The notes beneath the pieces were generated by a model that was not told where the DNA came from, ran no database searches, and was given only the letters and a program-made list of their open reading frames with translations. Shown here one piece after another: positions 1 to 62,179 of a stretch of 62,179 bases of DNA; position 1 is the stretch's first letter; every line of letters starts with the position of its first letter. The translations under genes were made by a program, and so were the position numbers. Source of the DNA: Lentisphaera araneosa HTCC2155 (lineage in GTDB: Bacteria > Verrucomicrobiota > Lentisphaeria > Lentisphaerales > Lentisphaeraceae); assembly GCF_000170755.1 (NCBI RefSeq), contig NZ_ABCK01000028.1:1-62179 (forward strand). The letters are read 5' to 3'.

Positions 1-636
1 CTACGGGGATAGTCGCCGCATTATCACTATCGGCATTCCAGTCATAGACCATAGTGGGTGTAGAGGTTAAGTAAAATTCTTCGAAGTTGTAGTTGATGAA
101 GTACTGAAAACTAGACTGACTAAACGTATCATCACCCGCATAATCCTGTAAATGTTGAACGAGGCCACCAAAAAGCCAGTTTCCTGGTTTAGCGAGGACT
201 ACAGCCGCCGCACCCGCAGCCCAAGCATCATCGCAAATCGATCGTTACTGTAAGTGGGAAATAATAGGGCAGGGTCGACACCCCAGAGAACACCGCTATC
301 CGTTTTAGGAGCAAAGAAGGCTTGGTAGGTGATGTTACCTAAACCTTGGTCAGATCCTTGTCCAGGAAAAAGACTTTTTTGATAAGAAAAAGGGATGGTT
401 AAGCGGTTAATGAGGGTGAGATCTTCATCGAGAGCTACCGGATAAACGGGTTTCACATTGAGCGTGTAAATATCGCCATCTTCAGTGCCGTTATCTGGGA
501 TAGCGTTAAGTTCAAAAGGCACACTAATTAACTTACCAATTGGGTTCTGCGATTCTTTTGCTAAGTCTTTATCAGCTTCATTAGCGTAAACTGAGCCTAG
601 ACTTAAAAGACTCAAGAGACATAAATATTTTTTCAA
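1..636 (-). pseudogene. outer-membrane beta-barrel protein, frameshifted and cut by the window edge
   Basis: The 5' part (636 down to 199) starts with signal peptide MKKYLCLLSLLSLGSVYA and reads as a secreted protein up to PALLFPTYSNDRF. It then shifts into a short out-of-frame tail and stops at 199. In a neighbouring frame from about position 233 down to base 1 the reading stays open and continues as DDAWAAGAAAVVLAKPGNW, GGLVQHLQDYAGDD and FEEFYLTSTPTMVYDWN. This is the G(A)AAVVLAKPGNW...GGLVQH pattern of putative outer-membrane transporter-like barrels. The two pieces therefore look like one gene broken by a 1-base gain or 2-base loss near 231-240. The 3' end lies outside the window. Substrate is unknown. 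A sequencing error is an alternative to a true pseudogene. Confidence 0.65.
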
Positions 637-1165
637 AGGACACTCCTTATAGTTTTTCCAATAAAATAACTTTTAGTTTATGTCATTAAGTGGGGGAATA
701 CAAGATTCTTATCATATTCAATTTGCGCAGAACTCACTTAGAAAAAGCTCAGCGCTTTAAAATTTTTAGTCTCATCTCTTATTAATGGAATGAAAATGTC
801 TTTTACAGGTGAGGTGTGAAATCTTGAGTGCAAAAAGCGGTGATTTATCAAGTGTTCTCTCCAAATTCCATAATTTACATGTGGCCCACTTTTGTCAGTT
901 TTATAAGCGCTACTTTGGTGAGACCATGACTCAAACGCGATCGCAAAAGACTTCAGACATCTTACTTAGTAAGCCTTGTGATTTTGAATGTCATCAATTC
1001 TTAATTATTGACGCTAAGGCACTTTAAAATTTACCTGCTTCAATTTGAGCCATAAGTCTGTTCAAAAAAGAGTTAATTTTTCTTTTCATAAGTCCGATAA
1101 ATCTTGTTTAATGCAGTTTAAGCTTCTAGCTTAGAAAATATTTTTTAAATTTTTGGAGAGTGATC
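637..1165. other. intergenic region without a convincing gene
   Basis: This 529-nt gap lies between two divergently transcribed outer-membrane protein genes. It must hold both promoters, but I could not pick convincing -35/-10 pairs. A 72-codon open frame inside it (809-1027) has no recognisable motif or strong ribosome-binding site and is not called. Confidence 0.5.
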
Positions 1166-2383
1166 ATGTTAAAGAAATTTATTGCAACATCCCTGTTACT
1201 AGGAGCGAGTTCGGCTTTTGCCGGTGGTTTGGATTTATCTGAGTTTTCAACTGCTTCAAGTGTAGGTTCTGCGGGTGTAGCAAATCAAACGCATAATCGT
1301 GATGCCTCAACTTCGGCACTGAACTTGGCAGCAATGACCAACTTAGAAGGTGATCATGTTACAGGTGGTTTAAGCCTTATGGATTTGGGTATAGAATTTA
1401 AAGATGATGGTAACTCCGTTCCCGGTGGTTCTAATACTAGTAATGCAGGCGGACAGTTTGGCGTGCCTTTTTTAGGCTATGTTCATAGTATTAATGAAGA
1501 TGTGAAGTTTGGTTTGACATTGAATAGTCATTTTGGTTTAGGTTTGGAATATCCAACGGGCTGGGCTGGACGTTATCAAATTCAAGAAATTACTTTACAA
1601 AGTATCAATTTAACTCCTAGTTTAGCTTTTCGCATCAATGATGAGTGGTCAGTTGGTTTTGGTTTAGTTCTAGATTATGCAACCATGGATATAGAGTTAA
1701 AAGTAAACACTCTTGGTCCGGGTGATGGGACATTAGAAGTCGAAGATGATGACTTGGCTGTAGGGACAGTTGTCTCACTAATGTATGAGCCCAGTGAAGA
1801 CACGCGCTTTGGTTTGACTTATCGCTCGAAAATTGAACATGATTTTGAAGATACCGCAAAAGCAACTGGTTTTATACCCAGTTTTTCTCCTGATGTAGAT
1901 GTAGAAGTGAACACACCTCAGCAAGTTATGTTTGGTGTGAGGCATCAATTAAATGAAGATCTAGCTGTTTTGGGCGCCGCCAATTGGCAGGAATGGTCAG
2001 ATTTTGGTAAGATGCCCACCGATATAAATGGCAATCGCTTGGGAGTCGACAAAGAACTTGATGATACTTGGGGCGCGGGTATTGCCTTTGAATATCAACT
2101 CAACCCAGAGTGGTTACTTATGTGTGGTTATCATTACGATTCAGCGATGACGGACACAGCAACTCGTACGGCAGATTTACCAACGGGAAATATTCACCGC
2201 TATGGTATTGGTACAGAGTACCAATATTCTGATAAAATGACTATCGGTTTTGCTTTTGAACATGTCGATTTAGGTTCACCAAATATCAACCAAACAAATG
2301 GAATTAATGGTGGCAACACTTTAAGTGGTGATTACGATAACTACATAAACTTCTATACAGTCTCAATAAATTATAAGCTTTAA
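1166..2383 (+). CDS. OmpP1/FadL/TodX family outer-membrane transport protein
   Basis: About 405 residues with an N-terminal signal peptide (LKKFIATSLLLGASSAFA). The mature start GGLDLSEFSTASSVGSAGVA and the early N-A-L-N-L-A-A-M segment match the FadL family, whose members are outer-membrane barrels that let long-chain fatty acids or other hydrophobic compounds diffuse in. Alternating hydrophobic/polar strands run to the C-terminal YINFYTVSINYKL, a typical last beta strand. I prefer ATG 1166 over an in-frame GTG at 1160 because GGAG at 1155-1158 is well spaced from it. Length is near the family norm (400-450). It stands alone, with no fatty-acid degradation genes nearby, so the cargo is not known. 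Confidence 0.85.
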   Translation: MLKKFIATSLLLGASSAFAGGLDLSEFSTASSVGSAGVANQTHNRDASTSALNLAAMTNLEGDHVTGGLSLMDLGIEFKDDGNSVPGGSNTSNAGGQFGVPFLGYVHSINEDVKFGLTLNSHFGLGLEYPTGWAGRYQIQEITLQSINLTPSLAFRINDEWSVGFGLVLDYATMDIELKVNTLGPGDGTLEVEDDDLAVGTVVSLMYEPSEDTRFGLTYRSKIEHDFEDTAKATGFIPSFSPDVDVEVNTPQQVMFGVRHQLNEDLAVLGAANWQEWSDFGKMPTDINGNRLGVDKELDDTWGAGIAFEYQLNPEWLLMCGYHYDSAMTDTATRTADLPTGNIHRYGIGTEYQYSDKMTIGFAFEHVDLGSPNINQTNGINGGNTLSGDYDNYINFYTVSINYKL

Positions 2384-2471
2384 AATATAAATTATCATGA
2401 TTACCTAGTTAAGGACTTATATACATTTACAGCATAGGTAAATTATGGTGAAACCATTAAACTTTAAATAG

Positions 2472-2490
2472 CTTAGGGCAAAGCCCTAAG
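2472..2490. repeat. perfect short hairpin
   Basis: Arms CTTAGGGC and GCCCTAAG are separated by AAA. There is no T-run after it on either strand, so it is not a classical terminator for the FadL gene. It resembles the other small intergenic hairpins in the window. Confidence 0.5.
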
Positions 2491-2724
2491 ACAAACAAGA
2501 CGAGAAATATGCACCATGCCTTCCATGAGAAGGCGATTACAAGTTACGGTTTACATTAAAGTTATATTATTCAGATAATTGAGAAAATCAGTTTTCAAGT
2601 GTCGATAAAATTTTGTCTTGCTTCCATTCGCACTCATTTTATGGACCGCCAAGTCCGGTGCATGATTGTATCCTATCTGATGCTGCTATCTTTAGGACGA
2701 ACTATTTTATTACAACCTTGGCGT

Positions 2725-2788
2725 GGTTATTGTTCTAGGCATGGCCCGCAGTCATCGGTTATTGTTCTAGGCATGGCCCGCAGTCATC
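2725..2788 (+). repeat. 32-bp exact tandem duplication
   Basis: Two back-to-back copies (2725-2756 and 2757-2788) of a 32-nt unit that begins GGTTATTGTTCTAGG and ends GCAGTCATC. No difference between the copies is visible. It lies next to the disrupted IS110 element, so it could be replication slippage or a scar of element movement. Confidence 0.85.
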
Positions 2789-3019
2789 GAATAAGACATT
2801 TGTTAAACTCTTTTCTTTTTAAATTCATTCCTTAATTTGGTTCAAAATAAATGGAGGGGAGGTTGGCTGGATTGGTGGATAATTAAGAAGCTTTTCTTAA
2901 AGCTTGTTTGTGTAATGGAATATAATCTCCCCCACTGACCCATAAGTGATGCATTAATATCGCAAGTTTCCTCGCGATGGCAACAACAGCCTTTTTCTTG
3001 GCAATTCGTCCTCCACTAC

Positions 3020-3025
3020 TAGCAA
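3020..3025. repeat. target-site duplication TAGCAA (left copy; right copy 4617-4622)
   Basis: TAGCAA directly abuts both ends of the IS and lies inside the IS110 transposase codons. This shows that the IS inserted there by transposition with a 6-bp staggered cut. Confidence 0.9.
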
Positions 3026-3041
3026 GATGCACTCCGACATT

Positions 3042-4487
3042 CTACGCAGCAACTTGAAGTTCGATTTGAGATAATAACTGGTAGAGTCTCTCCAAGTTGA
3101 ACCCTATAGTGCTTATGAGCGTTTCCTGTCGAACTCTCTTTAAGCCACAAACGGTAAACCTCTCAAGATTGTGATAGTTCTTCATCTTTGAAATCCCCGC
3201 TTCAGAGATTGAGCGGATGTTTCTCGCCAGCTGATAGTTTTCACTTTCATAAATTTCTTCTCCCAGAAGCTTCTTGCCCTTTGAACCGCTGATACTGACT
3301 AATTCCACTCCCTGTTCTATGGCGTAATCCAAATTCGTTGCAGAGCTATATCCATCATCAACACTGACCATCATAGCGGATTCTCCAGTCATTTTTTTAT
3401 TTTCCACAAGGCAATCTGCAAAGACTTTACTGTCACTGGTATTTCCAGATTCCAAAATGAAAGAAGTCAGAAAACCATTGGCACTAAAAGCAAAGTTTGG
3501 ACGATAACCAAAAACTGTTTCACGACCGCCTTTTTTGATAAAGGCAGCGTCGTCATCACTCATACTGTAAATTTTTCTTGCCGTCTTGGCATCGTAGTCC
3601 TCAGGAGCCATCTTAAAGCGGTGCTCAACCATCAAAACTTTATCAATAAAGCGAGAAAAATCTTCATCAAGCATCGAGGACTTTATACTGCTACAGTGCT
3701 GTTTGATTTTAGGTAGAACCTTTTCCAGGCGTGTTATAAATTTTCGACACCTCGGCAAAAGTTCTTGTGTATAAGACTTATACCTCATTTTCTTGGCTCC
3801 TTTCTTCCCTTTAAACATCGAAATCACAAAATCCAATTTACTCATATCATCACAGTAATTCTGTAGACGTTTGAGAGGGATTCCTCTACGTTCAAGGCAA
3901 GGGAGCTTATCATGTACTTTCTGAATATTTTTCATAACTTTACAACTAAGGTTCTTCAGTAATGCACTATCAACCGGCCAGGACGAATCGGCTTTGATGG
4001 CTGTGGAATCAATGATTACTGCTGAGAAATCATCTAAGTCACATGCTTTGACACAGTTCAAAATAGCTTGATGAAAAAGTGTAAGGGTATGTTCAGAAAG
4101 TGCAGAAATCTGTTCATGAATCGTATTGCGTGAAGGGAACTTCCCGATGCCTAGGCGCCCGATAAATTGATGTAATGAACTGTTCTCACATAACATGCTA
4201 TAGCCGCGTTCCCCGTAACAATTATTATAAAAGTGACGGGCTATGAACAAGGCAACCACTAATTCCGCTGGTGGATGCTTTTTGGTATTGCCATTTTTAA
4301 ATTCGCGATTTTTAGTAGCGGCCCTATCCATACTCAACTGGAATTGATCACTCTCAATCGCTTTTCGGATCCCTTCAAATTCAGGAAGAAGTATGATTTC
4401 CCCCGCAATCTTCAGCGGACCGCTTAAAATTCCTGCCGTTTGTTGTAGTTCCCCGATGAAATATTCGGAAAAAAGAGTATCGTTCAT
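3042..4487 (-). CDS. DDE transposase of the 1,591-bp IS, copy 1
   Basis: 481 residues. The N-terminal part contains a DUF772-like helical segment (about 75-120, RHFYNNCYGERGYSMLCEN...FIGRLGIG) that probably binds DNA. The catalytic core has IIDSTAIKADSSW (D160), a strand-rich block FGYRPNFAFSANGF (326-339), VDDGY (D377/D378) and a later acidic residue near RSISEAG or HNLERF (E429/E442). These are candidates for the DDE triad that cleaves and joins DNA ends. The product is identical to that of the second copy. Translation starts at ATG 4487 behind AGGCGG, and this site can be buried in a hairpin (see 4492-4549). Lengths of 450-500 residues are usual for IS1182/ISNCY-like elements. Confidence 0.93.
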   Translation of the reverse strand: MNDTLFSEYFIGELQQTAGILSGPLKIAGEIILLPEFEGIRKAIESDQFQLSMDRAATKNREFKNGNTKKHPPAELVVALFIARHFYNNCYGERGYSMLCENSSLHQFIGRLGIGKFPSRNTIHEQISALSEHTLTLFHQAILNCVKACDLDDFSAVIIDSTAIKADSSWPVDSALLKNLSCKVMKNIQKVHDKLPCLERRGIPLKRLQNYCDDMSKLDFVISMFKGKKGAKKMRYKSYTQELLPRCRKFITRLEKVLPKIKQHCSSIKSSMLDEDFSRFIDKVLMVEHRFKMAPEDYDAKTARKIYSMSDDDAAFIKKGGRETVFGYRPNFAFSANGFLTSFILESGNTSDSKVFADCLVENKKMTGESAMMVSVDDGYSSATNLDYAIEQGVELVSISGSKGKKLLGEEIYESENYQLARNIRSISEAGISKMKNYHNLERFTVCGLKRVRQETLISTIGFNLERLYQLLSQIELQVAA

Positions 4488-4491
4488 GATG

Positions 4492-4549
4492 AATTCCGCC
4501 TGCTATTTGTTTTTGTAAAAAACTACAATATAGCATTTTAGGCGGAATT
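4492..4549 (-). promoter_or_regulatory. IS leader inverted repeat that can hide the transposase ribosome-binding site
   Basis: On the minus strand, AATTCCGCCT (4549-4540) can pair with AGGCGGAATT (4501-4492). The second arm includes the likely Shine-Dalgarno AGGCGG just upstream of ATG 4487. A candidate promoter (TTGTAA at 4557-4552, TATATT at 4532-4527, 19-bp spacer) would start RNA near 4520, after the first arm. The element's own transcript would then lack the hairpin, while read-through from outside would form it. This is the logic known for IS10 and IS50; its application here is inference. Confidence 0.55.
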
Positions 4550-5686
4550 TTTTACAAATAAATACATTTTAAAGCTATTATTTATGAGCCTCTTGAATGA
4601 ACTGTCGGAGTGCATCTAGCAATCCTACGACCATAATTTTTAAGATCAGAAGCAGGTGAACGGTCACTTAAAATAAACTGAGCAGAACCAACTAATAAAG
4701 CCCTTAAATAACGATCTCCTTGCTTTGTGATGCTTAATTGTTTGTCGATCTCTCCCGATTGATCTCTTTTGGGAGTTAACCCAAGAAAAGCTCCAATATC
4801 TCTACTCTTTTGAAAGCGTTTAGGGTCATCAATAGTTAATACATAAGTTAAGGCCGTAACTGGACCGACACCTGGTAGTTCCTGAAGTTTTATAGCTTCA
4901 GGGCATGACTCTTCACTAAGCATATAAATCCGATCATCCAATCCCTCAATACGGTTTGTTAAATCTTTAGATTCTTCCAAGAGTTCTCCTAAAGTCGATA
5001 TCAAGTCATCAGGAATATGTGCAAGCATTCGTTCACCAAAACGATTTGATGCACAACTGGGTAAATCTGTTACACCAAAGCTCTTTAGTATGCCACGTAC
5101 ACAATTTATACACCTCGTGCGAGCCCCAATAAAATGCTCACGTACACGAATTACTGATAACATTTTTTGAGCAGATAGGCTTCGGTGCTCAATGCCATGT
5201 AAAAGTTTAGGATCCATTCGAGCTACACGAGCTATTTTCTCTGCATCTTTTTCATCACATTTATTTGTGTCCCCCCAAATCATCCGCAGTTTTCGTGCAT
5301 TGGCGACAATAACCTTAAAGCCCATTTCCTTGAGAATCGAAGAAACCCACATTGAACAAGCGCCTACTTCCAAAGCTATTCGAATACTTGAACGATTCTT
5401 ATATTGTTCAAAATACTCATGTAAAGCTTCGATATGATTATCAATTTGTATTTGTTCGACAACTTCTCCCATTGAATTAAGAACACAAAGGTCGTGTTTT
5501 TTGTTCCCAAGATCAATTCCGATTGTGATTTCAGGAACAGCGATAGTAATTTTAGACATGGTAGCTCTCCGTTAGTTTGTTGTGGTAACTTAATTAACGT
5601 CAGGCAAGGTCTGCTAGCAAGTGGACTTTGCCGAGGGCTGCCTTCTCATACTATCTTCAGCATTCATAATGATGAGACATCCTCTA

Positions 5687-5736
5687 CCCAAGGCTCACGC
5701 CTTTGGGCTATTTTATACCATGCCTTCAGCATTCAT
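5687..5736 (-). repeat. double-hairpin repeat, copy C
   Basis: Read on the minus strand it begins GAATGCTGAAGGCATGGTATA, matching the core of copies A and B, and is followed by a second hairpin (CCCAAAGGC/GCCTTGGG). A more decayed relative lies at 5647-5666. Confidence 0.5.
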
Positions 5737-5743
5737 TGTTCAA

Positions 5744-5798
5744 GAGTGCTGAAAGCACGACATAAACTAGCCTAGTACGCAGTGCTAGGTTGCACATA
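5744..5798 (+). repeat. double-hairpin repeat, copy A
   Basis: The first hairpin has arms GTGCT and AGCAC around GAA (5746-5758). It is followed by GACATA and a second hairpin CCTAG/CTAGG, ending GCACATA. Copy B has the same layout with stem changes on both sides, so pairing seems to be conserved. Confidence 0.6.
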
Positions 5799-5813
5799 CG
5801 AAGAAATATAAAT

Positions 5814-5866
5814 GAGTGCCGAGGGCACGGCATAGGACTCTATGCTTTGTAGCTTTCTATGCACAT
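5814..5866 (+). repeat. double-hairpin repeat, copy B
   Basis: The first hairpin has arms GTGCC and GGCAC around GAG (5816-5828). It is followed by GGCATA, a weaker second stem-loop and the shared end GCACAT. Relative to copy A the fifth stem pair changes from T-A to C-G on both arms. Confidence 0.6.
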
Positions 5867-5977
5867 TTTTTTCGCCAAACGCTAGACTTGCCAGATTAAT
5901 AAACATTGGGATTCTTGAAGATGCGCCTCTTGCGAGTAAAGTGGGCGAAATAAAATAATTAATTAGGTCCCTTCGAA

Positions 5978-8263
<2,286 letters not shown>

Positions 8264-8276
<13 letters not shown>

Positions 8277-9628
8277 TTTCTAAACAAGTCAAAGTACTCG
8301 TCAATATCGAGGGCTCGATGCGCGAGATCTCAGCTTCGTTGCAGTACTACTCCAATTACTTGCTCTTGGTGATGGCCGATCGCGATATTCGCATTCCTTT
8401 GAGCGATATAGATACCCTGCAATTACAGGCAAATGAACTTCGCATTCGTATTAACTCGGCTCAGGGACCCCAAACTTTTGCCATGGTCTTTGAAAATAAA
8501 GACGAAGCCAAGGACCTGATGTCCTACTTGCCCCTTCAAAAAGAAGCGCAAGAAAGCCAAAGCTTTATGCAGAATCTCGATTTCAGTGCTAAAAAGACTC
8601 CTGTAACTACAGTTATTATTGCCCTCAATATCATTGTCTTTTTCCTAATGTATGGCATAGAAAAACTCAATATTATCCAACCTAAAAACTTAGATGTATT
8701 CATACAGTGGGGGAGTAATCGAATTTTTGAAACTATTGATGAGCCTTGGCGACTCTTCACATGTGCTTTTATTCACTTTGGTCTCTTACACATTGCCTGC
8801 AATATGTACTTTCTTCATGCCATTGGACGACTGAGCGAGAAGCTCCTAGGTCCTCGCTTTTACTTTATCATATACATTTTCTCTGCTTTTACGGGCAGCC
8901 TCGCTAGCCTGCTTTGGAATTCCGATGGCGTAATTAGTGCGGGAGCATCAGGTGCTGTATTTGGTGTTGTGGGTATGGTCGGAGCTTTCCTTGTCATGCG
9001 TCGCGATGACGTGCCTCCAACAGCCTTTAAAAACCTCAAGAATAGCATGGTGCAAATTGTCGTGCTTAACTTCTTGTTCGGCACTTTAGTTCCCGGTATA
9101 GATAACGCCGCTCACTTCGGTGGTTTATTAGGCGGATTTATTGGCGCTGCAATCATGAGCCGTTCACTGGATCCGCAAAAAAGAACAGCTCAATTTATTC
9201 CAAAGCTAATTTTAGGGCTTGTTTGCCTCCCACTGATTTGCGTAGGTATTTGGAAGAGTGGTTTAATTCAAAAAAAGCCAATAGTTACTCTTAATAAAAT
9301 TAGTATCTCATGGTATGATAAAAAAGTGCTTCATTTAAAAGGAGTTAATAGACATTTAACTTCATTCATTAATGGAGAAAGTACTGTAGATGAAATGAAA
9401 AAAGGGATTGAAACTCATAATGTTTTTTGGAAACACTTACTCAAGCAAATCAACTCGATAGAGCATGATCCAAAATCTCGTAATTATGCAGAAATAATCC
9501 GAATTCAAAAAGCATGCGAATTCCAAATCCAATTTCAAAAAGAAGTTCTTTTGTATACAGATGATAAGAAAAAAATGAATTTATTTAAAATAGACAAACA
9601 AAAAGAATGGTTTAGGCTCCTTCAATAA
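8264..9628 (+). CDS. rhomboid-family intramembrane serine protease
   Basis: 454 residues. A soluble N-terminal part (1-110) precedes about six membrane helices (115-300) with the rhomboid dyad: S229 in GASGAVFG and H284 in DNAAHFGGLLGG, plus the HxxxN loop HIACN (H176, N180). It should cleave transmembrane segments of other proteins. A cytosolic, lysine-rich C-terminal tail of about 130 residues (from 320) has no known domain. GTG 8264 overlaps bioD, and the next gene begins 1 nt after its stop, so it is part of the tgt-bioD transcription unit. Substrates cannot be predicted. Confidence 0.9.
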
Positions 9629-9629
9629 G

Positions 9630-9962
9630 ATGACGAACTTTGAAGAAAAGCTTTTTCTCGCCCTAGGTCTTGCTCTACTTATTGGACTTGCCTATTTCAT
9701 CCAAACTTCCAAGAAACGCAAACTCTTTAAAGCCATAAAATCAAATGCTGAAAAAGGTGACTTGCGAGAAGCACTAGTCTCGGTTTACCTCTGGCTCAAA
9801 GAAAAAGATTCTTCCAATGAAATTTATTCGCTCAAAATCCTCATGCGCGACAAGAAAAATAAAGCGCTCTGCAGTCAAATTTTGGCTCTGCAATACGCCA
9901 TCATCAACAAGCGCAATTTTAATTGCGAATTACTGATCCAAGAACTCAAGCAATATAAGTAG
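9630..9962 (+). CDS. small single-pass membrane protein of unknown function
   Basis: 110 residues: one hydrophobic helix near the N-terminus (LFLALGLALLIGLAYFI, about 8-24), then a charged, helical cytoplasmic part (KAIKSNAEKGDLREALVSVYLWLKEK) suggestive of a short TPR-like pair of helices. I do not recognise a family. It starts right after the rhomboid stop, so it probably shares its transcript; a partner or adaptor role for the protease is speculation. Confidence 0.7.
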   Translation: MTNFEEKLFLALGLALLIGLAYFIQTSKKRKLFKAIKSNAEKGDLREALVSVYLWLKEKDSSNEIYSLKILMRDKKNKALCSQILALQYAIINKRNFNCELLIQELKQYK

Positions 9963-10013
9963 GTGACTTTCAGGATGAATTTGTCTTTTTTAAGTTAAAG
10001 AATGATTAATTTC

Positions 10014-10043
10014 TTGCTTGAGCCGATAAAAAAGCAATAAAAT
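10014..10043 (+). promoter_or_regulatory. candidate sigma-70-type promoter for the first sulfatase
   Basis: TTGCTT (10014-10019) and TAAAAT (10038-10043) are separated by 18 bp, about 55 nt before the sulfatase start. The match is fair only; the region is AT-rich, so chance is possible. Confidence 0.3.
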
Positions 10044-10100
10044 CATTGCCTCTCGTATATCTTTAATAACCTTAAAATTAAACATAGGGATTAAGGAATT

Positions 10101-11669
10101 ATGATGTCATTAACTAAATTCGTTGCAACAGCTGCACTCACTTTGGGGTCTGCGTATGCCGCTACAGAAAAGCCAAACATTCTCGTCATTTGGGGCGATG
10201 ATATTGGTGTTCACAATGTCAGTGCCTATAACCATGGAATAATGGGTTACCAAACACCGAATATCGACAGAATCGGAAATGAAGGGGCTCTCTTTACAGA
10301 TGCTTATGGCGAACAATCTTGTACTGCTGGTCGTGCTTCTTTTATTCTCGGGCAATCTCCTTTCCGTACGGGTCTACTCACTATTGGTATGCCTGGCTCT
10401 ACTCACGGTATCCCTGACTGGGCGCCAACAACGGGTGACCTCCTTAAAAACCATGGTTACATGACCGCTCACTTTGGTAAAAATCACCTCGGTGACCAAG
10501 ACCAGCACCTACCAACAAATCACGGTTTCGATGAATTCTACGGCAACCTCTATCACCTTAACGCTGAAGAAGAGCCCGAAACTTATTACTACCCAAAAGA
10601 TCCTGAGTTCCGCAAGAAATATGGTCCTCGTGGCGTTATTAAATCCACTTCTGATGGCAAAATCGAAGATACTGGTCCAATGACGCGTAAGCGCATGGAA
10701 ACTTGTGACGAAGATTTCCTTGCTCACGGTCTCGACTTCATGGATCGCGCTCACAAAGCTAAGAAACCTTTCTTCTTATGGTTCAATTCAACTCGTATGC
10801 ACGTTTGGACTCGCCTCAAAAAAGAGAGCCAAGGAAAAACAGGCATTAGCATCTACGCAGATGGTATGGTTGAGCACGATGGCCATGTGGGTCAACTTCT
10901 CGACAAACTCGACGAGCTAGGTATTGCTGATAACACCATCATCATGTACTCTACTGACAATGGTGCTGAAACATTTACTTGGCCTGATGGCGGTATTACA
11001 CCTTTCCACGGTGAAAAAGGCACAAACTGGGAAGGTGGTCACCGCGTTCCACTTCTCGTAAAATGGCCTGGTGTTATTAAGCCCAACACCAAGTACAATG
11101 ACATGATTTCTCATATGGACTGGATGCCTACCTTCTTAGCAGCTGCTGGTGAGCCCGATGTAAAAGAAAAACTTATGTCTAAAAAGGGTCACAAAGCTAA
11201 CGGTAAACAATGGCGCGTAAAACTCGCGGGTTACAACTACCTTCCGTACTTCAAAGGCGAAGCTAAAGAAGTTCCACGTGAATCTTATTTCTATTGGGAC
11301 CAGGCAGGTAACTTATCTGCAGTTCGTTGGAAAGACTGGAAAGTTAGCTTTGCGCAGATTGAGGGTAACATTGCTCAAGGAGTTAGAATTGTCCCCAACT
11401 GGCCAGTAATCACTCACCTCAAAGCGGATCCCTATGAAAAAATGGCTGAGGAATCTTCAATGTACGTTCGCTGGTATGCGGATAATATGTGGCTCTTTGT
11501 TCCTATCCAGGCACAAATTGCGGAAGTCGCTAAAGGCTTCTTTGATTACCCCTACCAAAAAGGTCAAGTTCTTGGTGCTAGTGATATCGGTTACAATACC
11601 GTTGATATGCTTCAGCTTCAGAAAAAGCTAAATCAATTAGAAAAACTCACACCTGGCAACCGTCAGTAG
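10101..11669 (+). CDS. secreted type I sulfatase (formylglycine-dependent)
   Basis: 522 residues with signal peptide (TKFVATAALTLGSAYA). It hydrolyses sulfate esters, probably of marine polysaccharides, outside the cytoplasm. The core begins KPNILVIWGDDIG (metal-binding D33/D34). C74 lies in S-C-T-A-G-R, a C-x-A-x-R variant of the formylglycine signature, and K127 (HFGKNHLG) and D286/N287 (YSTDNG) complete the active site. C74 must be converted by a formylglycine-generating enzyme, which is not in this window. It is a close paralogue of the sulfatase at 18172. A strong terminator follows, so it is separate from the moxR operon downstream. The exact sulfated substrate is unknown. Confidence 0.94.
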   Translation: MMSLTKFVATAALTLGSAYAATEKPNILVIWGDDIGVHNVSAYNHGIMGYQTPNIDRIGNEGALFTDAYGEQSCTAGRASFILGQSPFRTGLLTIGMPGSTHGIPDWAPTTGDLLKNHGYMTAHFGKNHLGDQDQHLPTNHGFDEFYGNLYHLNAEEEPETYYYPKDPEFRKKYGPRGVIKSTSDGKIEDTGPMTRKRMETCDEDFLAHGLDFMDRAHKAKKPFFLWFNSTRMHVWTRLKKESQGKTGISIYADGMVEHDGHVGQLLDKLDELGIADNTIIMYSTDNGAETFTWPDGGITPFHGEKGTNWEGGHRVPLLVKWPGVIKPNTKYNDMISHMDWMPTFLAAAGEPDVKEKLMSKKGHKANGKQWRVKLAGYNYLPYFKGEAKEVPRESYFYWDQAGNLSAVRWKDWKVSFAQIEGNIAQGVRIVPNWPVITHLKADPYEKMAEESSMYVRWYADNMWLFVPIQAQIAEVAKGFFDYPYQKGQVLGASDIGYNTVDMLQLQKKLNQLEKLTPGNRQ

Positions 11670-11687
11670 TAGCGCTTAAATTTTAAA

Positions 11688-11717
11688 GCCACCAATTCAA
11701 GAGATTGGTGGCTTTTT
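11688..11717 (+). terminator. rho-independent terminator after the sulfatase
   Basis: Arms GCCACCAAT and ATTGGTGGC form a 9-bp stem with a 7-nt loop, followed by TTTTT. It separates the sulfatase from the MoxR operon. Confidence 0.92.
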
Positions 11718-11749
11718 ACTTTATCCACAAATTAAAATTGAGGATAGAT

Positions 11750-12718
11750 ATGTCTCAAATTCACAATGAAATAAAAGAACTTCAAACACGTATCGAAGCT
11801 TCGATCATCGGTCAAAAAGACGTGGTCAAATCTCTCCTTATTGGCCTACTTGCCGATGGCAACTTATTGCTCGAAGGTCTTCCTGGCCTCGCCAAAACTC
11901 GCGCCGTCAAAAGTCTTTCCAAGAATATTGAATCGGATTACAGTCGCGTGCAGTTCACTCCCGACCTACTCCCCTCAGACATCACCGGTGCTGAAGTCTA
12001 CCTCGGAGAAAATAGTGCCGAACGCTTCAAATTTGAACCAGGTCCTATTTTTGCCAACCTCGTCTTAGCGGATGAAATCAACCGCGCCCCAGCAAAGGTC
12101 CAAGCGGCCTTGCTCGAAGCCATGGAAGAAAAGCAAATCACTGTGGCAGGAAAAACTCATGCCATGCCCAAATTATTCATGGTTTTAGCGACGCAAAACC
12201 CCGTCGAACAAGAAGGCACTTACCCGCTTCCTGAAGCCCAAATGGACCGCTTCATGATGCACATCTTAGTGCAATATGGTTCTGATGCAGATGAACTCGA
12301 AATCATGCGTCTCGTTCGCGGCGAGCAAAAACAAGCCAATGACTCCAAGCCCAGCGCCATGTCTCAAGACATTTTATTTCAAGCACGAGATGAAGTGAAA
12401 GATATTCACGTTGCCGAGAATGTGGAAGAATACATGATTCGACTTATAAGTGCGACCCGTAACCCAGCTCAAATGGGCGATGAGTACGCTGATTATATTG
12501 CCGTTGGTGCGAGCCCCCGTGGAACTTTAGCACTCGATAAATCCGCACGTGCTCATGCTTGGTTAGAGGATCGCGATCACGTCACTCCAGACGATGCTAA
12601 AGCCATCCTTCACAACTGCTTGCGTCACCGCCTCGTGCTTTCCTATGAAGCGAGTGCCGAAGGACTCACAGTCGATGACTTTATTGATAAAATGATTGAA
12701 AAAGTTCCCGTCATATAA
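11750..12718 (+). CDS. MoxR-family AAA+ ATPase, first gene of the Bat operon
   Basis: 322 residues. Walker A GLPGLAKT spans 43-50, followed by LVLADEINRAPAKVQAALLEAMEE (Walker B) and ATQNPVEQEGTYPLPEAQMDRF (sensor 1/arginine-finger region), all diagnostic of MoxR ATPases. These act as chaperones that insert cofactors or mature partner proteins, usually together with VWA-domain proteins encoded next to them. ATG 11750 is chosen because GAGGA lies 5-10 nt upstream; an in-frame earlier start at 11705 would fall inside the terminator stem. The gene is followed by DUF58, DUF4381 and four bat-like genes with tiny gaps or overlaps. Confidence 0.93.
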   Translation: MSQIHNEIKELQTRIEASIIGQKDVVKSLLIGLLADGNLLLEGLPGLAKTRAVKSLSKNIESDYSRVQFTPDLLPSDITGAEVYLGENSAERFKFEPGPIFANLVLADEINRAPAKVQAALLEAMEEKQITVAGKTHAMPKLFMVLATQNPVEQEGTYPLPEAQMDRFMMHILVQYGSDADELEIMRLVRGEQKQANDSKPSAMSQDILFQARDEVKDIHVAENVEEYMIRLISATRNPAQMGDEYADYIAVGASPRGTLALDKSARAHAWLEDRDHVTPDDAKAILHNCLRHRLVLSYEASAEGLTVDDFIDKMIEKVPVI

Positions 12719-12727
12719 GGCCCCGTC

Positions 12728-13702
12728 TTGAAGAAAAAAAATACAGATGGAGTCTACATCGAACTCGAAGATGTGATTCGCCTGCAGCACAAAGCTTCGG
12801 GTTTTCACTTCCTGCCTCGTCAGCCACTGCAAAGCCTTTTAGCCGGCCGTCATGCTTCGCGTTTAAGAGGACGTGGACTCGATTTCGAGGAGCTTCGACT
12901 CTATCAAAAAGGCGATGACACACGTACCATTGACTGGAAGGTGAGCAATCGCGCTCGCAAGGCCTATGTACGCGTCTATAGCGAAGAAAAAGAACGTCAG
13001 GTAATGTTTGTCGTGGATCAACGTTTGAGCATGTTTTTTGGCTCAAAAAAATCCTTTAAGTCCGTGACCGCCGTGGAAGCACTCACACTCGGTGCTTGGA
13101 AAGTCTTAGACTCGGGGGATCGCGTTGGAGGAATCATTTTTAACGATTGCGAAAGTCGCGAATTCAGAGCTCAGCGCAGTCGACAAGCGACCATGGCGAT
13201 GTTGAGTGAAGCCGTCAAATTTAATCATCAGCTTGGCGTCGATCAAGGCATTATTGAATCTCCAGATATGCTCAATTCGAGCTTAGAGAAATTACTTCAT
13301 AAGCCTCGTCACAATAACTTGATCATCATTATTTCGGACTTTCATGGCATGGACGAAAAAACCTATCATCATGTTCGCGCTTTGAGTCGACATAATGATG
13401 TGGTCTTAACTTTGGTTTACGATGAACTTGCCAAAGAGTTTCCCGAAAATCATTTCCCCATACGGCTCAGTGATGGCATCGACCAAGTTGAGCTGGATTT
13501 AAGCCAAGCCAAGCTGAGAAAAAGCATTCCCGACCTACTCCAAGGACGACTCAAAAGCTTGGGTGATTCACTTGGAAAATTTGATGTCCCCATTTTACCG
13601 ATCAACACTCATGAAGACGTGGCGGATCAGCTGCGAAAAATCTTAGGTGGCCAACACTTAAAAAGAGCGCATAAACCCCAGGCAATGAAGGGCTCTCGCT
13701 GA
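12728..13702 (+). CDS. DUF58 domain protein
   Basis: 324 residues starting at TTG 12728, 9 nt after moxR. The DUF58 signature RGRGLDFEELRLYQKGDDTRTIDWKVSNR is cleft-typical, followed by a VWA-like fold beginning VMFVVDQRLSMFFGS, in which the first metal-site Asp is kept but the DxSxS motif is D-Q-R-L-S. DUF58 proteins are regular partners of MoxR ATPases and are thought to be delivered to or assembled with the Bat membrane proteins. It shares one base with the next start (TGATG), implying coupled translation. Confidence 0.9.
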   Translation: MKKKNTDGVYIELEDVIRLQHKASGFHFLPRQPLQSLLAGRHASRLRGRGLDFEELRLYQKGDDTRTIDWKVSNRARKAYVRVYSEEKERQVMFVVDQRLSMFFGSKKSFKSVTAVEALTLGAWKVLDSGDRVGGIIFNDCESREFRAQRSRQATMAMLSEAVKFNHQLGVDQGIIESPDMLNSSLEKLLHKPRHNNLIIIISDFHGMDEKTYHHVRALSRHNDVVLTLVYDELAKEFPENHFPIRLSDGIDQVELDLSQAKLRKSIPDLLQGRLKSLGDSLGKFDVPILPINTHEDVADQLRKILGGQHLKRAHKPQAMKGSR

Positions 13703-14193
13703 TGAAGAAGTCCACTAGTCTCAATGATCTCAAAGAAAACATCATTCCCCCTTTAGAGAATGAACTCGCGCCGGGTTGGCCAATTTTATTTACACTCATT
13801 ATCATCCTGCTTTGCTACTTGGCTCTTTTCATCTACACTCGCCACAGAAAAAATCTCTATCGCCGTAAGGGTCTCATTGAACTAAGAAAAATCGAAAATC
13901 TTTGGGTGACGAAGAAAGATAAGGCTCCACTCAAAGAAATTCCTTTAATCTTAAAAAAAGTGGCTTATCAGTTTGCGCCTCAATCATCGAGTTTAAGTGG
14001 GGAAGCTTGGCAGCAATTCCTGCATCAAACACAAGCAGAAATTAAGCTCACAGCCTTTCAAATCCTTGCTTCATTATCCTATGAGAAAGACGAAGTTATC
14101 CATTCAATTCCTGAGCAAGATCTACAATCCCTCATCGAAGACGCCAAGCTGTGGGTGAGAACTCACCGGGTTCTTGAAGGGGAACTATTATGA
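13702..14193 (+). CDS. DUF4381 domain membrane protein
   Basis: 163 residues. A short N-terminal leader contains PPLENELAPGWPILF, the conserved proline-rich entry of DUF4381, then one transmembrane helix (ILFTLIIILLCYLALFIY, about 29-46) and a basic cytoplasmic part RHRKNLYRRKGLIELRKIE. It is found almost only between DUF58 and BatA genes. Its biochemical role is unknown; it presumably anchors the complex. It overlaps batA by 4 nt. Confidence 0.85.
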   Translation: MKKSTSLNDLKENIIPPLENELAPGWPILFTLIIILLCYLALFIYTRHRKNLYRRKGLIELRKIENLWVTKKDKAPLKEIPLILKKVAYQFAPQSSSLSGEAWQQFLHQTQAEIKLTAFQILASLSYEKDEVIHSIPEQDLQSLIEDAKLWVRTHRVLEGELL

Positions 14194-15191
14194 TCACTTT
14201 TGCCTACCCCATTTTACTCGGCTTGTGGCTACTGCCCTTTGTCTTGATAAAATTTCTTCCTGAGCACAAAGGGCATAAATCCTCCATTAAACTACCCTTC
14301 TTCAAGGACCTCACACAACTCACGGGAATCGACCCCAACAAAGCTCGTACCAAAGCTTCTTCATTAGCTCAAAGATGCGTTGTTTACCTCTCCTGGTTTT
14401 TACTCGTTGTGGCTCTCGCTCGCCCGCAACTGATTGAAGAACCACTGACCAAGACCATTGCCTCACGTGACCTTTTACTTGCCGTCGACCTCTCGGGGTC
14501 CATGGAAACTAAGGATTTCAAAAATAAGTCCGGCGAAAATGTCACGCGCTTAGATTCTGTAAAAGAAGTCCTCTCCGAATTTTTAGCTGAACGTGAAGGC
14601 GATCGAGTCGGCCTGGTTTTTTTCGGGAGTGCCGCCTTTATTCAAATGCCCTTTACCGAGGATCTAGAAATTTGCCAGGAACTCATGGATGAAGCTCAAG
14701 TTCGCATGGCCGGGCCCCAAACCATGCTCGGGGATGCCATTGGCTTATCCATTAGCATTTTTGACCAAAGTGAATTAGAGGACAAAGTGCTGATCTTGCT
14801 TACCGATGGCAATGATACTGGAAGTTTGGTCGCCCCCGAAAAAGCAGCTCAAATTGCCCGCGACAAAGGAATTGTTATTCACACAGTAGCCGTGGGCGAT
14901 CCCGCAGCTGCGGGTGAACAAGCTCTTGATGAAGCTACTTTAAGAAGTATTTCTTCACTCACGAAAGGGAAATATTATTGGGCAGGGAATCGTGAGGAAT
15001 TAGCGGGGATCTACGATGAGATCGACAAAATTGGGGTGAGAGAACTCGATACAGTGAGTCACCGCCCCAAACAAGAACTCTATCACCTTCCCCTCGCGTT
15101 TTTCTTAGTTTTAATCATGCTCTATCACTTTTATAATCTCTACAAAATTTCTCGTCATATCAAAAAAAGTGAGGTGGTGAGTCATGAGTGA
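14190..15191 (+). CDS. batA: BatA-like VWA membrane protein
   Basis: 333 residues: N-terminal helix (6-22), second helix (62-78), a VWA domain and a C-terminal helix (about 293-312). The metal-ion-dependent adhesion site is intact: D100-L-S102-G-S104 followed by the later ILLTDGNDTG. Bat proteins (Bacteroides aerotolerance) sit in the inner membrane with the VWA domain in the periplasm and are linked to oxidative-stress or envelope-stress tolerance; the mechanism is unsettled. It overlaps batB by 8 nt. Confidence 0.9.
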   Translation: MITFAYPILLGLWLLPFVLIKFLPEHKGHKSSIKLPFFKDLTQLTGIDPNKARTKASSLAQRCVVYLSWFLLVVALARPQLIEEPLTKTIASRDLLLAVDLSGSMETKDFKNKSGENVTRLDSVKEVLSEFLAEREGDRVGLVFFGSAAFIQMPFTEDLEICQELMDEAQVRMAGPQTMLGDAIGLSISIFDQSELEDKVLILLTDGNDTGSLVAPEKAAQIARDKGIVIHTVAVGDPAAAGEQALDEATLRSISSLTKGKYYWAGNREELAGIYDEIDKIGVRELDTVSHRPKQELYHLPLAFFLVLIMLYHFYNLYKISRHIKKSEVVSHE

Positions 15192-16134
15192 TTTTCATTT
15201 TATTCGCCCCTATTTTTTATTAGCGCTGATTCCCATGCTCTTGCTGACTTATCTTTTGCTTAAGCGCCATAATGTGATTCAACTTTGGGGCAAAGTCATT
15301 GCGCCACATTTACTTGAACATCTCCTGATTGAGTCGGGGACGAAATCCCGTTTGCGCCCTCACCACATCTTTATTTTTGCGGGCTTTCTAAGTATTTTTG
15401 CTTTGGCAGGCCCCACTTACGAAAAAGAAGCCTCGCCCTTTAGTGAAGACCAAGCCGCCTTAGTCATTATTCTCAAAACCACCCCTTCCATGCTCGCTCA
15501 AGACGTCCAGCCGAGCCGCTTGAGTCGCAGTGCACAGAAAATCTCCGACCTCTTGACCAAACGCAAGGGAACAAAGACCGCTCTCATTGCCTATGCGGGC
15601 AGTGCCCACCTCGTCTTGCCCCTCACCGAAGATCAAAAGATTTTATCTCGCTTTGCCTCAGAACTCGATCCATCTATTATGCCCAAAGAAGGCAGTTCTT
15701 TAAAAGCAGCCCTCGATTTAGCCAATAAAGTTCTCCAAGAAGGAAAAATTCCTGGAACCGTGCTCTTAATGTGCGACGGTATTAACCAACAAGAACAAGC
15801 TGAACTCAAAGAGAGTCCGTACCCCTTTGCGGTACAAGTTTACGCAAGTGCTGGGCCTCCCGGTGCAAAAGCGCCTTTGGATATCCCACCGGTCCAAGCT
15901 TTGAACGAGAATGATTTAAAAACCACGGCTCAAAAATTGCGCGGCTCTGTGACAAAAATGACCGTTAATGATGAAGATTTAAATCGCGTCAACTCACATA
16001 TAGAAAGTAGTATGCAGGCCTCTATGAAAGAAGGTGGTGAACGTTGGAAAGACTCGGGTTACGTTTTGGTTCCCTTCATTCTCATGCTCTCACTTTTATG
16101 GTTCCGCAAAGGCTGGGAGTTGAACTATGAATAA
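15184..16134 (+). CDS. batB: BatB-like VWA membrane protein with altered metal site
   Basis: 316 residues with the same layout as its neighbour: two N-terminal helices (8-27, 62-76), a VWA domain, and a C-terminal helix (VLVPFILMLSLLWF). Where a DxSxS motif is expected the sequence is ILKTTPSMLAQD, i.e. K98-T-T100-P-S102, so the first metal-binding Asp is replaced by Lys. LLMCDGINQ replaces the usual TDG loop but keeps Asp. This suggests a VWA domain that no longer binds metal and works as a structural partner of BatA. It overlaps the next gene by 8 nt. Confidence 0.87.
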   Translation: MSDFHFIRPYFLLALIPMLLLTYLLLKRHNVIQLWGKVIAPHLLEHLLIESGTKSRLRPHHIFIFAGFLSIFALAGPTYEKEASPFSEDQAALVIILKTTPSMLAQDVQPSRLSRSAQKISDLLTKRKGTKTALIAYAGSAHLVLPLTEDQKILSRFASELDPSIMPKEGSSLKAALDLANKVLQEGKIPGTVLLMCDGINQQEQAELKESPYPFAVQVYASAGPPGAKAPLDIPPVQALNENDLKTTAQKLRGSVTKMTVNDEDLNRVNSHIESSMQASMKEGGERWKDSGYVLVPFILMLSLLWFRKGWELNYE

Positions 16135-16780
16135 AAAAATCACTCTCCACATCAGCCTCATAATTGCGGTCCTCGCAAGCGTGACTTTTTACGTGACTCA
16201 GGGGAAAAGTATTGATTCATTTAATGATTTTTGGCAAACAAAAAACCAACAGGGCCAAGTCGCATTAGAGAAAGCTGAATTTGCGAAGGCCGCAAAACTT
16301 TTTGAGGATCCCCTGAAACGAGGTCAGGCTTTGTATAAAAATGCGCAATTCGAAGAAGCCGCCATCGCCTTTAATCAAGCGGGAACCGCCGAAGCCTACT
16401 TCAATTCGGCGAACTCACTCATTATGATGGGCAACTATGATCTAGCCATCAAATCTTACGATCGCGCCCTTGAACTCAAGCCCAAATTTAGTGAAGCCCA
16501 ATTTAATCGAGAACTTGCCCTCAAGCGAAAAAAAATCTTGGATGACGCCAAGGATAAAATGGACGAGGGGACAGGAGGAAAACTCGGTGCCGATGAAATC
16601 GTTTTCGATGATAAACCGGCTCAGAATAATCAAAGCTCAGTCGAAGTAACTACGGAAGAGACGATGAGTGAAGCCGAAATCAACGAGCTGTGGATGCGAC
16701 GCGTGCAAAGTAAACCTCGAGATTTTATGAAAATTAAGTTCTCTTACCAACTGAGCCGAGAAGGTGAAAACAATGAATAA
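16127..16780 (+). CDS. batC: BatC-like TPR protein
   Basis: 217 residues: signal anchor (LHISLIIAVLASVTFYV, 6-22), then TPR helices including AEAYFNSANSLIMMGNYDLA and SYDRALELKPKFSEAQFN (about 88-125), and an acidic low-complexity C-terminal half (DKMDEGTGGKLG...VEVTTEETMSEAE). BatC-type proteins provide the TPR scaffold of the periplasmic Bat complex; batB and batC are fused in some bacteria. It overlaps batD by 17 nt. Confidence 0.85.
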   Translation: MNKKITLHISLIIAVLASVTFYVTQGKSIDSFNDFWQTKNQQGQVALEKAEFAKAAKLFEDPLKRGQALYKNAQFEEAAIAFNQAGTAEAYFNSANSLIMMGNYDLAIKSYDRALELKPKFSEAQFNRELALKRKKILDDAKDKMDEGTGGKLGADEIVFDDKPAQNNQSSVEVTTEETMSEAEINELWMRRVQSKPRDFMKIKFSYQLSREGENNE

Positions 16781-18053
16781 GCGACTCACTTTTATTTACT
16801 TTTGCCTCTTTAGTTTTCTTCAAATAGCGGCTCAAGAAGGCGCGCCTTTTGTGACCACGAGTTCAAAGAAATTGGATAAACAATGGGTCGGACAAAAGCT
16901 CGATTTTTATGTAGAACTTCATTCCCCTACATGGTTTTCAGGAACACCTCGTTTTGATATTCCCGAAATGAAAGATGCAGTCATTTTCAAAATCCCTGGC
17001 TCGCCTGTACTCGGAAACCTAGAAAAGGATGGTCAAAGCTATACCAAGCAAATTCATTCTTTTGCCATTTTTACTCGTCGGCCTGGTCGAGTTACCATTC
17101 CTGCGTTTAATGTGCAGTACGGCATAGCAAGGACGGGAAAAGATCCCGAACGAGTCACCCTCAAATCAAAGCCCCTAACTCTAGAGACTCAAGTTCCCAA
17201 GGAACTTATGGGTAAAATTTTTATTGTGAGTGAAAATTACTCACTTAAAGAGCACTGGGACAAAACTCCGGATTCCCATTCATTCAAAGTTGGTGATTCA
17301 CTTAAGCGAACAATCACACAAGCGGCAGATAATAATTTATCGATGATTCTTCCCCCCATCATCATTCAGCCTACTCAACAATTTTTAGTTTACCCTGACA
17401 AAGCTAAATTAAAGGACTCCATGGTCCGTGGGGATTTTTCAGCACAACGCATAGATTCATGTACTTACCTCTTTAAAGAAGAAACTGAGCTCACTTTACC
17501 GGAAATCAAAATTTCTTCCTTTAATCCAAAAAACGAAGAAATAACCGAGCATAAACTCGATGCAGTAAAATTAGCCATTGCCCCCAACCCTCTCTATCAA
17601 GAAGAGACGACTGATCAAGCTATGGTCGAAGAAAAGATGAAGCCCTGGTGGTTCGCACTTATACTCATTCCTTTGCTTGCACTTATCATCTTTAGGAAGC
17701 AAGTCCAAATTCGTTTTCAAATTTGGAATCAAGAGAGAAAAGAAAGCGAAGCTTACCTTTTTGCGGAGTTCGCAAAAAAGGCTCCCCATTTAAGCCCTCA
17801 GCAAGTTTACTTAGAGGCTGATTTATGGGTGAAAAAACTCGGTTTTTCTTCTGTCGCTAAGTTGATTGAAAGCAACTCGAATCCCAGCTTAAAAGATCAG
17901 TTCAACGCCCTCAACCAAGAACTCTTTACTGCACCTAAATCAGCCTTTGACACACAAGTCTTTATTGGCGAATTGCGCAAATCTAGGAAGGCTTACCTGA
18001 AAAATAAATCAGTTCTCCACAAGCAAAAAAAGAGCTTTTTAGACTTTGCTTGA
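16764..18053 (+). CDS. batD: BatD-like protein
   Basis: 429 residues with a signal peptide (LTFIYFCLFSFLQIAAQ), repeated beta-sandwich segments (for example VGQKLDFYVELHSPTWFSGTPRF and the IHSFAIFTRRPGRVTIPAF block, 90-115), a transmembrane helix (WWFALILIPLLALIIF, about 293-308) and a cytoplasmic tail. This is the usual BatD order and length. It closes the operon; no clear terminator follows. An inverted repeat of the TTTTGCG/CGCAAAA type lies in its coding sequence at 17756-17781, encoding LFAEFAKK in the cytoplasmic tail. Confidence 0.85.
   Translation: MKTMNKRLTFIYFCLFSFLQIAAQEGAPFVTTSSKKLDKQWVGQKLDFYVELHSPTWFSGTPRFDIPEMKDAVIFKIPGSPVLGNLEKDGQSYTKQIHSFAIFTRRPGRVTIPAFNVQYGIARTGKDPERVTLKSKPLTLETQVPKELMGKIFIVSENYSLKEHWDKTPDSHSFKVGDSLKRTITQAADNNLSMILPPIIIQPTQQFLVYPDKAKLKDSMVRGDFSAQRIDSCTYLFKEETELTLPEIKISSFNPKNEEITEHKLDAVKLAIAPNPLYQEETTDQAMVEEKMKPWWFALILIPLLALIIFRKQVQIRFQIWNQERKESEAYLFAEFAKKAPHLSPQQVYLEADLWVKKLGFSSVAKLIESNSNPSLKDQFNALNQELFTAPKSAFDTQVFIGELRKSRKAYLKNKSVLHKQKKSFLDFA
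17756..17781. repeat. TTTTGCG-type palindrome inside batD
   Basis: Arms CCTTTTTGCG and CGCAAAAAAGG are separated by GAGTT; the 10-bp stem bulges one A. It is one of several similar palindromes in unrelated genes of the window. Confidence 0.6.
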
Positions 18054-18969
18054 TACATAAGTTAATTTCCTGTCAAAAAAGCTTTATTTCTTTCCTTAAA
18101 GATTAGGGATTTTTTGTTTCCTCATATGGTCGGGACTTTATTAGTTTCGATCAAAAATAGAGGAGATCAATATGAACTTAAATAAAGCCTTCGCACTTGG
18201 GGGACTCTTCTCCCTAACAATGGCTGCTACTGCCGCAACAGAAAAACCCAATATTCTCGTCATCTGGGGCGATGATATAGGTCAGTCAAATATCAGCGCC
18301 TACACCATGGGCCTCGTTGGTTATAGAACCCCACACATTGATAGCATTGCCAAAGAGGGCATGATCTTCACTGATTACTACGGTGAACAATCATGTACCG
18401 CGGGTCGTTCCTCCTTTGTTATGGGACAATCGGTATTTAGAACTGGACTTTCGAAAGTAGGTCTTCCTGGAGCTAAAGAAGGTATGCATCCTGCTGATCC
18501 TACAATTGCGGGCTTACTCAAAGCGCAGGGCTACGCAACTGGCCAATTTGGTAAAAATCACCTCGGCGATAAAGACGAACACCTGCCAACAAATCACGGT
18601 TTTGATGAATTCTTGGGCAACCTCTATCACCTTAACGCTGAAGAAGAACCTGAGCGTCCTGACTACCCCAAAGATCCAGAATTCAGAAAAAAATATGGCC
18701 CACGCGGTGTGATTAAATCTGCTGCCGATGGCAAAATTGAAGATACGGGTCCTCTGACCAAGAAACGTATGGAAACAGTTGATAACGAAACCGTAGCTGC
18801 AGCTATCGACTTCATGGAACGTCAGCATAAAGCAGGCAAGCCCTTCTTCACTTGGTGGAATGGTACACGCATGCACTTTAGAACTCACGTAAAGGATGAG
18901 CATAAAGGTATTTCTGGACAGGATGTATATGGCGACGGCATGGTTGAACACGATATGCACGTGGGTGAA

Positions 18970-18975
18970 CTGCTA
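18970..18975. repeat. target-site duplication CTGCTA (left copy; right copy 20567-20572)
   Basis: CTGCTA abuts both ends of IS copy 2 and belongs to the sulfatase codons for L-L. The 6-bp length agrees with copy 1. Confidence 0.9.
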
Positions 18976-20566
18976 GATGCACTCCGACATTCTACGCAGC
19001 AACTTGAAGTTCGATTTGAGATAATAACTGGTAGAGTCTCTCCAAGTTGAACCCTATAGTGCTTATGAGCGTTTCCTGTCGAACTCTCTTTAAGCCACAA
19101 ACGGTAAACCTCTCAAGATTGTGATAGTTCTTCATCTTTGAAATCCCCGCTTCAGAGATTGAGCGGATGTTTCTCGCCAGCTGATAGTTTTCACTTTCAT
19201 AAATTTCTTCTCCCAGAAGCTTCTTGCCCTTTGAACCGCTGATACTGACTAATTCCACTCCCTGTTCTATGGCGTAATCCAAATTCGTTGCAGAGCTATA
19301 TCCATCATCAACACTGACCATCATAGCGGATTCTCCAGTCATTTTTTTATTTTCCACAAGGCAATCTGCAAAGACTTTACTGTCACTGGTATTTCCAGAT
19401 TCCAAAATGAAAGAAGTCAGAAAACCATTGGCACTAAAAGCAAAGTTTGGACGATAACCAAAAACTGTTTCACGACCGCCTTTTTTGATAAAGGCAGCGT
19501 CGTCATCACTCATACTGTAAATTTTTCTTGCCGTCTTGGCATCGTAGTCCTCAGGAGCCATCTTAAAGCGGTGCTCAACCATCAAAACTTTATCAATAAA
19601 GCGAGAAAAATCTTCATCAAGCATCGAGGACTTTATACTGCTACAGTGCTGTTTGATTTTAGGTAGAACCTTTTCCAGGCGTGTTATAAATTTTCGACAC
19701 CTCGGCAAAAGTTCTTGTGTATAAGACTTATACCTCATTTTCTTGGCTCCTTTCTTCCCTTTAAACATCGAAATCACAAAATCCAATTTACTCATATCAT
19801 CACAGTAATTCTGTAGACGTTTGAGAGGGATTCCTCTACGTTCAAGGCAAGGGAGCTTATCATGTACTTTCTGAATATTTTTCATAACTTTACAACTAAG
19901 GTTCTTCAGTAATGCACTATCAACCGGCCAGGACGAATCGGCTTTGATGGCTGTGGAATCAATGATTACTGCTGAGAAATCATCTAAGTCACATGCTTTG
20001 ACACAGTTCAAAATAGCTTGATGAAAAAGTGTAAGGGTATGTTCAGAAAGTGCAGAAATCTGTTCATGAATCGTATTGCGTGAAGGGAACTTCCCGATGC
20101 CTAGGCGCCCGATAAATTGATGTAATGAACTGTTCTCACATAACATGCTATAGCCGCGTTCCCCGTAACAATTATTATAAAAGTGACGGGCTATGAACAA
20201 GGCAACCACTAATTCCGCTGGTGGATGCTTTTTGGTATTGCCATTTTTAAATTCGCGATTTTTAGTAGCGGCCCTATCCATACTCAACTGGAATTGATCA
20301 CTCTCAATCGCTTTTCGGATCCCTTCAAATTCAGGAAGAAGTATGATTTCCCCCGCAATCTTCAGCGGACCGCTTAAAATTCCTGCCGTTTGTTGTAGTT
20401 CCCCGATGAAATATTCGGAAAAAAGAGTATCGTTCATGATGAATTCCGCCTGCTATTTGTTTTTGTAAAGAACTACAATATAGCATTTTAGGCGGAATTT
20501 TTTACAAATAAATACATTTTAAAGCTATTATTTATGAGCCTCTTGAATGAACTGTCGGAGTGCATC
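18976..20566 (-). mobile_element. complete 1,591-bp insertion sequence, copy 2
   Basis: It has the same ends (GATGCACTCCGACA), length and orientation as 3026-4616, offset by exactly 15,950 bp. The single difference I found is G at 20470 (A at 4520), in the transposase leader near the predicted transcription start. It sits antisense within the sulfatase. The near-identity indicates very recent spread. Confidence 0.95.
18992..20437 (-). CDS. DDE transposase of the 1,591-bp IS, copy 2
   Basis: 481 residues, identical to the product at 3042-4487, with the same candidate DDE residues (D160, D377/D378, E429 or E442). The leader again carries the arms AGGCGGAATT (20451-20442) and AATTCCGCCT (20499-20490) that can bury the ribosome-binding site. 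Here the gene faces against the sulfatase, so sulfatase transcription enters the IS antisense to the transposase and would not raise its expression. Confidence 0.93.
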   Translation of the reverse strand: MNDTLFSEYFIGELQQTAGILSGPLKIAGEIILLPEFEGIRKAIESDQFQLSMDRAATKNREFKNGNTKKHPPAELVVALFIARHFYNNCYGERGYSMLCENSSLHQFIGRLGIGKFPSRNTIHEQISALSEHTLTLFHQAILNCVKACDLDDFSAVIIDSTAIKADSSWPVDSALLKNLSCKVMKNIQKVHDKLPCLERRGIPLKRLQNYCDDMSKLDFVISMFKGKKGAKKMRYKSYTQELLPRCRKFITRLEKVLPKIKQHCSSIKSSMLDEDFSRFIDKVLMVEHRFKMAPEDYDAKTARKIYSMSDDDAAFIKKGGRETVFGYRPNFAFSANGFLTSFILESGNTSDSKVFADCLVENKKMTGESAMMVSVDDGYSSATNLDYAIEQGVELVSISGSKGKKLLGEEIYESENYQLARNIRSISEAGISKMKNYHNLERFTVCGLKRVRQETLISTIGFNLERLYQLLSQIELQVAA

Positions 20567-21327
20567 CTGCTAGATGCTCTTGATAAAATGGGCATTGCCG
20601 ATAATACTTTTGTCTTCTATTCAACAGACAATGGCGTTCACATGAACACTTGGCCTGATGCGGGTATGACTCCCTTCCAAGGTGAAAAAAATACTAACTG
20701 GGAAGGTGGCTGGCGCGTACCGGCTATGGTAAAATGGCCCGGTAAAGTTAAACCAGGTTCGGTTAGTAATGAAATTGTTCACCATATGGACTGGTTACCA
20801 ACTTTCTTGGCAATGGCTGGAAATGATACTATCAAAGAAGATCTGAAAAAAGGCGGTGTCAAGGCTATTGGCCGTGAATACAAAGTGCACCTCGATGGCT
20901 ACAATATCTTACCCATGCTTACAGGGAAAACTGATAAGTCTGGTCGTAAAGAAATTTTCTATTTCTCAGATGATGGTGACTTAACAGCTCTTCGCTACAA
21001 CGATTGGAAGGCCATGTTCATGGAACAAAAGGAAAAGGGCACTTTACGTGCATGGATTGAGCCTTGGACCGTATTGCGAATCCCACTCATCTTTAATCTT
21101 CGTCGTGACCCCTATGAGCGTGCTTACTTCACCTCAAACACTTACTATGACTGGCTAATGGATCACGTATTCTTTCTCGTCCCAGCACAAGAATACGTCG
21201 GTGAATTCCTCTCTACATTTAAGGAATTCCCTCCACGACAAAAAGCAGCTAGCTTTAGTTTGGACCAAGTTCTAGAGAAGATGAAAAACTCTACCGGATC
21301 TAAGTAAGTAGAAAGACATTAAAATAA

Positions 21328-21360
21328 AGCCCCCGTAAACTAAGTTTACGGGGGCTTTTT
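21328..21360. terminator. bidirectional rho-independent terminator
   Basis: Arms AGCCCCCGTAAAC and GTTTACGGGGGCT form a 13-bp stem with a 3-nt loop; a T-run follows on the plus strand, and AAAATAAA precedes it for the minus strand. It can end both the sulfatase and the converging HPt gene. Confidence 0.93.
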
Positions 21361-21369
21361 CGTGACAAT

Positions 21370-21714
21370 TTATTCGCTAAAACCTTTGGCTTTTAATTCA
21401 TTGATCATAGCTGAAAAAGGCTCTTTCACTGCTTCAATACAAGTCGCTAATTCCGTAGAATTCTCTTTTGCTGCAGTCTCTATAGCATAAAAAAGAGGCG
21501 GCAGTTGCTCACTTCCAATAATTGCCGTAGTACCCTTTAAGGAATGAGCTAAGATATGGCAACTCTCTAAATCATTATTACTAAGCTGAGTTAATTTAAT
21601 AAAAGCATCTTTATAATCCTCATAGAAGCTTACTAGAATCGTCTTATATAAATCTAAGTTATCATTGGTGTAACGAACGCCCTGCTCGACATTTAGTGTT
21701 TCAAATTCGATCAT
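21370..21714 (-). CDS. histidine phosphotransfer (HPt) domain protein
   Basis: 114 residues forming a single HPt four-helix bundle. H57 in AHSLKGTTAIIG is the phosphorylated histidine of the HSLKG motif. Such stand-alone domains shuttle phosphate between hybrid sensor kinases and response regulators. It is a lone gene converging on the sulfatase; no kinase or receiver is nearby, so its partners are elsewhere. Confidence 0.9.
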   Translation of the reverse strand: MIEFETLNVEQGVRYTNDNLDLYKTILVSFYEDYKDAFIKLTQLSNNDLESCHILAHSLKGTTAIIGSEQLPPLFYAIETAAKENSTELATCIEAVKEPFSAMINELKAKGFSE

Positions 21715-22026
21715 ATCACTTCCCTTTTATTCCATCTTTGACTTAAATCTGTAAGCTTAAAGACTGTTTGTAAAGTATTTTGCCTAAAGTTTTTAAAATT
21801 AATAAAAGAAATTTTACTTATGGATTTTCAAGTTTTAACTTTTATCTGAATCCGTGAGCTGTATTTATTGAATCATCTTGCTCTCTCACCTTCATTGACT
21901 TACAACTTTTTCAAAAGACCTACGGGTATTTCTGCAAAAAGTTGTAAAGTTCTGAAAATAAAATCCCTGCGAGATCCTTCCAAAGCCTACTAACGGATTC
22001 AGGTTTTATAATGAATTGGAGCTTGG
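21715..22026. other. divergent intergenic region
   Basis: 312 nt between the HPt gene and radC. It must contain promoters in both directions; nothing structured or repeated was recognised. Confidence 0.4.
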
Positions 22027-22734
22027 ATGAATAAAAAAATAAAAGACTTAGCCGAATTTGATCGCCCCCGTGAGCGTATGCTGCAACTAGGTGAGGCACA
22101 ACTCAGTGAATCAGAGTTACTCGCTCTTATAATCGGTAGTGGAACTCGAGAGCAATCCGCCTTGGGGCTTGCACGTGAAATTTTAGCTCACTTTGATAAC
22201 TCTGTTTTTCGACTAAGTCGCGCCACACTTGAAGACTTGGAAACTATTCATGGCGTGGGCCCCGCCAAGGCCACGAGTTTGCGTGCCGTCTTCGCTCTGG
22301 CTCGCAAGCTGGTTGCAGAGGAAGCCATGGAGCAATTTACGATTCACCGACCAGAATCAGCTGCTCCTTATTTGATTCAACTTTTAGCGGGTAAAAGTAA
22401 AGAAGAATTCCATATTTTATTGCTCGATACTAAGAATCGACTTATGCGCTCCTCGCAAATCTCGATCGGTTTGCTCGATCGCTCTCATGTTCATCCGCGG
22501 GAAGTCTTTCGGGAAGCTCTTCGTTATGGTACGGCAAAAATCATCCTCGCGCACAACCATCCATCGGGGGACCCTTCACCCTCACCTCAAGATATAGAGT
22601 GTACCAAGAACCTCATTGAAGCGGGCGAAATCTTAGGTGTCAAAGTCGTTGATCACCTCATCATTGGTCACAAACTTCCAGGTGATAGTCGTCAATTTGT
22701 GAGCTTACGCCAATTAGGCTTAGTAGATTTTTAA
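22027..22734 (+). CDS. radC: RadC-type JAB/MPN domain protein
   Basis: 235 residues: an N-terminal UPF0758/helix-hairpin-helix part (LSESELLALIIGSGT, then ETIHGVGPAKA at 72-82) and a C-terminal JAMM metalloprotease-like domain with H176-N-H178-P-S-G-D and D189. Named after an E. coli repair mutant, but a repair role is not established; a metal-dependent peptidase or nuclease function has been suggested. A complete single-copy gene, transcribed alone. Confidence 0.93.
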   Translation: MNKKIKDLAEFDRPRERMLQLGEAQLSESELLALIIGSGTREQSALGLAREILAHFDNSVFRLSRATLEDLETIHGVGPAKATSLRAVFALARKLVAEEAMEQFTIHRPESAAPYLIQLLAGKSKEEFHILLLDTKNRLMRSSQISIGLLDRSHVHPREVFREALRYGTAKIILAHNHPSGDPSPSPQDIECTKNLIEAGEILGVKVVDHLIIGHKLPGDSRQFVSLRQLGLVDF

Positions 22735-22827
22735 GATAATTAAATGGAACACTTACAAATCTAGAATTGATTCCGCTAATCCGAGGATTTAAGTTAGCTA
22801 AATTCATTTATTTAATAGGAGATAAAG

Positions 22828-24504
22828 ATGATCAAACAAATTTTTACTTGTGCTCTAGTCGCAAGTATTTTCACTAGCTTCGCTGCGGAGAAAAAACCTA
22901 AACTAGTTTTACAAATTACTGTTGATCAATTGCGTGCCGACTTACCGCTGCGCTACATGCATAATTTCAAGGATGGGGGCTTTCGCTACCTCTATGAAGA
23001 GGGCACAGTTTACACCGATGCTCATCATCCCCATGCGAATACCGAGACAATTGTCGGACATACAACTTTAGCGACTGGGGCGACGCCCTCAGTCCATGGC
23101 ATGATCGGCAATGTATGGGTCGACCGCGCCACGGGAAAAACCACATATAATATAGAAGACCCCAACTACCACTTGCTCAGTAAAAATGCCGATGTGGATC
23201 AAAAAAATGAAATTGATCCCACCCAAAAAGCTGCCAGTACCGATGGACGCTCACCCATGGGGATTTTATCCACTACCTTTAGTGACGAACTCGCCATTTT
23301 CACCAAGGGTCAATCAAAAGTTTTTGGTGTATCGGTAAAAGATAGAGGCGCTGTTTCTATGGCTGGTCACGCAGGAAAAGCTTATTGGTTTTCTAAAAAA
23401 GCGGGATCATTTGTGACTTCTAATTACTACCAAGAGAAATACCCTGCTTGGCTTGAAACATGGAATAGCTCAGGAATTCTCGATAAATACAAGGGGCAAT
23501 CTTGGACTCTAAGTAAAGACAAAAGCGAGTATGAACTGGCGCATATGGATGACGTTCCTTGGGAAACTGATTTAGCGGGCTTTGGCAAAAAATTTCCTCA
23601 CCCTTGGAAAGAAGGTAAATACTTTACAACGCTACTCACATTAAGTCCCGCTGGTGATGAGCTGACTTTGAACTTTGCCAAAGAACTCATGAAGCAGGAA
23701 AAAGTAGGACAAGATAATGTTACCGATTATCTCTCGGTCAGTTTTTCCTCAACTGATTACGTCGGTCATATTTTTGGACCTTCGAGTCTAGAGATGGAAG
23801 ATAACCTCTATCAACTGGATGGCTTTATCGCCAACTTACTTGAATATGTCGACGATACAGTGGGTCTCGAAAATACACTTGTGGTCTTATCTTCTGATCA
23901 TGGAGCTCCAGAAGTTCCCGGCTACCTCAATAGCCTCAAGATACCCGCCAAGTTTATTCACCCTTGCGAATGGCCAAATGATAGTGCTATCAAAAGCCTT
24001 GAGAAAGAGTTCGATATCAAAACTAAGCTCATCGAAAAGTACCAACATCCCTATGTATATTTTTCTAAAGAAGTCTACTCAAGAAGCGATAAAGAACGCT
24101 TAGCCATCGAAAAAGCTGCGGTGGATTACCTGACCAAAATTAATGGCGTCAACCTAGCTATCTCGAGCCGTGCTCTCGAGAATAATGCTCTACCTAATAC
24201 TGCCATTCATAAAGCCGTGCTCAATAATTTTCATCCCGAAAGATCGGGAGATATCTACATCGTTTTTGACTCCAATTGCTTCATCAATGATTTTGATGGT
24301 TTAGAAGTTGCCTGCACTCACGGGTCTCCCTGGGCCTACGATACTCATGTGCCACTTATCTTTGCCGGCTTTGGTATTGACGATCAAAAAGTTCCCCGTC
24401 GCGTCAGCACCTGTGACTTAGCACTGACGCTCTCAAATATCATTGGTTGCCGTCCGCCATCTGGCTCAGTGGCCAATGTCTTGGAAGAAGTCTTAGAAGA
24501 TTAA
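22828..24504 (+). CDS. PafA-like secreted alkaline phosphatase/phosphodiesterase
   Basis: 558 residues with signal peptide (IKQIFTCALVASIFTSFA). It is an alkaline-phosphatase-superfamily enzyme related to PafA and nucleotide pyrophosphatases. The metal site includes D33 in TVDQLRAD; the nucleophile is probably T74 in NTETIVGHTTLATGATPSVHG, and VVLSSDHGAPEVPG and the late THGSPWAYDTHVPLIFAG provide the other ligands. It probably releases phosphate from organic esters in the periplasm. Thr rather than Ser at the nucleophile agrees with the PafA type, whose Flavobacteria members work without added calcium control. It is monocistronic, and no Pho box was recognised. Confidence 0.88.
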   Translation: MIKQIFTCALVASIFTSFAAEKKPKLVLQITVDQLRADLPLRYMHNFKDGGFRYLYEEGTVYTDAHHPHANTETIVGHTTLATGATPSVHGMIGNVWVDRATGKTTYNIEDPNYHLLSKNADVDQKNEIDPTQKAASTDGRSPMGILSTTFSDELAIFTKGQSKVFGVSVKDRGAVSMAGHAGKAYWFSKKAGSFVTSNYYQEKYPAWLETWNSSGILDKYKGQSWTLSKDKSEYELAHMDDVPWETDLAGFGKKFPHPWKEGKYFTTLLTLSPAGDELTLNFAKELMKQEKVGQDNVTDYLSVSFSSTDYVGHIFGPSSLEMEDNLYQLDGFIANLLEYVDDTVGLENTLVVLSSDHGAPEVPGYLNSLKIPAKFIHPCEWPNDSAIKSLEKEFDIKTKLIEKYQHPYVYFSKEVYSRSDKERLAIEKAAVDYLTKINGVNLAISSRALENNALPNTAIHKAVLNNFHPERSGDIYIVFDSNCFINDFDGLEVACTHGSPWAYDTHVPLIFAGFGIDDQKVPRRVSTCDLALTLSNIIGCRPPSGSVANVLEEVLED

Positions 24505-24579
24505 GTTCTGATTAGTTTGGGCGCTAAAGTTTATTTTTTTATCTCAGCATATAAACTGAATTAAAAATTAAGGTTTATT

Positions 24580-24993
24580 ATGTACGACAAAATAAAAGAC
24601 TCACTCGCTCGCTTAGGGCTTCCTTTTTCCGAGGATGAATTTCTTGTGGTCGCTGCTCAATCTGAATCGGGTCACGTCATTCAAGTTCAATTCACTCCAC
24701 CTGCGGAATTCGCAGAGCATCAAGTTCTAGAAGTCTGGGGACTTGCCGATGTAATTGTAGCTGAAGAAGCCTTAGAAGCGGCTCATTATGAAGAGTTGCT
24801 CAAGGAAAACTTTACCTGGCCCTTGGGTTCATGGATGTTGCGCCCCGTACAAGAGGGGCTAGGACTCTGCTTCAGTATTAAGCTCATTTCAAAAGAATTT
24901 AGTTTTGATGATGAACAAATCGAAATGGCGATGCAGGGAATTATCCACGTGGTTTCGAGCATGCGTGACGATATGGGGATTGCTACAGAATGA
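24580..24993 (+). CDS. small acidic cytosolic protein, possibly YbjN/CesT-like
   Basis: 137 residues, very acidic, without signal or membrane segments. The pattern of an N-terminal helix (YDKIKDSLARLGL), several strands (FLVVAAQSESGHVIQVQF, LGLCFSIKLI) and a C-terminal helix (DEQIEMAMQGIIHVVSSM) resembles the alpha-beta fold of YbjN or type III secretion chaperones. This is a fold guess without a diagnostic motif. It overlaps the next gene by 4 nt and probably forms a three-gene unit with it and gltS. Confidence 0.65.
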   Translation: MYDKIKDSLARLGLPFSEDEFLVVAAQSESGHVIQVQFTPPAEFAEHQVLEVWGLADVIVAEEALEAAHYEELLKENFTWPLGSWMLRPVQEGLGLCFSIKLISKEFSFDDEQIEMAMQGIIHVVSSMRDDMGIATE

Positions 24994-25478
24994 AGAAAGT
25001 CCTCCCAATAATTGCCTTTCTTGCTGTCGCTTTTGTAGCTTACTTATTCCTCAAACCCAAAGCTGACCCTCATCAAGAAATCAAAGATCAATTTGGGCTG
25101 ATCTTAAGAAAAGCTGAAGAGACCCCTGCACTTAAAGGCATTCCTCTTTTCAGTCACATTCGCTCTTTTAAGCAGTACCTAACAGAAGATTTCTCCCTCT
25201 CTGTTCCTGAGTACAAAATGGAAATGTCGAATCGCGAAGACTTCATTAATAAGGCCACCAGCATCGCCCCCATGGTGCCCAACTTTCAATCTACTTTATC
25301 TTCGTACACGATAAATGTTAATGACGATCAGGCCGAAGTTGAACTCGTGTGCACCATTAAAGGCCACAACAAAAATTATAGTTTTAATGAAAGCCGCACC
25401 CTAAAAGTTCGCTTATTAAAACCTTCTGGCACCTGGAAAATACAAAGCGTTAAAGTGATTCCCCCAACACAAAAATGA
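24990..25478 (+). CDS. membrane-anchored protein with NTF2-like domain
   Basis: 162 residues. One N-terminal hydrophobic anchor (VLPIIAFLAVAFVAYLFL, about 4-21) precedes an extracytoplasmic domain whose helix-then-sheet order ends in EVELVCTIKGHN, ESRTLKVRLLKPSGTWKIQSVKV. The strand pattern of the last third, with W before K-I-Q-S-V, looks like SnoaL/NTF2-type domains. No catalytic residues are evident. It overlaps both neighbours by 4 nt, so it is translationally coupled to the gene before it and to gltS. Confidence 0.65.
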   Translation: MKKVLPIIAFLAVAFVAYLFLKPKADPHQEIKDQFGLILRKAEETPALKGIPLFSHIRSFKQYLTEDFSLSVPEYKMEMSNREDFINKATSIAPMVPNFQSTLSSYTINVNDDQAEVELVCTIKGHNKNYSFNESRTLKVRLLKPSGTWKIQSVKVIPPTQK

Positions 25479-26704
25479 CTTCAGCTTCTAACCAGCTAGA
25501 GCTTGCCGGGACACAAATCATTGTTCTCGCAATTGCAGTGCTCTATCTCGGTGAACGAATTAATAAAAAATGGAAGTTCTTAGAAAGAAATAGCATCCCT
25601 TCACCTGTGACAGGCGGGCTTATTTTTAGCCTGTTCACCGCCTGTTTACACTACTTCGGTGATTACAAAGTAAGTTTTGACCTCGACTTACGCGATACAC
25701 TCTTACTCGTTTTCTTTAGTACCATTGGCTTAAACGCCAAAATCAAAAGCCTTATTACTGGAGGAAAGGGCTTAGTTATTATGATATTTGCTTGCTCCCT
25801 ATTTTTGATTGTTCAAGATATATTAGGCTTGATCATGGCTTACATAGCTGGGGCCCACCCAGGCTTTGGTTTATTGGGAGGAAGTATTTCCTTTGCCGGC
25901 GGACATGGTACGGCGATTGCTTGGGGAGAAGAAGCCACTAAAGCCGGCCTCGAAGGAGCCGCTGAATTCGGCTTAGCTTGTGCCACCTTTGGCTTAGTTG
26001 TTGGAGGACTTATCGGCAGCCCCATCGCCAATCGTCTTATCAAAAAACATCAACTGAGTCCCAAAGATGAAAAAGTGGCTTCTGCTAATGACTTCTCAGT
26101 GAGCTCTGAAGCAAACTCACCTCTCCATAAGCTCACTGTCAACGATGCTATCGGCACTATCTTTTCTCTAGGCCTATGCCTAGGTTTGGGTGACTCCGTG
26201 AATCGCTATCTATTTACTCACGATATTAAATTACCTGGCTTTTTAACTGCTATGCTCGTTGGTATTATCCTGACCAATAGCGCCGACCACTTTAAAATAA
26301 AAATGAGTCAGCCAGCCATTGATCTAATTAGTGGTCTATCACTGCAACTTTTCTTAACTATGAGCTTAATGAGTATGGATCTTCTTTCTCTCATGGAATC
26401 AGCTAGCTTTCTCTTGTTTATTGTCCTCGGTCAGGGTCTACTCATCACCTTGTTTGCCGTGCATATTGTCTTTCGCCTCATGGGTAAAGATTATGATGCT
26501 GCCGTTATTGCGGGAGGCTTCATGGGACTTGGTCTCGGTGCCACACCTGTTGCCATCGCCAATATGGATGCGATTATGAGAAAATTCGGCCATTCGCAAA
26601 AAGCGCTGATTATTGTACCTCTGACTGGGGCCTTTTTTATCGATATCATGAATGTCTTGATTATTAAATTTTTTATTGCACTCCCCATCTTCCAGGCAGG
26701 CTGA
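25475..26704 (+). CDS. gltS: sodium/glutamate symporter
   Basis: 409 residues, about ten membrane helices in two inverted halves. GGSISFAGGHGTAIAWG (about 137-153) and GGFMGLGLGATPVAIANM (near 348-365) are the two glycine-rich re-entrant loops of GltS, which imports glutamate with Na+. Length is close to E. coli GltS (401). It starts inside the end of the preceding anchored protein gene. No terminator is evident after it. Confidence 0.92.
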   Translation: MTSASNQLELAGTQIIVLAIAVLYLGERINKKWKFLERNSIPSPVTGGLIFSLFTACLHYFGDYKVSFDLDLRDTLLLVFFSTIGLNAKIKSLITGGKGLVIMIFACSLFLIVQDILGLIMAYIAGAHPGFGLLGGSISFAGGHGTAIAWGEEATKAGLEGAAEFGLACATFGLVVGGLIGSPIANRLIKKHQLSPKDEKVASANDFSVSSEANSPLHKLTVNDAIGTIFSLGLCLGLGDSVNRYLFTHDIKLPGFLTAMLVGIILTNSADHFKIKMSQPAIDLISGLSLQLFLTMSLMSMDLLSLMESASFLLFIVLGQGLLITLFAVHIVFRLMGKDYDAAVIAGGFMGLGLGATPVAIANMDAIMRKFGHSQKALIIVPLTGAFFIDIMNVLIIKFFIALPIFQAG

Positions 26705-26851
26705 AGAGAATCAATTTTTTAGATAAAATCACGCCGAAGGATTGAGCAATAAAGACTGAGTTTAACTAGAAAAAAACATAAATTTACTTAAAATTTCTGT
26801 TCATAAACTATATTAAGTTCAATTATTTATTGTGTGTCAAAGGGAAAAGCA

Positions 26852-29800
26852 ATGAAGCAAAAATCACGAAACTCATTTTGGGCTTATTTTAGCTGCCTCA
26901 TCTGCTTGACTTATACACTGTTTTCACAGGTGACTGCAAGTTCTGATAGTCAAGCAGATCTACTGCGCTTCAAAGAACAAGCTTCTGCACTCGAAAAAAA
27001 TAAAGACACTCTTAATGCCAAAGAGCAGCAAGAACTCCAAGGTCTCGAGAAAGTGATTAAGCTCATCGAGGAGGGGCTCAGCATAGAGCAGGAAATCAAG
27101 AAACTTGAAGAAGATATAAAATTGGCTCCTCAAGTCCAAAAAGAGTTCGAAGAAAAACTCGCTAAATTCAAGCCGCTTGAGGTCGATAAAAAAAGACTCG
27201 ATAAATTGCCGCTTGATGAACTCGAAGTCATTTACAAAAAACATAATGAACAAGGCATTAAGCTTAAAAAAGACCTCGACCTAAGTTCCCAAGACTTAAT
27301 TAAGAGTCAGCAATTACGCGACTCTGTCCAAGATAAAATCTTGAAAAATGTCGATCGTCTAGGGCTTCTCAACAAGAAAAGTTCCGATCCAGGAAAAGAA
27401 AAGCAAGCCAGTCGACTCTTAGTAAAATATGAGATTTTAAAGATCGATACAGAAAACCGCTTATTACGACTGCAACAAAGTTCCTTTTCCACCATCAATA
27501 AACGCCGCAATGCTCAAAAATCCCTGCTTGATACCCAGTATTCAAACTATGAACGAATTGATAAATTCTGGAGCGAATACATCCTCAAGCGCCGAGCTCA
27601 AGAAGTGCGAAAAAAAGAACAGGTCGCCATTGCTGAATCGAAAGAAATGGTCGCTGAATCTCCTGAGATCAAACTTGTCTTTGATAAGAACATTGCTCTC
27701 CTGAAAAAACTTAAAGAACTCAATCAGCTTCGCGCGAGTGTGAATCAAGAACTTAAACTAAAGAATGAAAAATTCGAAGCACTAAAGAGCAATTTCACCG
27801 ATACCAAGGATATGCTTTCCCGTCGAATCCTCAACGAAGTTGTGGGAGTCGCTCTACGCCAGAAATTTGCGATCTTGGATGAATTCAATCAGCTTAAGAA
27901 TTCAGAAGATAAAAGCCTCGTTATTATGTCTGATTTAGAACGCGATATACTTGATTGGAGACAGGAATTAAAGGGACTCAATAATATTCCACAGCTCACA
28001 GAAGATTTGCTGGCAAGCTCGAAGAACCCCGATAAAAAGCTACAGGAAAAAATCTTACAAACTTACTCAGACCAACGCAATCATATCATTCAAATACAAG
28101 ATGCTAGTCAACTCTACTTTGACAAAATTCATGCTTTGCATGCGCTCAACGAACAAATTAATTTAGAAGTTGATGCTTACAAGACTTATATCAAAGGTCA
28201 CCTCTTTTGGATCCCCAGTTCACAGGAACTTAAACTCACTAACTTCACCAAGCTTAATGAAGATTTCCAAGCCACTTCAAAAGTTCTTTCATGGGATGAT
28301 ATCAAAAAGCGTTATCAAAGTTCATGGAACTCGTATCAAAATACCCATCGAAATTTTCTATTTGGTTTAATTTTACTCATTGCTTTTCGAGTTTATTATC
28401 TTAGAAAAGTTGTTCCTAAAGTCAGTGATGAAATTAACAAAAATAAGAATTTTTCTTATACACTTAAGTTATTTTTCACCACCATTGCTCTGAGTTTAGT
28501 TGTCCCTTGGATTCTGTATTACTTTTCATTTGCACTCGTTCCAGGAGCTAATGCAAGTAGTGAAGTTACCATTAATATTTCCCATAGCTTTAAAGCCTTA
28601 TCTTTCTTCTATTTTTTCTCGATTTTCTTTACCCACTCAATGCGACCTAAAGGTCTTGGGATAAAAGCTTTTACTTGGGATAAAGAACTTTGTAATGGTT
28701 ACTATAAGCTCATTCGCGTTTGGCTTTATTTAGTCGCTCCCTTTGTCTTTTTGGGGCAACTATCCAATAAAGTTTACGATGAACATATAGATAATATTTC
28801 TAAATTTGGCATAATTGGAAATATCGCAGTTGTCCTTTGTGTTTGCTTATATTGTTTTGTAAAAAGAAATGATTTTTTGCCGAGTTCTTCAGAAAATCCT
28901 CGAGCCAATAAGTTGCTTAAATTGGCCTACTTTTCATCGATAATCGTCATGGTCTCGATTCTCATACTCGCCTTTCGAGGTTACTTCTATTCTGCATTTG
29001 TCTTGAAAAATCTTATCGTGCAAATGGGTGTTCATTGCATAGTGATCTTTTTCGTGAGTTCTTTGATAAATTGCTATTTACTCACCAAAAGACAAAAACT
29101 TGCTGAACTTAGTGTACGGAAAAAACTTGCGATTCAGGAAACGGAAAAACTTCAACTTCAGCACGAAGTCTTGTTGGAGCAAGAAGAAAAGAAACTTGAA
29201 AATGAAATGAGTGAAACCCGTCGGGGTTTCTCAAGCCTTATAAAAATCGTCTTTTTTACAGGTGTTTTCTACATCTGGCAAGTTTTTTTCCCCGCTTTAA
29301 ATATCCTCGATCAATATCCACTTTGGAACCAAACGGTCATGGATAATGAAACTTCAACTATTGTTCAAATCACCGTTAAGAACTTGCTAATTGTCTTTAT
29401 CTTTGTCATCGCAACTTTTTACTGTTCCAGTGCACTGCCAAATATTCTCAAAGTATTTATCCTCAATAAGCTCTCTTTTGATCAAGGACAGAAATTTACA
29501 ATTGTTACCATCCTTCAGTACATTATTTTTACTGTGGGTCTTTTCTATTCTTTTGAAAAGCTGGGGTTAAACTGGTCTGAATTGCAATGGCTCGTTGCTG
29601 CACTGAGTGTGGGTTTAGGTTTTGGTCTCCAGGAAATTGTCGCCAACTTCGTATCCGGCCTCATTGTCTTATTCGAACGTCCCTACCGCGTAGGCGACAT
29701 TGTCACTGTCGGTCAAACGAGCGGAACTGTGTCGAAGATTCAAATACGAGCAACCACCATCCGTGACTGGGATAGACGCGAGCTCATTATCCCCAATAAG

Positions 29801-30184
29801 AGCTTTATTACTGGTGAATTCATTAACTGGTCGCTATCTGATTCCATCAGCCGTGTGGTCATTGAACTTTCGGTTGCCTTAGATTCAGATGTTAAAGAAG
29901 TCCATCAGATCCTTAAAGACCTGGGCGATAATCACGAAAACACTCTTGATGACCCCGCACCTCAAGTTTTCATGACGAATATGACCCGTGATGGCTTTAA
30001 CTTTGATTTACGTGTCTTTGTACCTGCCAGTAAATACCGCCTCAGCACCAAAGACCAACTCCTTTCAGCCATCCATCAAAAATTTACTGAAAGTGGCATT
30101 AAGATGGCGAAACCCGGATATACAGTCGAATTACAAAATGGACAACATTCAGGCTCTCTCATGACTCCACAAGGCAAACTTTAA
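26852..30184 (+). CDS. MscK/KefA-type mechanosensitive channel
   Basis: About 1,110 residues: signal peptide (to about TVTASS), a long periplasmic coiled-coil region rich in K/E/Q (30-500), about nine to eleven membrane helices (from [14 protein letters not shown]), and the MscS core. The core shows [32 protein letters not shown] (pore helix and beta domain entry), [27 protein letters not shown] and a cytoplasmic vestibule. It opens under membrane tension to release solutes in osmotic downshock. I choose ATG 26852, with AAGGGA 7 nt upstream, over an in-frame GTG at 26834. A K-dense cytosolic helix pair ([16 protein letters not shown]) precedes the last helices. The gene ends about 140 nt before the group II intron. 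Confidence 0.92.
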   Translation: [1110 protein letters not shown]

Positions 30185-30300
30185 TGGGTCAAGCATAACT
30201 ATCTAATGATTTCATTCTCCTAGACGACCAATCTTTGGTGAAGCTTCGTAGTACAGCCTCTAAACCGTGGACTACGTGCCCATTCTATCCACTTTTTTAA

Positions 30301-30322
30301 AGCAGGCAGGATGCCTGCGCTC
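30301..30322 (+). repeat. hairpin immediately before the group II intron
   Basis: Arms GCAGGC and GCCTGC around AGGAT, followed by GCTC, directly abut the intron's first base. Some bacterial group II introns choose targets just after stem-loops, so this may be the recognition feature. No full T-run follows, so it is not clearly a terminator. Confidence 0.55.
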
Positions 30323-30790
30323 GTGCGCCTGAGAGCGCACACAATCAGTGAGGTGAAAGTCCTCATCAACAAAGGCTGATTATGTTGTAGTCGAACCTAA
30401 CTGCGTTGTCGTGAGGCGGGGTGGAGAGCAAGGCAAGGCGAAGCAGCAGTCCGTAGGATGACGAACTCGATTCGGCTTTATAGTACTAGCGAGCCTGCGA
30501 TCGCGTGGCGAAGCTTGGAACGAAATGAAAATAATAATAAGGAGTAATTCTGAAGATCCTTTATGCTGAATATCAGCGAGTAGAAAAGCAGTAGAGGAAG
30601 TCTATAGAGTGGTTGGAGACGGAATGCGGTGAAGGTTGTGTGACGTTAATCAGGGAGATCTGCATGTGCAGTGCAATAAGGCATGCAGAAGTCAGAGCCC
30701 TCATAGTAGCGATGAAGGTGGTGAAAGTCACTGGAGCAAAGGGGGGCAGGAAGGTAAAACTGAGAAGAAAAGAATAGAAGGAATATAAGA

Positions 30791-32131
30791 ATGTCAGAAA
30801 TGGCTAAACAAATATTAGGACGAGATGAACGCTTTGTGGAAATACAAGCGTGGGCGTCACCTTCTGTCTGGACGGATCAGATGCTGAAAACTCTTCATAG
30901 AGGAGTTGAAAGAGGTAAATGGTACAGCTTATCCGATAAGTTGATGCGTAAGAATAATATCATGGAAGCTTGGGAAAAAGTCTGCTCAAATAAGGGCTCA
31001 CATGGAGTGGATATGATATCAACTAAACGCTACGAGTCAGAGTTAGAACATAATAACGCTAAGCTTCTCGAAGAACTGCAAGATGGAAGGTATGATCCCA
31101 GTGCAGTGCGCCGAGTGGAAATCCCAAAAGGTGATGGTCGAAAGACCAGACCTTTGGGAATACCCACAGTGCGTGATCGAGTAGTTCAAACAGCTCTGAA
31201 ACATGTGATAGAGCCGATATTTGATATCGACTTCTCGCCCTACAGTTTTGGATTTCGTCCAAAGCTGGGTTGCAAGGATGCACTTAGACGAGTGAATGAA
31301 TTGTTAAAGCAGGGCTATCTCTATGTTATGGATGCCGACATCCAAAGCTACTTCGATACTATACCACATGAGAAACTCATGAGTCGAGTCAAGGAAAAGA
31401 TCATTGATGGTAAAATTCTTGGCTTGATCGAACAATTCCTCAAAGCCAATATCTTTGATGGTCTCAAGAATTGGGAACCTGAAGAAGGTACACCGCAGGG
31501 AGGAATTATCAGTCCTCTGTTAGCAAATATCTATCTTGATCCCTTTGATCACAAGATGACCGAGGCTGGATTTGAGATAGTGCGCTATGCAGACGATTTC
31601 CTGATCATGTGTAAAAGTAAAGAATCGGCCAAAAGGGCATTGCGCAAAACGCGAAGGTGGATGAAAGCCAATGGGCTAAAACTTCATCCAGAAAAGACGC
31701 GAATTGCCGACATGACAGAGAAGTGCGAGTACTTCGAGTTTCTCGGATACCATTTCGAGAGAACGCGAAATACCCATAGTATTAAACGTTGGCCAAGGAA
31801 GCAGAGCCTGAAGAAATGCAAAGATGCCATACGCAAGAAAACGAGGAGAAGCAATAAGGACTCAATAGAGGACATAATTGCTTACCTTCGGCCAAATCTT
31901 GTCGGATGGTATCAATACTTCAAGCACTCCACTGTGTATGCAATGCGAGGTATAGATGAATTTACACGCAGAAGACTGCGTAGTATTCTGGCTAAGCATC
32001 ATCGCAAGAAAGGTTCTCATCGCATGATTGATACTCGTAAATACAATAAAGCCTACTTTACAGATCTAGGCTTCTTTTCACTGGAGGAAGCCTGGAAACT
32101 GGAATTTCAGTCTCTTCGGAGTAAGCACTGA
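30791..32131 (+). CDS. group II intron-encoded reverse transcriptase/maturase
   Basis: 446 residues. Reverse-transcriptase blocks run from KGSHGVDMIS and IPKGDGRKTRPLGIPTVRDRVVQ through DADIQSYFDTIPH (first catalytic Asp), GTPQGGIISPLLANIYL and IVRYADDFLIM (the YADD catalytic pair). The maturase (GIIM) domain follows with LVGWYQYFKHS. No HNH endonuclease domain is present, as in the shorter intron classes that rely on replication forks or single-stranded targets. It helps the intron RNA fold, splice and reverse-transcribe into new sites. The frame is intact. Confidence 0.95.
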   Translation: MSEMAKQILGRDERFVEIQAWASPSVWTDQMLKTLHRGVERGKWYSLSDKLMRKNNIMEAWEKVCSNKGSHGVDMISTKRYESELEHNNAKLLEELQDGRYDPSAVRRVEIPKGDGRKTRPLGIPTVRDRVVQTALKHVIEPIFDIDFSPYSFGFRPKLGCKDALRRVNELLKQGYLYVMDADIQSYFDTIPHEKLMSRVKEKIIDGKILGLIEQFLKANIFDGLKNWEPEEGTPQGGIISPLLANIYLDPFDHKMTEAGFEIVRYADDFLIMCKSKESAKRALRKTRRWMKANGLKLHPEKTRIADMTEKCEYFEFLGYHFERTRNTHSIKRWPRKQSLKKCKDAIRKKTRRSNKDSIEDIIAYLRPNLVGWYQYFKHSTVYAMRGIDEFTRRRLRSILAKHHRKKGSHRMIDTRKYNKAYFTDLGFFSLEEAWKLEFQSLRSKH

Positions 32132-32136
32132 CTGGA

Positions 32137-32169
32137 GAGCCGTATGCGGGAGAACCGCACGTACGGTTC
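32137..32169 (+). ncRNA. group II intron domain V
   Basis: A 33-nt hairpin with strand GAGCCGTATGCGG, loop region GAGAA and closing strand CCGCACGTACGGTTC. This is the conserved catalytic domain, near-identical to the bacterial consensus; it retains the AGC-type triad near its base. Confidence 0.92.
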
Positions 32170-32386
32170 GGAATGAGGGGAGACTCCGCAAGGAGTCTTC
32201 CCTACCCTTATTAGATCATTTTTAATCTCTGATCGGTGTTAATCTGAGGAATGTGTGGATAAACCCTCGGTGTTCTCTGTGCCCTGAGTGGGGGGAACTT
32301 TTTTATCAGCGTCGCAACTCTGTAGTATTCAAAATACACATGGCTTATTAGCTTGTAAAATCAACTTAAGACGACAAAATTCTTTT

Positions 32387-33307
32387 ATGGATAAAAACGA
32401 TGAATATAGCAAACTCAGTCGGCGAGCGATTCAATTTTCGATGGCCACGGGGCTTATTCTGCTTATCTCAAAATTTATAGCTTGGAATTTTACGGGTTCA
32501 GCGACCTTGCTCTCCTCTTTAACTGACTCGAGCCTCGATTTTTTAGCTTCAATGCTAAGTTTTGCCGTCTTAACTTATTCGCTTAAACCCGCCGATGAGG
32601 ATCACCGCTTTGGCCACGGCAAAGCTGAAGGCTTGGCTGCTGTTTTTCAATCGGGCATTGTATTGATTGCGGGGCTCAGTGTTTTATATCAAGCTGGTGT
32701 GCGCTTATTTGATCCCGCACCCATGGAGAAAACGGGCTTGGCTATTGGCATTATGCTTTTTTCTTTGGCTTTAACTTTAGCCCTCATTACCTATCAGCAG
32801 AAAGTTTATAATATTACAGGCTCTTTAGTGGTGAAGGCCGATCGCGCCCATTTTGTTTCCGATATCCTGGCCAACGCGGGCGCAATTGTGGCCTTAATTC
32901 TAGCTTATGTAGGCGTTTCCTATGCGGATGCCATAGGTGGCATTGTGGTGGCTTTGTTGATTGTGAAAGCTGCCTGGGAAGTTTTTGAACACGCCCTGGA
33001 AATGCTCTTAGATCACGAACTTCCCCAAGAAGATGTGAAAGAGTTTGAGCAAATGATTGAGGATGAAAGAAATATCTTGGGTTATCACGATGTGCGAACG
33101 CGTCGCTCTGGAAAAACTTTATTCTTTCAAGTGCATTTAGAATTTGAGGATCAAGCACTCTTGAGTGAGGCCCACGACATTGCTGATCGCATCGAGAAAA
33201 AAGTCCAGCAACGTTGGGAAGATTCAGAATGTTTAGTGCACATGGATCCCATTAGCGCGGTGGACGAAGAACTTATTGCTCGTCGCCAAACGCTAAAACC
33301 GAGCTGA
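32387..33307 (+). CDS. cation diffusion facilitator, FieF-like
   Basis: 306 residues from ATG 32387, with six membrane helices and a C-terminal cytosolic domain. The transport-site residues of E. coli FieF are all present with a 2-residue offset: D47 and D51 (LTDSSLDFLAS), and H155 and D159 (HFVSDIL). HRFGHGKAEGLAA is the family signature. It exports divalent metals (Zn, Fe or Cd) in exchange for protons. A longer reading from 32288 adds residues without family similarity and is rejected. The last 35 bp overlap the 3' end of the converging epmA gene. Confidence 0.92.
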   Translation: MDKNDEYSKLSRRAIQFSMATGLILLISKFIAWNFTGSATLLSSLTDSSLDFLASMLSFAVLTYSLKPADEDHRFGHGKAEGLAAVFQSGIVLIAGLSVLYQAGVRLFDPAPMEKTGLAIGIMLFSLALTLALITYQQKVYNITGSLVVKADRAHFVSDILANAGAIVALILAYVGVSYADAIGGIVVALLIVKAAWEVFEHALEMLLDHELPQEDVKEFEQMIEDERNILGYHDVRTRRSGKTLFFQVHLEFEDQALLSEAHDIADRIEKKVQQRWEDSECLVHMDPISAVDEELIARRQTLKPS

Positions 33308-34190
33308 TATCCTTGTGACCAAAGAGAACCATGGCGAGGCGATCGACTCCGAGGGCAATGCCCCCAGCTTCGGGCATGCCTTTTTCTAGGGCCTGGAGAA
33401 AGTTTTCATCCAAATCATAAGTGATGCGTTTTTGCGAAGTTCGCAAATCTTGGCATTCCACAAATCTTTGACGCTGTTCTTGGGCATCGGTGAGTTCTGA
33501 GTAAGCATTGGCGAGTTCGAGGCCATCGACATAGACTTCAAAACGTTCAGCTAAGTGAGGAGCATTTGGCTTTTTGCGGGAGAGGGCAGCCATCGAGGCG
33601 GGATAATCATTGATTAGTGTGGGGCGCTCTTTGCCCAAGTGAGGTTCCACTTCAAAGCAGAGAATTTCTTCAAAATTATTTTGTGCGATGCTTTCGTCGA
33701 GGCTGATTTTTGCGTATGACCCGAAGGCGTCTTCGAGACTGAGGACTTCAAATGTTTGTGAGAAATAGTCTTCACGGCAGGCGAGTTCTTTTGAACAAAA
33801 TTTAAAGAGAGCCTGCAAGTCATCGGCAATTTTGCGGTAATCGCAATGAGCTTCATACCATTCGAGCATGGTGAATTCTTCGCGATGGCGCTCACCGTGT
33901 TCATGTTCGCGAAAGCAGGCACCAATTTGAAAGATTTTCTCTGCGCCTTCACAGAGCAAACGCTTCATGTGTAGTTCTGGCGAGGTTCGCAAAAACTTTC
34001 CATTTGCGGGAATCGCATCTATGTAATCTTCGAGTGCAGGGGTGAGTAGGCGAATGGGAGTTTCAACTTCGATAAAGTCCCTCTGCCAAAAAAAACGGCG
34101 CAGAGCCTGTAGAAGGTCACTGCGCTGCTTGAGTGAGTTTAAACGAGACAAACTACTTCTTAGCGTTAACTCGCTCAACGTATTCGCCAT
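33273..34190 (-). CDS. epmA: elongation factor P beta-lysylation enzyme EpmA
   Basis: 305 residues, a class II lysyl-tRNA-synthetase-like catalytic domain without the anticodon-binding part. Motif 2 is seen in FREHEHGERHREEFTMLEWYE and motif 3 in GGIALGVDRLAMVLFG. EpmA ligates (R)-beta-lysine to Lys34 of EF-P. It lies directly downstream of efp, its substrate, and the annotated ATG lies 38 nt inside efp. A TTG at 34151, just past the efp stop and reading M-S-R-L-N-S, is an alternative start closer to the E. coli length. The beta-lysine mutase EpmB is not in the window. Two TTTGCG-type palindromes lie in its coding sequence. Confidence 0.93.
   Translation of the reverse strand: MANTLSELTLRSSLSRLNSLKQRSDLLQALRRFFWQRDFIEVETPIRLLTPALEDYIDAIPANGKFLRTSPELHMKRLLCEGAEKIFQIGACFREHEHGERHREEFTMLEWYEAHCDYRKIADDLQALFKFCSKELACREDYFSQTFEVLSLEDAFGSYAKISLDESIAQNNFEEILCFEVEPHLGKERPTLINDYPASMAALSRKKPNAPHLAERFEVYVDGLELANAYSELTDAQEQRQRFVECQDLRTSQKRITYDLDENFLQALEKGMPEAGGIALGVDRLAMVLFGHKDISSVLAFGDEQ
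33431..33447. repeat. TTTTGCG-type palindrome inside epmA
   Basis: A perfect inverted repeat, TTTGCGAA and TTCGCAAA around one G. It encodes part of DLRTSQKRI, a segment that seems variable among EpmA proteins. A second, weaker copy lies at 33832-33846. Confidence 0.65.
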
Positions 34191-34728
34191 TACGCGTATC
34201 GATTTTTACGAGGTCGCCTTCGTTAATGAAGATTGGAACGTGAAGTTCGAGGCCTGTATCAGTATAAGCAGGCTTAGTTACGTTTGTGGCTGTATCACCT
34301 TTTACACCAGGCTCAGACTTGTGAATGGGTTTAACAACAAAGTTAGGCATTTGAACGTCAATAGCTCTGTCTTCGAAGAAAAGGACTTCAACTTCACCAT
34401 CGTCGATGAGGAAGTGCTCGTTATCGCCAACGACGTCTTTACTGAGCATCACTTGATCGTAAGTTTCGCCATCCATGAAAACAAAAGCGTTGTCTTCGAC
34501 GTAAGAGAAAATGAGTTGTTTTGTAGAGAGATCAGCTTTCTCAACATTATCACCTGAGCGCCATGAGCGATCAAAAGTATTGCCCGTGATAAGGTTTTTG
34601 AGTTTGCAGCGGTAAACTGCTTGGCCTTTACCGGGCTTAGTAAAATTGAAATCCGTTACTGTGTGAGGTTGACCATCAATTTTGAGTTTGATGTTTTTCT
34701 TAAGTTGCTCGACGCCGATTACAGCCAT
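34153..34728 (-). CDS. efp: translation elongation factor P
   Basis: 191 residues with the three beta-barrel domains of EF-P. It binds stalled ribosomes between the P and E sites and restores peptide bond formation at polyproline stretches. The loop TKPGKGQA places K34 at the tip, the residue lysylated by EpmA, encoded next door. The C-terminal signature GDTATNVTKPAYTDTG and KIDTRNGEYVERV fit. A 5' gap of about 85 nt to the next gene holds its promoter, which I could not define. Confidence 0.97.
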   Translation of the reverse strand: MAVIGVEQLKKNIKLKIDGQPHTVTDFNFTKPGKGQAVYRCKLKNLITGNTFDRSWRSGDNVEKADLSTKQLIFSYVEDNAFVFMDGETYDQVMLSKDVVGDNEHFLIDDGEVEVLFFEDRAIDVQMPNFVVKPIHKSEPGVKGDTATNVTKPAYTDTGLELHVPIFINEGDLVKIDTRNGEYVERVNAKK

Positions 34729-34813
34729 GTTGACTCCTAAGTATTTGCATTAATTAAAAATTTCCTCCTACAATGCCAAGCCTTGCTCAAAAAGCAATAG
34801 CTTTAAAAGGACT

Positions 34814-36274
34814 TTATTCTTCAGCTTTTCTATGAGTGCAATAGTCATTTTGCATCCATGAAAGGTAGTTTAAGTAGATGCTAAAAATAAATAAAATACT
34901 AGATAAAATTAACATGGAAAAAATGTTTTTATTGAAAAAGCCTATAATCATAATAAAGATTGAATTAAAGAATTCAGGCTTATAATCAAAGATAAGTGCT
35001 GCTACACAAATTATGACCAAGACGACAACAGCTCTCGAGATTAATTTTAGAATCTTTAGCTTATTTAAAAAGTTATTTATTTGTCTCGAGCTATTACTCA
35101 ATGCAATGAGCATAATGATGAGGCAGAGAGAAGAGAGTTGGAGAATTTTATTGTCTTCAACTTTTAGACTAAGACTTTTTGAGGGTTGATAGTTATCAAG
35201 ATTTTGAATGAATTTTTCACCGTAGAGTGTTTCGCGGATCTGATTTAAATCTGTGATAGTTTTCAATGTTGTAATGCCTGTACTATTATCATATCGAACG
35301 TTTTTTAGTGTAGATTCAATGTCGCTTAAGGGGTAAGCATCCTCGAAAATTCGATTTGAATAACGAGGAGAGTTAGAATTAAATTCAATCGGTTCAACTT
35401 GTGAAAAGAAATAAAGAAAGGTGCATAAAAACGGAAGCGTATAACAGGCTGTTGTGTGTAAAAAATCTATTTTACGCCCATAAATTTTGTAGATTATTGA
35501 GTAATTATTATTACCTGAAGATGCTTGGCCCATAAAAATAATGTAAACCCAAAATAAATTACTAGAAAAGAAGTTCGACCCCATAATCCACCCGGCTAAT
35601 AGAGAGAATAAAAGCGTTAATCCCTTGTAAGATTTTAGGGTAGATTCTATCCAAAATTTCATCTTTGGCGAGATCATTTTAGGGAGTTTAAAGTTAACTA
35701 GAAAAGCAATGAGGAAACGTGGCCAAGTGAATGCAAACTTGGATTGGTAGAATTTTTTTCCTGTAATGTAAAGTGCTGTATAGGTCAACAGACTGAAAAG
35801 GTAGCCTACAGGATTATGGGCTCCATAAATTGCAAATCCAGCAGCGAAAAGAAAGAGGACTAGTACGAAAGATGATAGGGCTCCTTCTCGCATATTGGTA
35901 AAGGCACTCATATAGAAAAAACCAGCGAGTACGAGAAATATACTAAGACTAACTTGGGGATAAACGGGGAAGAAGGGAAGGCCACAAAACAGCCAAAAAG
36001 CGAGTTTTTTTAAATTATATATTAAAACCTGGTTATATATTTCAATACTTGGGAGAGGAATTTTATTAATCAATAGAATGAATTCTTGCTCTTCTTCTGA
36101 TAGAATCGTTTTAAATAAATAGGCACCATTAATGATCAATAACACAGAAAGAGTAGACGAAAAGTCTTTTAGAAAAGGAGCGGCAAAGGCATTGATTAGA
36201 AATAGAGCACCTGCGATTTTATAGTTATATGTACGGTTGTGCTGAAATAAAAACTGGGAAAGCTTTTGGTTCAT
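34814..36274 (-). CDS. multi-pass membrane subunit of a YtrB-associated ABC transporter
   Basis: 486 residues with about ten to eleven hydrophobic helices and no enzymatic motif. An extracytoplasmic loop of about 75 residues (about 295-370, after LYFFSQVEPIEFNSN) separates the last helices. Its start overlaps the ATPase stop by 4 nt, so it is the permease-like part of the same transporter. Cargo is unknown; related YtrABC-type systems respond to cell-wall-active compounds in Gram-positives. Base composition is more AT-rich than in the efp-epmA neighbours. Confidence 0.75.
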   Translation of the reverse strand: MNQKLSQFLFQHNRTYNYKIAGALFLINAFAAPFLKDFSSTLSVLLIINGAYLFKTILSEEEQEFILLINKIPLPSIEIYNQVLIYNLKKLAFWLFCGLPFFPVYPQVSLSIFLVLAGFFYMSAFTNMREGALSSFVLVLFLFAAGFAIYGAHNPVGYLFSLLTYTALYITGKKFYQSKFAFTWPRFLIAFLVNFKLPKMISPKMKFWIESTLKSYKGLTLLFSLLAGWIMGSNFFSSNLFWVYIIFMGQASSGNNNYSIIYKIYGRKIDFLHTTACYTLPFLCTFLYFFSQVEPIEFNSNSPRYSNRIFEDAYPLSDIESTLKNVRYDNSTGITTLKTITDLNQIRETLYGEKFIQNLDNYQPSKSLSLKVEDNKILQLSSLCLIIMLIALSNSSRQINNFLNKLKILKLISRAVVVLVIICVAALIFDYKPEFFNSIFIMIIGFFNKNIFSMLILSSILFIFSIYLNYLSWMQNDYCTHRKAEE

Positions 36275-37134
36275 ACATCGCCTCCGCTACAGGCAATGAA
36301 GAGCTCTTCTAAACTGGGGCTTCGCAAGTACTTAATATTCAAGCTATGTTCTGTCGCAAATTGTTCAGCATCGTGTTGAGAGCCTTTAAAAATAAATTCA
36401 AAATTTCCGCTTTTGGAAGAAGAGGACATGATTAGAGAGGATTCAAGTTCTGTGTAATCACATGAAATGAAAGTATGAGAGTTTAATAGATCAAAAATAG
36501 TGCCGAAAAGAGCCACATTATGATCTGTTAAAACGATCAAACTGTCGGCTAGTTTCTCAACATCATCTAGTATATGGCTTGCAAAGATTATACAAGATTC
36601 ATTTTCCATAGCTAAATCATTTAGGCACTCATACATTTTTTTTCTGACGATTACATCTAAACCAGATGCGGGTTCATCTAAAATGAGAACTTTAGGTTTA
36701 TGGCAAACAGCTAATACGAGTCCAGCCATTTGGCGTTGACCTTTAGACATGGCACCAATACCGATACGTTTGTCTAAACGAAACTCAGAGATGAGCTTTT
36801 TCTCTAAATTTTTATCCCATTTAGAGTGCAATTGAGAATAAAGTTTGAGTAAATCACCAAAGCTCATCAGAACGGGCCATCTATCATCGTCCGATAAATA
36901 TCCAGTATTCTTTTTCAACCAAACTTCATCTTTAACGGGGTCTTTACCTAAAATTGAAACAATACCACTATCGGGTAAAGATGTACCTGTAATCGTTTTG
37001 ATTAGTGTCGTTTTACCTACGCCATTTCGGCCAAGTAAACCGTATACTCCTGGTTGAGTAATGCTTAAATTTAGATTTTTTAAAACTGGATAATCATAAG
37101 TTTTATTAATTCCCATGAGTTGAATAAAAGACAT
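36271..37134 (-). CDS. ABC transporter ATP-binding protein, YtrB-like
   Basis: 287 residues. Walker A GRNGVGKTT (about 35-43), signature MSKGQRQ, Walker B VLILDEPASGLD and the H-loop FASHILDD are intact, so it should hydrolyse ATP. The C-terminal 80 residues form the regulatory extension usual in this subfamily. It is encoded between a GntR regulator (1-nt overlap) and its membrane partner (4-nt overlap), a compact three-gene operon. Confidence 0.92.
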   Translation of the reverse strand: MSFIQLMGINKTYDYPVLKNLNLSITQPGVYGLLGRNGVGKTTLIKTITGTSLPDSGIVSILGKDPVKDEVWLKKNTGYLSDDDRWPVLMSFGDLLKLYSQLHSKWDKNLEKKLISEFRLDKRIGIGAMSKGQRQMAGLVLAVCHKPKVLILDEPASGLDVIVRKKMYECLNDLAMENESCIIFASHILDDVEKLADSLIVLTDHNVALFGTIFDLLNSHTFISCDYTELESSLIMSSSSKSGNFEFIFKGSQHDAEQFATEHSLNIKYLRSPSLEELFIACSGGDV

Positions 37135-37493
37135 TAATTTTCCTCCTCAATGTTTCTTAAAATTTCAGTCAGATCATTAACGTTCAATCCAACTTGTTTC
37201 GCTAGCTCAACTAGGTCACTACATTTTTGGTGAATTACTTCTTGGCGTCTTGATTGATTAGACGAAATGAACGCTCCTTTCCCTTGCTCAATATATACTA
37301 ATCCTCTCTTTTCTAATTCAGAGTAAGCCTGTTTTACAGTGAGGTAATTGACACACAAATCTTTTGAGACTTGCCTCAGTGAAGGCAGCTTATCCCCAAA
37401 TTTGTATTGCCCAAGTATAATATGCTGCTCAAGTTGCTCAGTAATTTGAGCATACAAAGGAGTATTTGAGCCAGTGTTTATAGATAAGTTCAT
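37134..37493 (-). CDS. YtrA-type GntR family regulator
   Basis: 119 residues: a GntR winged helix-turn-helix (PLYAQITEQLEQHIILGQYK...LPSLRQVSKDLCVNYLTVKQAYSELEKRGLVYIEQGKGAFIS) and a short dimerisation tail only, as in the YtrA subfamily, which lacks a large ligand domain. It probably represses its own operon. The start ATG 37493 has no Shine-Dalgarno because a promoter and palindromic operator end just 2-3 nt before it, so the message is probably leaderless. Confidence 0.92.
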   Translation of the reverse strand: MNLSINTGSNTPLYAQITEQLEQHIILGQYKFGDKLPSLRQVSKDLCVNYLTVKQAYSELEKRGLVYIEQGKGAFISSNQSRRQEVIHQKCSDLVELAKQVGLNVNDLTEILRNIEEEN

Positions 37494-37495
37494 AT

Positions 37496-37526
37496 ACTGT
37501 TATATAACACTATAACAGTAAGTCAA
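37496..37526 (-). promoter_or_regulatory. operator and promoter of the YtrA-like operon
   Basis: On the minus strand, TTGACT (37526-37521), a 16-bp spacer and TATAAC (37504-37499) form a good sigma-70 promoter whose start should fall at or next to the ATG at 37493. A perfect 9-bp inverted repeat, ACTGTTATA and TATAACAGT with a 6-nt spacer, covers 37519-37496 and thus the spacer and -10 box, ideal for repression by the GntR product. Confidence 0.7.
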
Positions 37527-37577
37527 ATATTTAGTTGTACTATTTTTTCTCAATGATTAAAAATAAATGAGATTTAT

Positions 37578-38816
37578 TTAAAGTGTATCAAGTAAAATTT
37601 GAGCTCTTTCGGCAGTTTTGGTATTGGGGCAGAGCTCTAAAATCTTTTTTAAGCCAGCCGCAATTTTTTCTTTGGAAGAGCCTTTACGTTTCATGGCAGC
37701 TTTAATTTTTTCTAGGTAAGCATCCGCTTTAAATTCTTTAAGGATGGCGGGGTTTTGTTTATACTTTTCTACAATTTTGAGTTCTTCACTGGCCATTTCT
37801 TTTCCGTAAGTCGAAATGAGTTTTTGAATGTGTTTATAGGCTTGGACGTAATATTTTTCTTGATCAAAGGAGGAGATTGCATCTTGGATTTCAGTGTAGG
37901 GAGCTTGGATTTTCTCAAACTCTTCACTTGCTAGTTCATGACCACCTGCAGCGGCAACTTGAAGATTTTTAAAGGCTTCGGAGAACTGTTTTTTCTTAAT
38001 AGCGCTCATGCCTTTGGTGTATAGAGTCTCTAACTTCGCGACTCGGGGCGTGTCAATATAAGCGAGCGCTTTATCTAAAACCTCAGTCGGCAAAGTGCGG
38101 TGCTTATGATTTTTTTGGACGTGAATTTTAGTATTGAGAATTTTTGCATCAGTGTATTTTTTATGAACTCTTTGTGTATCTTCTAAATTAAAATCTCCAT
38201 CACCAGTTAAAAAGTAAAAATAATTTTCTTGCATTTTACTTATCTGACTTTTTTCGTTGTTATGCATGAAATTGCAACCACACTGATAAATAGCGCCTTT
38301 ATAAATTTCCGGGAAAAGAGCTGCAGCTATACTCGAAACACGACCACCGCCAGACATGCCACTAACAAAAATACGGTCAGCATCGATATTATAAATTTCT
38401 TTGAGTTTATCAATGCCCCACAGAGCCATGGATATACGAGCATAGGTGTAGGTATCATTTCCAGAATTTTTTGCTGTAATTAAAATTAAATTATATTTAC
38501 TGAGCAAATTAATAAAGGCTTTTCCAGATCCAGGAGTGATATAAGTTATGATGCCAGTGGGGATGTTTGGATCGTATGATTCGGGAACGACTATATCCCA
38601 TGTAACTTCATGAAAGGTCTTATCTTTAATTGTCATTATAGGGATGCGTTCACCATCAGGGATCTTATCTTCGCTTCCCGGCCAACGTTGATGAACTCCC
38701 TCATAATACGGCCTTGGGATTGCCTTATCAGTAATAGAATATTTACCTTTACGGTGTTGTTCTCCATAACTGGCTAAAGTAAGTAATAAAGTAAGCGTTG
38801 TGTAAATAAATTTCAT
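37578..38816 (-). CDS. secreted alpha/beta-hydrolase-like protein with C-terminal helical repeats
   Basis: 412 residues with a signal peptide (FIYTTLTLLLTLASYG). The middle part has the nucleophile elbow GMSGGGR (S155) and the oxyanion-side stretch IITYITPGSGKA, as in polyhydroxybutyrate-depolymerase/feruloyl-esterase-like hydrolases; D/H partners may be GDGDFN and KNHKHRTLP. From about 250 on, repeated amphipathic helices (AIKKKQFSEAFKNLQVAAAGG, ILELCPNTKTAERAQILL) look like TPR/Sel1-type repeats. The substrate is unknown; an ester in the periplasm is likely. Confidence 0.7.
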   Translation of the reverse strand: MKFIYTTLTLLLTLASYGEQHRKGKYSITDKAIPRPYYEGVHQRWPGSEDKIPDGERIPIMTIKDKTFHEVTWDIVVPESYDPNIPTGIITYITPGSGKAFINLLSKYNLILITAKNSGNDTYTYARISMALWGIDKLKEIYNIDADRIFVSGMSGGGRVSSIAAALFPEIYKGAIYQCGCNFMHNNEKSQISKMQENYFYFLTGDGDFNLEDTQRVHKKYTDAKILNTKIHVQKNHKHRTLPTEVLDKALAYIDTPRVAKLETLYTKGMSAIKKKQFSEAFKNLQVAAAGGHELASEEFEKIQAPYTEIQDAISSFDQEKYYVQAYKHIQKLISTYGKEMASEELKIVEKYKQNPAILKEFKADAYLEKIKAAMKRKGSSKEKIAAGLKKILELCPNTKTAERAQILLDTL

Positions 38817-38920
38817 AATTCCTCCTAAGTATTTCTATCCAGCCTACAATTAATGTAAAAGAAGAAATACCTAGTTGAAATTGAAGAAAAATTTTCTCAT
38901 TAAGAGGAGAAATAAGAAAG

Positions 38921-41488
38921 TTATTTAAGCGTCTTTAAGTAGAGGATAATGGATTCCATATCGCTATCTGAAAGGATACCTGCGTAAGAGGCCATGGCGA
39001 CCGCATAACCCTTGGCGACTTTTTTATTGGGGAAAATGAGTGATTCTTTGATGAAGTCCTCGTTGGCTTTTAGGGACTTTGCTTTCTCAAAATTCCGAGT
39101 TGAGCCGAACATGCCTTTAAAGCTGGGGCCCAACTTGCCTTCTTGACTTCCATCCAGCGAGTGGCAGGCGATACAAGCGTTTTTAAGGAGTAGTTCTTTA
39201 CCGTGTGTGGCACTCGCTTTTCTTTTTGCTGTGTTTGCAAATTTGACTTGCTTTAAGTCGTGTTTTTTAACTTCAGTAAAAGCGTAATGTTGAGTCGGGA
39301 TGGGCTGAAAATGATCGAGAGTTAAATAGATCGTATCTTTGATATAATTTTGACCCTTTTTGAAGCTATAATTGACGGTGAATTGATCGCAAGCAGTCAT
39401 GCCCGGAATGATGAGCATGAGGCTTTTTTTATCCTGACTCAGGATGGCTTGTGAAGCTAATAAACTTTCTTCACCAGCTTCGCCAGTGAGCTTAAAGTGT
39501 CCAGAACCATACCTTGAGCTACGTTTGTATTTCCAACGCTTAAATGTGTAGGATTTGAGGTTAAGATCAGAGTTTTCGTCCAAGGCTTCATCAAAAGTAA
39601 GTTCAAGCCCTTCTTTGTAGACTTGGACTCTTAGTGGGAAGTTCACTGGCTTTTTAGTATAACGTATGCGTGCGAGTCCACTATTTGGAGCAAGTCGATT
39701 TGAGTAGATTTTAAAGCCAGTTAGGAATAGTGAACCATCCAACGGATGAATAGTGCCTTTGAGGAGAGGAAAGTGGGTGCTGTATGGTAAGATGACTGCT
39801 GCACCGAAGCCTTTGCCTTCATACATTAGCAAAGAACGTCCTTTACTGTAGGAATGACTAATCATGCGATGATTTATGGGACCTAGATTTTGCGAATTAA
39901 CAAAGTTCATGCCAACGCAGGAGGGTTCAACTCTATGGGGGAGCCAAACAAAAGGCTGGTGGGTTTTGACGACTTTTCGATGATTGGCGGGTTGAAATCC
40001 TGCAAAGTCAGCTGCTTGAATTTTGATTAGGGGGCTAGAGGGAACAAAGTGCCCTTGTTGATCATTAGCAAACAATTGTTGAGTAAGCGGATTGTAGGCT
40101 AAAAAGGGCTCGCGGAAACCATCGGCAAAAGTTTCTATGTATTTGCCCTCCTTGCTTATTTTTAAAATAGACCCTGTGTCTGTGGGGATTTTAAAAGGTT
40201 TTTGGGCGTATTTATCCTTTTTGTCGAGGATGCCTCCACGCGCAATGTAGATATCGCCATTTTCGTCAAAGACCATGTCCATGGCAAAATTTCGAGTGTT
40301 GAGGCTATGGTCAAAGAGATTGCAGAAATTCTCATAATAATCAGCTTCGCCATTGTTGTCTGTGTCGTGAAGGCGAGTGATTTGATCTCGTCCAAGTATA
40401 TAAATTTTGTTTTTGTGAATTTTGAGTGAGAGCGGGCTATAAAGACCTGAAGCAAAGCGCTTCCAAGTTATCGTCTTCATATCTCCTTTTAGTCCATCAA
40501 TGAGCCATACATCGCCATCAAAAGTCACCGCGGCGGCGCGACCATCACTGAAAAAATCGAGACTCGCTAAACGTAGAGAGCGTTGCCAAGGGTTATTTTT
40601 TGGGAGTTCAATTTCGTCGACCACATAAGCTTGATTCGAAGCGGAAATTTTGGCTTTTGTCTGAATCTTTTGCGGCCAGCGCAACTTCTTGGAAACCTGA
40701 AAGGAGGGTGAATCGCTTGATAATACTTTATCTAGCTTAGCGGTTTCGTATGAAAAACGAACTTCAAAATTTGTCTTTTGCGGATTACGCAAAAAGAGGC
40801 GTCCGCCTTTATCCAAAGTAAAGTCACCTGATGTAGCAAAAAGCTTGAGCTGCTCATTACCATCATCAACTTGATAAGTACTTCCCACTTTTCTAAGGTT
40901 TTTGTAAGAGCTTTTTTGAAAGAGTAATAGGGAGATGTTTTGCTTGTGGGAGAGTTGAAAGTTACGAGAAAAAATTCCCATGGAATCAAGGCTAAGGAAT
41001 TCTTTAATCTTTAAGTCTTGGAGCTGATAATTTAAAATGACTTTATTGTGGCTCGTTTGAAGTCCCTGCCAATTCAGGTTTTTGTGAAGCCCAAGGGGGA
41101 CTTTTCGCTTGTCCTGATGATCCAAACTTAAACTAGGGCCTCGTTGCATGGGGCTTGCGAAGAGCAAGTCACCTTTGATTTTAGGGAATGTGGATGACTT
41201 GGCACCTTTATTTGGGTAGGATATTTGAGACATCGAATTCAAGTCAAAGCTTCCTTTCCAAATGGCAGAAATCCGCATGAGTTCGGTATCGAAACTCGCC
41301 CAGGTCTTTTCTCCTAGTTGAATAAGAACAGCTCGTGAAGATGTATTAGTATTGGGAAAGGGGGCTTGCGAGTCAGCAATTAAGGCTGATTGCACAAAGG
41401 GGAAATTTTTTTCCACAAATGGGCCATAATTTTCAGCCGAGCTCAACTGAAAACCTAAAAATAACAGTATGCAAAGAAGTACTTTCAT
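38921..41488 (-). CDS. large secreted protein with propeller-like region and cytochrome c domain
   Basis: 855 residues with signal peptide (KVLLCILLFLGFQLSSA). Residues 25-290 form a beta-rich N-terminal region (DUF6797-like; uncertain). About 300-640 resembles an NHL/soluble-quinoprotein propeller (SLDFFSDGRAAAVTFDGDVW, DTDNNGEADYYENFCN, MDMVFDENGDIYIARGG). An Ig-like segment follows, and a C-terminal class I cytochrome c has heme motif C772-I-A-C775-H776 and likely axial M832 (AVAMASYAG). This modular type is common in Planctomycetota, Verrucomicrobiota and Lentisphaerota, probably a periplasmic sugar or alcohol dehydrogenase-like protein. No function is proven. It is transcribed alone, and a TTTTGCG palindrome lies in the gene at 40775. 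Confidence 0.8.
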   Translation of the reverse strand: MKVLLCILLFLGFQLSSAENYGPFVEKNFPFVQSALIADSQAPFPNTNTSSRAVLIQLGEKTWASFDTELMRISAIWKGSFDLNSMSQISYPNKGAKSSTFPKIKGDLLFASPMQRGPSLSLDHQDKRKVPLGLHKNLNWQGLQTSHNKVILNYQLQDLKIKEFLSLDSMGIFSRNFQLSHKQNISLLLFQKSSYKNLRKVGSTYQVDDGNEQLKLFATSGDFTLDKGGRLFLRNPQKTNFEVRFSYETAKLDKVLSSDSPSFQVSKKLRWPQKIQTKAKISASNQAYVVDEIELPKNNPWQRSLRLASLDFFSDGRAAAVTFDGDVWLIDGLKGDMKTITWKRFASGLYSPLSLKIHKNKIYILGRDQITRLHDTDNNGEADYYENFCNLFDHSLNTRNFAMDMVFDENGDIYIARGGILDKKDKYAQKPFKIPTDTGSILKISKEGKYIETFADGFREPFLAYNPLTQQLFANDQQGHFVPSSPLIKIQAADFAGFQPANHRKVVKTHQPFVWLPHRVEPSCVGMNFVNSQNLGPINHRMISHSYSKGRSLLMYEGKGFGAAVILPYSTHFPLLKGTIHPLDGSLFLTGFKIYSNRLAPNSGLARIRYTKKPVNFPLRVQVYKEGLELTFDEALDENSDLNLKSYTFKRWKYKRSSRYGSGHFKLTGEAGEESLLASQAILSQDKKSLMLIIPGMTACDQFTVNYSFKKGQNYIKDTIYLTLDHFQPIPTQHYAFTEVKKHDLKQVKFANTAKRKASATHGKELLLKNACIACHSLDGSQEGKLGPSFKGMFGSTRNFEKAKSLKANEDFIKESLIFPNKKVAKGYAVAMASYAGILSDSDMESIILYLKTLK
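40775..40796. repeat. TTTTGCG-type palindrome inside the cytochrome/propeller gene
   Basis: Arms CTTTTGCG and CGCAAAAAG around GATTA. The segment encodes FLRNPQKTN of the beta-rich region. Confidence 0.55.
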
Positions 41489-41679
41489 GAGAAATAAATT
41501 ATATTTGCATGCAATAAAGTAAAGAGCTTACATATCATAGGGAACCTAATAATATGCCTAATTTGAATAGGTGAGGTGCTTAAAAGAATAAGCGGTATCT
41601 ATGATAAGCTTTGAATTAGATAAATTATGATGACGGCAAGTGCCAAATTAATGTTTTGAAATATCCTAAAGTTTGTGGC

Positions 41680-42135
41680 CTATTTCAGTTTAAAGCTATT
41701 GACTGAGGCTTTGATTTTGTCGCCTTGGTACTGCCATGTGCGTTTTGGGGCTGCACCAGTGACGAGGTAGACATAATCACCCTTTTTGACTGCTTTTGAA
41801 TACCATTGGAAATCGCGATTTTGCATATTGCCTGTGTATTCAACGGTGAAAACGCCTTGGCTGAGGTTTTGACTGATTAGGGTGAATTTCATCTTTGTAA
41901 ATTGCCCCATGGAAATGTTTTTATACTCTTCAATTGTTCCCTTGAAGGCTTGTTTTTGCACATTGACGTTAGCCTGAAAATTATCCATGGGAGGCAAGAA
42001 AAAGATGGCAACTTGAGGGCCATTCGGTGAAAGCTTAGAGTCAGCTTTTGGTGGCGTGATTTGAAAGTCATTGTGAGAGAAGTCGGCGTAAAGAGCTGAG
42101 CTTAAAATTAAAAGCGTACAAATAAGTTTTTTCAT
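41680..42135 (-). CDS. small secreted protein of unknown function
   Basis: 151 residues from ATG 42135, chosen because it begins a clean signal peptide (MKKLICTLLILSSALYA); an upstream start at 42198 would add residues inside the preceding gene. The mature part is beta-rich (VAIFFLPPMDNFQANVNVQKQ, KMKFTLISQN, FTVEYTGNMQNRDFQWYSKAV, YVYLVTGAA). The order resembles PsbP-like or lipoprotein-carrier-like small sheets, but I do not recognise a family. It follows the methyltransferase gene by 13 nt, so the two are probably co-transcribed. Confidence 0.7.
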   Translation of the reverse strand: MKKLICTLLILSSALYADFSHNDFQITPPKADSKLSPNGPQVAIFFLPPMDNFQANVNVQKQAFKGTIEEYKNISMGQFTKMKFTLISQNLSQGVFTVEYTGNMQNRDFQWYSKAVKKGDYVYLVTGAAPKRTWQYQGDKIKASVNSFKLK

Positions 42136-42148
42136 CAGAGGGTAATCC

Positions 42149-42751
42149 TTATATTTTTTTGAGAACAATGAAGCGTTCGCGTTGGGTGCGGCGGCCATGA
42201 GAGCGTTTGGGTATGGCGTTTTCTTCGAGAGTAAAAAGTCCAGAGTAGGCGTCTTCTAAATCTTCAAGGCTCAGAGAATAGGGCGGGCCATCTTGATCGG
42301 GGGGATCAAAACGGTAGAAGAGTCCAAAGAGATAGGCTCCTGCTTTGAGAATCGCATGGGCACTTTCCATATAGGCTCGGCGATGATCGAGGGGAACGGC
42401 ACAAAAACAGGTGTGTTCGAGAACGTAATCAAATTGCTCATCATATTCTGGGCTGAGCTCGAGGATATTTTTTTGAATGACATTGAGCTGCGGATAATTA
42501 CTTCTAGCAAGTTTTACGGCTTCTGAAGCGAAGTCGACAGCAGTCACATTAAAGTCATTTTGAGCAAAAAAATTGGCGTCGTGTCCCCCACCGCAACCAA
42601 AACTGATTAAAGAGCCTGCTTTGAGCCATGATGGGTTTTGCTTAAAAAGATCTTCAAAAGGTGGTGCGGGCTTTTTGATATCCCAGCCGGGATTTCCCTC
42701 TCGGTAAATTTTGTCCCAGCTCTCCGCTTTTTCATTGCCTTTAGTACGCAT
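42149..42751 (-). CDS. SAM-dependent methyltransferase, thiopurine methyltransferase-like
   Basis: 200 residues, a single Rossmann methyltransferase domain. The entry WDKIYREGNPGWDIKKPAPPF is typical of the TPMT family. SFGCGGGHDANFFA is the SAM-binding glycine motif, VTAVDFASEAV binds the ribose, and FDYVLEHTCFCAVPLDHR is motif IV, as in thiol/halide methyltransferases. It may methylate thiols, selenium or halides. A secreted small protein follows in the same orientation. Confidence 0.88.
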   Translation of the reverse strand: MRTKGNEKAESWDKIYREGNPGWDIKKPAPPFEDLFKQNPSWLKAGSLISFGCGGGHDANFFAQNDFNVTAVDFASEAVKLARSNYPQLNVIQKNILELSPEYDEQFDYVLEHTCFCAVPLDHRRAYMESAHAILKAGAYLFGLFYRFDPPDQDGPPYSLSLEDLEDAYSGLFTLEENAIPKRSHGRRTQRERFIVLKKI

Positions 42752-42842
42752 GAATGATTGACTCCCAAGTTTCGTTGAATCATAAATAAACTTGGCTAGA
42801 GACTTTCATCCACTTAGAAAAGCTTGAATTAGCCTATTTTTA

Positions 42843-43658
42843 TTAAATAAATTCGAGCTCGGCGCGGACGGCGAGGTGATCGCTGGCTAAATCATCCCAG
42901 AGTTCGTAGGAATTAAAGCGCATTTCCTGTGAAATGAGAATCCAATCGAGTCGCAAACCCAACTTTGGGAAGCTGACGATTTTTTCTTGAGGATTCCAAA
43001 CTTGCAGATTGAGTTCTTGTGCAAGGCGTTCAAGGACGCCATTTTTGCGGTATTGGCAATTGAAGTCCCCCATAATGATGAGGGGCAGGGGCGCTTGATT
43101 TTGTATGTAATTACACAACATCTGAATTTGTCGTTGGCGCGTTTTTTCATGTAAAAAATCAAGATGGAGGGAAATGACTCGGAAATGTTTTTGGCAATGA
43201 CTAATGACTTCAGCAGAGACAAAACCCTTGGGGAAAGTCAGCTTAGAACGAGGGAAGACATGGGATTCGGAATGGACAATTTTGAGTTTCGATAAAACGG
43301 CCGTACCATAGGAGTAACGCTTGCCACGGACGTGTTCACCCTGGGCGACTTGAGAGAAGCCGGCCTGTTCCGCAAGAAATTGACTCTGATGTAAATTTTT
43401 ATGCCAAGTCATTTCTGCTTCAGCTTCCTGCAAAGCGAGTAGATCCACGGGGGAAGCTTGGATTTGTTGGGCAGTGGCAATGAGATTGGCTTCAATCTTT
43501 TTTCTGCCTAAGGTGAAATGGCTGAGTGAACGTCCTCGTCCGTGAGCGAGGTTAAAGGTGCTCAAGCGCAAGATATCTTTGCGTTGATCGCAAAAATTAT
43601 GCTTGGTACTTAGGGGAGAGATTTTCTTTGTTTCTCCAGCTTGGAGCCATTTGGGCAT
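42843..43658 (-). CDS. endonuclease/exonuclease/phosphatase-fold protein
   Basis: 271 residues. EEP-fold motifs are in order: LSTFNLAHGRG (N ligand), LLALQEAEAEM (Glu metal ligand), SLHLDFLHEKTRQRQ, IIMGDFNCQ (catalytic Asp/Asn) and ASDHLAVRAEL (catalytic His). Substrates in this family range from DNA to inositol phosphates and sphingolipids; I cannot choose. No signal peptide is seen, and the first 30 residues (to KHNFCDQRKDI) are outside the domain and contain a TTTGCG palindrome. Confidence 0.87.
   Translation of the reverse strand: MPKWLQAGETKKISPLSTKHNFCDQRKDILRLSTFNLAHGRGRSLSHFTLGRKKIEANLIATAQQIQASPVDLLALQEAEAEMTWHKNLHQSQFLAEQAGFSQVAQGEHVRGKRYSYGTAVLSKLKIVHSESHVFPRSKLTFPKGFVSAEVISHCQKHFRVISLHLDFLHEKTRQRQIQMLCNYIQNQAPLPLIIMGDFNCQYRKNGVLERLAQELNLQVWNPQEKIVSFPKLGLRLDWILISQEMRFNSYELWDDLASDHLAVRAELEFI
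43578..43594. repeat. TTTTGCG-type palindrome near the start of the EEP gene
   Basis: TTTGCG and CGCAAA around TTGAT. It encodes NFCDQRKD, similar to the peptide NFCEHRKN produced by the same palindrome in the fetA-like gene. Confidence 0.6.
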
Positions 43659-43817
43659 GGGTGAGTGACCTTATCTATGTTAACATGTTCTAAAGAATCT
43701 CTCTTTAAGTAGGAAAGCAAGTATTTATATTGTTATCAAAAAAAAATTATAAGCTTAAGATACTTGATTTAGTTCTGTTCATGTTCATCTTAACTAATGT
43801 CAATTTAAGGTATTGTA

Positions 43818-45230
43818 ATGGAGCACGCATTTTTTCAAAGTCAGACTATGAGGCAAGAGCAAACTCTTGCCCCGCATCAATTATTGTCTTTAGAGATTCT
43901 CAGCTTGCCAGTTATGGAGTTACAGCAAAAAATTAATGAAGAATTGGCGCTAAATCCTACACTAGAATTGGATAAAGCTCTTGGAGAAAACTTAGCAGGC
44001 GATCCCTTGAGTGAAAGTACAGAAATGACCAGTGAAGCAATGAATGCTGTCGACAAGGATGAATCTTTGATTGGCATGGTACAGTTAGAATCTTATTACG
44101 GTGATAGTGCATTTAACCCCGATCAAGATAAAAAGCGTCAGCATTATTTTGACTCATTGAGTTGTGAACAGGATTTATCGAGTTTTCTTTTATCCCAGAT
44201 TCACCAAGGTGAAATATCCGACGAAGATATTGAAATCGCTAATGTAATCATTGCCTTACTAAATGATCGAGGCTACCTCAACGCGAGTATTGAAGAGGTC
44301 GCATTTAATGCGATGTGCCCATTAAAAGATGCGAGTCGTGTACTAGAACTTTTGCAAACTTTTGACCCACCTGGAATTGCAGCGAGGGATTTGCGCGAAT
44401 GTCTTCTGATTCAATTAAAAAACGAAAAAGGATCTTTGATTTATAGATTAGTCGATAAACATTTAGAGAAACTTGAAAAGAATAAGATCAAAGAAATTGC
44501 TAGATCGCTTAAAATAAGTCCGATTGAAGTTCAAGATTTAATTGAGTACCTACAAAGACTCAATCCTGCGCCTGGCTTGGCATATAGTAATAAGCGTCCC
44601 GACTTTATTTCTCCGGATATTATTTTTGAATTGAAAGATGATGAGATAGAAGTGACGAGCTCAAAAGACTTTGTACCACGCTTGCGTTTATCGGAAAATT
44701 TCATGAATATGTTGGAAGATCCTAAAGTAGAAGCAGAAACAAAAACTTATCTACGTGAGAAGCTTGCAGAGAGTCGCTCACTTTTAGCCAGTTTAGATTT
44801 ACGTGAAAGCACCCTGTTGAGGATAAGTCGCTTAGTGGCTCGTGATCAAAAGTCCTTTTTTACGGGAAAATCATCTAGCCTCCAGCCTGTCACCATGCGT
44901 GAAATTTCGGGTGAACTCGAGCTTCATGAAACGACGATTTCACGTGCTGTTGCCGGCAAGTACCTAGATAGTCCCAAAGGAATTTTTCCTTTACGTGACT
45001 TTTTTAATCACGCGGTGAAGGTCAACGAAGGCGAAGAAATGACTGCCGAAGGCATTCAAGAAATCATTCGTGAAATCATTAACGATGAAGATCCCGAGAA
45101 ACCCATTAGCGATGGCAAAATTTTGACTCAATTAGAAGAAATGGGAATCAATATTGCCCGCCGAACAGTGGCCAAATATCGTGAAGCAGCGGGTTTTTCT
45201 GCCGCTTCAAAAAGAAAGATGATTTTTTGA
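43818..45230 (+). CDS. rpoN: RNA polymerase sigma-54 factor
   Basis: 470 residues. The N-terminal glutamine/leucine activator-interacting region (QTLAPHQLLSLEILSLPVM) is followed by core-binding repeats, the helix-turn-helix (ETTISRAVAGKYL) and the C-terminal RpoN box ARRTVAKYRE. It directs polymerase to -24/-12 promoters that need AAA+ activators. RBS AAGG sits 7 nt before ATG 43818. It shares TGATG with the next gene. No sigma-54 activator lies in this window. Confidence 0.96.
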   Translation: MEHAFFQSQTMRQEQTLAPHQLLSLEILSLPVMELQQKINEELALNPTLELDKALGENLAGDPLSESTEMTSEAMNAVDKDESLIGMVQLESYYGDSAFNPDQDKKRQHYFDSLSCEQDLSSFLLSQIHQGEISDEDIEIANVIIALLNDRGYLNASIEEVAFNAMCPLKDASRVLELLQTFDPPGIAARDLRECLLIQLKNEKGSLIYRLVDKHLEKLEKNKIKEIARSLKISPIEVQDLIEYLQRLNPAPGLAYSNKRPDFISPDIIFELKDDEIEVTSSKDFVPRLRLSENFMNMLEDPKVEAETKTYLREKLAESRSLLASLDLRESTLLRISRLVARDQKSFFTGKSSSLQPVTMREISGELELHETTISRAVAGKYLDSPKGIFPLRDFFNHAVKVNEGEEMTAEGIQEIIREIINDEDPEKPISDGKILTQLEEMGINIARRTVAKYREAAGFSAASKRKMIF

Positions 45231-45736
45231 TGGCGATCATTGAAACTGGTGACCGCGAAACGGAAGCGAGTGAAAAAGTTGAAGTCATTGTGGTTTTAGA
45301 TCGTTTGCGATCAGCGCATAATGTGGGGAATATTTTTCGTTTGGCGGATGCGGCGAATGTCGAGGCAGTTTACACTTGTGGTTATACCGCGAGCCCTCCG
45401 CATCCCAAGTTAGAAAAAACCGCGATGGGAACAGATGAATTTGTCAATTGTGAGCACTTTGATCATTCTCTTGAAGCCGTGGGATCCCTTAAAAAAAATG
45501 GCTACCGAGTTTATGCGGTCGACACAATTGATTCCGCTATTGATGTTCACGAAGCGCAGTTCTCGGGGAAATGCGCCTTTGTCTTTGGCAATGAGGCGCT
45601 TGGAATTCAGCAGGAAACTCTAGAGGCCTGCGATGAATATATTCGCCTCAATGCCCATGGGCGTAAGAATTCGATAAATGTCTCGAATTGTGCTGCAGTT
45701 GTCCTCTTTCAAGCATCTTATAAACTTCGAAAATAA
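45230..45736 (+). CDS. TrmH/SpoU-family RNA 2'-O-methyltransferase
   Basis: 168 residues, a SPOUT-class knotted methyltransferase. The N-terminal motif VLDRLRSAHNVGNIFRLADAA and the knot motifs FVFGNEALGIQQE and SINVSNCAAVVLFQ are diagnostic. It methylates the 2'-OH of a nucleotide in tRNA or rRNA; the target site cannot be told. ATG 45230 overlaps the rpoN stop (TGATG), so the pair is coupled. Lack of the N-terminal substrate-binding domain seen in RlmB points to a TrmL or minimal TrmH type. Confidence 0.92.
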   Translation: MAIIETGDRETEASEKVEVIVVLDRLRSAHNVGNIFRLADAANVEAVYTCGYTASPPHPKLEKTAMGTDEFVNCEHFDHSLEAVGSLKKNGYRVYAVDTIDSAIDVHEAQFSGKCAFVFGNEALGIQQETLEACDEYIRLNAHGRKNSINVSNCAAVVLFQASYKLRK

Positions 45737-45760
45737 TTTTAATTCAGTAGGAGTTCTTTC

Positions 45761-46670
45761 GTGAAAGCCTTTTATAAAATTGTTTTGCTATCGTTTTTGG
45801 TGGGCATAACGAGTTGTGTCAGTAAAGCTCATAAAGACAAAGCTCAAATTTTGATTGTGGATGGTTTTAGTAATCACGATTGGAAAAAGACTACCCAGAT
45901 CATTCAGCGTTTATTAAAAATAGAAGCTGACATTGAGCTGACGGTCGCGACAGTACCAGCCATGGATCACCCCAATTGGGGCAGCTGGAAACCTCAGTTC
46001 AAGCAATTTGATGTGGTGATTCAAAATACTAATGACATCAATAATGGTTCAAAATGGCCTTTAGCCGCGAAAAAATCTTTTGAAAAGTATATGTATGAAG
46101 GTGGAGCCATGGTGGTTTTTTACTCGGCAAATAATGCTTTCCCCAATTGGCAAGAATACAATAAAATGATTGGTCTTGGGTGGAGAAACAAGAATTTTGG
46201 TAAGGCGGTGATGATCCATGACGATCATGTTCATTATGTTTCCCAGGGAGAAGGTGAAAATACAGGGCATGGCAAGAGGCGAAATGTCTTGGTTCATAAA
46301 CTCACAAGTCATCCAATCAACAGCAGCTACCCAGATACGTGGAGAGCGGCTGACTTAGAAGTTTATCGTTATGCGCGAGGACCCGCTGAAAACTTGAGCG
46401 TGCTTTCCTATGGGAAGGATGAGAAAACCGGCAAGGATTTTACCATTGATTGGCTTGTTAAGTATGGCGAGGGGGCAAGTCTACAATTCAACTTATGGGC
46501 ATTACTGGCATGGTCTTAAGCAAGATCCAGCGGGTGTACGATGTGTGGCCTTTCAAACGTCGTTTATTCGAGCCACAAGGTTTTTGGCAGGCTTAGAATT
46601 GCATGAGCTTCCCAAAGATTTTCCCAATGTAGAAGAAGTCAAATTGAGAAGCCTAAGCGAACTTAATTAG
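45761..46670 (+). pseudogene. ThuA-domain lipoprotein, frameshifted in a G run
   Basis: GTG 45761 follows AGGAG. The N-terminus has a lipoprotein signal (FYKIVLLSFLVGITSC, Cys at about 20), then ILIVDGFSNHDWKKTTQIIQR, QFDVVIQNTNDINNG and MYEGGAMVVFYSANNAF, as in ThuA glutamine-amidotransferase-like proteins. After KYGEG the frame becomes meaningless and stops at 46519. Reading one base fewer in the G5 run at 46471-46475 continues with QVYNSTYGHYWHGL and ends at 46670 with LRSLSELN. The intact protein would have about 302 residues. ThuA proteins take part in sugar (trehalose-like, glucoside) utilisation; the role here is unknown. The 3' end overlaps the opposing esterase gene by 4 bp. Confidence 0.8.
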
Positions 46671-47569
46671 GGGAATTTGAGTTCTTTTAACCAAGCTTCG
46701 CAGTCTTTCTGCCAAACTTTGCCCACGAGACCAACGCCATGGCCAATGCCATCGTAAACCGAGTGTTGGATGGGAATATTATTTTTTTGTAAGTAGCGCA
46801 CATACGCATCAAGACCAGGAAGAAAGTTGGTATCCTTTGAACCGATAACTGAGAGAATGGGAATTTTTCGCGTTGGTTTAAGAAGGGGATCGATTTCGCG
46901 AGTTTTTTTATCGCCAGTATAGGCCGCGTAGATCAGTACAGCAAAATTAGGCAAGCAGTTTTCTTTGTCAGCGTCATCAATAGTTTTGTAAGAGCGTTGT
47001 TGAACGGAAGTGAGTGCCGAGAGGTGTCCACCAGCGGAAAAACCGAGGATGCCGACTTTATTTTTATCAATACCAAAACTTTTGGCGTGAAAGCGAATAA
47101 GGTTCATGGCGCGCTGAGAGTCTTCTAAAGCAACCTTGTGTTTATCTAAGCCTTTACGGCGAGGAACTCGATACTTGAGGATAAAAGGCGTGATGCCTTG
47201 TTTGGCGAGCCATGAAGCTACATCTGAACCCTCGTGTGTGGCAGCAAGAATGTTGTAGCCTCCGCCAGGGCAAATGAGGATGGCGCGCCCATCAGGCTTT
47301 TCAGGTTTTACCCAAGTCAGTGTTGGGCGATCCACATTGCTAATACGCAAGACACCTTTGACAACACCTTGTTCTTGCAGGCCTTTGGCAGGGTCATCTG
47401 CACGCTTTCCATCATCAGGCCAAATTTGATAGAGTGATTTGGGCTCTTGGACTTTTTCGAGCATGAGCTTTTCTGCAGGAGAGTAATAGGCCTCTCCAAT
47501 GTCGATTAGCTGATGGTCTTGAGCTACTAGAGCGTGAATAAATAGTAATAAGAAGAAGGTGTATTTCAT
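46667..47569 (-). CDS. secreted alpha/beta-hydrolase, carbohydrate acetylesterase-like
   Basis: 300 residues with signal peptide (YTFFLLLFIHALVA). The fold shows the oxyanion motif AILICPGGGYNILA, the nucleophile S178 in GILGFSAGGH, an acid in VIGSKDTNF and the histidine in GIGHGVGLVG. This matches BD-FAE/Axe-type esterases that remove acetyl groups from xylan and related polysaccharides. It is followed by another esterase in the same direction (58-nt gap). Its substrate is likely an acetylated marine glycan. Confidence 0.86.
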   Translation of the reverse strand: MKYTFFLLLFIHALVAQDHQLIDIGEAYYSPAEKLMLEKVQEPKSLYQIWPDDGKRADDPAKGLQEQGVVKGVLRISNVDRPTLTWVKPEKPDGRAILICPGGGYNILAATHEGSDVASWLAKQGITPFILKYRVPRRKGLDKHKVALEDSQRAMNLIRFHAKSFGIDKNKVGILGFSAGGHLSALTSVQQRSYKTIDDADKENCLPNFAVLIYAAYTGDKKTREIDPLLKPTRKIPILSVIGSKDTNFLPGLDAYVRYLQKNNIPIQHSVYDGIGHGVGLVGKVWQKDCEAWLKELKFP

Positions 47570-47627
47570 AGGGGGCCTAATTGTTTATGGTTTATAACAA
47601 GCTCTAAAAGTATTTGCTACACAGTGC

Positions 47628-48473
47628 TTACTTTATATAGCCATGTTTTTTCAAAAATGCATCCATTTTGGCGACGATTTCTTGATAGATTTTTCCGCCA
47701 TCTTTGCCTTTGTAGTTAAAGAAACCATGTTTCTGACCTTCCCAGATGTGATATTCGGAATCAATGCCAAGTGCTTTCATTCTTGCGTCCCAATCTTTAG
47801 CGACTGATACGGGGATGAGCTTGTCTTTTGAACCTAGGAAGAAAATACTTGGAGGTGTTTCTTGGTGAATATTGTGGAGGGGTGAAAAATCCTGCCAGTA
47901 AGCTTTGACGCGATCGTAACCGTAACCCTTTTCACTATTATCGGCAACGGGATTGAAGAGTAATAGAAGGTTGGGTTGAGAACTAATAGAGAGCTCATCA
48001 GCGGGGTCTTCGAACTTCGTGGTTGTTGCGGTGGCCGCAGCGACGTGCCCGCCGGCAGATCCACCACCTGCAGCAATACGATTGGGGTCAATGCCGTAGG
48101 TTGCGGCATTTTTGCGAACCCAGCGAATCGCCGAGTTGCCATCTTTTACACATTCAGAAGGAATAACACCATGGCTTTTTTTCGTGCGGTATTGTGCGGA
48201 AATCGCAACCATGCCTTTTTTTGCTAAATGATCGGCAAAAGCATAGAATTGTTTTGGAGAGCCACCAGACCAACCTCCACCAAAGAAGAAGACCACTGCG
48301 GCGCGTTTTTGACCATCGTTCTTTTTAAAATCAGTTGGCAGAAAAAAGTTGAGGACGAGGTCATCTTTGCCCTCAATTTCTTTGAAAGTGACGACTTCTG
48401 AGGCTTTGAAACCTTGTGCCTGAGTGAGCATTGAAATGAATAGAGTGACGATAAGGGCAGTTGTTTTTCTCAT
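47628..48473 (-). CDS. secreted alpha/beta-hydrolase of the HSL/BD-FAE type
   Basis: 281 residues from ATG 48473, chosen because AGGA precedes it and it begins a signal peptide (RKTTALIVTLFISMLTQAQG). VVFFFGGGWSGGS is the oxyanion loop, IAAGGGSAGGHVAA holds the nucleophile Ser, FLGSKDKLIP the Asp and GQKHGFFN the His. Similar enzymes cleave short-chain esters, often on polysaccharides. It clusters with another esterase and two ThuA genes. Confidence 0.87.
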   Translation of the reverse strand: MRKTTALIVTLFISMLTQAQGFKASEVVTFKEIEGKDDLVLNFFLPTDFKKNDGQKRAAVVFFFGGGWSGGSPKQFYAFADHLAKKGMVAISAQYRTKKSHGVIPSECVKDGNSAIRWVRKNAATYGIDPNRIAAGGGSAGGHVAAATATTTKFEDPADELSISSQPNLLLLFNPVADNSEKGYGYDRVKAYWQDFSPLHNIHQETPPSIFFLGSKDKLIPVSVAKDWDARMKALGIDSEYHIWEGQKHGFFNYKGKDGGKIYQEIVAKMDAFLKKHGYIK

Positions 48474-48549
48474 GTGTTTTCCTATTATTTTAAAGTGCAT
48501 TAATAGCTTAATACACCACGAAGCTAAATACTTGACAAATTTATTTCAA

Positions 48550-49470
48550 TTACTGCTTTTTAAGCGGCGTATCATCACATTTAAGGTCACCGAGGGTGTA
48601 CTGCAAACCATCGAGATAAAATTGCAGGAAATCGGCGCGCTCATAGGTCGTTTCGCTATGACCCGGAGCGGTGTAGAAGACTCGGCCTTCGCCATGTTTT
48701 TTAATCCATGCCATATAGCGGGGGAGTTCTTTAACAGAATCTTTTATTTTGACGAGCTTATCTGTGTCCATTTCCAGGAGAGGCTGAAAGTTAAAATCGC
48801 TGTAGGCCTTGTTGAGTATGTAGGGTTCATCCTTATAGACAACTTCTTTACCTCCAAAGGCTTTAAGCATGGGGTGCTCGGGATCGACAAGCTTTAAAGT
48901 TATTTCTTGGAATTTTGGGTGATAAGCAAAGCTGCCACCAATCATTTTACTAATGCGCTCAGACTTATTAAGCATATTGATTGCGCCATGAAGAACCATG
49001 AGTCCCTTACCGCCATGAACATACTCAAGCAAGTTATCTTCGAGTTGAGCAGCTAATTGATCGCGTTGTTCGGAGCTCAAGTTTTGATACTTTTTACCAA
49101 ACTTATCTTTCTTATTGATGAGTACATCGCGAAAGAGGTTACGTTCTTTGCGATCAGAGCAATTATTGTTGAGAATGATGGCATTGAATTGTGAGATTTT
49201 TTCTTTCGTGAAGTAATCGATATCATCACTAACGACGAGTTCAAAAGCGCCGGTCTTTTCAGCCATTCTCGCCATCACTGCATCGACGTAGGGAATGACG
49301 GAATGTTTGTATCCAGTAGCCAAAGAAAAAAGCAGCACTTTTTTCTTTTCAGCTTTTACAGTCGTTTTGTTGGGGATATGTACCTCAATAGACTCGAGCC
49401 ATTTTTCGTATTTATCTTTAGCGGATAAAGAAAAACAGAGAAAAATTACGAGGGATAAAAATGGTTTCAT
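48550..49470 (-). CDS. ThuA-like domain protein, secreted
   Basis: 306 residues with signal peptide (KPFLSLVIFLCFSLSA). The core VLLFSLATGYKHSVIPYVDAV, FNAIILNNNCSDRK, GGKGLMVLHGAINML and ITLKLVDPEHPMLKAFGG is the ThuA (trehalose-utilisation) amidotransferase-like fold, with the end AWIKKHGEGRVFYTAPGHSETTYE. It is a relative of the frameshifted ThuA lipoprotein 2.8 kb away. Its start overlaps the PhoD-like gene stop by 4 nt, so they are in one operon. Enzymatic function is unproven. Confidence 0.88.
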   Translation of the reverse strand: MKPFLSLVIFLCFSLSAKDKYEKWLESIEVHIPNKTTVKAEKKKVLLFSLATGYKHSVIPYVDAVMARMAEKTGAFELVVSDDIDYFTKEKISQFNAIILNNNCSDRKERNLFRDVLINKKDKFGKKYQNLSSEQRDQLAAQLEDNLLEYVHGGKGLMVLHGAINMLNKSERISKMIGGSFAYHPKFQEITLKLVDPEHPMLKAFGGKEVVYKDEPYILNKAYSDFNFQPLLEMDTDKLVKIKDSVKELPRYMAWIKKHGEGRVFYTAPGHSETTYERADFLQFYLDGLQYTLGDLKCDDTPLKKQ

Positions 49471-50840
49471 TTATGCTCTAGAATGATTTGATTATTAATT
49501 TGTTGTAGACCAGTTTTTTGATCGGTTTTCTCTGCATCATACCAACTTAAGGTAGCCTTGGGGACGCCACTTGTACGCGAAACCTTCACTTGTAGAAAGC
49601 CACCACGGTTATTGAGGAATTCGTGCCATTTAGGATCCATTTTTGGAGCTCCGCCAAAGAGGTGCTCACCATTAATGGGGCCACAGCCAAACTCGCGAAC
49701 TTTGTGCTCGGGGTGAATGGAAGCGTACTGCCAATGGCGATCGCCACAAATCACGTAGAGGTTTTTCTGAGAAGCAATGAATTTACGTAGTTCTTCACCC
49801 TCGTGAAAGAAACCTGAATTAGAGTGATTATCATTTTTTCTAGGTTTATCTGGTCCGACAATGGGGCCGGGAGTCACAATAAATTTGAAAGTTGCATCAG
49901 ATTCAGCAATCGTTTTCTTGAGCCAAGCTTTTTGTTTTTCACCTAAGATCGTTTTTGTGGGGCTATCTTTCATCTTGTTGACTGAACGGTAGTCGCGATT
50001 TTCTGTGAGCCAGAGCTCCACATCTTTACCCCAGCGAATACGACGATAAGTGAATTCCCCCATGGGGACTTGTTCTTTGAAAATTTCGATACCTTGCGGG
50101 AAAGTCAGTTCTCCATAAACGGAGTTTGGATCGGAGTCGTTGTCTACTGTATCGTGATCGTCTTTCATGAAGAATGAAGGCACTTGAGTCGAGAAATCGC
50201 GATTGAGAGGCAAAGCAAAGGTGTGATTCCATTTACGTCGAGCGTCAGTGACGTTTTTCGCGAGGTAACCTTTGTCGTAATAGATGATATCTCCCGTATG
50301 GATAAAGAAATCAGGCTTTAATTTGAGCATCTGACCATAGACTGAGTGACCTTTGCGGTGATCTTCTGCAGAGCGAATGGCTTGGCAAGTGACAACTGTA
50401 AATGTGGCCTCAGTTTTTTCTTCAGCTTTGGGTGCAGTGGTAAATTCACCTTTGACGAAGCTGCTCGCTTCAGATTCAATTTTTATTGTGTAAGTGGTTT
50501 TTGCTGAGAGTTCTTGCAGTCGAAATTGATGAGTGAAGTCTCTCTTGGGATCAACTGAAATCCATTCACTCTGGTAAGAAATTTGATCATTTTGCTTTAA
50601 AGTAAGTTTTACTTTACCACTGATGCCTGGAGCCACTTGCGGTGGGCGCATTTTGCTGAATTTTTCACGATCCTGTTGGACTGTGGTGGAAAATTTGGCT
50701 GGGCCATCAGTAAGGCGCGTCCAAATAATTGCGGAGTCCGCAGTGACTTCGCCAACTTTTAAACCATTGGCAAATTGAGCCTGAGCAAAGAGAAGGGGAG
50801 GAAGTAAAAAAAGCGAATAAAAGAATTGAAGTTTGCTCAT
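49467..50840 (-). CDS. PhoD-like secreted phosphatase
   Basis: 457 residues with signal peptide (KLQFFYSLFLLPPLLFAQAQ). A fibronectin-like N-terminal domain (about 25-140) precedes a metallophosphatase core: FFIHTGDIIYYDKG, FFMKDDHDTVDND, FIVTPGPIVG and YVICGDRHWQYAS. The Asp/His/Asn set fits PhoD-type alkaline phosphatases (Ca/Fe) that cleave phosphodiesters. It belongs to the operon with the downstream ThuA gene (4-nt overlap). Unlike classic PhoD proteins no twin-arginine motif is seen, so it should leave by the Sec route. Confidence 0.87.
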   Translation of the reverse strand: MSKLQFFYSLFLLPPLLFAQAQFANGLKVGEVTADSAIIWTRLTDGPAKFSTTVQQDREKFSKMRPPQVAPGISGKVKLTLKQNDQISYQSEWISVDPKRDFTHQFRLQELSAKTTYTIKIESEASSFVKGEFTTAPKAEEKTEATFTVVTCQAIRSAEDHRKGHSVYGQMLKLKPDFFIHTGDIIYYDKGYLAKNVTDARRKWNHTFALPLNRDFSTQVPSFFMKDDHDTVDNDSDPNSVYGELTFPQGIEIFKEQVPMGEFTYRRIRWGKDVELWLTENRDYRSVNKMKDSPTKTILGEKQKAWLKKTIAESDATFKFIVTPGPIVGPDKPRKNDNHSNSGFFHEGEELRKFIASQKNLYVICGDRHWQYASIHPEHKVREFGCGPINGEHLFGGAPKMDPKWHEFLNNRGGFLQVKVSRTSGVPKATLSWYDAEKTDQKTGLQQINNQIILEHK

Positions 50841-50926
50841 AAAAATTTTCCTATAAAATTATCTATCTCTATGTATACCCCACAAGAGATAGAATAAATT
50901 ACACAATAATTAGTTTTTTATTTTTA

Positions 50927-52393
50927 TTATTTGCCTATTTTGCCTACTTTTTCTTTGGCGTCTTCGATAAGTTTGGCTTTTTCGGCAGCGATTTTGTAAT
51001 ATTGTGATATAGCAGTAAAGGCTTTTGTAATATTAGAAACATAACGAACGGGTTCAAGGCCCGTTTTTTGAAGAGCCACGTGTTCCACATGACCAAACCA
51101 AATATTAGGATTATAACCCAAGGACTTGGCGTCTTTACGCCAATTTTGTACAGTTCGAAAACCCGCATTATAAGCCGCGAGATAAAAACATAATTGCTCG
51201 TCTTTAGGTAAATCACTGAAATAACGGGCACGAATCCAATCAAGGTATTTTGCTCCACCCATAATGTTTTGATAGGGGTCATAAATGTCCTTGACGCCCA
51301 TGTCTTTTGCTGTACTCGGCAGAAGTTGCATAATGCCAATGGCTCCGGCATGACTTTTAGCATTGGGATTTAAGCTTGATTCTTGGTAAGCTTGCATGGC
51401 CAAAAAAACCCAGTTGAGATCATATTTTTCTGCTGCTTCTTGAAAAAACTTCTTATATTTTTCTAATTTCCCAAGATTAGAGAGAAGAGCATTATCAACC
51501 CAGTAGGGTCTTTGGTAGTAGCGCTTGAAGAAAATATTTCCGAGCAAGCTTCCTTGGCGATGTTTTTGAGCGAAACGATCTAAGTGAGCTTTGAGTTGAG
51601 GAGAATTTTTGCGAATGGCCCAGGCTATTTCCTTGTTCTTACCGATTTGAATTTCGGGATCTATCAAAATATTTGGCAAGACACTTTTCCATAGCTCAGC
51701 TAAATTGTGATCCGCAAAAGTATAGTGGAAAAGACCCGTGTTTAGGAGCTCTAAAACATCTCCTGTATTGAGCTCATCTAAAGTTATAATATTGACCGGA
51801 GCAATATTTTCAGAGGCCAAACGACGATTAAGTTTTTTTAATGAACTTAAATAACTCGAGCCATCGGCAACAAAGACTTCCTTTCCCGACAAGTCTTCCA
51901 TACTTTTAACCGGGGGAGCTGATTTATGTCTTAATAGAACTTCGGAAATACCTTGAAAATAGGGGCTAGAAAAATCGATGAGTTTTTGGCGTTCTGGGGT
52001 GATAGTGAGCAATGCCGCCGCCACATCACCATAGCCCTGCATTAATGAACTAATTAACTTATTATGGGCCACAGGGATGTAGGTTACTTGAAAGTTTTTT
52101 AGCTCTAAGGATTTTTGCAAATCTTTTTCGAGCTCTTCAAACATCTCATATTCGAACCCTCTTGCCTTATCCTTAGCAATGAAAAAATTGGTGCGACTTG
52201 GCGTTACAAGTATGCGAAGGTTTTTACCGTGTTTAATGTCTTCCCATGTGGCGAGTTTTTTATCAACAAGGGGTTTGATGACCTCAAGATAAGTCCCTTC
52301 AGTGGACTTTTTTTCTTTAGCATCATTACACAAGACGATGAGAGATATCGTGCAGATTAAAGGGGCAGTAAGTTTCAAAATTTTTTTGTACAA
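50927..52393 (-). CDS. mltF: membrane-bound lytic murein transglycosylase F
   Basis: 488 residues: signal/anchor (LKLTAPLICTISLIVLC), a solute-binding-type domain (60-300, NLRILVTPSRTNFFI...VTYIPVAHNKLISSLMQG) and a lytic transglycosylase domain (about 310-460) with MQAYQESSLNPNAKSHAGAIGIMQLLPSTA, whose E is catalytic, and YLAAYNAGF. It cleaves peptidoglycan glycan strands to anhydromuropeptides; the N-terminal domain senses muropeptides in E. coli MltF. Domain order and length are standard. Confidence 0.94.
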   Translation of the reverse strand: MYKKILKLTAPLICTISLIVLCNDAKEKKSTEGTYLEVIKPLVDKKLATWEDIKHGKNLRILVTPSRTNFFIAKDKARGFEYEMFEELEKDLQKSLELKNFQVTYIPVAHNKLISSLMQGYGDVAAALLTITPERQKLIDFSSPYFQGISEVLLRHKSAPPVKSMEDLSGKEVFVADGSSYLSSLKKLNRRLASENIAPVNIITLDELNTGDVLELLNTGLFHYTFADHNLAELWKSVLPNILIDPEIQIGKNKEIAWAIRKNSPQLKAHLDRFAQKHRQGSLLGNIFFKRYYQRPYWVDNALLSNLGKLEKYKKFFQEAAEKYDLNWVFLAMQAYQESSLNPNAKSHAGAIGIMQLLPSTAKDMGVKDIYDPYQNIMGGAKYLDWIRARYFSDLPKDEQLCFYLAAYNAGFRTVQNWRKDAKSLGYNPNIWFGHVEHVALQKTGLEPVRYVSNITKAFTAISQYYKIAAEKAKLIEDAKEKVGKIGK

Positions 52394-52470
52394 AAGAAAA
52401 AGCCCAAGATAAAAGATTAAAAGAATCTATTTAAGCTAAGACTTAGACTTTTTTATAAAAGCACAAAAAA

Positions 52471-53151
52471 TTAATTAAATTCAAAGTTCCCTTCAGTGGA
52501 GAAGCTCACTTGGGTGTCCGCATTCGGCTGTAGCCATTGAGCATTATTATAAAATATGGTCCAATTTAGTGAATTGGCATGACCGTCCATCCATAGGTGG
52601 TTGAGTTTTTTATTATTGCTATGGCGTACTTGAATACGTTGGGGTGTATCAGCTTTTAACCAACCAGAATTTGTATCAGTGGCGATCATTAATTCAGAGG
52701 GTTTATTAATCATATTAGGTTCGATATTTTTGTAATTGATACCTTCTGGTGTGAAGGAACCATCATTACGAATTATTTCAGTATTAAATGAGTGGTCCCC
52801 AGTAAAGGAATCCCTTTCTTCTTCAGTACTTTCCACACACATGTATACAGATTTGTTATTTGTATAAAGACTATCGAGAATAACTTGAGTATGTAAGGGA
52901 GCCGATCCCGTAGTGACGACAGTATCGTTAAGGTAGTATTGGCTGCCGCCATAGTAATTTTTGCTAAACTTGTAGTCGTTATCATCAAAGTACATGTAGT
53001 TAGCGGTGCCATATTGACGTAATTCACTGAGGCAGTCTGCCATTCTAGCTGTACTACGGGCTTTACCTAATGCAGGAAGTATCATGGAGGCCAAAACACC
53101 GATAATGGCAATCACTACCAAGAGTTCTATGAGGCTGAAATTCTTTTTCAT
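52471..53151 (-). CDS. type II secretion/type IV pilin-like protein (prepilin N-terminal motif)
   Basis: 226 residues starting MKKNFSLIELLVVIAIIGVLAS, a prepilin peptidase recognition sequence and hydrophobic spine. The residue before F is Asn rather than the classic Gly, seen often in this phylum as far as I recall. The rest is a globular domain with HSNNKKLNHLWMDGHANSLNW, typical of the very many pseudopilin-like proteins of Lentisphaerota and Planctomycetota. It probably is inserted in the inner membrane and may be assembled into a pseudopilus or be a free surface protein. Confidence 0.9.
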   Translation of the reverse strand: MKKNFSLIELLVVIAIIGVLASMILPALGKARSTARMADCLSELRQYGTANYMYFDDNDYKFSKNYYGGSQYYLNDTVVTTGSAPLHTQVILDSLYTNNKSVYMCVESTEEERDSFTGDHSFNTEIIRNDGSFTPEGINYKNIEPNMINKPSELMIATDTNSGWLKADTPQRIQVRHSNNKKLNHLWMDGHANSLNWTIFYNNAQWLQPNADTQVSFSTEGNFEFN

Positions 53152-53216
53152 TGTGCTATCCTTAAAGCTAATTTATAGGCGGTTCTTGACGTTCTATAGA
53201 GCTGGTCTATAAGGAG

Positions 53217-53244
53217 TTGACAGTTTTTTTTTAAATTTTATGAT
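53217..53244 (+). promoter_or_regulatory. promoter of the sialate O-acetylesterase gene
   Basis: TTGACA (53217-53222), 16 bp, then TATGAT (53239-53244) is a near-consensus sigma-70 promoter. It would leave about 100 nt of untranslated leader before ATG 53351, whose RBS AAGGAG is clear. Confidence 0.6.
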
Positions 53245-53350
53245 AAAAATCTATAAGAACATTTTTTTATTTTTTGAGAAAGGTGTTAGATCAAAAGTTT
53301 TCATTCCGTATTGAGGGTAATTACATTCAAATTAACTCAAGGAGATAGCC

Positions 53351-55045
53351 ATGAAGAAATTTATTTTAGGAGCTTTAGCTCTTGCGGGTTCAGCAAGTAT
53401 GGCTGATGTGCGCATGACGACAATTTTTGCCAACAATATGATTTTACAGCAAAAGACATCCAATGCGGTGTGGGGCTTTGCTGATGCCGGTGAAGAAGTT
53501 CAAGTAAAAGCGAGCTGGGGGTCTAGTGCAAGTACGACGGCGAATTCCGAGGGCAAATGGAAAGTCATGTTGCCAACGCCAGGTCATGGCACGGGTTTTG
53601 GTCTGACGATAAAAGGCAAGAATCAGATTGATATTAAAAATGTGGCAATAGGAGAAGTTTGGCTCTGTGCGGGTCAATCTAATATGGGTTGGGCATTGGG
53701 AATGACTTTTGGTGGTGAAGAAGAAGCTGAGGCAGTAGATTTGCCCAATTTCCGCATATATAAATCGGCGCGTGAACATTGGCACGAGCCTTTGGATGAA
53801 GCACGAGACAAAATGGCGACCTGGAAGAGCTGTAAGAAAGATTCAGCCTTAGAAACCTCTGCAGTATCTTATTATTTTGGCAAAAAACTTCACCAAGAAT
53901 TGGGTATTCCAGTGGGGATAGTGGTGCAAGCTTTTGCGGGGACACCTATTGAAGGCTGGATGCCCAAAGAAATTCAAATGAATGATCAGCGAACCGTAGC
54001 TGGCATGAAGCAAATGGATGAGATGAGTGAGAAACTCAAGAAGAAAGGGATAAGCGCAGAAAAATCATTAGCTCAACATGCGAAAGAACTCGCGACCTAT
54101 AACAAGCGCGTCGCAGCAGGAGACATTATGAAAAATAAGACCAAGAAAATTGCCCCGCCGATTATTACAAAACCCTCAAATTTGGGTCACCAATATCCGT
54201 CGCACATTTTTAATGTGATGATTAACCCAATTCGTCCTTATGGAATCAAAGGAGCTATTTGGTATCAAGGGGAACGCAATTCAAAAGATGCCGCTCAAGC
54301 AATTAATTATCGTAAACAGTTAGCACTCATGATTGATTTTTACCGTAAGAGCTGGAACGAAATGAGTGAAGGTAATACAGACCGCTACTTCCCTTTTCAA
54401 TTCACACAACTTCCGAGCTGGAATCCAGCGCAATCTAAAGCCGTGGAAGGACCCGAAGCCGTTTGGTCAATTAATCGTGAGATGATGCGTTTGGTCACCC
54501 AAGATATCAAAAATGCCTACATGTCAGTGGCCATTGATACGGGAGATGCGATTCAACTTCACCCTAAAAATAAAAAACCCATTGGGATTCGCCATGCTTA
54601 TTTAGCGCTTAAAAATACTTATGGAAAAGATTTTGTCGATTACGGCCCCAAGTATAAATCTCATGAGGTTAAGGGAAATAGAATCGTGATAAGCTTCGAC
54701 TCAATTGGTTCTGGGATGATGGCGGCAAAAGCGGGTAAACTGAATGCCTTTGCCATTGCAGGAGAAGATCAAAAATGGCATTGGGCAGATGCGGAAATCC
54801 AAGGTGATAAAATCGTCTTGAGTTCTGCGAAAGTCGCAAAACCCGTCGCGGTTCGCTATGCTTGGGCAATGAATCCCTCGGAGCGCAACTTGCTCTATAA
54901 TAAAGAGGGTCTCCCTGCATCGCCTTTCAGAACGGACCAATGGGATTTGTATGATTCCTCAGCGGAGATCATTACCGTGCATAAACCCGCTAAAGCCGCG
55001 ACTAAAGCAACAGAAGACTGGAAACGCCCCGTCATGACACAATAA
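53351..55045 (+). CDS. secreted sialate O-acetylesterase
   Basis: 564 residues with signal peptide (KKFILGALALAGSASMA). This SGNH-type esterase has the nucleophile in LCAGQSNMGWAL, the Gly/Asn-containing GAIWYQGERNS and the D-x-x-H pair in DTGDAIQLHPKNK. It removes acetyl groups from sialic acids or other acetylated sugars. Compared with many family members a 50-residue insert (about 220-270, KQMDEMSEKLKKKG...NKTKKIAPP) is charged and helical. The last residues (AAKAATKATEDWKRPVMTQ) form a basic tail. It is followed by a hairpin and the ECF sigma gene. Confidence 0.9.
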   Translation: MKKFILGALALAGSASMADVRMTTIFANNMILQQKTSNAVWGFADAGEEVQVKASWGSSASTTANSEGKWKVMLPTPGHGTGFGLTIKGKNQIDIKNVAIGEVWLCAGQSNMGWALGMTFGGEEEAEAVDLPNFRIYKSAREHWHEPLDEARDKMATWKSCKKDSALETSAVSYYFGKKLHQELGIPVGIVVQAFAGTPIEGWMPKEIQMNDQRTVAGMKQMDEMSEKLKKKGISAEKSLAQHAKELATYNKRVAAGDIMKNKTKKIAPPIITKPSNLGHQYPSHIFNVMINPIRPYGIKGAIWYQGERNSKDAAQAINYRKQLALMIDFYRKSWNEMSEGNTDRYFPFQFTQLPSWNPAQSKAVEGPEAVWSINREMMRLVTQDIKNAYMSVAIDTGDAIQLHPKNKKPIGIRHAYLALKNTYGKDFVDYGPKYKSHEVKGNRIVISFDSIGSGMMAAKAGKLNAFAIAGEDQKWHWADAEIQGDKIVLSSAKVAKPVAVRYAWAMNPSERNLLYNKEGLPASPFRTDQWDLYDSSAEIITVHKPAKAATKATEDWKRPVMTQ

Positions 55046-55054
55046 GTTGATGAA

Positions 55055-55069
55055 TTGCGACGATCGCAA
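55055..55069 (+). repeat. TTGCGA/TCGCAA hairpin between esterase and sigma genes
   Basis: TTGCGA and TCGCAA around CGA; a 6-bp stem, the only intergenic member of the palindrome family seen here. No T-run follows, so termination is unlikely. Confidence 0.5.
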
Positions 55070-55098
55070 ATGACTGAAGTAGAGGAGAATATTGACAA

Positions 55099-55722
55099 GT
55101 GTTTTGCCAAAGCATAGATTCACCTATGAATGAAAATAACGAAACATATGGGACTCGCGTCACCCTGCTTCAGCGCATCATAAATGAAAAAGATGAGAAG
55201 AGCTGGGAGGACTTTGTGCAGTACTATCAGGGTTTTATCTATCTTATCTGTAGAAAAATGGATATGTCTCATCATGAAGCTGACGAGGTGGTTCAGCAAG
55301 TGCTGATTAAACTCTGGAACCATTTTCCCAATTTCGAATATGATGAGTCACGCCGCTTTCGGAGTTGGCTTTGTCGAGTCATTCAAAATACGGGGCGCGA
55401 TTTTTATCGAAAACTCAATAGTCAGAGTCGCCTCAAGGGCAAAGTTAAAGAGCAATACCTAGAAGATCAGAGCTTACCAGAAGTCGAAAAACTTGCCGAG
55501 AGTGAGTGGAATGATTATTTGGCTTCTTTGGCCTTAGAAAATATTAAGCCCCATTTCTCTGATCGTTTAATCGAGATTTTCTTACGTTTGGCAGAGGGTG
55601 AAAACCCTCAAGATTTAGAAGCCGAATACGAACTCAAATCCAAAGTTATTTACGTGTATCGCAAACGCATTCGCGATCGCTTAAAAGATGAGATACGTCG
55701 CCTAAAAGCTGAGTTAGCTTAA
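55099..55722 (+). CDS. ECF-type RNA polymerase sigma factor
   Basis: Up to 207 residues. Region 2 (WEDFVQYYQGFIYLICRKMDMSHHEADEVVQQV...FRSWLCRVIQNTGRDFYRK) and a degenerate region 4 (LIEIFLRLAEGENPQDLEAEYELKSKVIYVYRKRIRDRL) are seen. It belongs to the ECF group that in Planctomycetota and Verrucomicrobiota pairs with Ser/Thr kinases, and the kinase follows immediately (stop TAA, next ATG adjacent). The start is uncertain: GTG 55099 lies 11 nt after AGGAG, while ATG 55126 has no RBS. No anti-sigma gene is seen, so the kinase probably controls it. Confidence 0.88.
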   Translation: MFCQSIDSPMNENNETYGTRVTLLQRIINEKDEKSWEDFVQYYQGFIYLICRKMDMSHHEADEVVQQVLIKLWNHFPNFEYDESRRFRSWLCRVIQNTGRDFYRKLNSQSRLKGKVKEQYLEDQSLPEVEKLAESEWNDYLASLALENIKPHFSDRLIEIFLRLAEGENPQDLEAEYELKSKVIYVYRKRIRDRLKDEIRRLKAELA

Positions 55723-57726
55723 ATGGATTCAGAGGAAAAATCCTATGTAAAGGTCACATCGGGTCTTAGCAATATGCTCAATGATGATGACTCTGAATTC
55801 GAGTACCCTATAAGCACAGAAATGCAGATGAGGGAGGGACGTTATACTTCTGGCGATGAAATTGGCCGTGGAGGAATGAAAAAAATTCTCTTAAGTGAAG
55901 ACAAATTGACCGCGCGAAAAGTGGCTCAGGCCAAGTTACTGGATTCACAAAACGATCAAAAAACAGAGTCTTTTTTCAGAGAAGCTCGAATTACGGCCCA
56001 GCTCCAGCACCCGAATATTGTTCCCGTCTATGATGCAGGTTACGATCGCGAGGGGCAAGCCTTTTTTACCATGAAGCCGGTTGGTAAGAAAACTTTAAAA
56101 AATTATTTAAAAGAAAATCAACTTCATGATGAATTTTATTATCAGCATAGCTTAGAGCTTTTCTTAAAGGTTTGCCAAGCGATGGCCTATGCCCACTCCA
56201 AGCAGGTTGTGCATTTAGATTTGAAGCCCGAAAATATCTATCTTGGGGAATTTGCCGAAGTTCTAGTCGGTGATTGGGGGCTCGCGCGAGGTGTGAACGA
56301 TGAATGTTTGAGTGAAGAACTTTTGGTCGAAGATATCTATGACGAACATAGTCAGCATGGGATGTTGAAGGGGACTCCAGGTTACATGGCACCTGAACAG
56401 ATTGAAAAGAGTTTAGGAAAAAGAGATGAGTTATGCGATATTTATGCGTTGGGAGCCATTTTATATGAAATGATGTGTGGCAAGCGCGCCAACTCAGCCG
56501 AGGATTGTAAAGATTTATTAAAACAGACTTTAGCAGGGAAACGCAAGCGACCACGCGAGCTTAACCCCAAGCTAGCCAAGAGTTTGGAGTTGGTCATTTT
56601 AAAAGCCTTAGAAAAAGATCGAGACCAACGTTATCAGACGGTGAAAGAACTCATTGAGGATTTACATAAATTCCAAGAGGGCTACATGACTTCGGCAGAA
56701 GATCATAATGCGCTGAAATCTCTTTTCTATTTACTCAAACGCCATAAGCAATTGAGCTTTTTACTCTTTCTATTTTTGATTTCATCCTCAATTTTCAGTT
56801 CTTTCCTTTTCTTTGCCAAACAAAAAGCCGTTGAACTCAGTGAAGTTGCCTTAATTGAAAAAATTCGTGCCGAAGAATTGGGTCAATTAGCGCTAATAGA
56901 GAAAAATCGTGCTGAAGAAGCTTATCAATCTCAGCTTCAAGAACAGGCTGAAAAGGAAGCGATAAGCAAGGCGGCGAGCCCGCGCCTAGTGAACGTGGCG
57001 AGAACTGACTTAGGTCGCTTTGATTATGAATCAGCCCTTGCCAACGCACGCCTAGCCGTTTTGTGGGATCCCGACAATGAAGATGCACAATTTTATCTAG
57101 GGCGAATACTGATGATTACGCAGCGTTTTGATGAAGCGAATCGCTTGTTTCAGGGGATCATGAGCCCCAGCTTTCCAAGGAAAAAAACCGCTGAAGTTTG
57201 TTCAAAGTACGCTCAAATAAAAATTAATGATGATTTATTCTTAAACGTAGCAGAGCTGAAGTCTTTACTCAAGGATACGAGGAGTAGCTTTGTCATCCCT
57301 GTAAAAGCTAATGAAAGCATGAAGTTTTTGATCCATATCGTCAACTACGCCTATACACTGCCAGAGTATTCTCTGGAAGAAAAAATGGAAATTGCGAGTC
57401 TCGCACTACAACTGACGAACCCGGTAAAAGGTGACATGAAGTACTCAACTTTTGAGTCACAAGTTGATATCGATTTATCCAATAATAAGCGCCTTTTTAC
57501 TTTAGATGTTTTAAGAAAGCTGCCGATTAGAAAACTCAATCTCTCTAATAGCTCGATTAAAAATATGGATTCCTTAATGGGATCTTCAGTAAAAGAATTA
57601 GATATCCGTGGAAGCCAGATTTCTGGATATTCTATGCGCTTATTAAATCATTTAGAAAAATTAGTTTTGAATAAAAAACAAAACCCAGGCTTAAACTTGC
57701 GTGGCGTAGAAATTATTCGGAAATAA
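55723..57726 (+). CDS. transmembrane Ser/Thr protein kinase with TPR and leucine-rich-like C-terminus
   Basis: 667 residues. The kinase domain (40-325) has G-loop IGRGGMKK, K71 in VAQAK, E87 in FREARI, catalytic HLDLKPENI (D166, HRD changed to HLD), DWG at 184-186 (DFG changed to DWG) and GTPGYMAPEQ. These changes are usual in PVC-phylum kinases, and the key residues remain. Then come a transmembrane helix (about 347-365), a coiled coil with a repeated ALIEK(I/N)RAEE unit, a TPR-like region and a short leucine-rich-like end (KLNLSNSSIKNMDSLMGSSV). Paired with the sigma gene directly upstream, it should sense an outside signal and regulate it. Confidence 0.93.
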   Translation: MDSEEKSYVKVTSGLSNMLNDDDSEFEYPISTEMQMREGRYTSGDEIGRGGMKKILLSEDKLTARKVAQAKLLDSQNDQKTESFFREARITAQLQHPNIVPVYDAGYDREGQAFFTMKPVGKKTLKNYLKENQLHDEFYYQHSLELFLKVCQAMAYAHSKQVVHLDLKPENIYLGEFAEVLVGDWGLARGVNDECLSEELLVEDIYDEHSQHGMLKGTPGYMAPEQIEKSLGKRDELCDIYALGAILYEMMCGKRANSAEDCKDLLKQTLAGKRKRPRELNPKLAKSLELVILKALEKDRDQRYQTVKELIEDLHKFQEGYMTSAEDHNALKSLFYLLKRHKQLSFLLFLFLISSSIFSSFLFFAKQKAVELSEVALIEKIRAEELGQLALIEKNRAEEAYQSQLQEQAEKEAISKAASPRLVNVARTDLGRFDYESALANARLAVLWDPDNEDAQFYLGRILMITQRFDEANRLFQGIMSPSFPRKKTAEVCSKYAQIKINDDLFLNVAELKSLLKDTRSSFVIPVKANESMKFLIHIVNYAYTLPEYSLEEKMEIASLALQLTNPVKGDMKYSTFESQVDIDLSNNKRLFTLDVLRKLPIRKLNLSNSSIKNMDSLMGSSVKELDIRGSQISGYSMRLLNHLEKLVLNKKQNPGLNLRGVEIIRK

Positions 57727-57792
57727 AGCAAGGGCTCATTGTACGATAAGTGACCTTGGAATAAGTTCAGAAATCAATTAAGTGAGAATTCA

Positions 57793-58431
57793 ATGAAAAT
57801 AGAATTGCGTGATTTAAGTTTTGCTCCCCAAGGCAAAGTGGTTTTCAGTCAATTGAATTATACTTTTACTTCAAACGGGAATTACCTCATTCAGGGATCC
57901 TCAGGTTGTGGGAAATCATCACTTTTAACGTTTATTTCTTCACTGAGGCAGGCAAGTTCCGGGCAGATCATCATTGATGGTCAGGAGCCAGTGAATTTTT
58001 GCGAACATCGCAAAAACTGCCAATGGCTGAGGCAAACACCTTACATTTACGATAAGACTGTACGAGAAAATTTGTCCTTGTCTTTAGCTTATCATCAATT
58101 AGCGATTCCTTCTGATGACGAACTGAAAAAGCATTTGCAATACCTCTTTCCAGAAGGCTTGGATTTAGAAGAGCGAGCGATGGAATTGTCTGGAGGGCAA
58201 AAGCATCGTTTAGCACTCTTGCGGTCCTATTTGTTAAAGCCCAAAGCGCTTTTGTGTGATGAAATTAGTGCGGGTTTAGATGAAAAGAGTCGACAACTCA
58301 GCGAAGACTTTATTTTTAATTATTGTAGCGAGATGACTGTCATCTTCGTGAGTCACATACAAGAAAGTTTTGAGTCGAGAGAAAGTTTTACACGACTTCT
58401 CATGTCTAAAGAAGGCTTTGAGCCACTATGA
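57793..58431 (+). CDS. fetA: ABC exporter ATPase, FetA/YbbL-like
   Basis: 212 residues: Walker A GSSGCGKSS, signature LSGGQKHRLALLRS, Walker B KALLCDEISAGLD and H-loop FVSHIQ. Only a nucleotide-binding domain is present. With the following FetB-type permease (4-nt overlap) it resembles the E. coli FetAB iron exporter that helps under oxidative stress. A perfect TTTTTGCGA/TCGCAAAAA inverted repeat (57996-58016) encodes FCEHRKN in a variable loop after the Q-loop start. Confidence 0.88.
   Translation: MKIELRDLSFAPQGKVVFSQLNYTFTSNGNYLIQGSSGCGKSSLLTFISSLRQASSGQIIIDGQEPVNFCEHRKNCQWLRQTPYIYDKTVRENLSLSLAYHQLAIPSDDELKKHLQYLFPEGLDLEERAMELSGGQKHRLALLRSYLLKPKALLCDEISAGLDEKSRQLSEDFIFNYCSEMTVIFVSHIQESFESRESFTRLLMSKEGFEPL
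57996..58016. repeat. TTTTGCG-type palindrome inside fetA
   Basis: A 9-bp perfect stem, TTTTTGCGA and TCGCAAAAA with loop ACA. It is the best member of the palindrome family in this window. Confidence 0.7.
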
Positions 58432-59210
58432 ATTTATTACTCGCACTTCATATTTCGAATCTGCAGTTGCTGAGTTTTAGCCTATTTGTCTTATTGACGG
58501 CTTTTGTATCCTACCGCTTGAAATTGGGTTTGGAGAAAAGTTTATTAATAGGAAGTCTGCGGACTTATGTACAGCTTTTGGCGATGGGTTTTGCTTTAGT
58601 TTATATCTTTCGCTACCCCAATCCCGTCATTAGTTTAGCCGTTTATATATGGATGATTTTTTGGGCGGCGAGAATCATCTCGAATCGTATCGAAAACCCT
58701 CCCTTTCCTTTATTCAAAATCATATTTGTCACCATGCTAGTTTCCTATTTAGCTTTAAATATCATTTCTCTCGGAGTATTTCTTCGAGCCGATTCATGGT
58801 ACGCACCGGAAATATTTATCACCATCGGGGGCATGATTGTGGGGAACTCAATGAATGCCGTAGCGGTTTCCTTAGATCGTTTCTTTGCTGACCTCAAAAA
58901 TCGTCGTGAAGAACTCGAGCAAAACTTACTCTTTGGCATGAAAATTAAAGACGCGATGAATGACTTAGTGCGCGATGCGATCAAAGCTGGCATGAGTCCA
59001 TCGATCAATAATTTAGCGGGAGTGGGCCTCGTTTTTATTCCTGGGATGATGACGGGACAAATTTTAGGTGGAGAAGACCCTCTTAATGCAGCAAAGTATC
59101 AGATTATGATTATGCTCATCATCTGTGTATCGACAGCTTTGGGCTCCATGTTAGTGGTCAGCCAAGTTGCCAAGAAATGTTTTAATAAACGCGGACAAGT
59201 CAAGTTTTAG
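58428..59210 (+). CDS. fetB: ABC exporter permease, FetB/YbbM-like
   Basis: 260 residues, about seven membrane helices. The segment RTYVQLLAMGFALVYIF, IGGMIVGNSMNAVAVSLDR and GVGLVFIPGMMTGQILGGEDP are conserved FetB features. It forms the membrane part of the metal exporter with the preceding ATPase (4-nt overlap). Length matches E. coli FetB (259). The real substrate may be iron or another metal. Confidence 0.9.
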   Translation: MNLLLALHISNLQLLSFSLFVLLTAFVSYRLKLGLEKSLLIGSLRTYVQLLAMGFALVYIFRYPNPVISLAVYIWMIFWAARIISNRIENPPFPLFKIIFVTMLVSYLALNIISLGVFLRADSWYAPEIFITIGGMIVGNSMNAVAVSLDRFFADLKNRREELEQNLLFGMKIKDAMNDLVRDAIKAGMSPSINNLAGVGLVFIPGMMTGQILGGEDPLNAAKYQIMIMLIICVSTALGSMLVVSQVAKKCFNKRGQVKF

Positions 59211-59324
59211 GCGATTGAGTTCACTTTGAACTTTAAAGCTTTTTATATTAGTTAATCGATAAAATTTTGGAAGTGCTTCTTGTCGAATACCTTATTATTA
59301 GACTATAAAATTATAGGTAATAAG

Positions 59325-59954
59325 ATGAAAAAGAAGAAAATTAGAAAGCTCTATTATAAATTTATCTTGGAGCACCAATGTCCTCCTCCTAAGCTCAAAT
59401 CATTTTTGCGTTTTGCTCATTTAACAAAAGATGAGTTTTATGAAAAGTATAAATCTCTAAGGGACGTGGAATTAGATATTTGGAAACATGGCCTAAATGA
59501 TGTTTTATCGCATTTGGGTGCTTCGCCAGAATTCATGTCTTACAAGCAACGTGATCGTGGCTTAGCTTTTATGTATTCATGGTTTGAATTTATGGATGAA
59601 AACAGTTCATATTTTAAAAACTGTTCTAGTCTAGATTCCAGTGATTTTATGTATGGTTCAAACGATTTCAAAAAGTTACTCAAGTGCTTTATGAATAAAC
59701 TTTTAAAAGAAGGTATGGCCTGTCAAGAATTTAAAGATCGCGGTATGAATAATAAACATATGTGTGATTTTTTTACGGGACTATTTTTCATGAACCTTAA
59801 ACAGTGGGGTAAATGTGATGGTAAAAAGAACCACAAGCAAGAAGAATATATGGATGCTTTAATTGAAAAAAGCATGATCTTTTTCTTTGATACTTTAGCA
59901 CCGAACCTCTTTGATACATTTATTGATTTGATGAAACACAGACGCTCAAAATAG
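59325..59954 (+). CDS. TetR-like protein coupled to AarF
   Basis: 209 residues from ATG 59325. The N-terminal 45 residues (KIRKLYYKFILEHQCPPPKLKSFLRFAHLTKDEFYEKYKS) look like a degenerate TetR helix-turn-helix, and the remainder is all-helical, as in TetR C-terminal ligand domains. As far as I recall similar proteins sit next to AarF kinases in Bacteroidota. It ends in the start codon of the AarF gene (1-nt overlap). Whether it still binds DNA is doubtful; it could be a partner rather than a repressor. Confidence 0.7.
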   Translation: MKKKKIRKLYYKFILEHQCPPPKLKSFLRFAHLTKDEFYEKYKSLRDVELDIWKHGLNDVLSHLGASPEFMSYKQRDRGLAFMYSWFEFMDENSSYFKNCSSLDSSDFMYGSNDFKKLLKCFMNKLLKEGMACQEFKDRGMNNKHMCDFFTGLFFMNLKQWGKCDGKKNHKQEEYMDALIEKSMIFFFDTLAPNLFDTFIDLMKHRRSK

Positions 59955-61273
59955 TGAAGTCCCTAAACTCAATCCCCACGAGCAAAGTTAGCCGTGCAGG
60001 TAAGGTTGCGGTAGCTGGTTTGAAAGTTGGGGGCAATTACCTAAAACATTATGGTAAGAAAGTCACCAATCAAAAAACAAGCCAAGAAGCGCTCGATCAA
60101 GATAATGCGGCAGATGTTTACAATTGCCTGAGTGAGATGAAAGGCAGCGCACTCAAGGTCGCTCAGATGTTGAGTATGGATCGCGGCGCTCTTCCCAAAG
60201 CTTATACGGATCAATTTGCCATGGCGCAGTATCAATCGCCTCCCTTATCAGCGCCCTTAGTAAATAAAATCCTCAAAAGAGAACTGGGTAAAAAGCCAGA
60301 GAAAGTTTTTCAAAACTTCAGTCCCAATGCGGAACGAGCCGCGTCCATCGGCCAAGTACATAAGGCAGTTTACAAGAACCAAGAAGTGGCCATTAAATTA
60401 CAGTATCCAGGTGTAGCGGATAGCATTTCATCCGATTTAAAATTGGTAAAACCTTTCGCCTTAAAACTGCTCAAACTCAAGTCTGCGGAAGTAAAAGTCT
60501 ACTTTAGTGAAATTGAAAAGAAGATGCTTGAGGAAACTCACTATTTACAGGAACTGGAGCAGGGTAGTAGCCTTGCGGAAAAATGTCAACACCTAGATTA
60601 TTTGCGTTTTCCGCAATATTTTCGCGAGTTGAGCTCTGAAAGACTCTTGGTCATGGAATGGTTACATGGCAAGCATGTAGATGAGTTTTTTAACGAGGAA
60701 ATCAGTCAAGAAGATCGCGATGCCATAGGCCAAAAGCTATGGGATTTCTATCATTTTCAGATGCATGAACTGAAGTGGTTACACGCGGACCCACACCCAG
60801 GAAATTTCTTGATTGGAGAAAAGGGCGACTTACGCGTCATTGATTTTGGTTGCATGAAAAAAGTTCCAGAAGATTTCTACACAAATTACTTCCTTGGCGT
60901 TGATCAAGGCTTATTCGACGATGATAAACGCTTCCATCAAAATCTATTGGATTTGGAAATACTACGACCCGATGATAGTCCCAAGGCCGTTAAATTTTTT
61001 ACAAAAAATTTCAAGAAGCTCATGAAACTTGCCATGCGGCCTTTTCATTATACCGAATTCGACTTTGCAGATGATAGTTTTTTCATGGAGCTCTACGAAA
61101 TGGGCGATAGGATTAAGCGTGAGCAAGACAAAGAAGGGCACTCACATAATCGCGGATCGAAACACTTTATTTATACGAATCGTACTTATTATGGGCTCTA
61201 TAATATTTTGTCGTTGCTCAAAGCCAAAGTAAAAATAAACATAATTACCCATAAAGCGGGGCCAAGCACCTAG
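59954..61273 (+). CDS. AarF/UbiB-type atypical kinase
   Basis: 439 residues starting at GTG 59954. ABC1/UbiB features: LKVAQMLSMD (KxGQ motif with Ala instead of Gly), AASIGQVHKAV (nucleotide loop), VAIKLQYPG (Lys), HADPHPGNFL and VIDFGCMKK (metal Asp). The UbiB family assists ubiquinone/menaquinone synthesis or lipid transport as an ATPase. The N-terminal basic segment has no membrane helix, and no C-terminal one is evident. Coupled to the TetR-like gene before it; a hairpin cluster and terminator follow. Confidence 0.88.
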   Translation: MKSLNSIPTSKVSRAGKVAVAGLKVGGNYLKHYGKKVTNQKTSQEALDQDNAADVYNCLSEMKGSALKVAQMLSMDRGALPKAYTDQFAMAQYQSPPLSAPLVNKILKRELGKKPEKVFQNFSPNAERAASIGQVHKAVYKNQEVAIKLQYPGVADSISSDLKLVKPFALKLLKLKSAEVKVYFSEIEKKMLEETHYLQELEQGSSLAEKCQHLDYLRFPQYFRELSSERLLVMEWLHGKHVDEFFNEEISQEDRDAIGQKLWDFYHFQMHELKWLHADPHPGNFLIGEKGDLRVIDFGCMKKVPEDFYTNYFLGVDQGLFDDDKRFHQNLLDLEILRPDDSPKAVKFFTKNFKKLMKLAMRPFHYTEFDFADDSFFMELYEMGDRIKREQDKEGHSHNRGSKHFIYTNRTYYGLYNILSLLKAKVKINIITHKAGPST

Positions 61274-61282
61274 TCGCCTGGT

Positions 61283-61369
61283 CAAGGATTGGCAAATCCT
61301 TGCAGGGAGAGCTCGAGAGGGACAGCGTCCATCTCGTGTGCGAAGCACCATACCCTTTCTTGTGGGTAT
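61283..61369 (+). repeat. cluster of short hairpins including double-hairpin repeat copy E
   Basis: Four hairpins in about 90 nt: CAAGGATT/AATCCTTG (61283-61302), GGAC/GTCC (61320-61330), GTGC/GCAC around GAA (61338-61348) and ATACCC/GGGTAT (61350-61369). The last two repeat the hairpin-CATA-hairpin layout of copies A and B at 5.7-5.9 kb. Confidence 0.55.
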
Positions 61370-61380
61370 TCGTAAAAATA

Positions 61381-61409
61381 AAAGCCATTCACTAAAAGTG
61401 AATGGCTTT
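61381..61409. terminator. bidirectional rho-independent terminator
   Basis: AAAGCCATTCAC and GTGAATGGCTTT form a 12-bp stem with a 5-nt loop between two convergent genes. A-tract before and T-tract after allow it to act on both strands. Confidence 0.85.
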
Positions 61410-61434
61410 GGCAATAATGCTTGATTCTTAAACT

Positions 61435-62179
61435 TTAGAAAATGTAAGTTACCCATGCTTCTAAATAATTGGCATCTTGATTAGTAACTCCGCCACGTTC
61501 TTCAGCTGTGAGGTTAACGAGACGACCACCGATATTAAAGTTTTCAGTAAAGAGGTAACTTCCGCCAAACTGGAATTCCCAAATATTGTGATAAGTGTCG
61601 TTGTCTTCAGGCGTGTAGAGACCAGCCGTCATACCTAGAACCCACTTTTCTTCGTGGTAACCCACACGACCAAAGTAAACATCTGTTCCTTTGGTGCCAT
61701 AGAGTGGGTTATAGTCGATGATCTCGATATCACCTACACCGCCATCATGGTAGAGCACGTTGGTGAAATAACGATATCCCCAAGCAGGGCGATTATTTTT
61801 CGAGTTGTCACCAAATTCGGAGTAACCGACATCAAACTTCCAGCGCTCACGGTGGTAGAAGGGGTTAATACTATAGTTAAAACTTCCTCTACCTTCGTCA
61901 TCTGTCGTTGAATCTTCTAGAGCATCCATGTAGTAGGTAAATACTTTTGTACCATACTCGTAAGTCGCCGTTTTATTAAAGACAATTTGAGTATCTAAAC
62001 CATACCAGCCAACATATTTATCTTGGTAATATGCATAGGGATTCATTTTAACTTTGTCGCAAAGCTGCAAGTTGAGTTCAGCAAAATAAATGACATCGTC
62101 GACGTCATCGTCATAACCCCATTGGTCTGCATCGTCGACTCCCGTATAGTCAACCACATAGTCATTAAAGTAGTATGCC
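61435..62179 (-). CDS. outer-membrane beta-barrel protein, 5' end outside the window
   Basis: At least 248 residues are visible; the frame stays open to the right edge (AYYFNDYVVDYTGVDD...), so the GTG at 62157 is not a true start. Alternating aromatic strands (KMNPYAYYQDKYVGWYGLDTQIVF, PFYHRERWKFDVGYSEFGD, TDVYFGRVGYHEEKWVLGMTAGLY) and the terminal AWVTYIF, ending in Phe as barrels do, indicate an outer-membrane porin-like protein. The family and cargo are unknown. It converges on aarF across a terminator. Confidence 0.75.
   Translation of the reverse strand, partial: AYYFNDYVVDYTGVDDADQWGYDDDVDDVIYFAELNLQLCDKVKMNPYAYYQDKYVGWYGLDTQIVFNKTATYEYGTKVFTYYMDALEDSTTDDEGRGSFNYSINPFYHRERWKFDVGYSEFGDNSKNNRPAWGYRYFTNVLYHDGGVGDIEIIDYNPLYGTKGTDVYFGRVGYHEEKWVLGMTAGLYTPEDNDTYHNIWEFQFGGSYLFTENFNIGGRLVNLTAEERGGVTNQDANYLEAWVTYIF

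Follow-up and report, generated by a model that had tools for sequence, protein, structure and literature searches.

What does it mean for the expression of an operon when the promoter of its repressor gene ends almost on the start codon, with an inverted repeat laid over it? This question is raised by gntR, the first of three minus-strand genes, followed by an ABC ATPase gene and a putative permease gene. They lie in the window, the whole stretch of DNA that was analysed (contig C28 of genome G000, 62179 bases), and the genome comprises 6,023,180 bases in 81 contigs. An earlier note had described the locus as an apparently leaderless, self-repressed operon of the YtrA type. The features discussed below are collected in Table 1.

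Table 1. Positions of the promoter elements, operator, and genes considered in this study (window coordinates unless a locus or contig is named).
Feature	Position	Strand	Remarks
-35 hexamer TTGACT	37521..37526	-	direct reading
-10 hexamer TATAAC	37499..37504	-	direct reading; ends 5 nt before ATG
Operator (predicted)	37495..37520	both	perfect 10-bp inverted repeat, 6-nt centre, 26 bp
Competing extended -10 TGTTATAGT	37509..37517	-	direct reading; inside operator
gntR	37134..37493	-	119 aa, YtrA-type GntR repressor (predicted), no Shine-Dalgarno (SD) sequence
ABC ATPase gene	36271..37134	-	287 aa, TAATG overlap with gntR, strong SD GAGGAGG
Putative permease gene	34814..36274	-	486 aa, hydrophobic segments, ATGA overlap, strong SD
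sigma1 promoter and gene	55092-55722	+	TTGACA-17-TAGATT-5-ATG, no SD
AraC1 gene	L073:9864-10541 (C5)		TTGACT-16-TAGATT/TAAGTT/TATTGT-5-ATG in three species
AraC2 gene	L234:733-1503 (C26; C26:67225)		leaderless geometry in three species

The operon encodes a YtrA-type regulator, an ABC ATPase, and a putative membrane partner

The GntR protein contains one GntR winged helix at its N-terminus (Pfam PF00392, 1.3e-16, 60.4 bits with a cut-off of 27), and 43 aa remain after the domain match, where the YtrA subfamily has a short two-helix domain of about 50 aa. Its top NCBIfam model is PmtR (6e-23, under the cut-off); with 81.2 bits, the protein falls short of the curated cut-off of 200 for the PmtR equivalog NF047563. 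The best PDB match is Lin1836 (6.1e-17), and Lmo0741 is also among the best solved relatives; both are short proteins, presumably from Listeria to judge from the gene names. Two C-terminal helices appear in the structure model of the GntR protein, which is of low confidence (pLDDT 52); this model and that of the permease (pLDDT 41) were set aside as too weak. The ATPase matches Pfam ABC_tran (2.3e-23), and its best NCBIfam model is PmtA (3.3e-40), again under the cut-off. The putative permease shows 10 hydropathy peaks, partly overlapping, and matches no Pfam or NCBIfam family, that of the known YtrBCDEF/Pmt-type permeases included.

The overlapping frames of the three genes suggest a single operon, and the ABC_tran gene adjoins gntR with overlapping frames, the arrangement of a YtrA-type ABC transporter operon. 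The locus is thus composed of a YtrA-type repressor, an ABC ATPase, and a putative membrane partner. Where the earlier note had listed repressor, operator, ATPase, and permease, the ATPase stands, and the permease finds no match to a family.

Promoter, predicted operator, and start codon of gntR lie within about 36 bp

Direct reading of the minus strand bears out the promoter TTGACT-16-TATAAC that had been proposed just ahead of gntR. The 16-nt spacer occupies 37520-37505, and the 5 nt AGTAT (37498-37494) separate the -10 from the ATG (37493-37491). The pair scores 10/12, the top among the pairs scored within 160 nt upstream of gntR. The start codon is secure because M1 is the sole Met of the 119-aa protein, an in-frame TAA lies two codons upstream, within the -10, and the N-terminus is in register with four homologues. 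The lack of an SD sequence is likewise confirmed: the anti-SD duplex energy is -1.9 at gntR, compared with -12.2 at the ATPase gene, -10.7 at the permease gene, and -10.2 at the gene upstream of gntR. An energy of -4 or better is found at the first ATG in 55% of 805 sampled genes, which are those preceded by 50 nt or more of free sequence.

The gntR -10 ends in C where the consensus has T, and C is a poor base at this position; a simple consensus scan, in which the final T is required, misses the promoter. With the usual 6-nt spacing, +1 would fall on the T of the ATG rather than on the A (predicted leader, -1). In the available text of PMC3160421, leaderless genes are recognised by a -10-like box, with the consensus TANNNT, about 12 bp before the start; gntR has TATAAC at -11, ending in C, and no SD (-1.9).

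The inverted repeat, TACTGTTATA-6 nt-TATAACAGTA, has the core ACTGT...ACAGT, with GT-N14-AC and all 9/9 outer pairs. It spans the entire spacer and the -10 and extends over 4 of the 5 nt between the -10 and the ATG, ending 1 nt short of the latter; the predicted operator, core promoter, and translation start together take up about 36 bp. A perfect repeat over the spacer and the -10 had been noted before; its extent is now corrected from 9-bp arms and 24 bp to 10-bp arms and 26 bp. This is a long palindrome with distal GT/AC, and YtrA operators are typically 24 bp with conserved bases far from the centre, according to the available parts of PMC6746942 and PMC4494728.

We searched for perfect repeats with arms of at least 10 and a spacer of at most 8 in the region -100 to +5. 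They are found in 16 of the 805 intergenic upstream regions sampled, which include those of the window's genes, and in 122 of the 20000 copies of the gntR upstream region made by resampling, so that, taken alone, the palindrome would arise by chance in about 1-2% of cases. The earlier note had proposed a search for the same palindrome before other genes; no second copy is found in the genome within 2 mismatches. Copies with 3 mismatches occur at two places, against 7 per strand in a backward-read control, and other operator targets were therefore dropped. With 3-mismatch sites only, no regulon beyond the gntR operon is indicated, which fits the mostly single-operon YtrA regulons described in the accessible part of PMC4494728.

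The operator type accompanies short GntR genes across the phylum

We compared the loci of short, YtrA-type homologues in the phylum, a homologue being defined by a short frame plus homology to the window protein and its start codon by the script's pick nearest the expected place. Of 54 loci offered, 46 were analysed; two were too long, one had a short upstream sequence, and five gave no tblastn hit. The set was drawn from the matches listed, five further short matches listed stay outside it, and one relative with a 207-aa frame from a scan of genome contigs was dropped. The operator rule comprised a 24/25-bp palindrome with at least 7/9 outer pairs and GT-N14/15-AC within the upstream 110 nt.

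The results show that this palindrome lies upstream of 33 of the 46 loci, own locus included. In the controls, it is found 13 times among 805 upstream regions taken from the own genome and 31 times among 2300 resampled sequences. Six of the 46 loci are near-copies from a single genus, and without them the operator is found in 28 of 40. One homologue operator is nearly identical to that of gntR (L163, ACTGTATTAGTGTTGTAATACAGT; own, ACTGTTATAGTGTTATATAACAGT). The palindrome type thus supports the proposal that the regulator would repress its own operon in the manner of YtrA. It also bears on the idea that the palindrome is bound by another regulator, or is a mere RNA hairpin or terminator. Perfect palindromes as long as this one do occur at other genes of the genome, as the above count of 16 in 805 indicates, but the GT-N14/15-AC pattern keeps company with short GntR genes across the phylum at a rate far above that of the control regions, it fits the roughly 24-bp YtrA operator (PMC6746942, as far as its text is available), and the hairpin is not followed by a U-run. 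We consider this idea very improbable.

In every one of the 21 loci (of the 33) with a promoter scoring 9/12 or better, the operator overlaps the core promoter. Random placement gives a mean overlap of 12.7 of 21, and all 21 overlap in 1 of 20000 trials. The position of the -10 within the homologue operators varies (left half, around the centre, or right half), which indicates that overlap is conserved rather than a fixed phase. The remaining 12 of the 33 operator-bearing loci have no promoter of at least 9/12, and 13 of the 46 loci fail the operator rule. Only 8 of the 46 show an ABC ATPase within the following 1 kb in a crude motif scan.

In most homologues, the operator lies farther from the ATG, and many have an SD. 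Three loci share the close spacing, with the operator 0-4 nt from the ATG and an SD energy above -1: L148 (2 nt), L167 (0 nt), and L168 (4 nt). The prediction is a leader of 7 nt in L148 and of 1 nt in L168; L167 has no promoter of at least 9/12. At L221 and L224, the best palindrome is at the ATG, yet the operator rule fails. L142 comes from the genus of L148 and matches it in operator and promoter; its ATG, however, is 40 nt away, and an SD is present. The contrast between L142 and L148 suggests that leaders are gained and lost.

Promoters 5-6 nt before the ATG recur at regulator genes of the genus

In the genome sample, TATAAT-like hexamers number 14-32 per position at -17 to -39 and 4-9 at -16 to -9. 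A genome-wide leaderless habit was rejected on account of this depletion at -9 to -16. An attempt to learn the promoter from TATAAT-like sites failed, the 320 sites having neither a clear -35 nor a clear TG signal around them.

The extended -10 TGTTATAGT in the left operator half offers a different promoter, which would need no -35 and would give an SD-less leader of about 9 nt under the same repression. Its TGn-TATAGT matches 5/6 including the final T, the TATAAT-like hexamers are more frequent over -17 to -39 (a range that takes in -20/-21) than over -9 to -16, and L148, with TATAAT 13 nt from the ATG, has a predicted leader of similar kind (7 nt) and no SD. This promoter leaves unexplained, however, why TTGACT stands at the right distance for TATAAC; its TG falls in the operator half-site whose GT the homologue operators share and may serve the repressor, and TG is not enriched at the 320 sampled TATAAT-like sites. 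We regard it as an unlikely alternative, though one with some weight, and it would alter the transcription start, not the regulatory logic. With a leader of about 9 nt possible and a permease of no named family, the phrase "fully predicted regulatory unit" used in the earlier note was too strong.

The pattern TTGAC-(16-18)-TANNNY, which includes the TTGACT-16-TATAAC promoter preferred here, occurs at 25 sites upstream of 821 sampled genes. Three sites lie exactly 5 nt from the ATG, none at 0-4 or 6-28, and 22 are spread over 29-127. The three gap-5 genes are all regulators, namely gntR, AraC1 (C5:49864), and sigma1 (window 55126-55722), the last a sigma-70 region-2 protein of the ECF type by our reading. 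The count is not blind, because two of the three genes are in the window and gntR prompted the search, and the sister species therefore serve as an independent test.

The sigma1 promoter is in the exact place in 3/3 species of the genus, and the three species agree at 32 of the final 37 upstream bases, compared with 7 of the preceding 38. The -35 and -10 of AraC1 also keep their exact place in three species; there the promoter stretch is conserved at 15/37 positions, compared with 14/38 before it, and the boxes alone stand out. The spacers of these two promoters were counted by hand. AraC2 has TTGACC/TTGATA/TTGATA-16-TACCTT/TATTTT/TACATT-5/5/6-ATG across the three species. By eye, a conserved block, TGTA... 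and TGTATAATC/TGTAAAATC, is seen just upstream of the AraC2 promoter in the three species (L246-L248), perhaps AraC2's own binding site. All nine -10 boxes of AraC1, AraC2, and sigma1 end in T, unlike the C of gntR. The retention of TTGAC-16/17-TANNNT-5-ATG before other regulator genes in three species lends comparative support, at the level of sequence, to the proposed leaderless start.

A whole-genome search with the strict pattern gave 32 matches against 20 for the reversed-pattern control in the own genome, and 29/24 and 24/28 in the sister species; these counts are not clearly above the control, so the class with leaderless geometry is small. Of the 32 own matches, 30 were examined (all but C17:304 and C26:1389). 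By their ORF and overlap columns, six of these were judged to be real gene starts. Regulators make up five of the six genes: two AraC, two sigma-like, and gntR; the sixth carries a prepilin methylation motif. The second sigma-like gene scores 21.7 bits, under the Pfam cut-off of 24, and its product shows 36% identity to the first sigma protein and 44-53% to other sigma relatives. No close orthologue of this gene is found in the sister species, and its four nearest relatives (about 50% identity, one an own-genome paralogue) have SD energies of -5.4 to -6.8 and, by eye, no such promoter. A looser promoter rule (9/12) gives 17 of 805 genes with leaderless geometry, which are of mixed functions, several with an SD.

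Two side observations were made. A TTGACA-type promoter lies 5-6 nt before the ATG of the gene with the prepilin methylation motif (L235:241-739, C34), which encodes 155 aa and has no SD, and one sigma protein has 68 matches in the own genome and 60 and 63 in the sister species.

A broader reading, which we put forward tentatively and with slightly more doubt than belief, is that the genus (probably Lentisphaera), in which most starts would otherwise be SD-led, has one small class of housekeeping promoters fixed 5-6 nt before the ATG, mainly for regulators (AraC, ECF-type sigma, YtrA). The leaderless start would act as a brake on regulator synthesis, and in some YtrA operons the operator would be fixed next to the start codon, a single short stretch thereby governing transcription, repression, and the ratio of repressor to transporter. 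If the bias toward regulators is real, leaderless initiation would be kept by selection in an SD-using bacterium, limiting regulator dosage, as has been argued for acuR.

The operon appears to be an acquired cassette with its own promoter

No match to the permease turned up in 386 further genomes of the phylum, themselves drawn from a larger group, and it is found in its own genome only. The two sister species have no close gntR orthologue, and because of the lack of an orthologue in the genus, the gntR promoter itself is not footprintable. In G002, both efp and the end of the gene that precedes gntR are found, separated by a 312-codon gene on the opposite strand; G001 has a 344-codon gene upstream of efp. 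The G+C content is 31-37% in the operon, 42-47% in the efp-side flank, and 37% in the upstream flank. The operon is species-specific and probably horizontally acquired, and the most plausible reading is a cassette, replaced or inserted, that carries its own promoter.

The stretch between efp and an esterase-like gene (window 34799-37586) differs between species. An ORF resembling a group II intron reverse transcriptase/maturase was recognised by eye at window 30791-32131 (plus strand), and a similar C-terminal fragment lies near efp in G002 (L257:3279-3572).

The surroundings also bear on whether gntR is expressed mainly from longer transcripts, by read-through of the upstream gene at 37578-38816 on the same strand or from a farther promoter, with the -35 and -10 at gntR accidental. 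No terminator-like site is found on the minus strand within 37400-37750, and a weak match, TTGAGA-16-AATATT, lies at 37553-37526. This match is within chance, however (one found, with a mean of 1.2 in shuffles), and the end of the upstream gene adjoins efp in one sister species that lacks the gntR operon. A longer RNA would, moreover, carry a 10-bp hairpin (-10.6 kcal/mol) ending 1 nt before the AUG, with no SD; hampered translation would make read-through RNA a poor start for GntR synthesis. Dependence on longer transcripts is thus improbable in our view.

A model for autorepression through a shared promoter, operator, and start codon

Taken as a whole, the locus is best explained by autorepression through coverage of the promoter, a leaderless or nearly leaderless repressor mRNA, and derepression that favours the transporter, an explanation in which we have reasonably good confidence. 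A single housekeeping promoter 5 nt before the repressor ATG would drive the operon, and the mRNA would most likely begin at the A of the AUG, leaderless or with a leader of a few nt. When no inducer is present, a YtrA-type dimer on 37495-37520 would cover the spacer and the -10 and exclude RNA polymerase, and its own gene and the transporter would stay silent until a ligand or the transported compound releases the repressor. The leaderless gntR would be weakly translated, and the ATPase and permease genes strongly, via their strong SDs; derepression may thus yield much transporter and little repressor. The locus offers a compact, testable case of a repressor gene with operator, promoter, and start in such a short stretch.

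Comparison with known systems

Literature searches, judged from the parts of the source texts available, returned no report of such a case for leaderless genes combined with Lentisphaer- and planctomycete-related terms. YtrA combined with leaderless returned only a FadR-type regulator and YtrA named in a reference title, and leaderless combined with Lentisphaer returned only a survey of anti-SD sequences.

The gntR operon shares a short GntR protein, a regulator-first ABC operon, and a long palindrome with the YtrA-subfamily ABC operons, as described for B. subtilis YtrA and S. aureus PmtR in the portions available of Suvorova et al. (2015; PMC4494728) and PMC5080381. The 36-bp footprint of PmtR overlaps the transcription start (PMC5080381), and YtrA-type operators over the transcription start are already known (PMC5080381, PMC6746942). 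pmtR has an SD (PMC5080381), whereas gntR has none and its predicted operator ends 1 nt before the ATG; the permease here, in contrast to those of the YtrA/Pmt ABC systems, is of no named family.

Three other operons resemble the gntR operon in architecture, as far as the excerpts of the respective reports go. In the ans operon of C. glutamicum (PMC9145765), the GntR-type regulator AnsR is encoded first, leaderless, and autorepressed, as proposed here for gntR, but it belongs to the FadR subfamily and its operator lies downstream of the transcription start (roadblock), whereas the predicted operator here is of the YtrA type and lies over the -10. The pen operon of R. jostii (PMC11998424) has a proposed leaderless transcript and a GntR-type palindrome in the -10, but the palindrome is only 6 bp and the operon serves xylose metabolism. 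The acuR-acuI-dddL operon of R. sphaeroides (PMC3017554) is also regulator-first, with the -10/-35 just upstream of the AUG, an inverted repeat with a 6-nt centre over the promoter, a repressor gene without SD, and better translated downstream genes. AcuR, however, is an acrylate-responsive TetR-family protein with a RACE-proven transcription start, whereas the GntR/YtrA-type system described here is known from its sequence. Leaderless autorepressed operons, including the GntR-type ansR, and 24-bp YtrA operators are thus each known from these sources, and the gntR operon would add a case.
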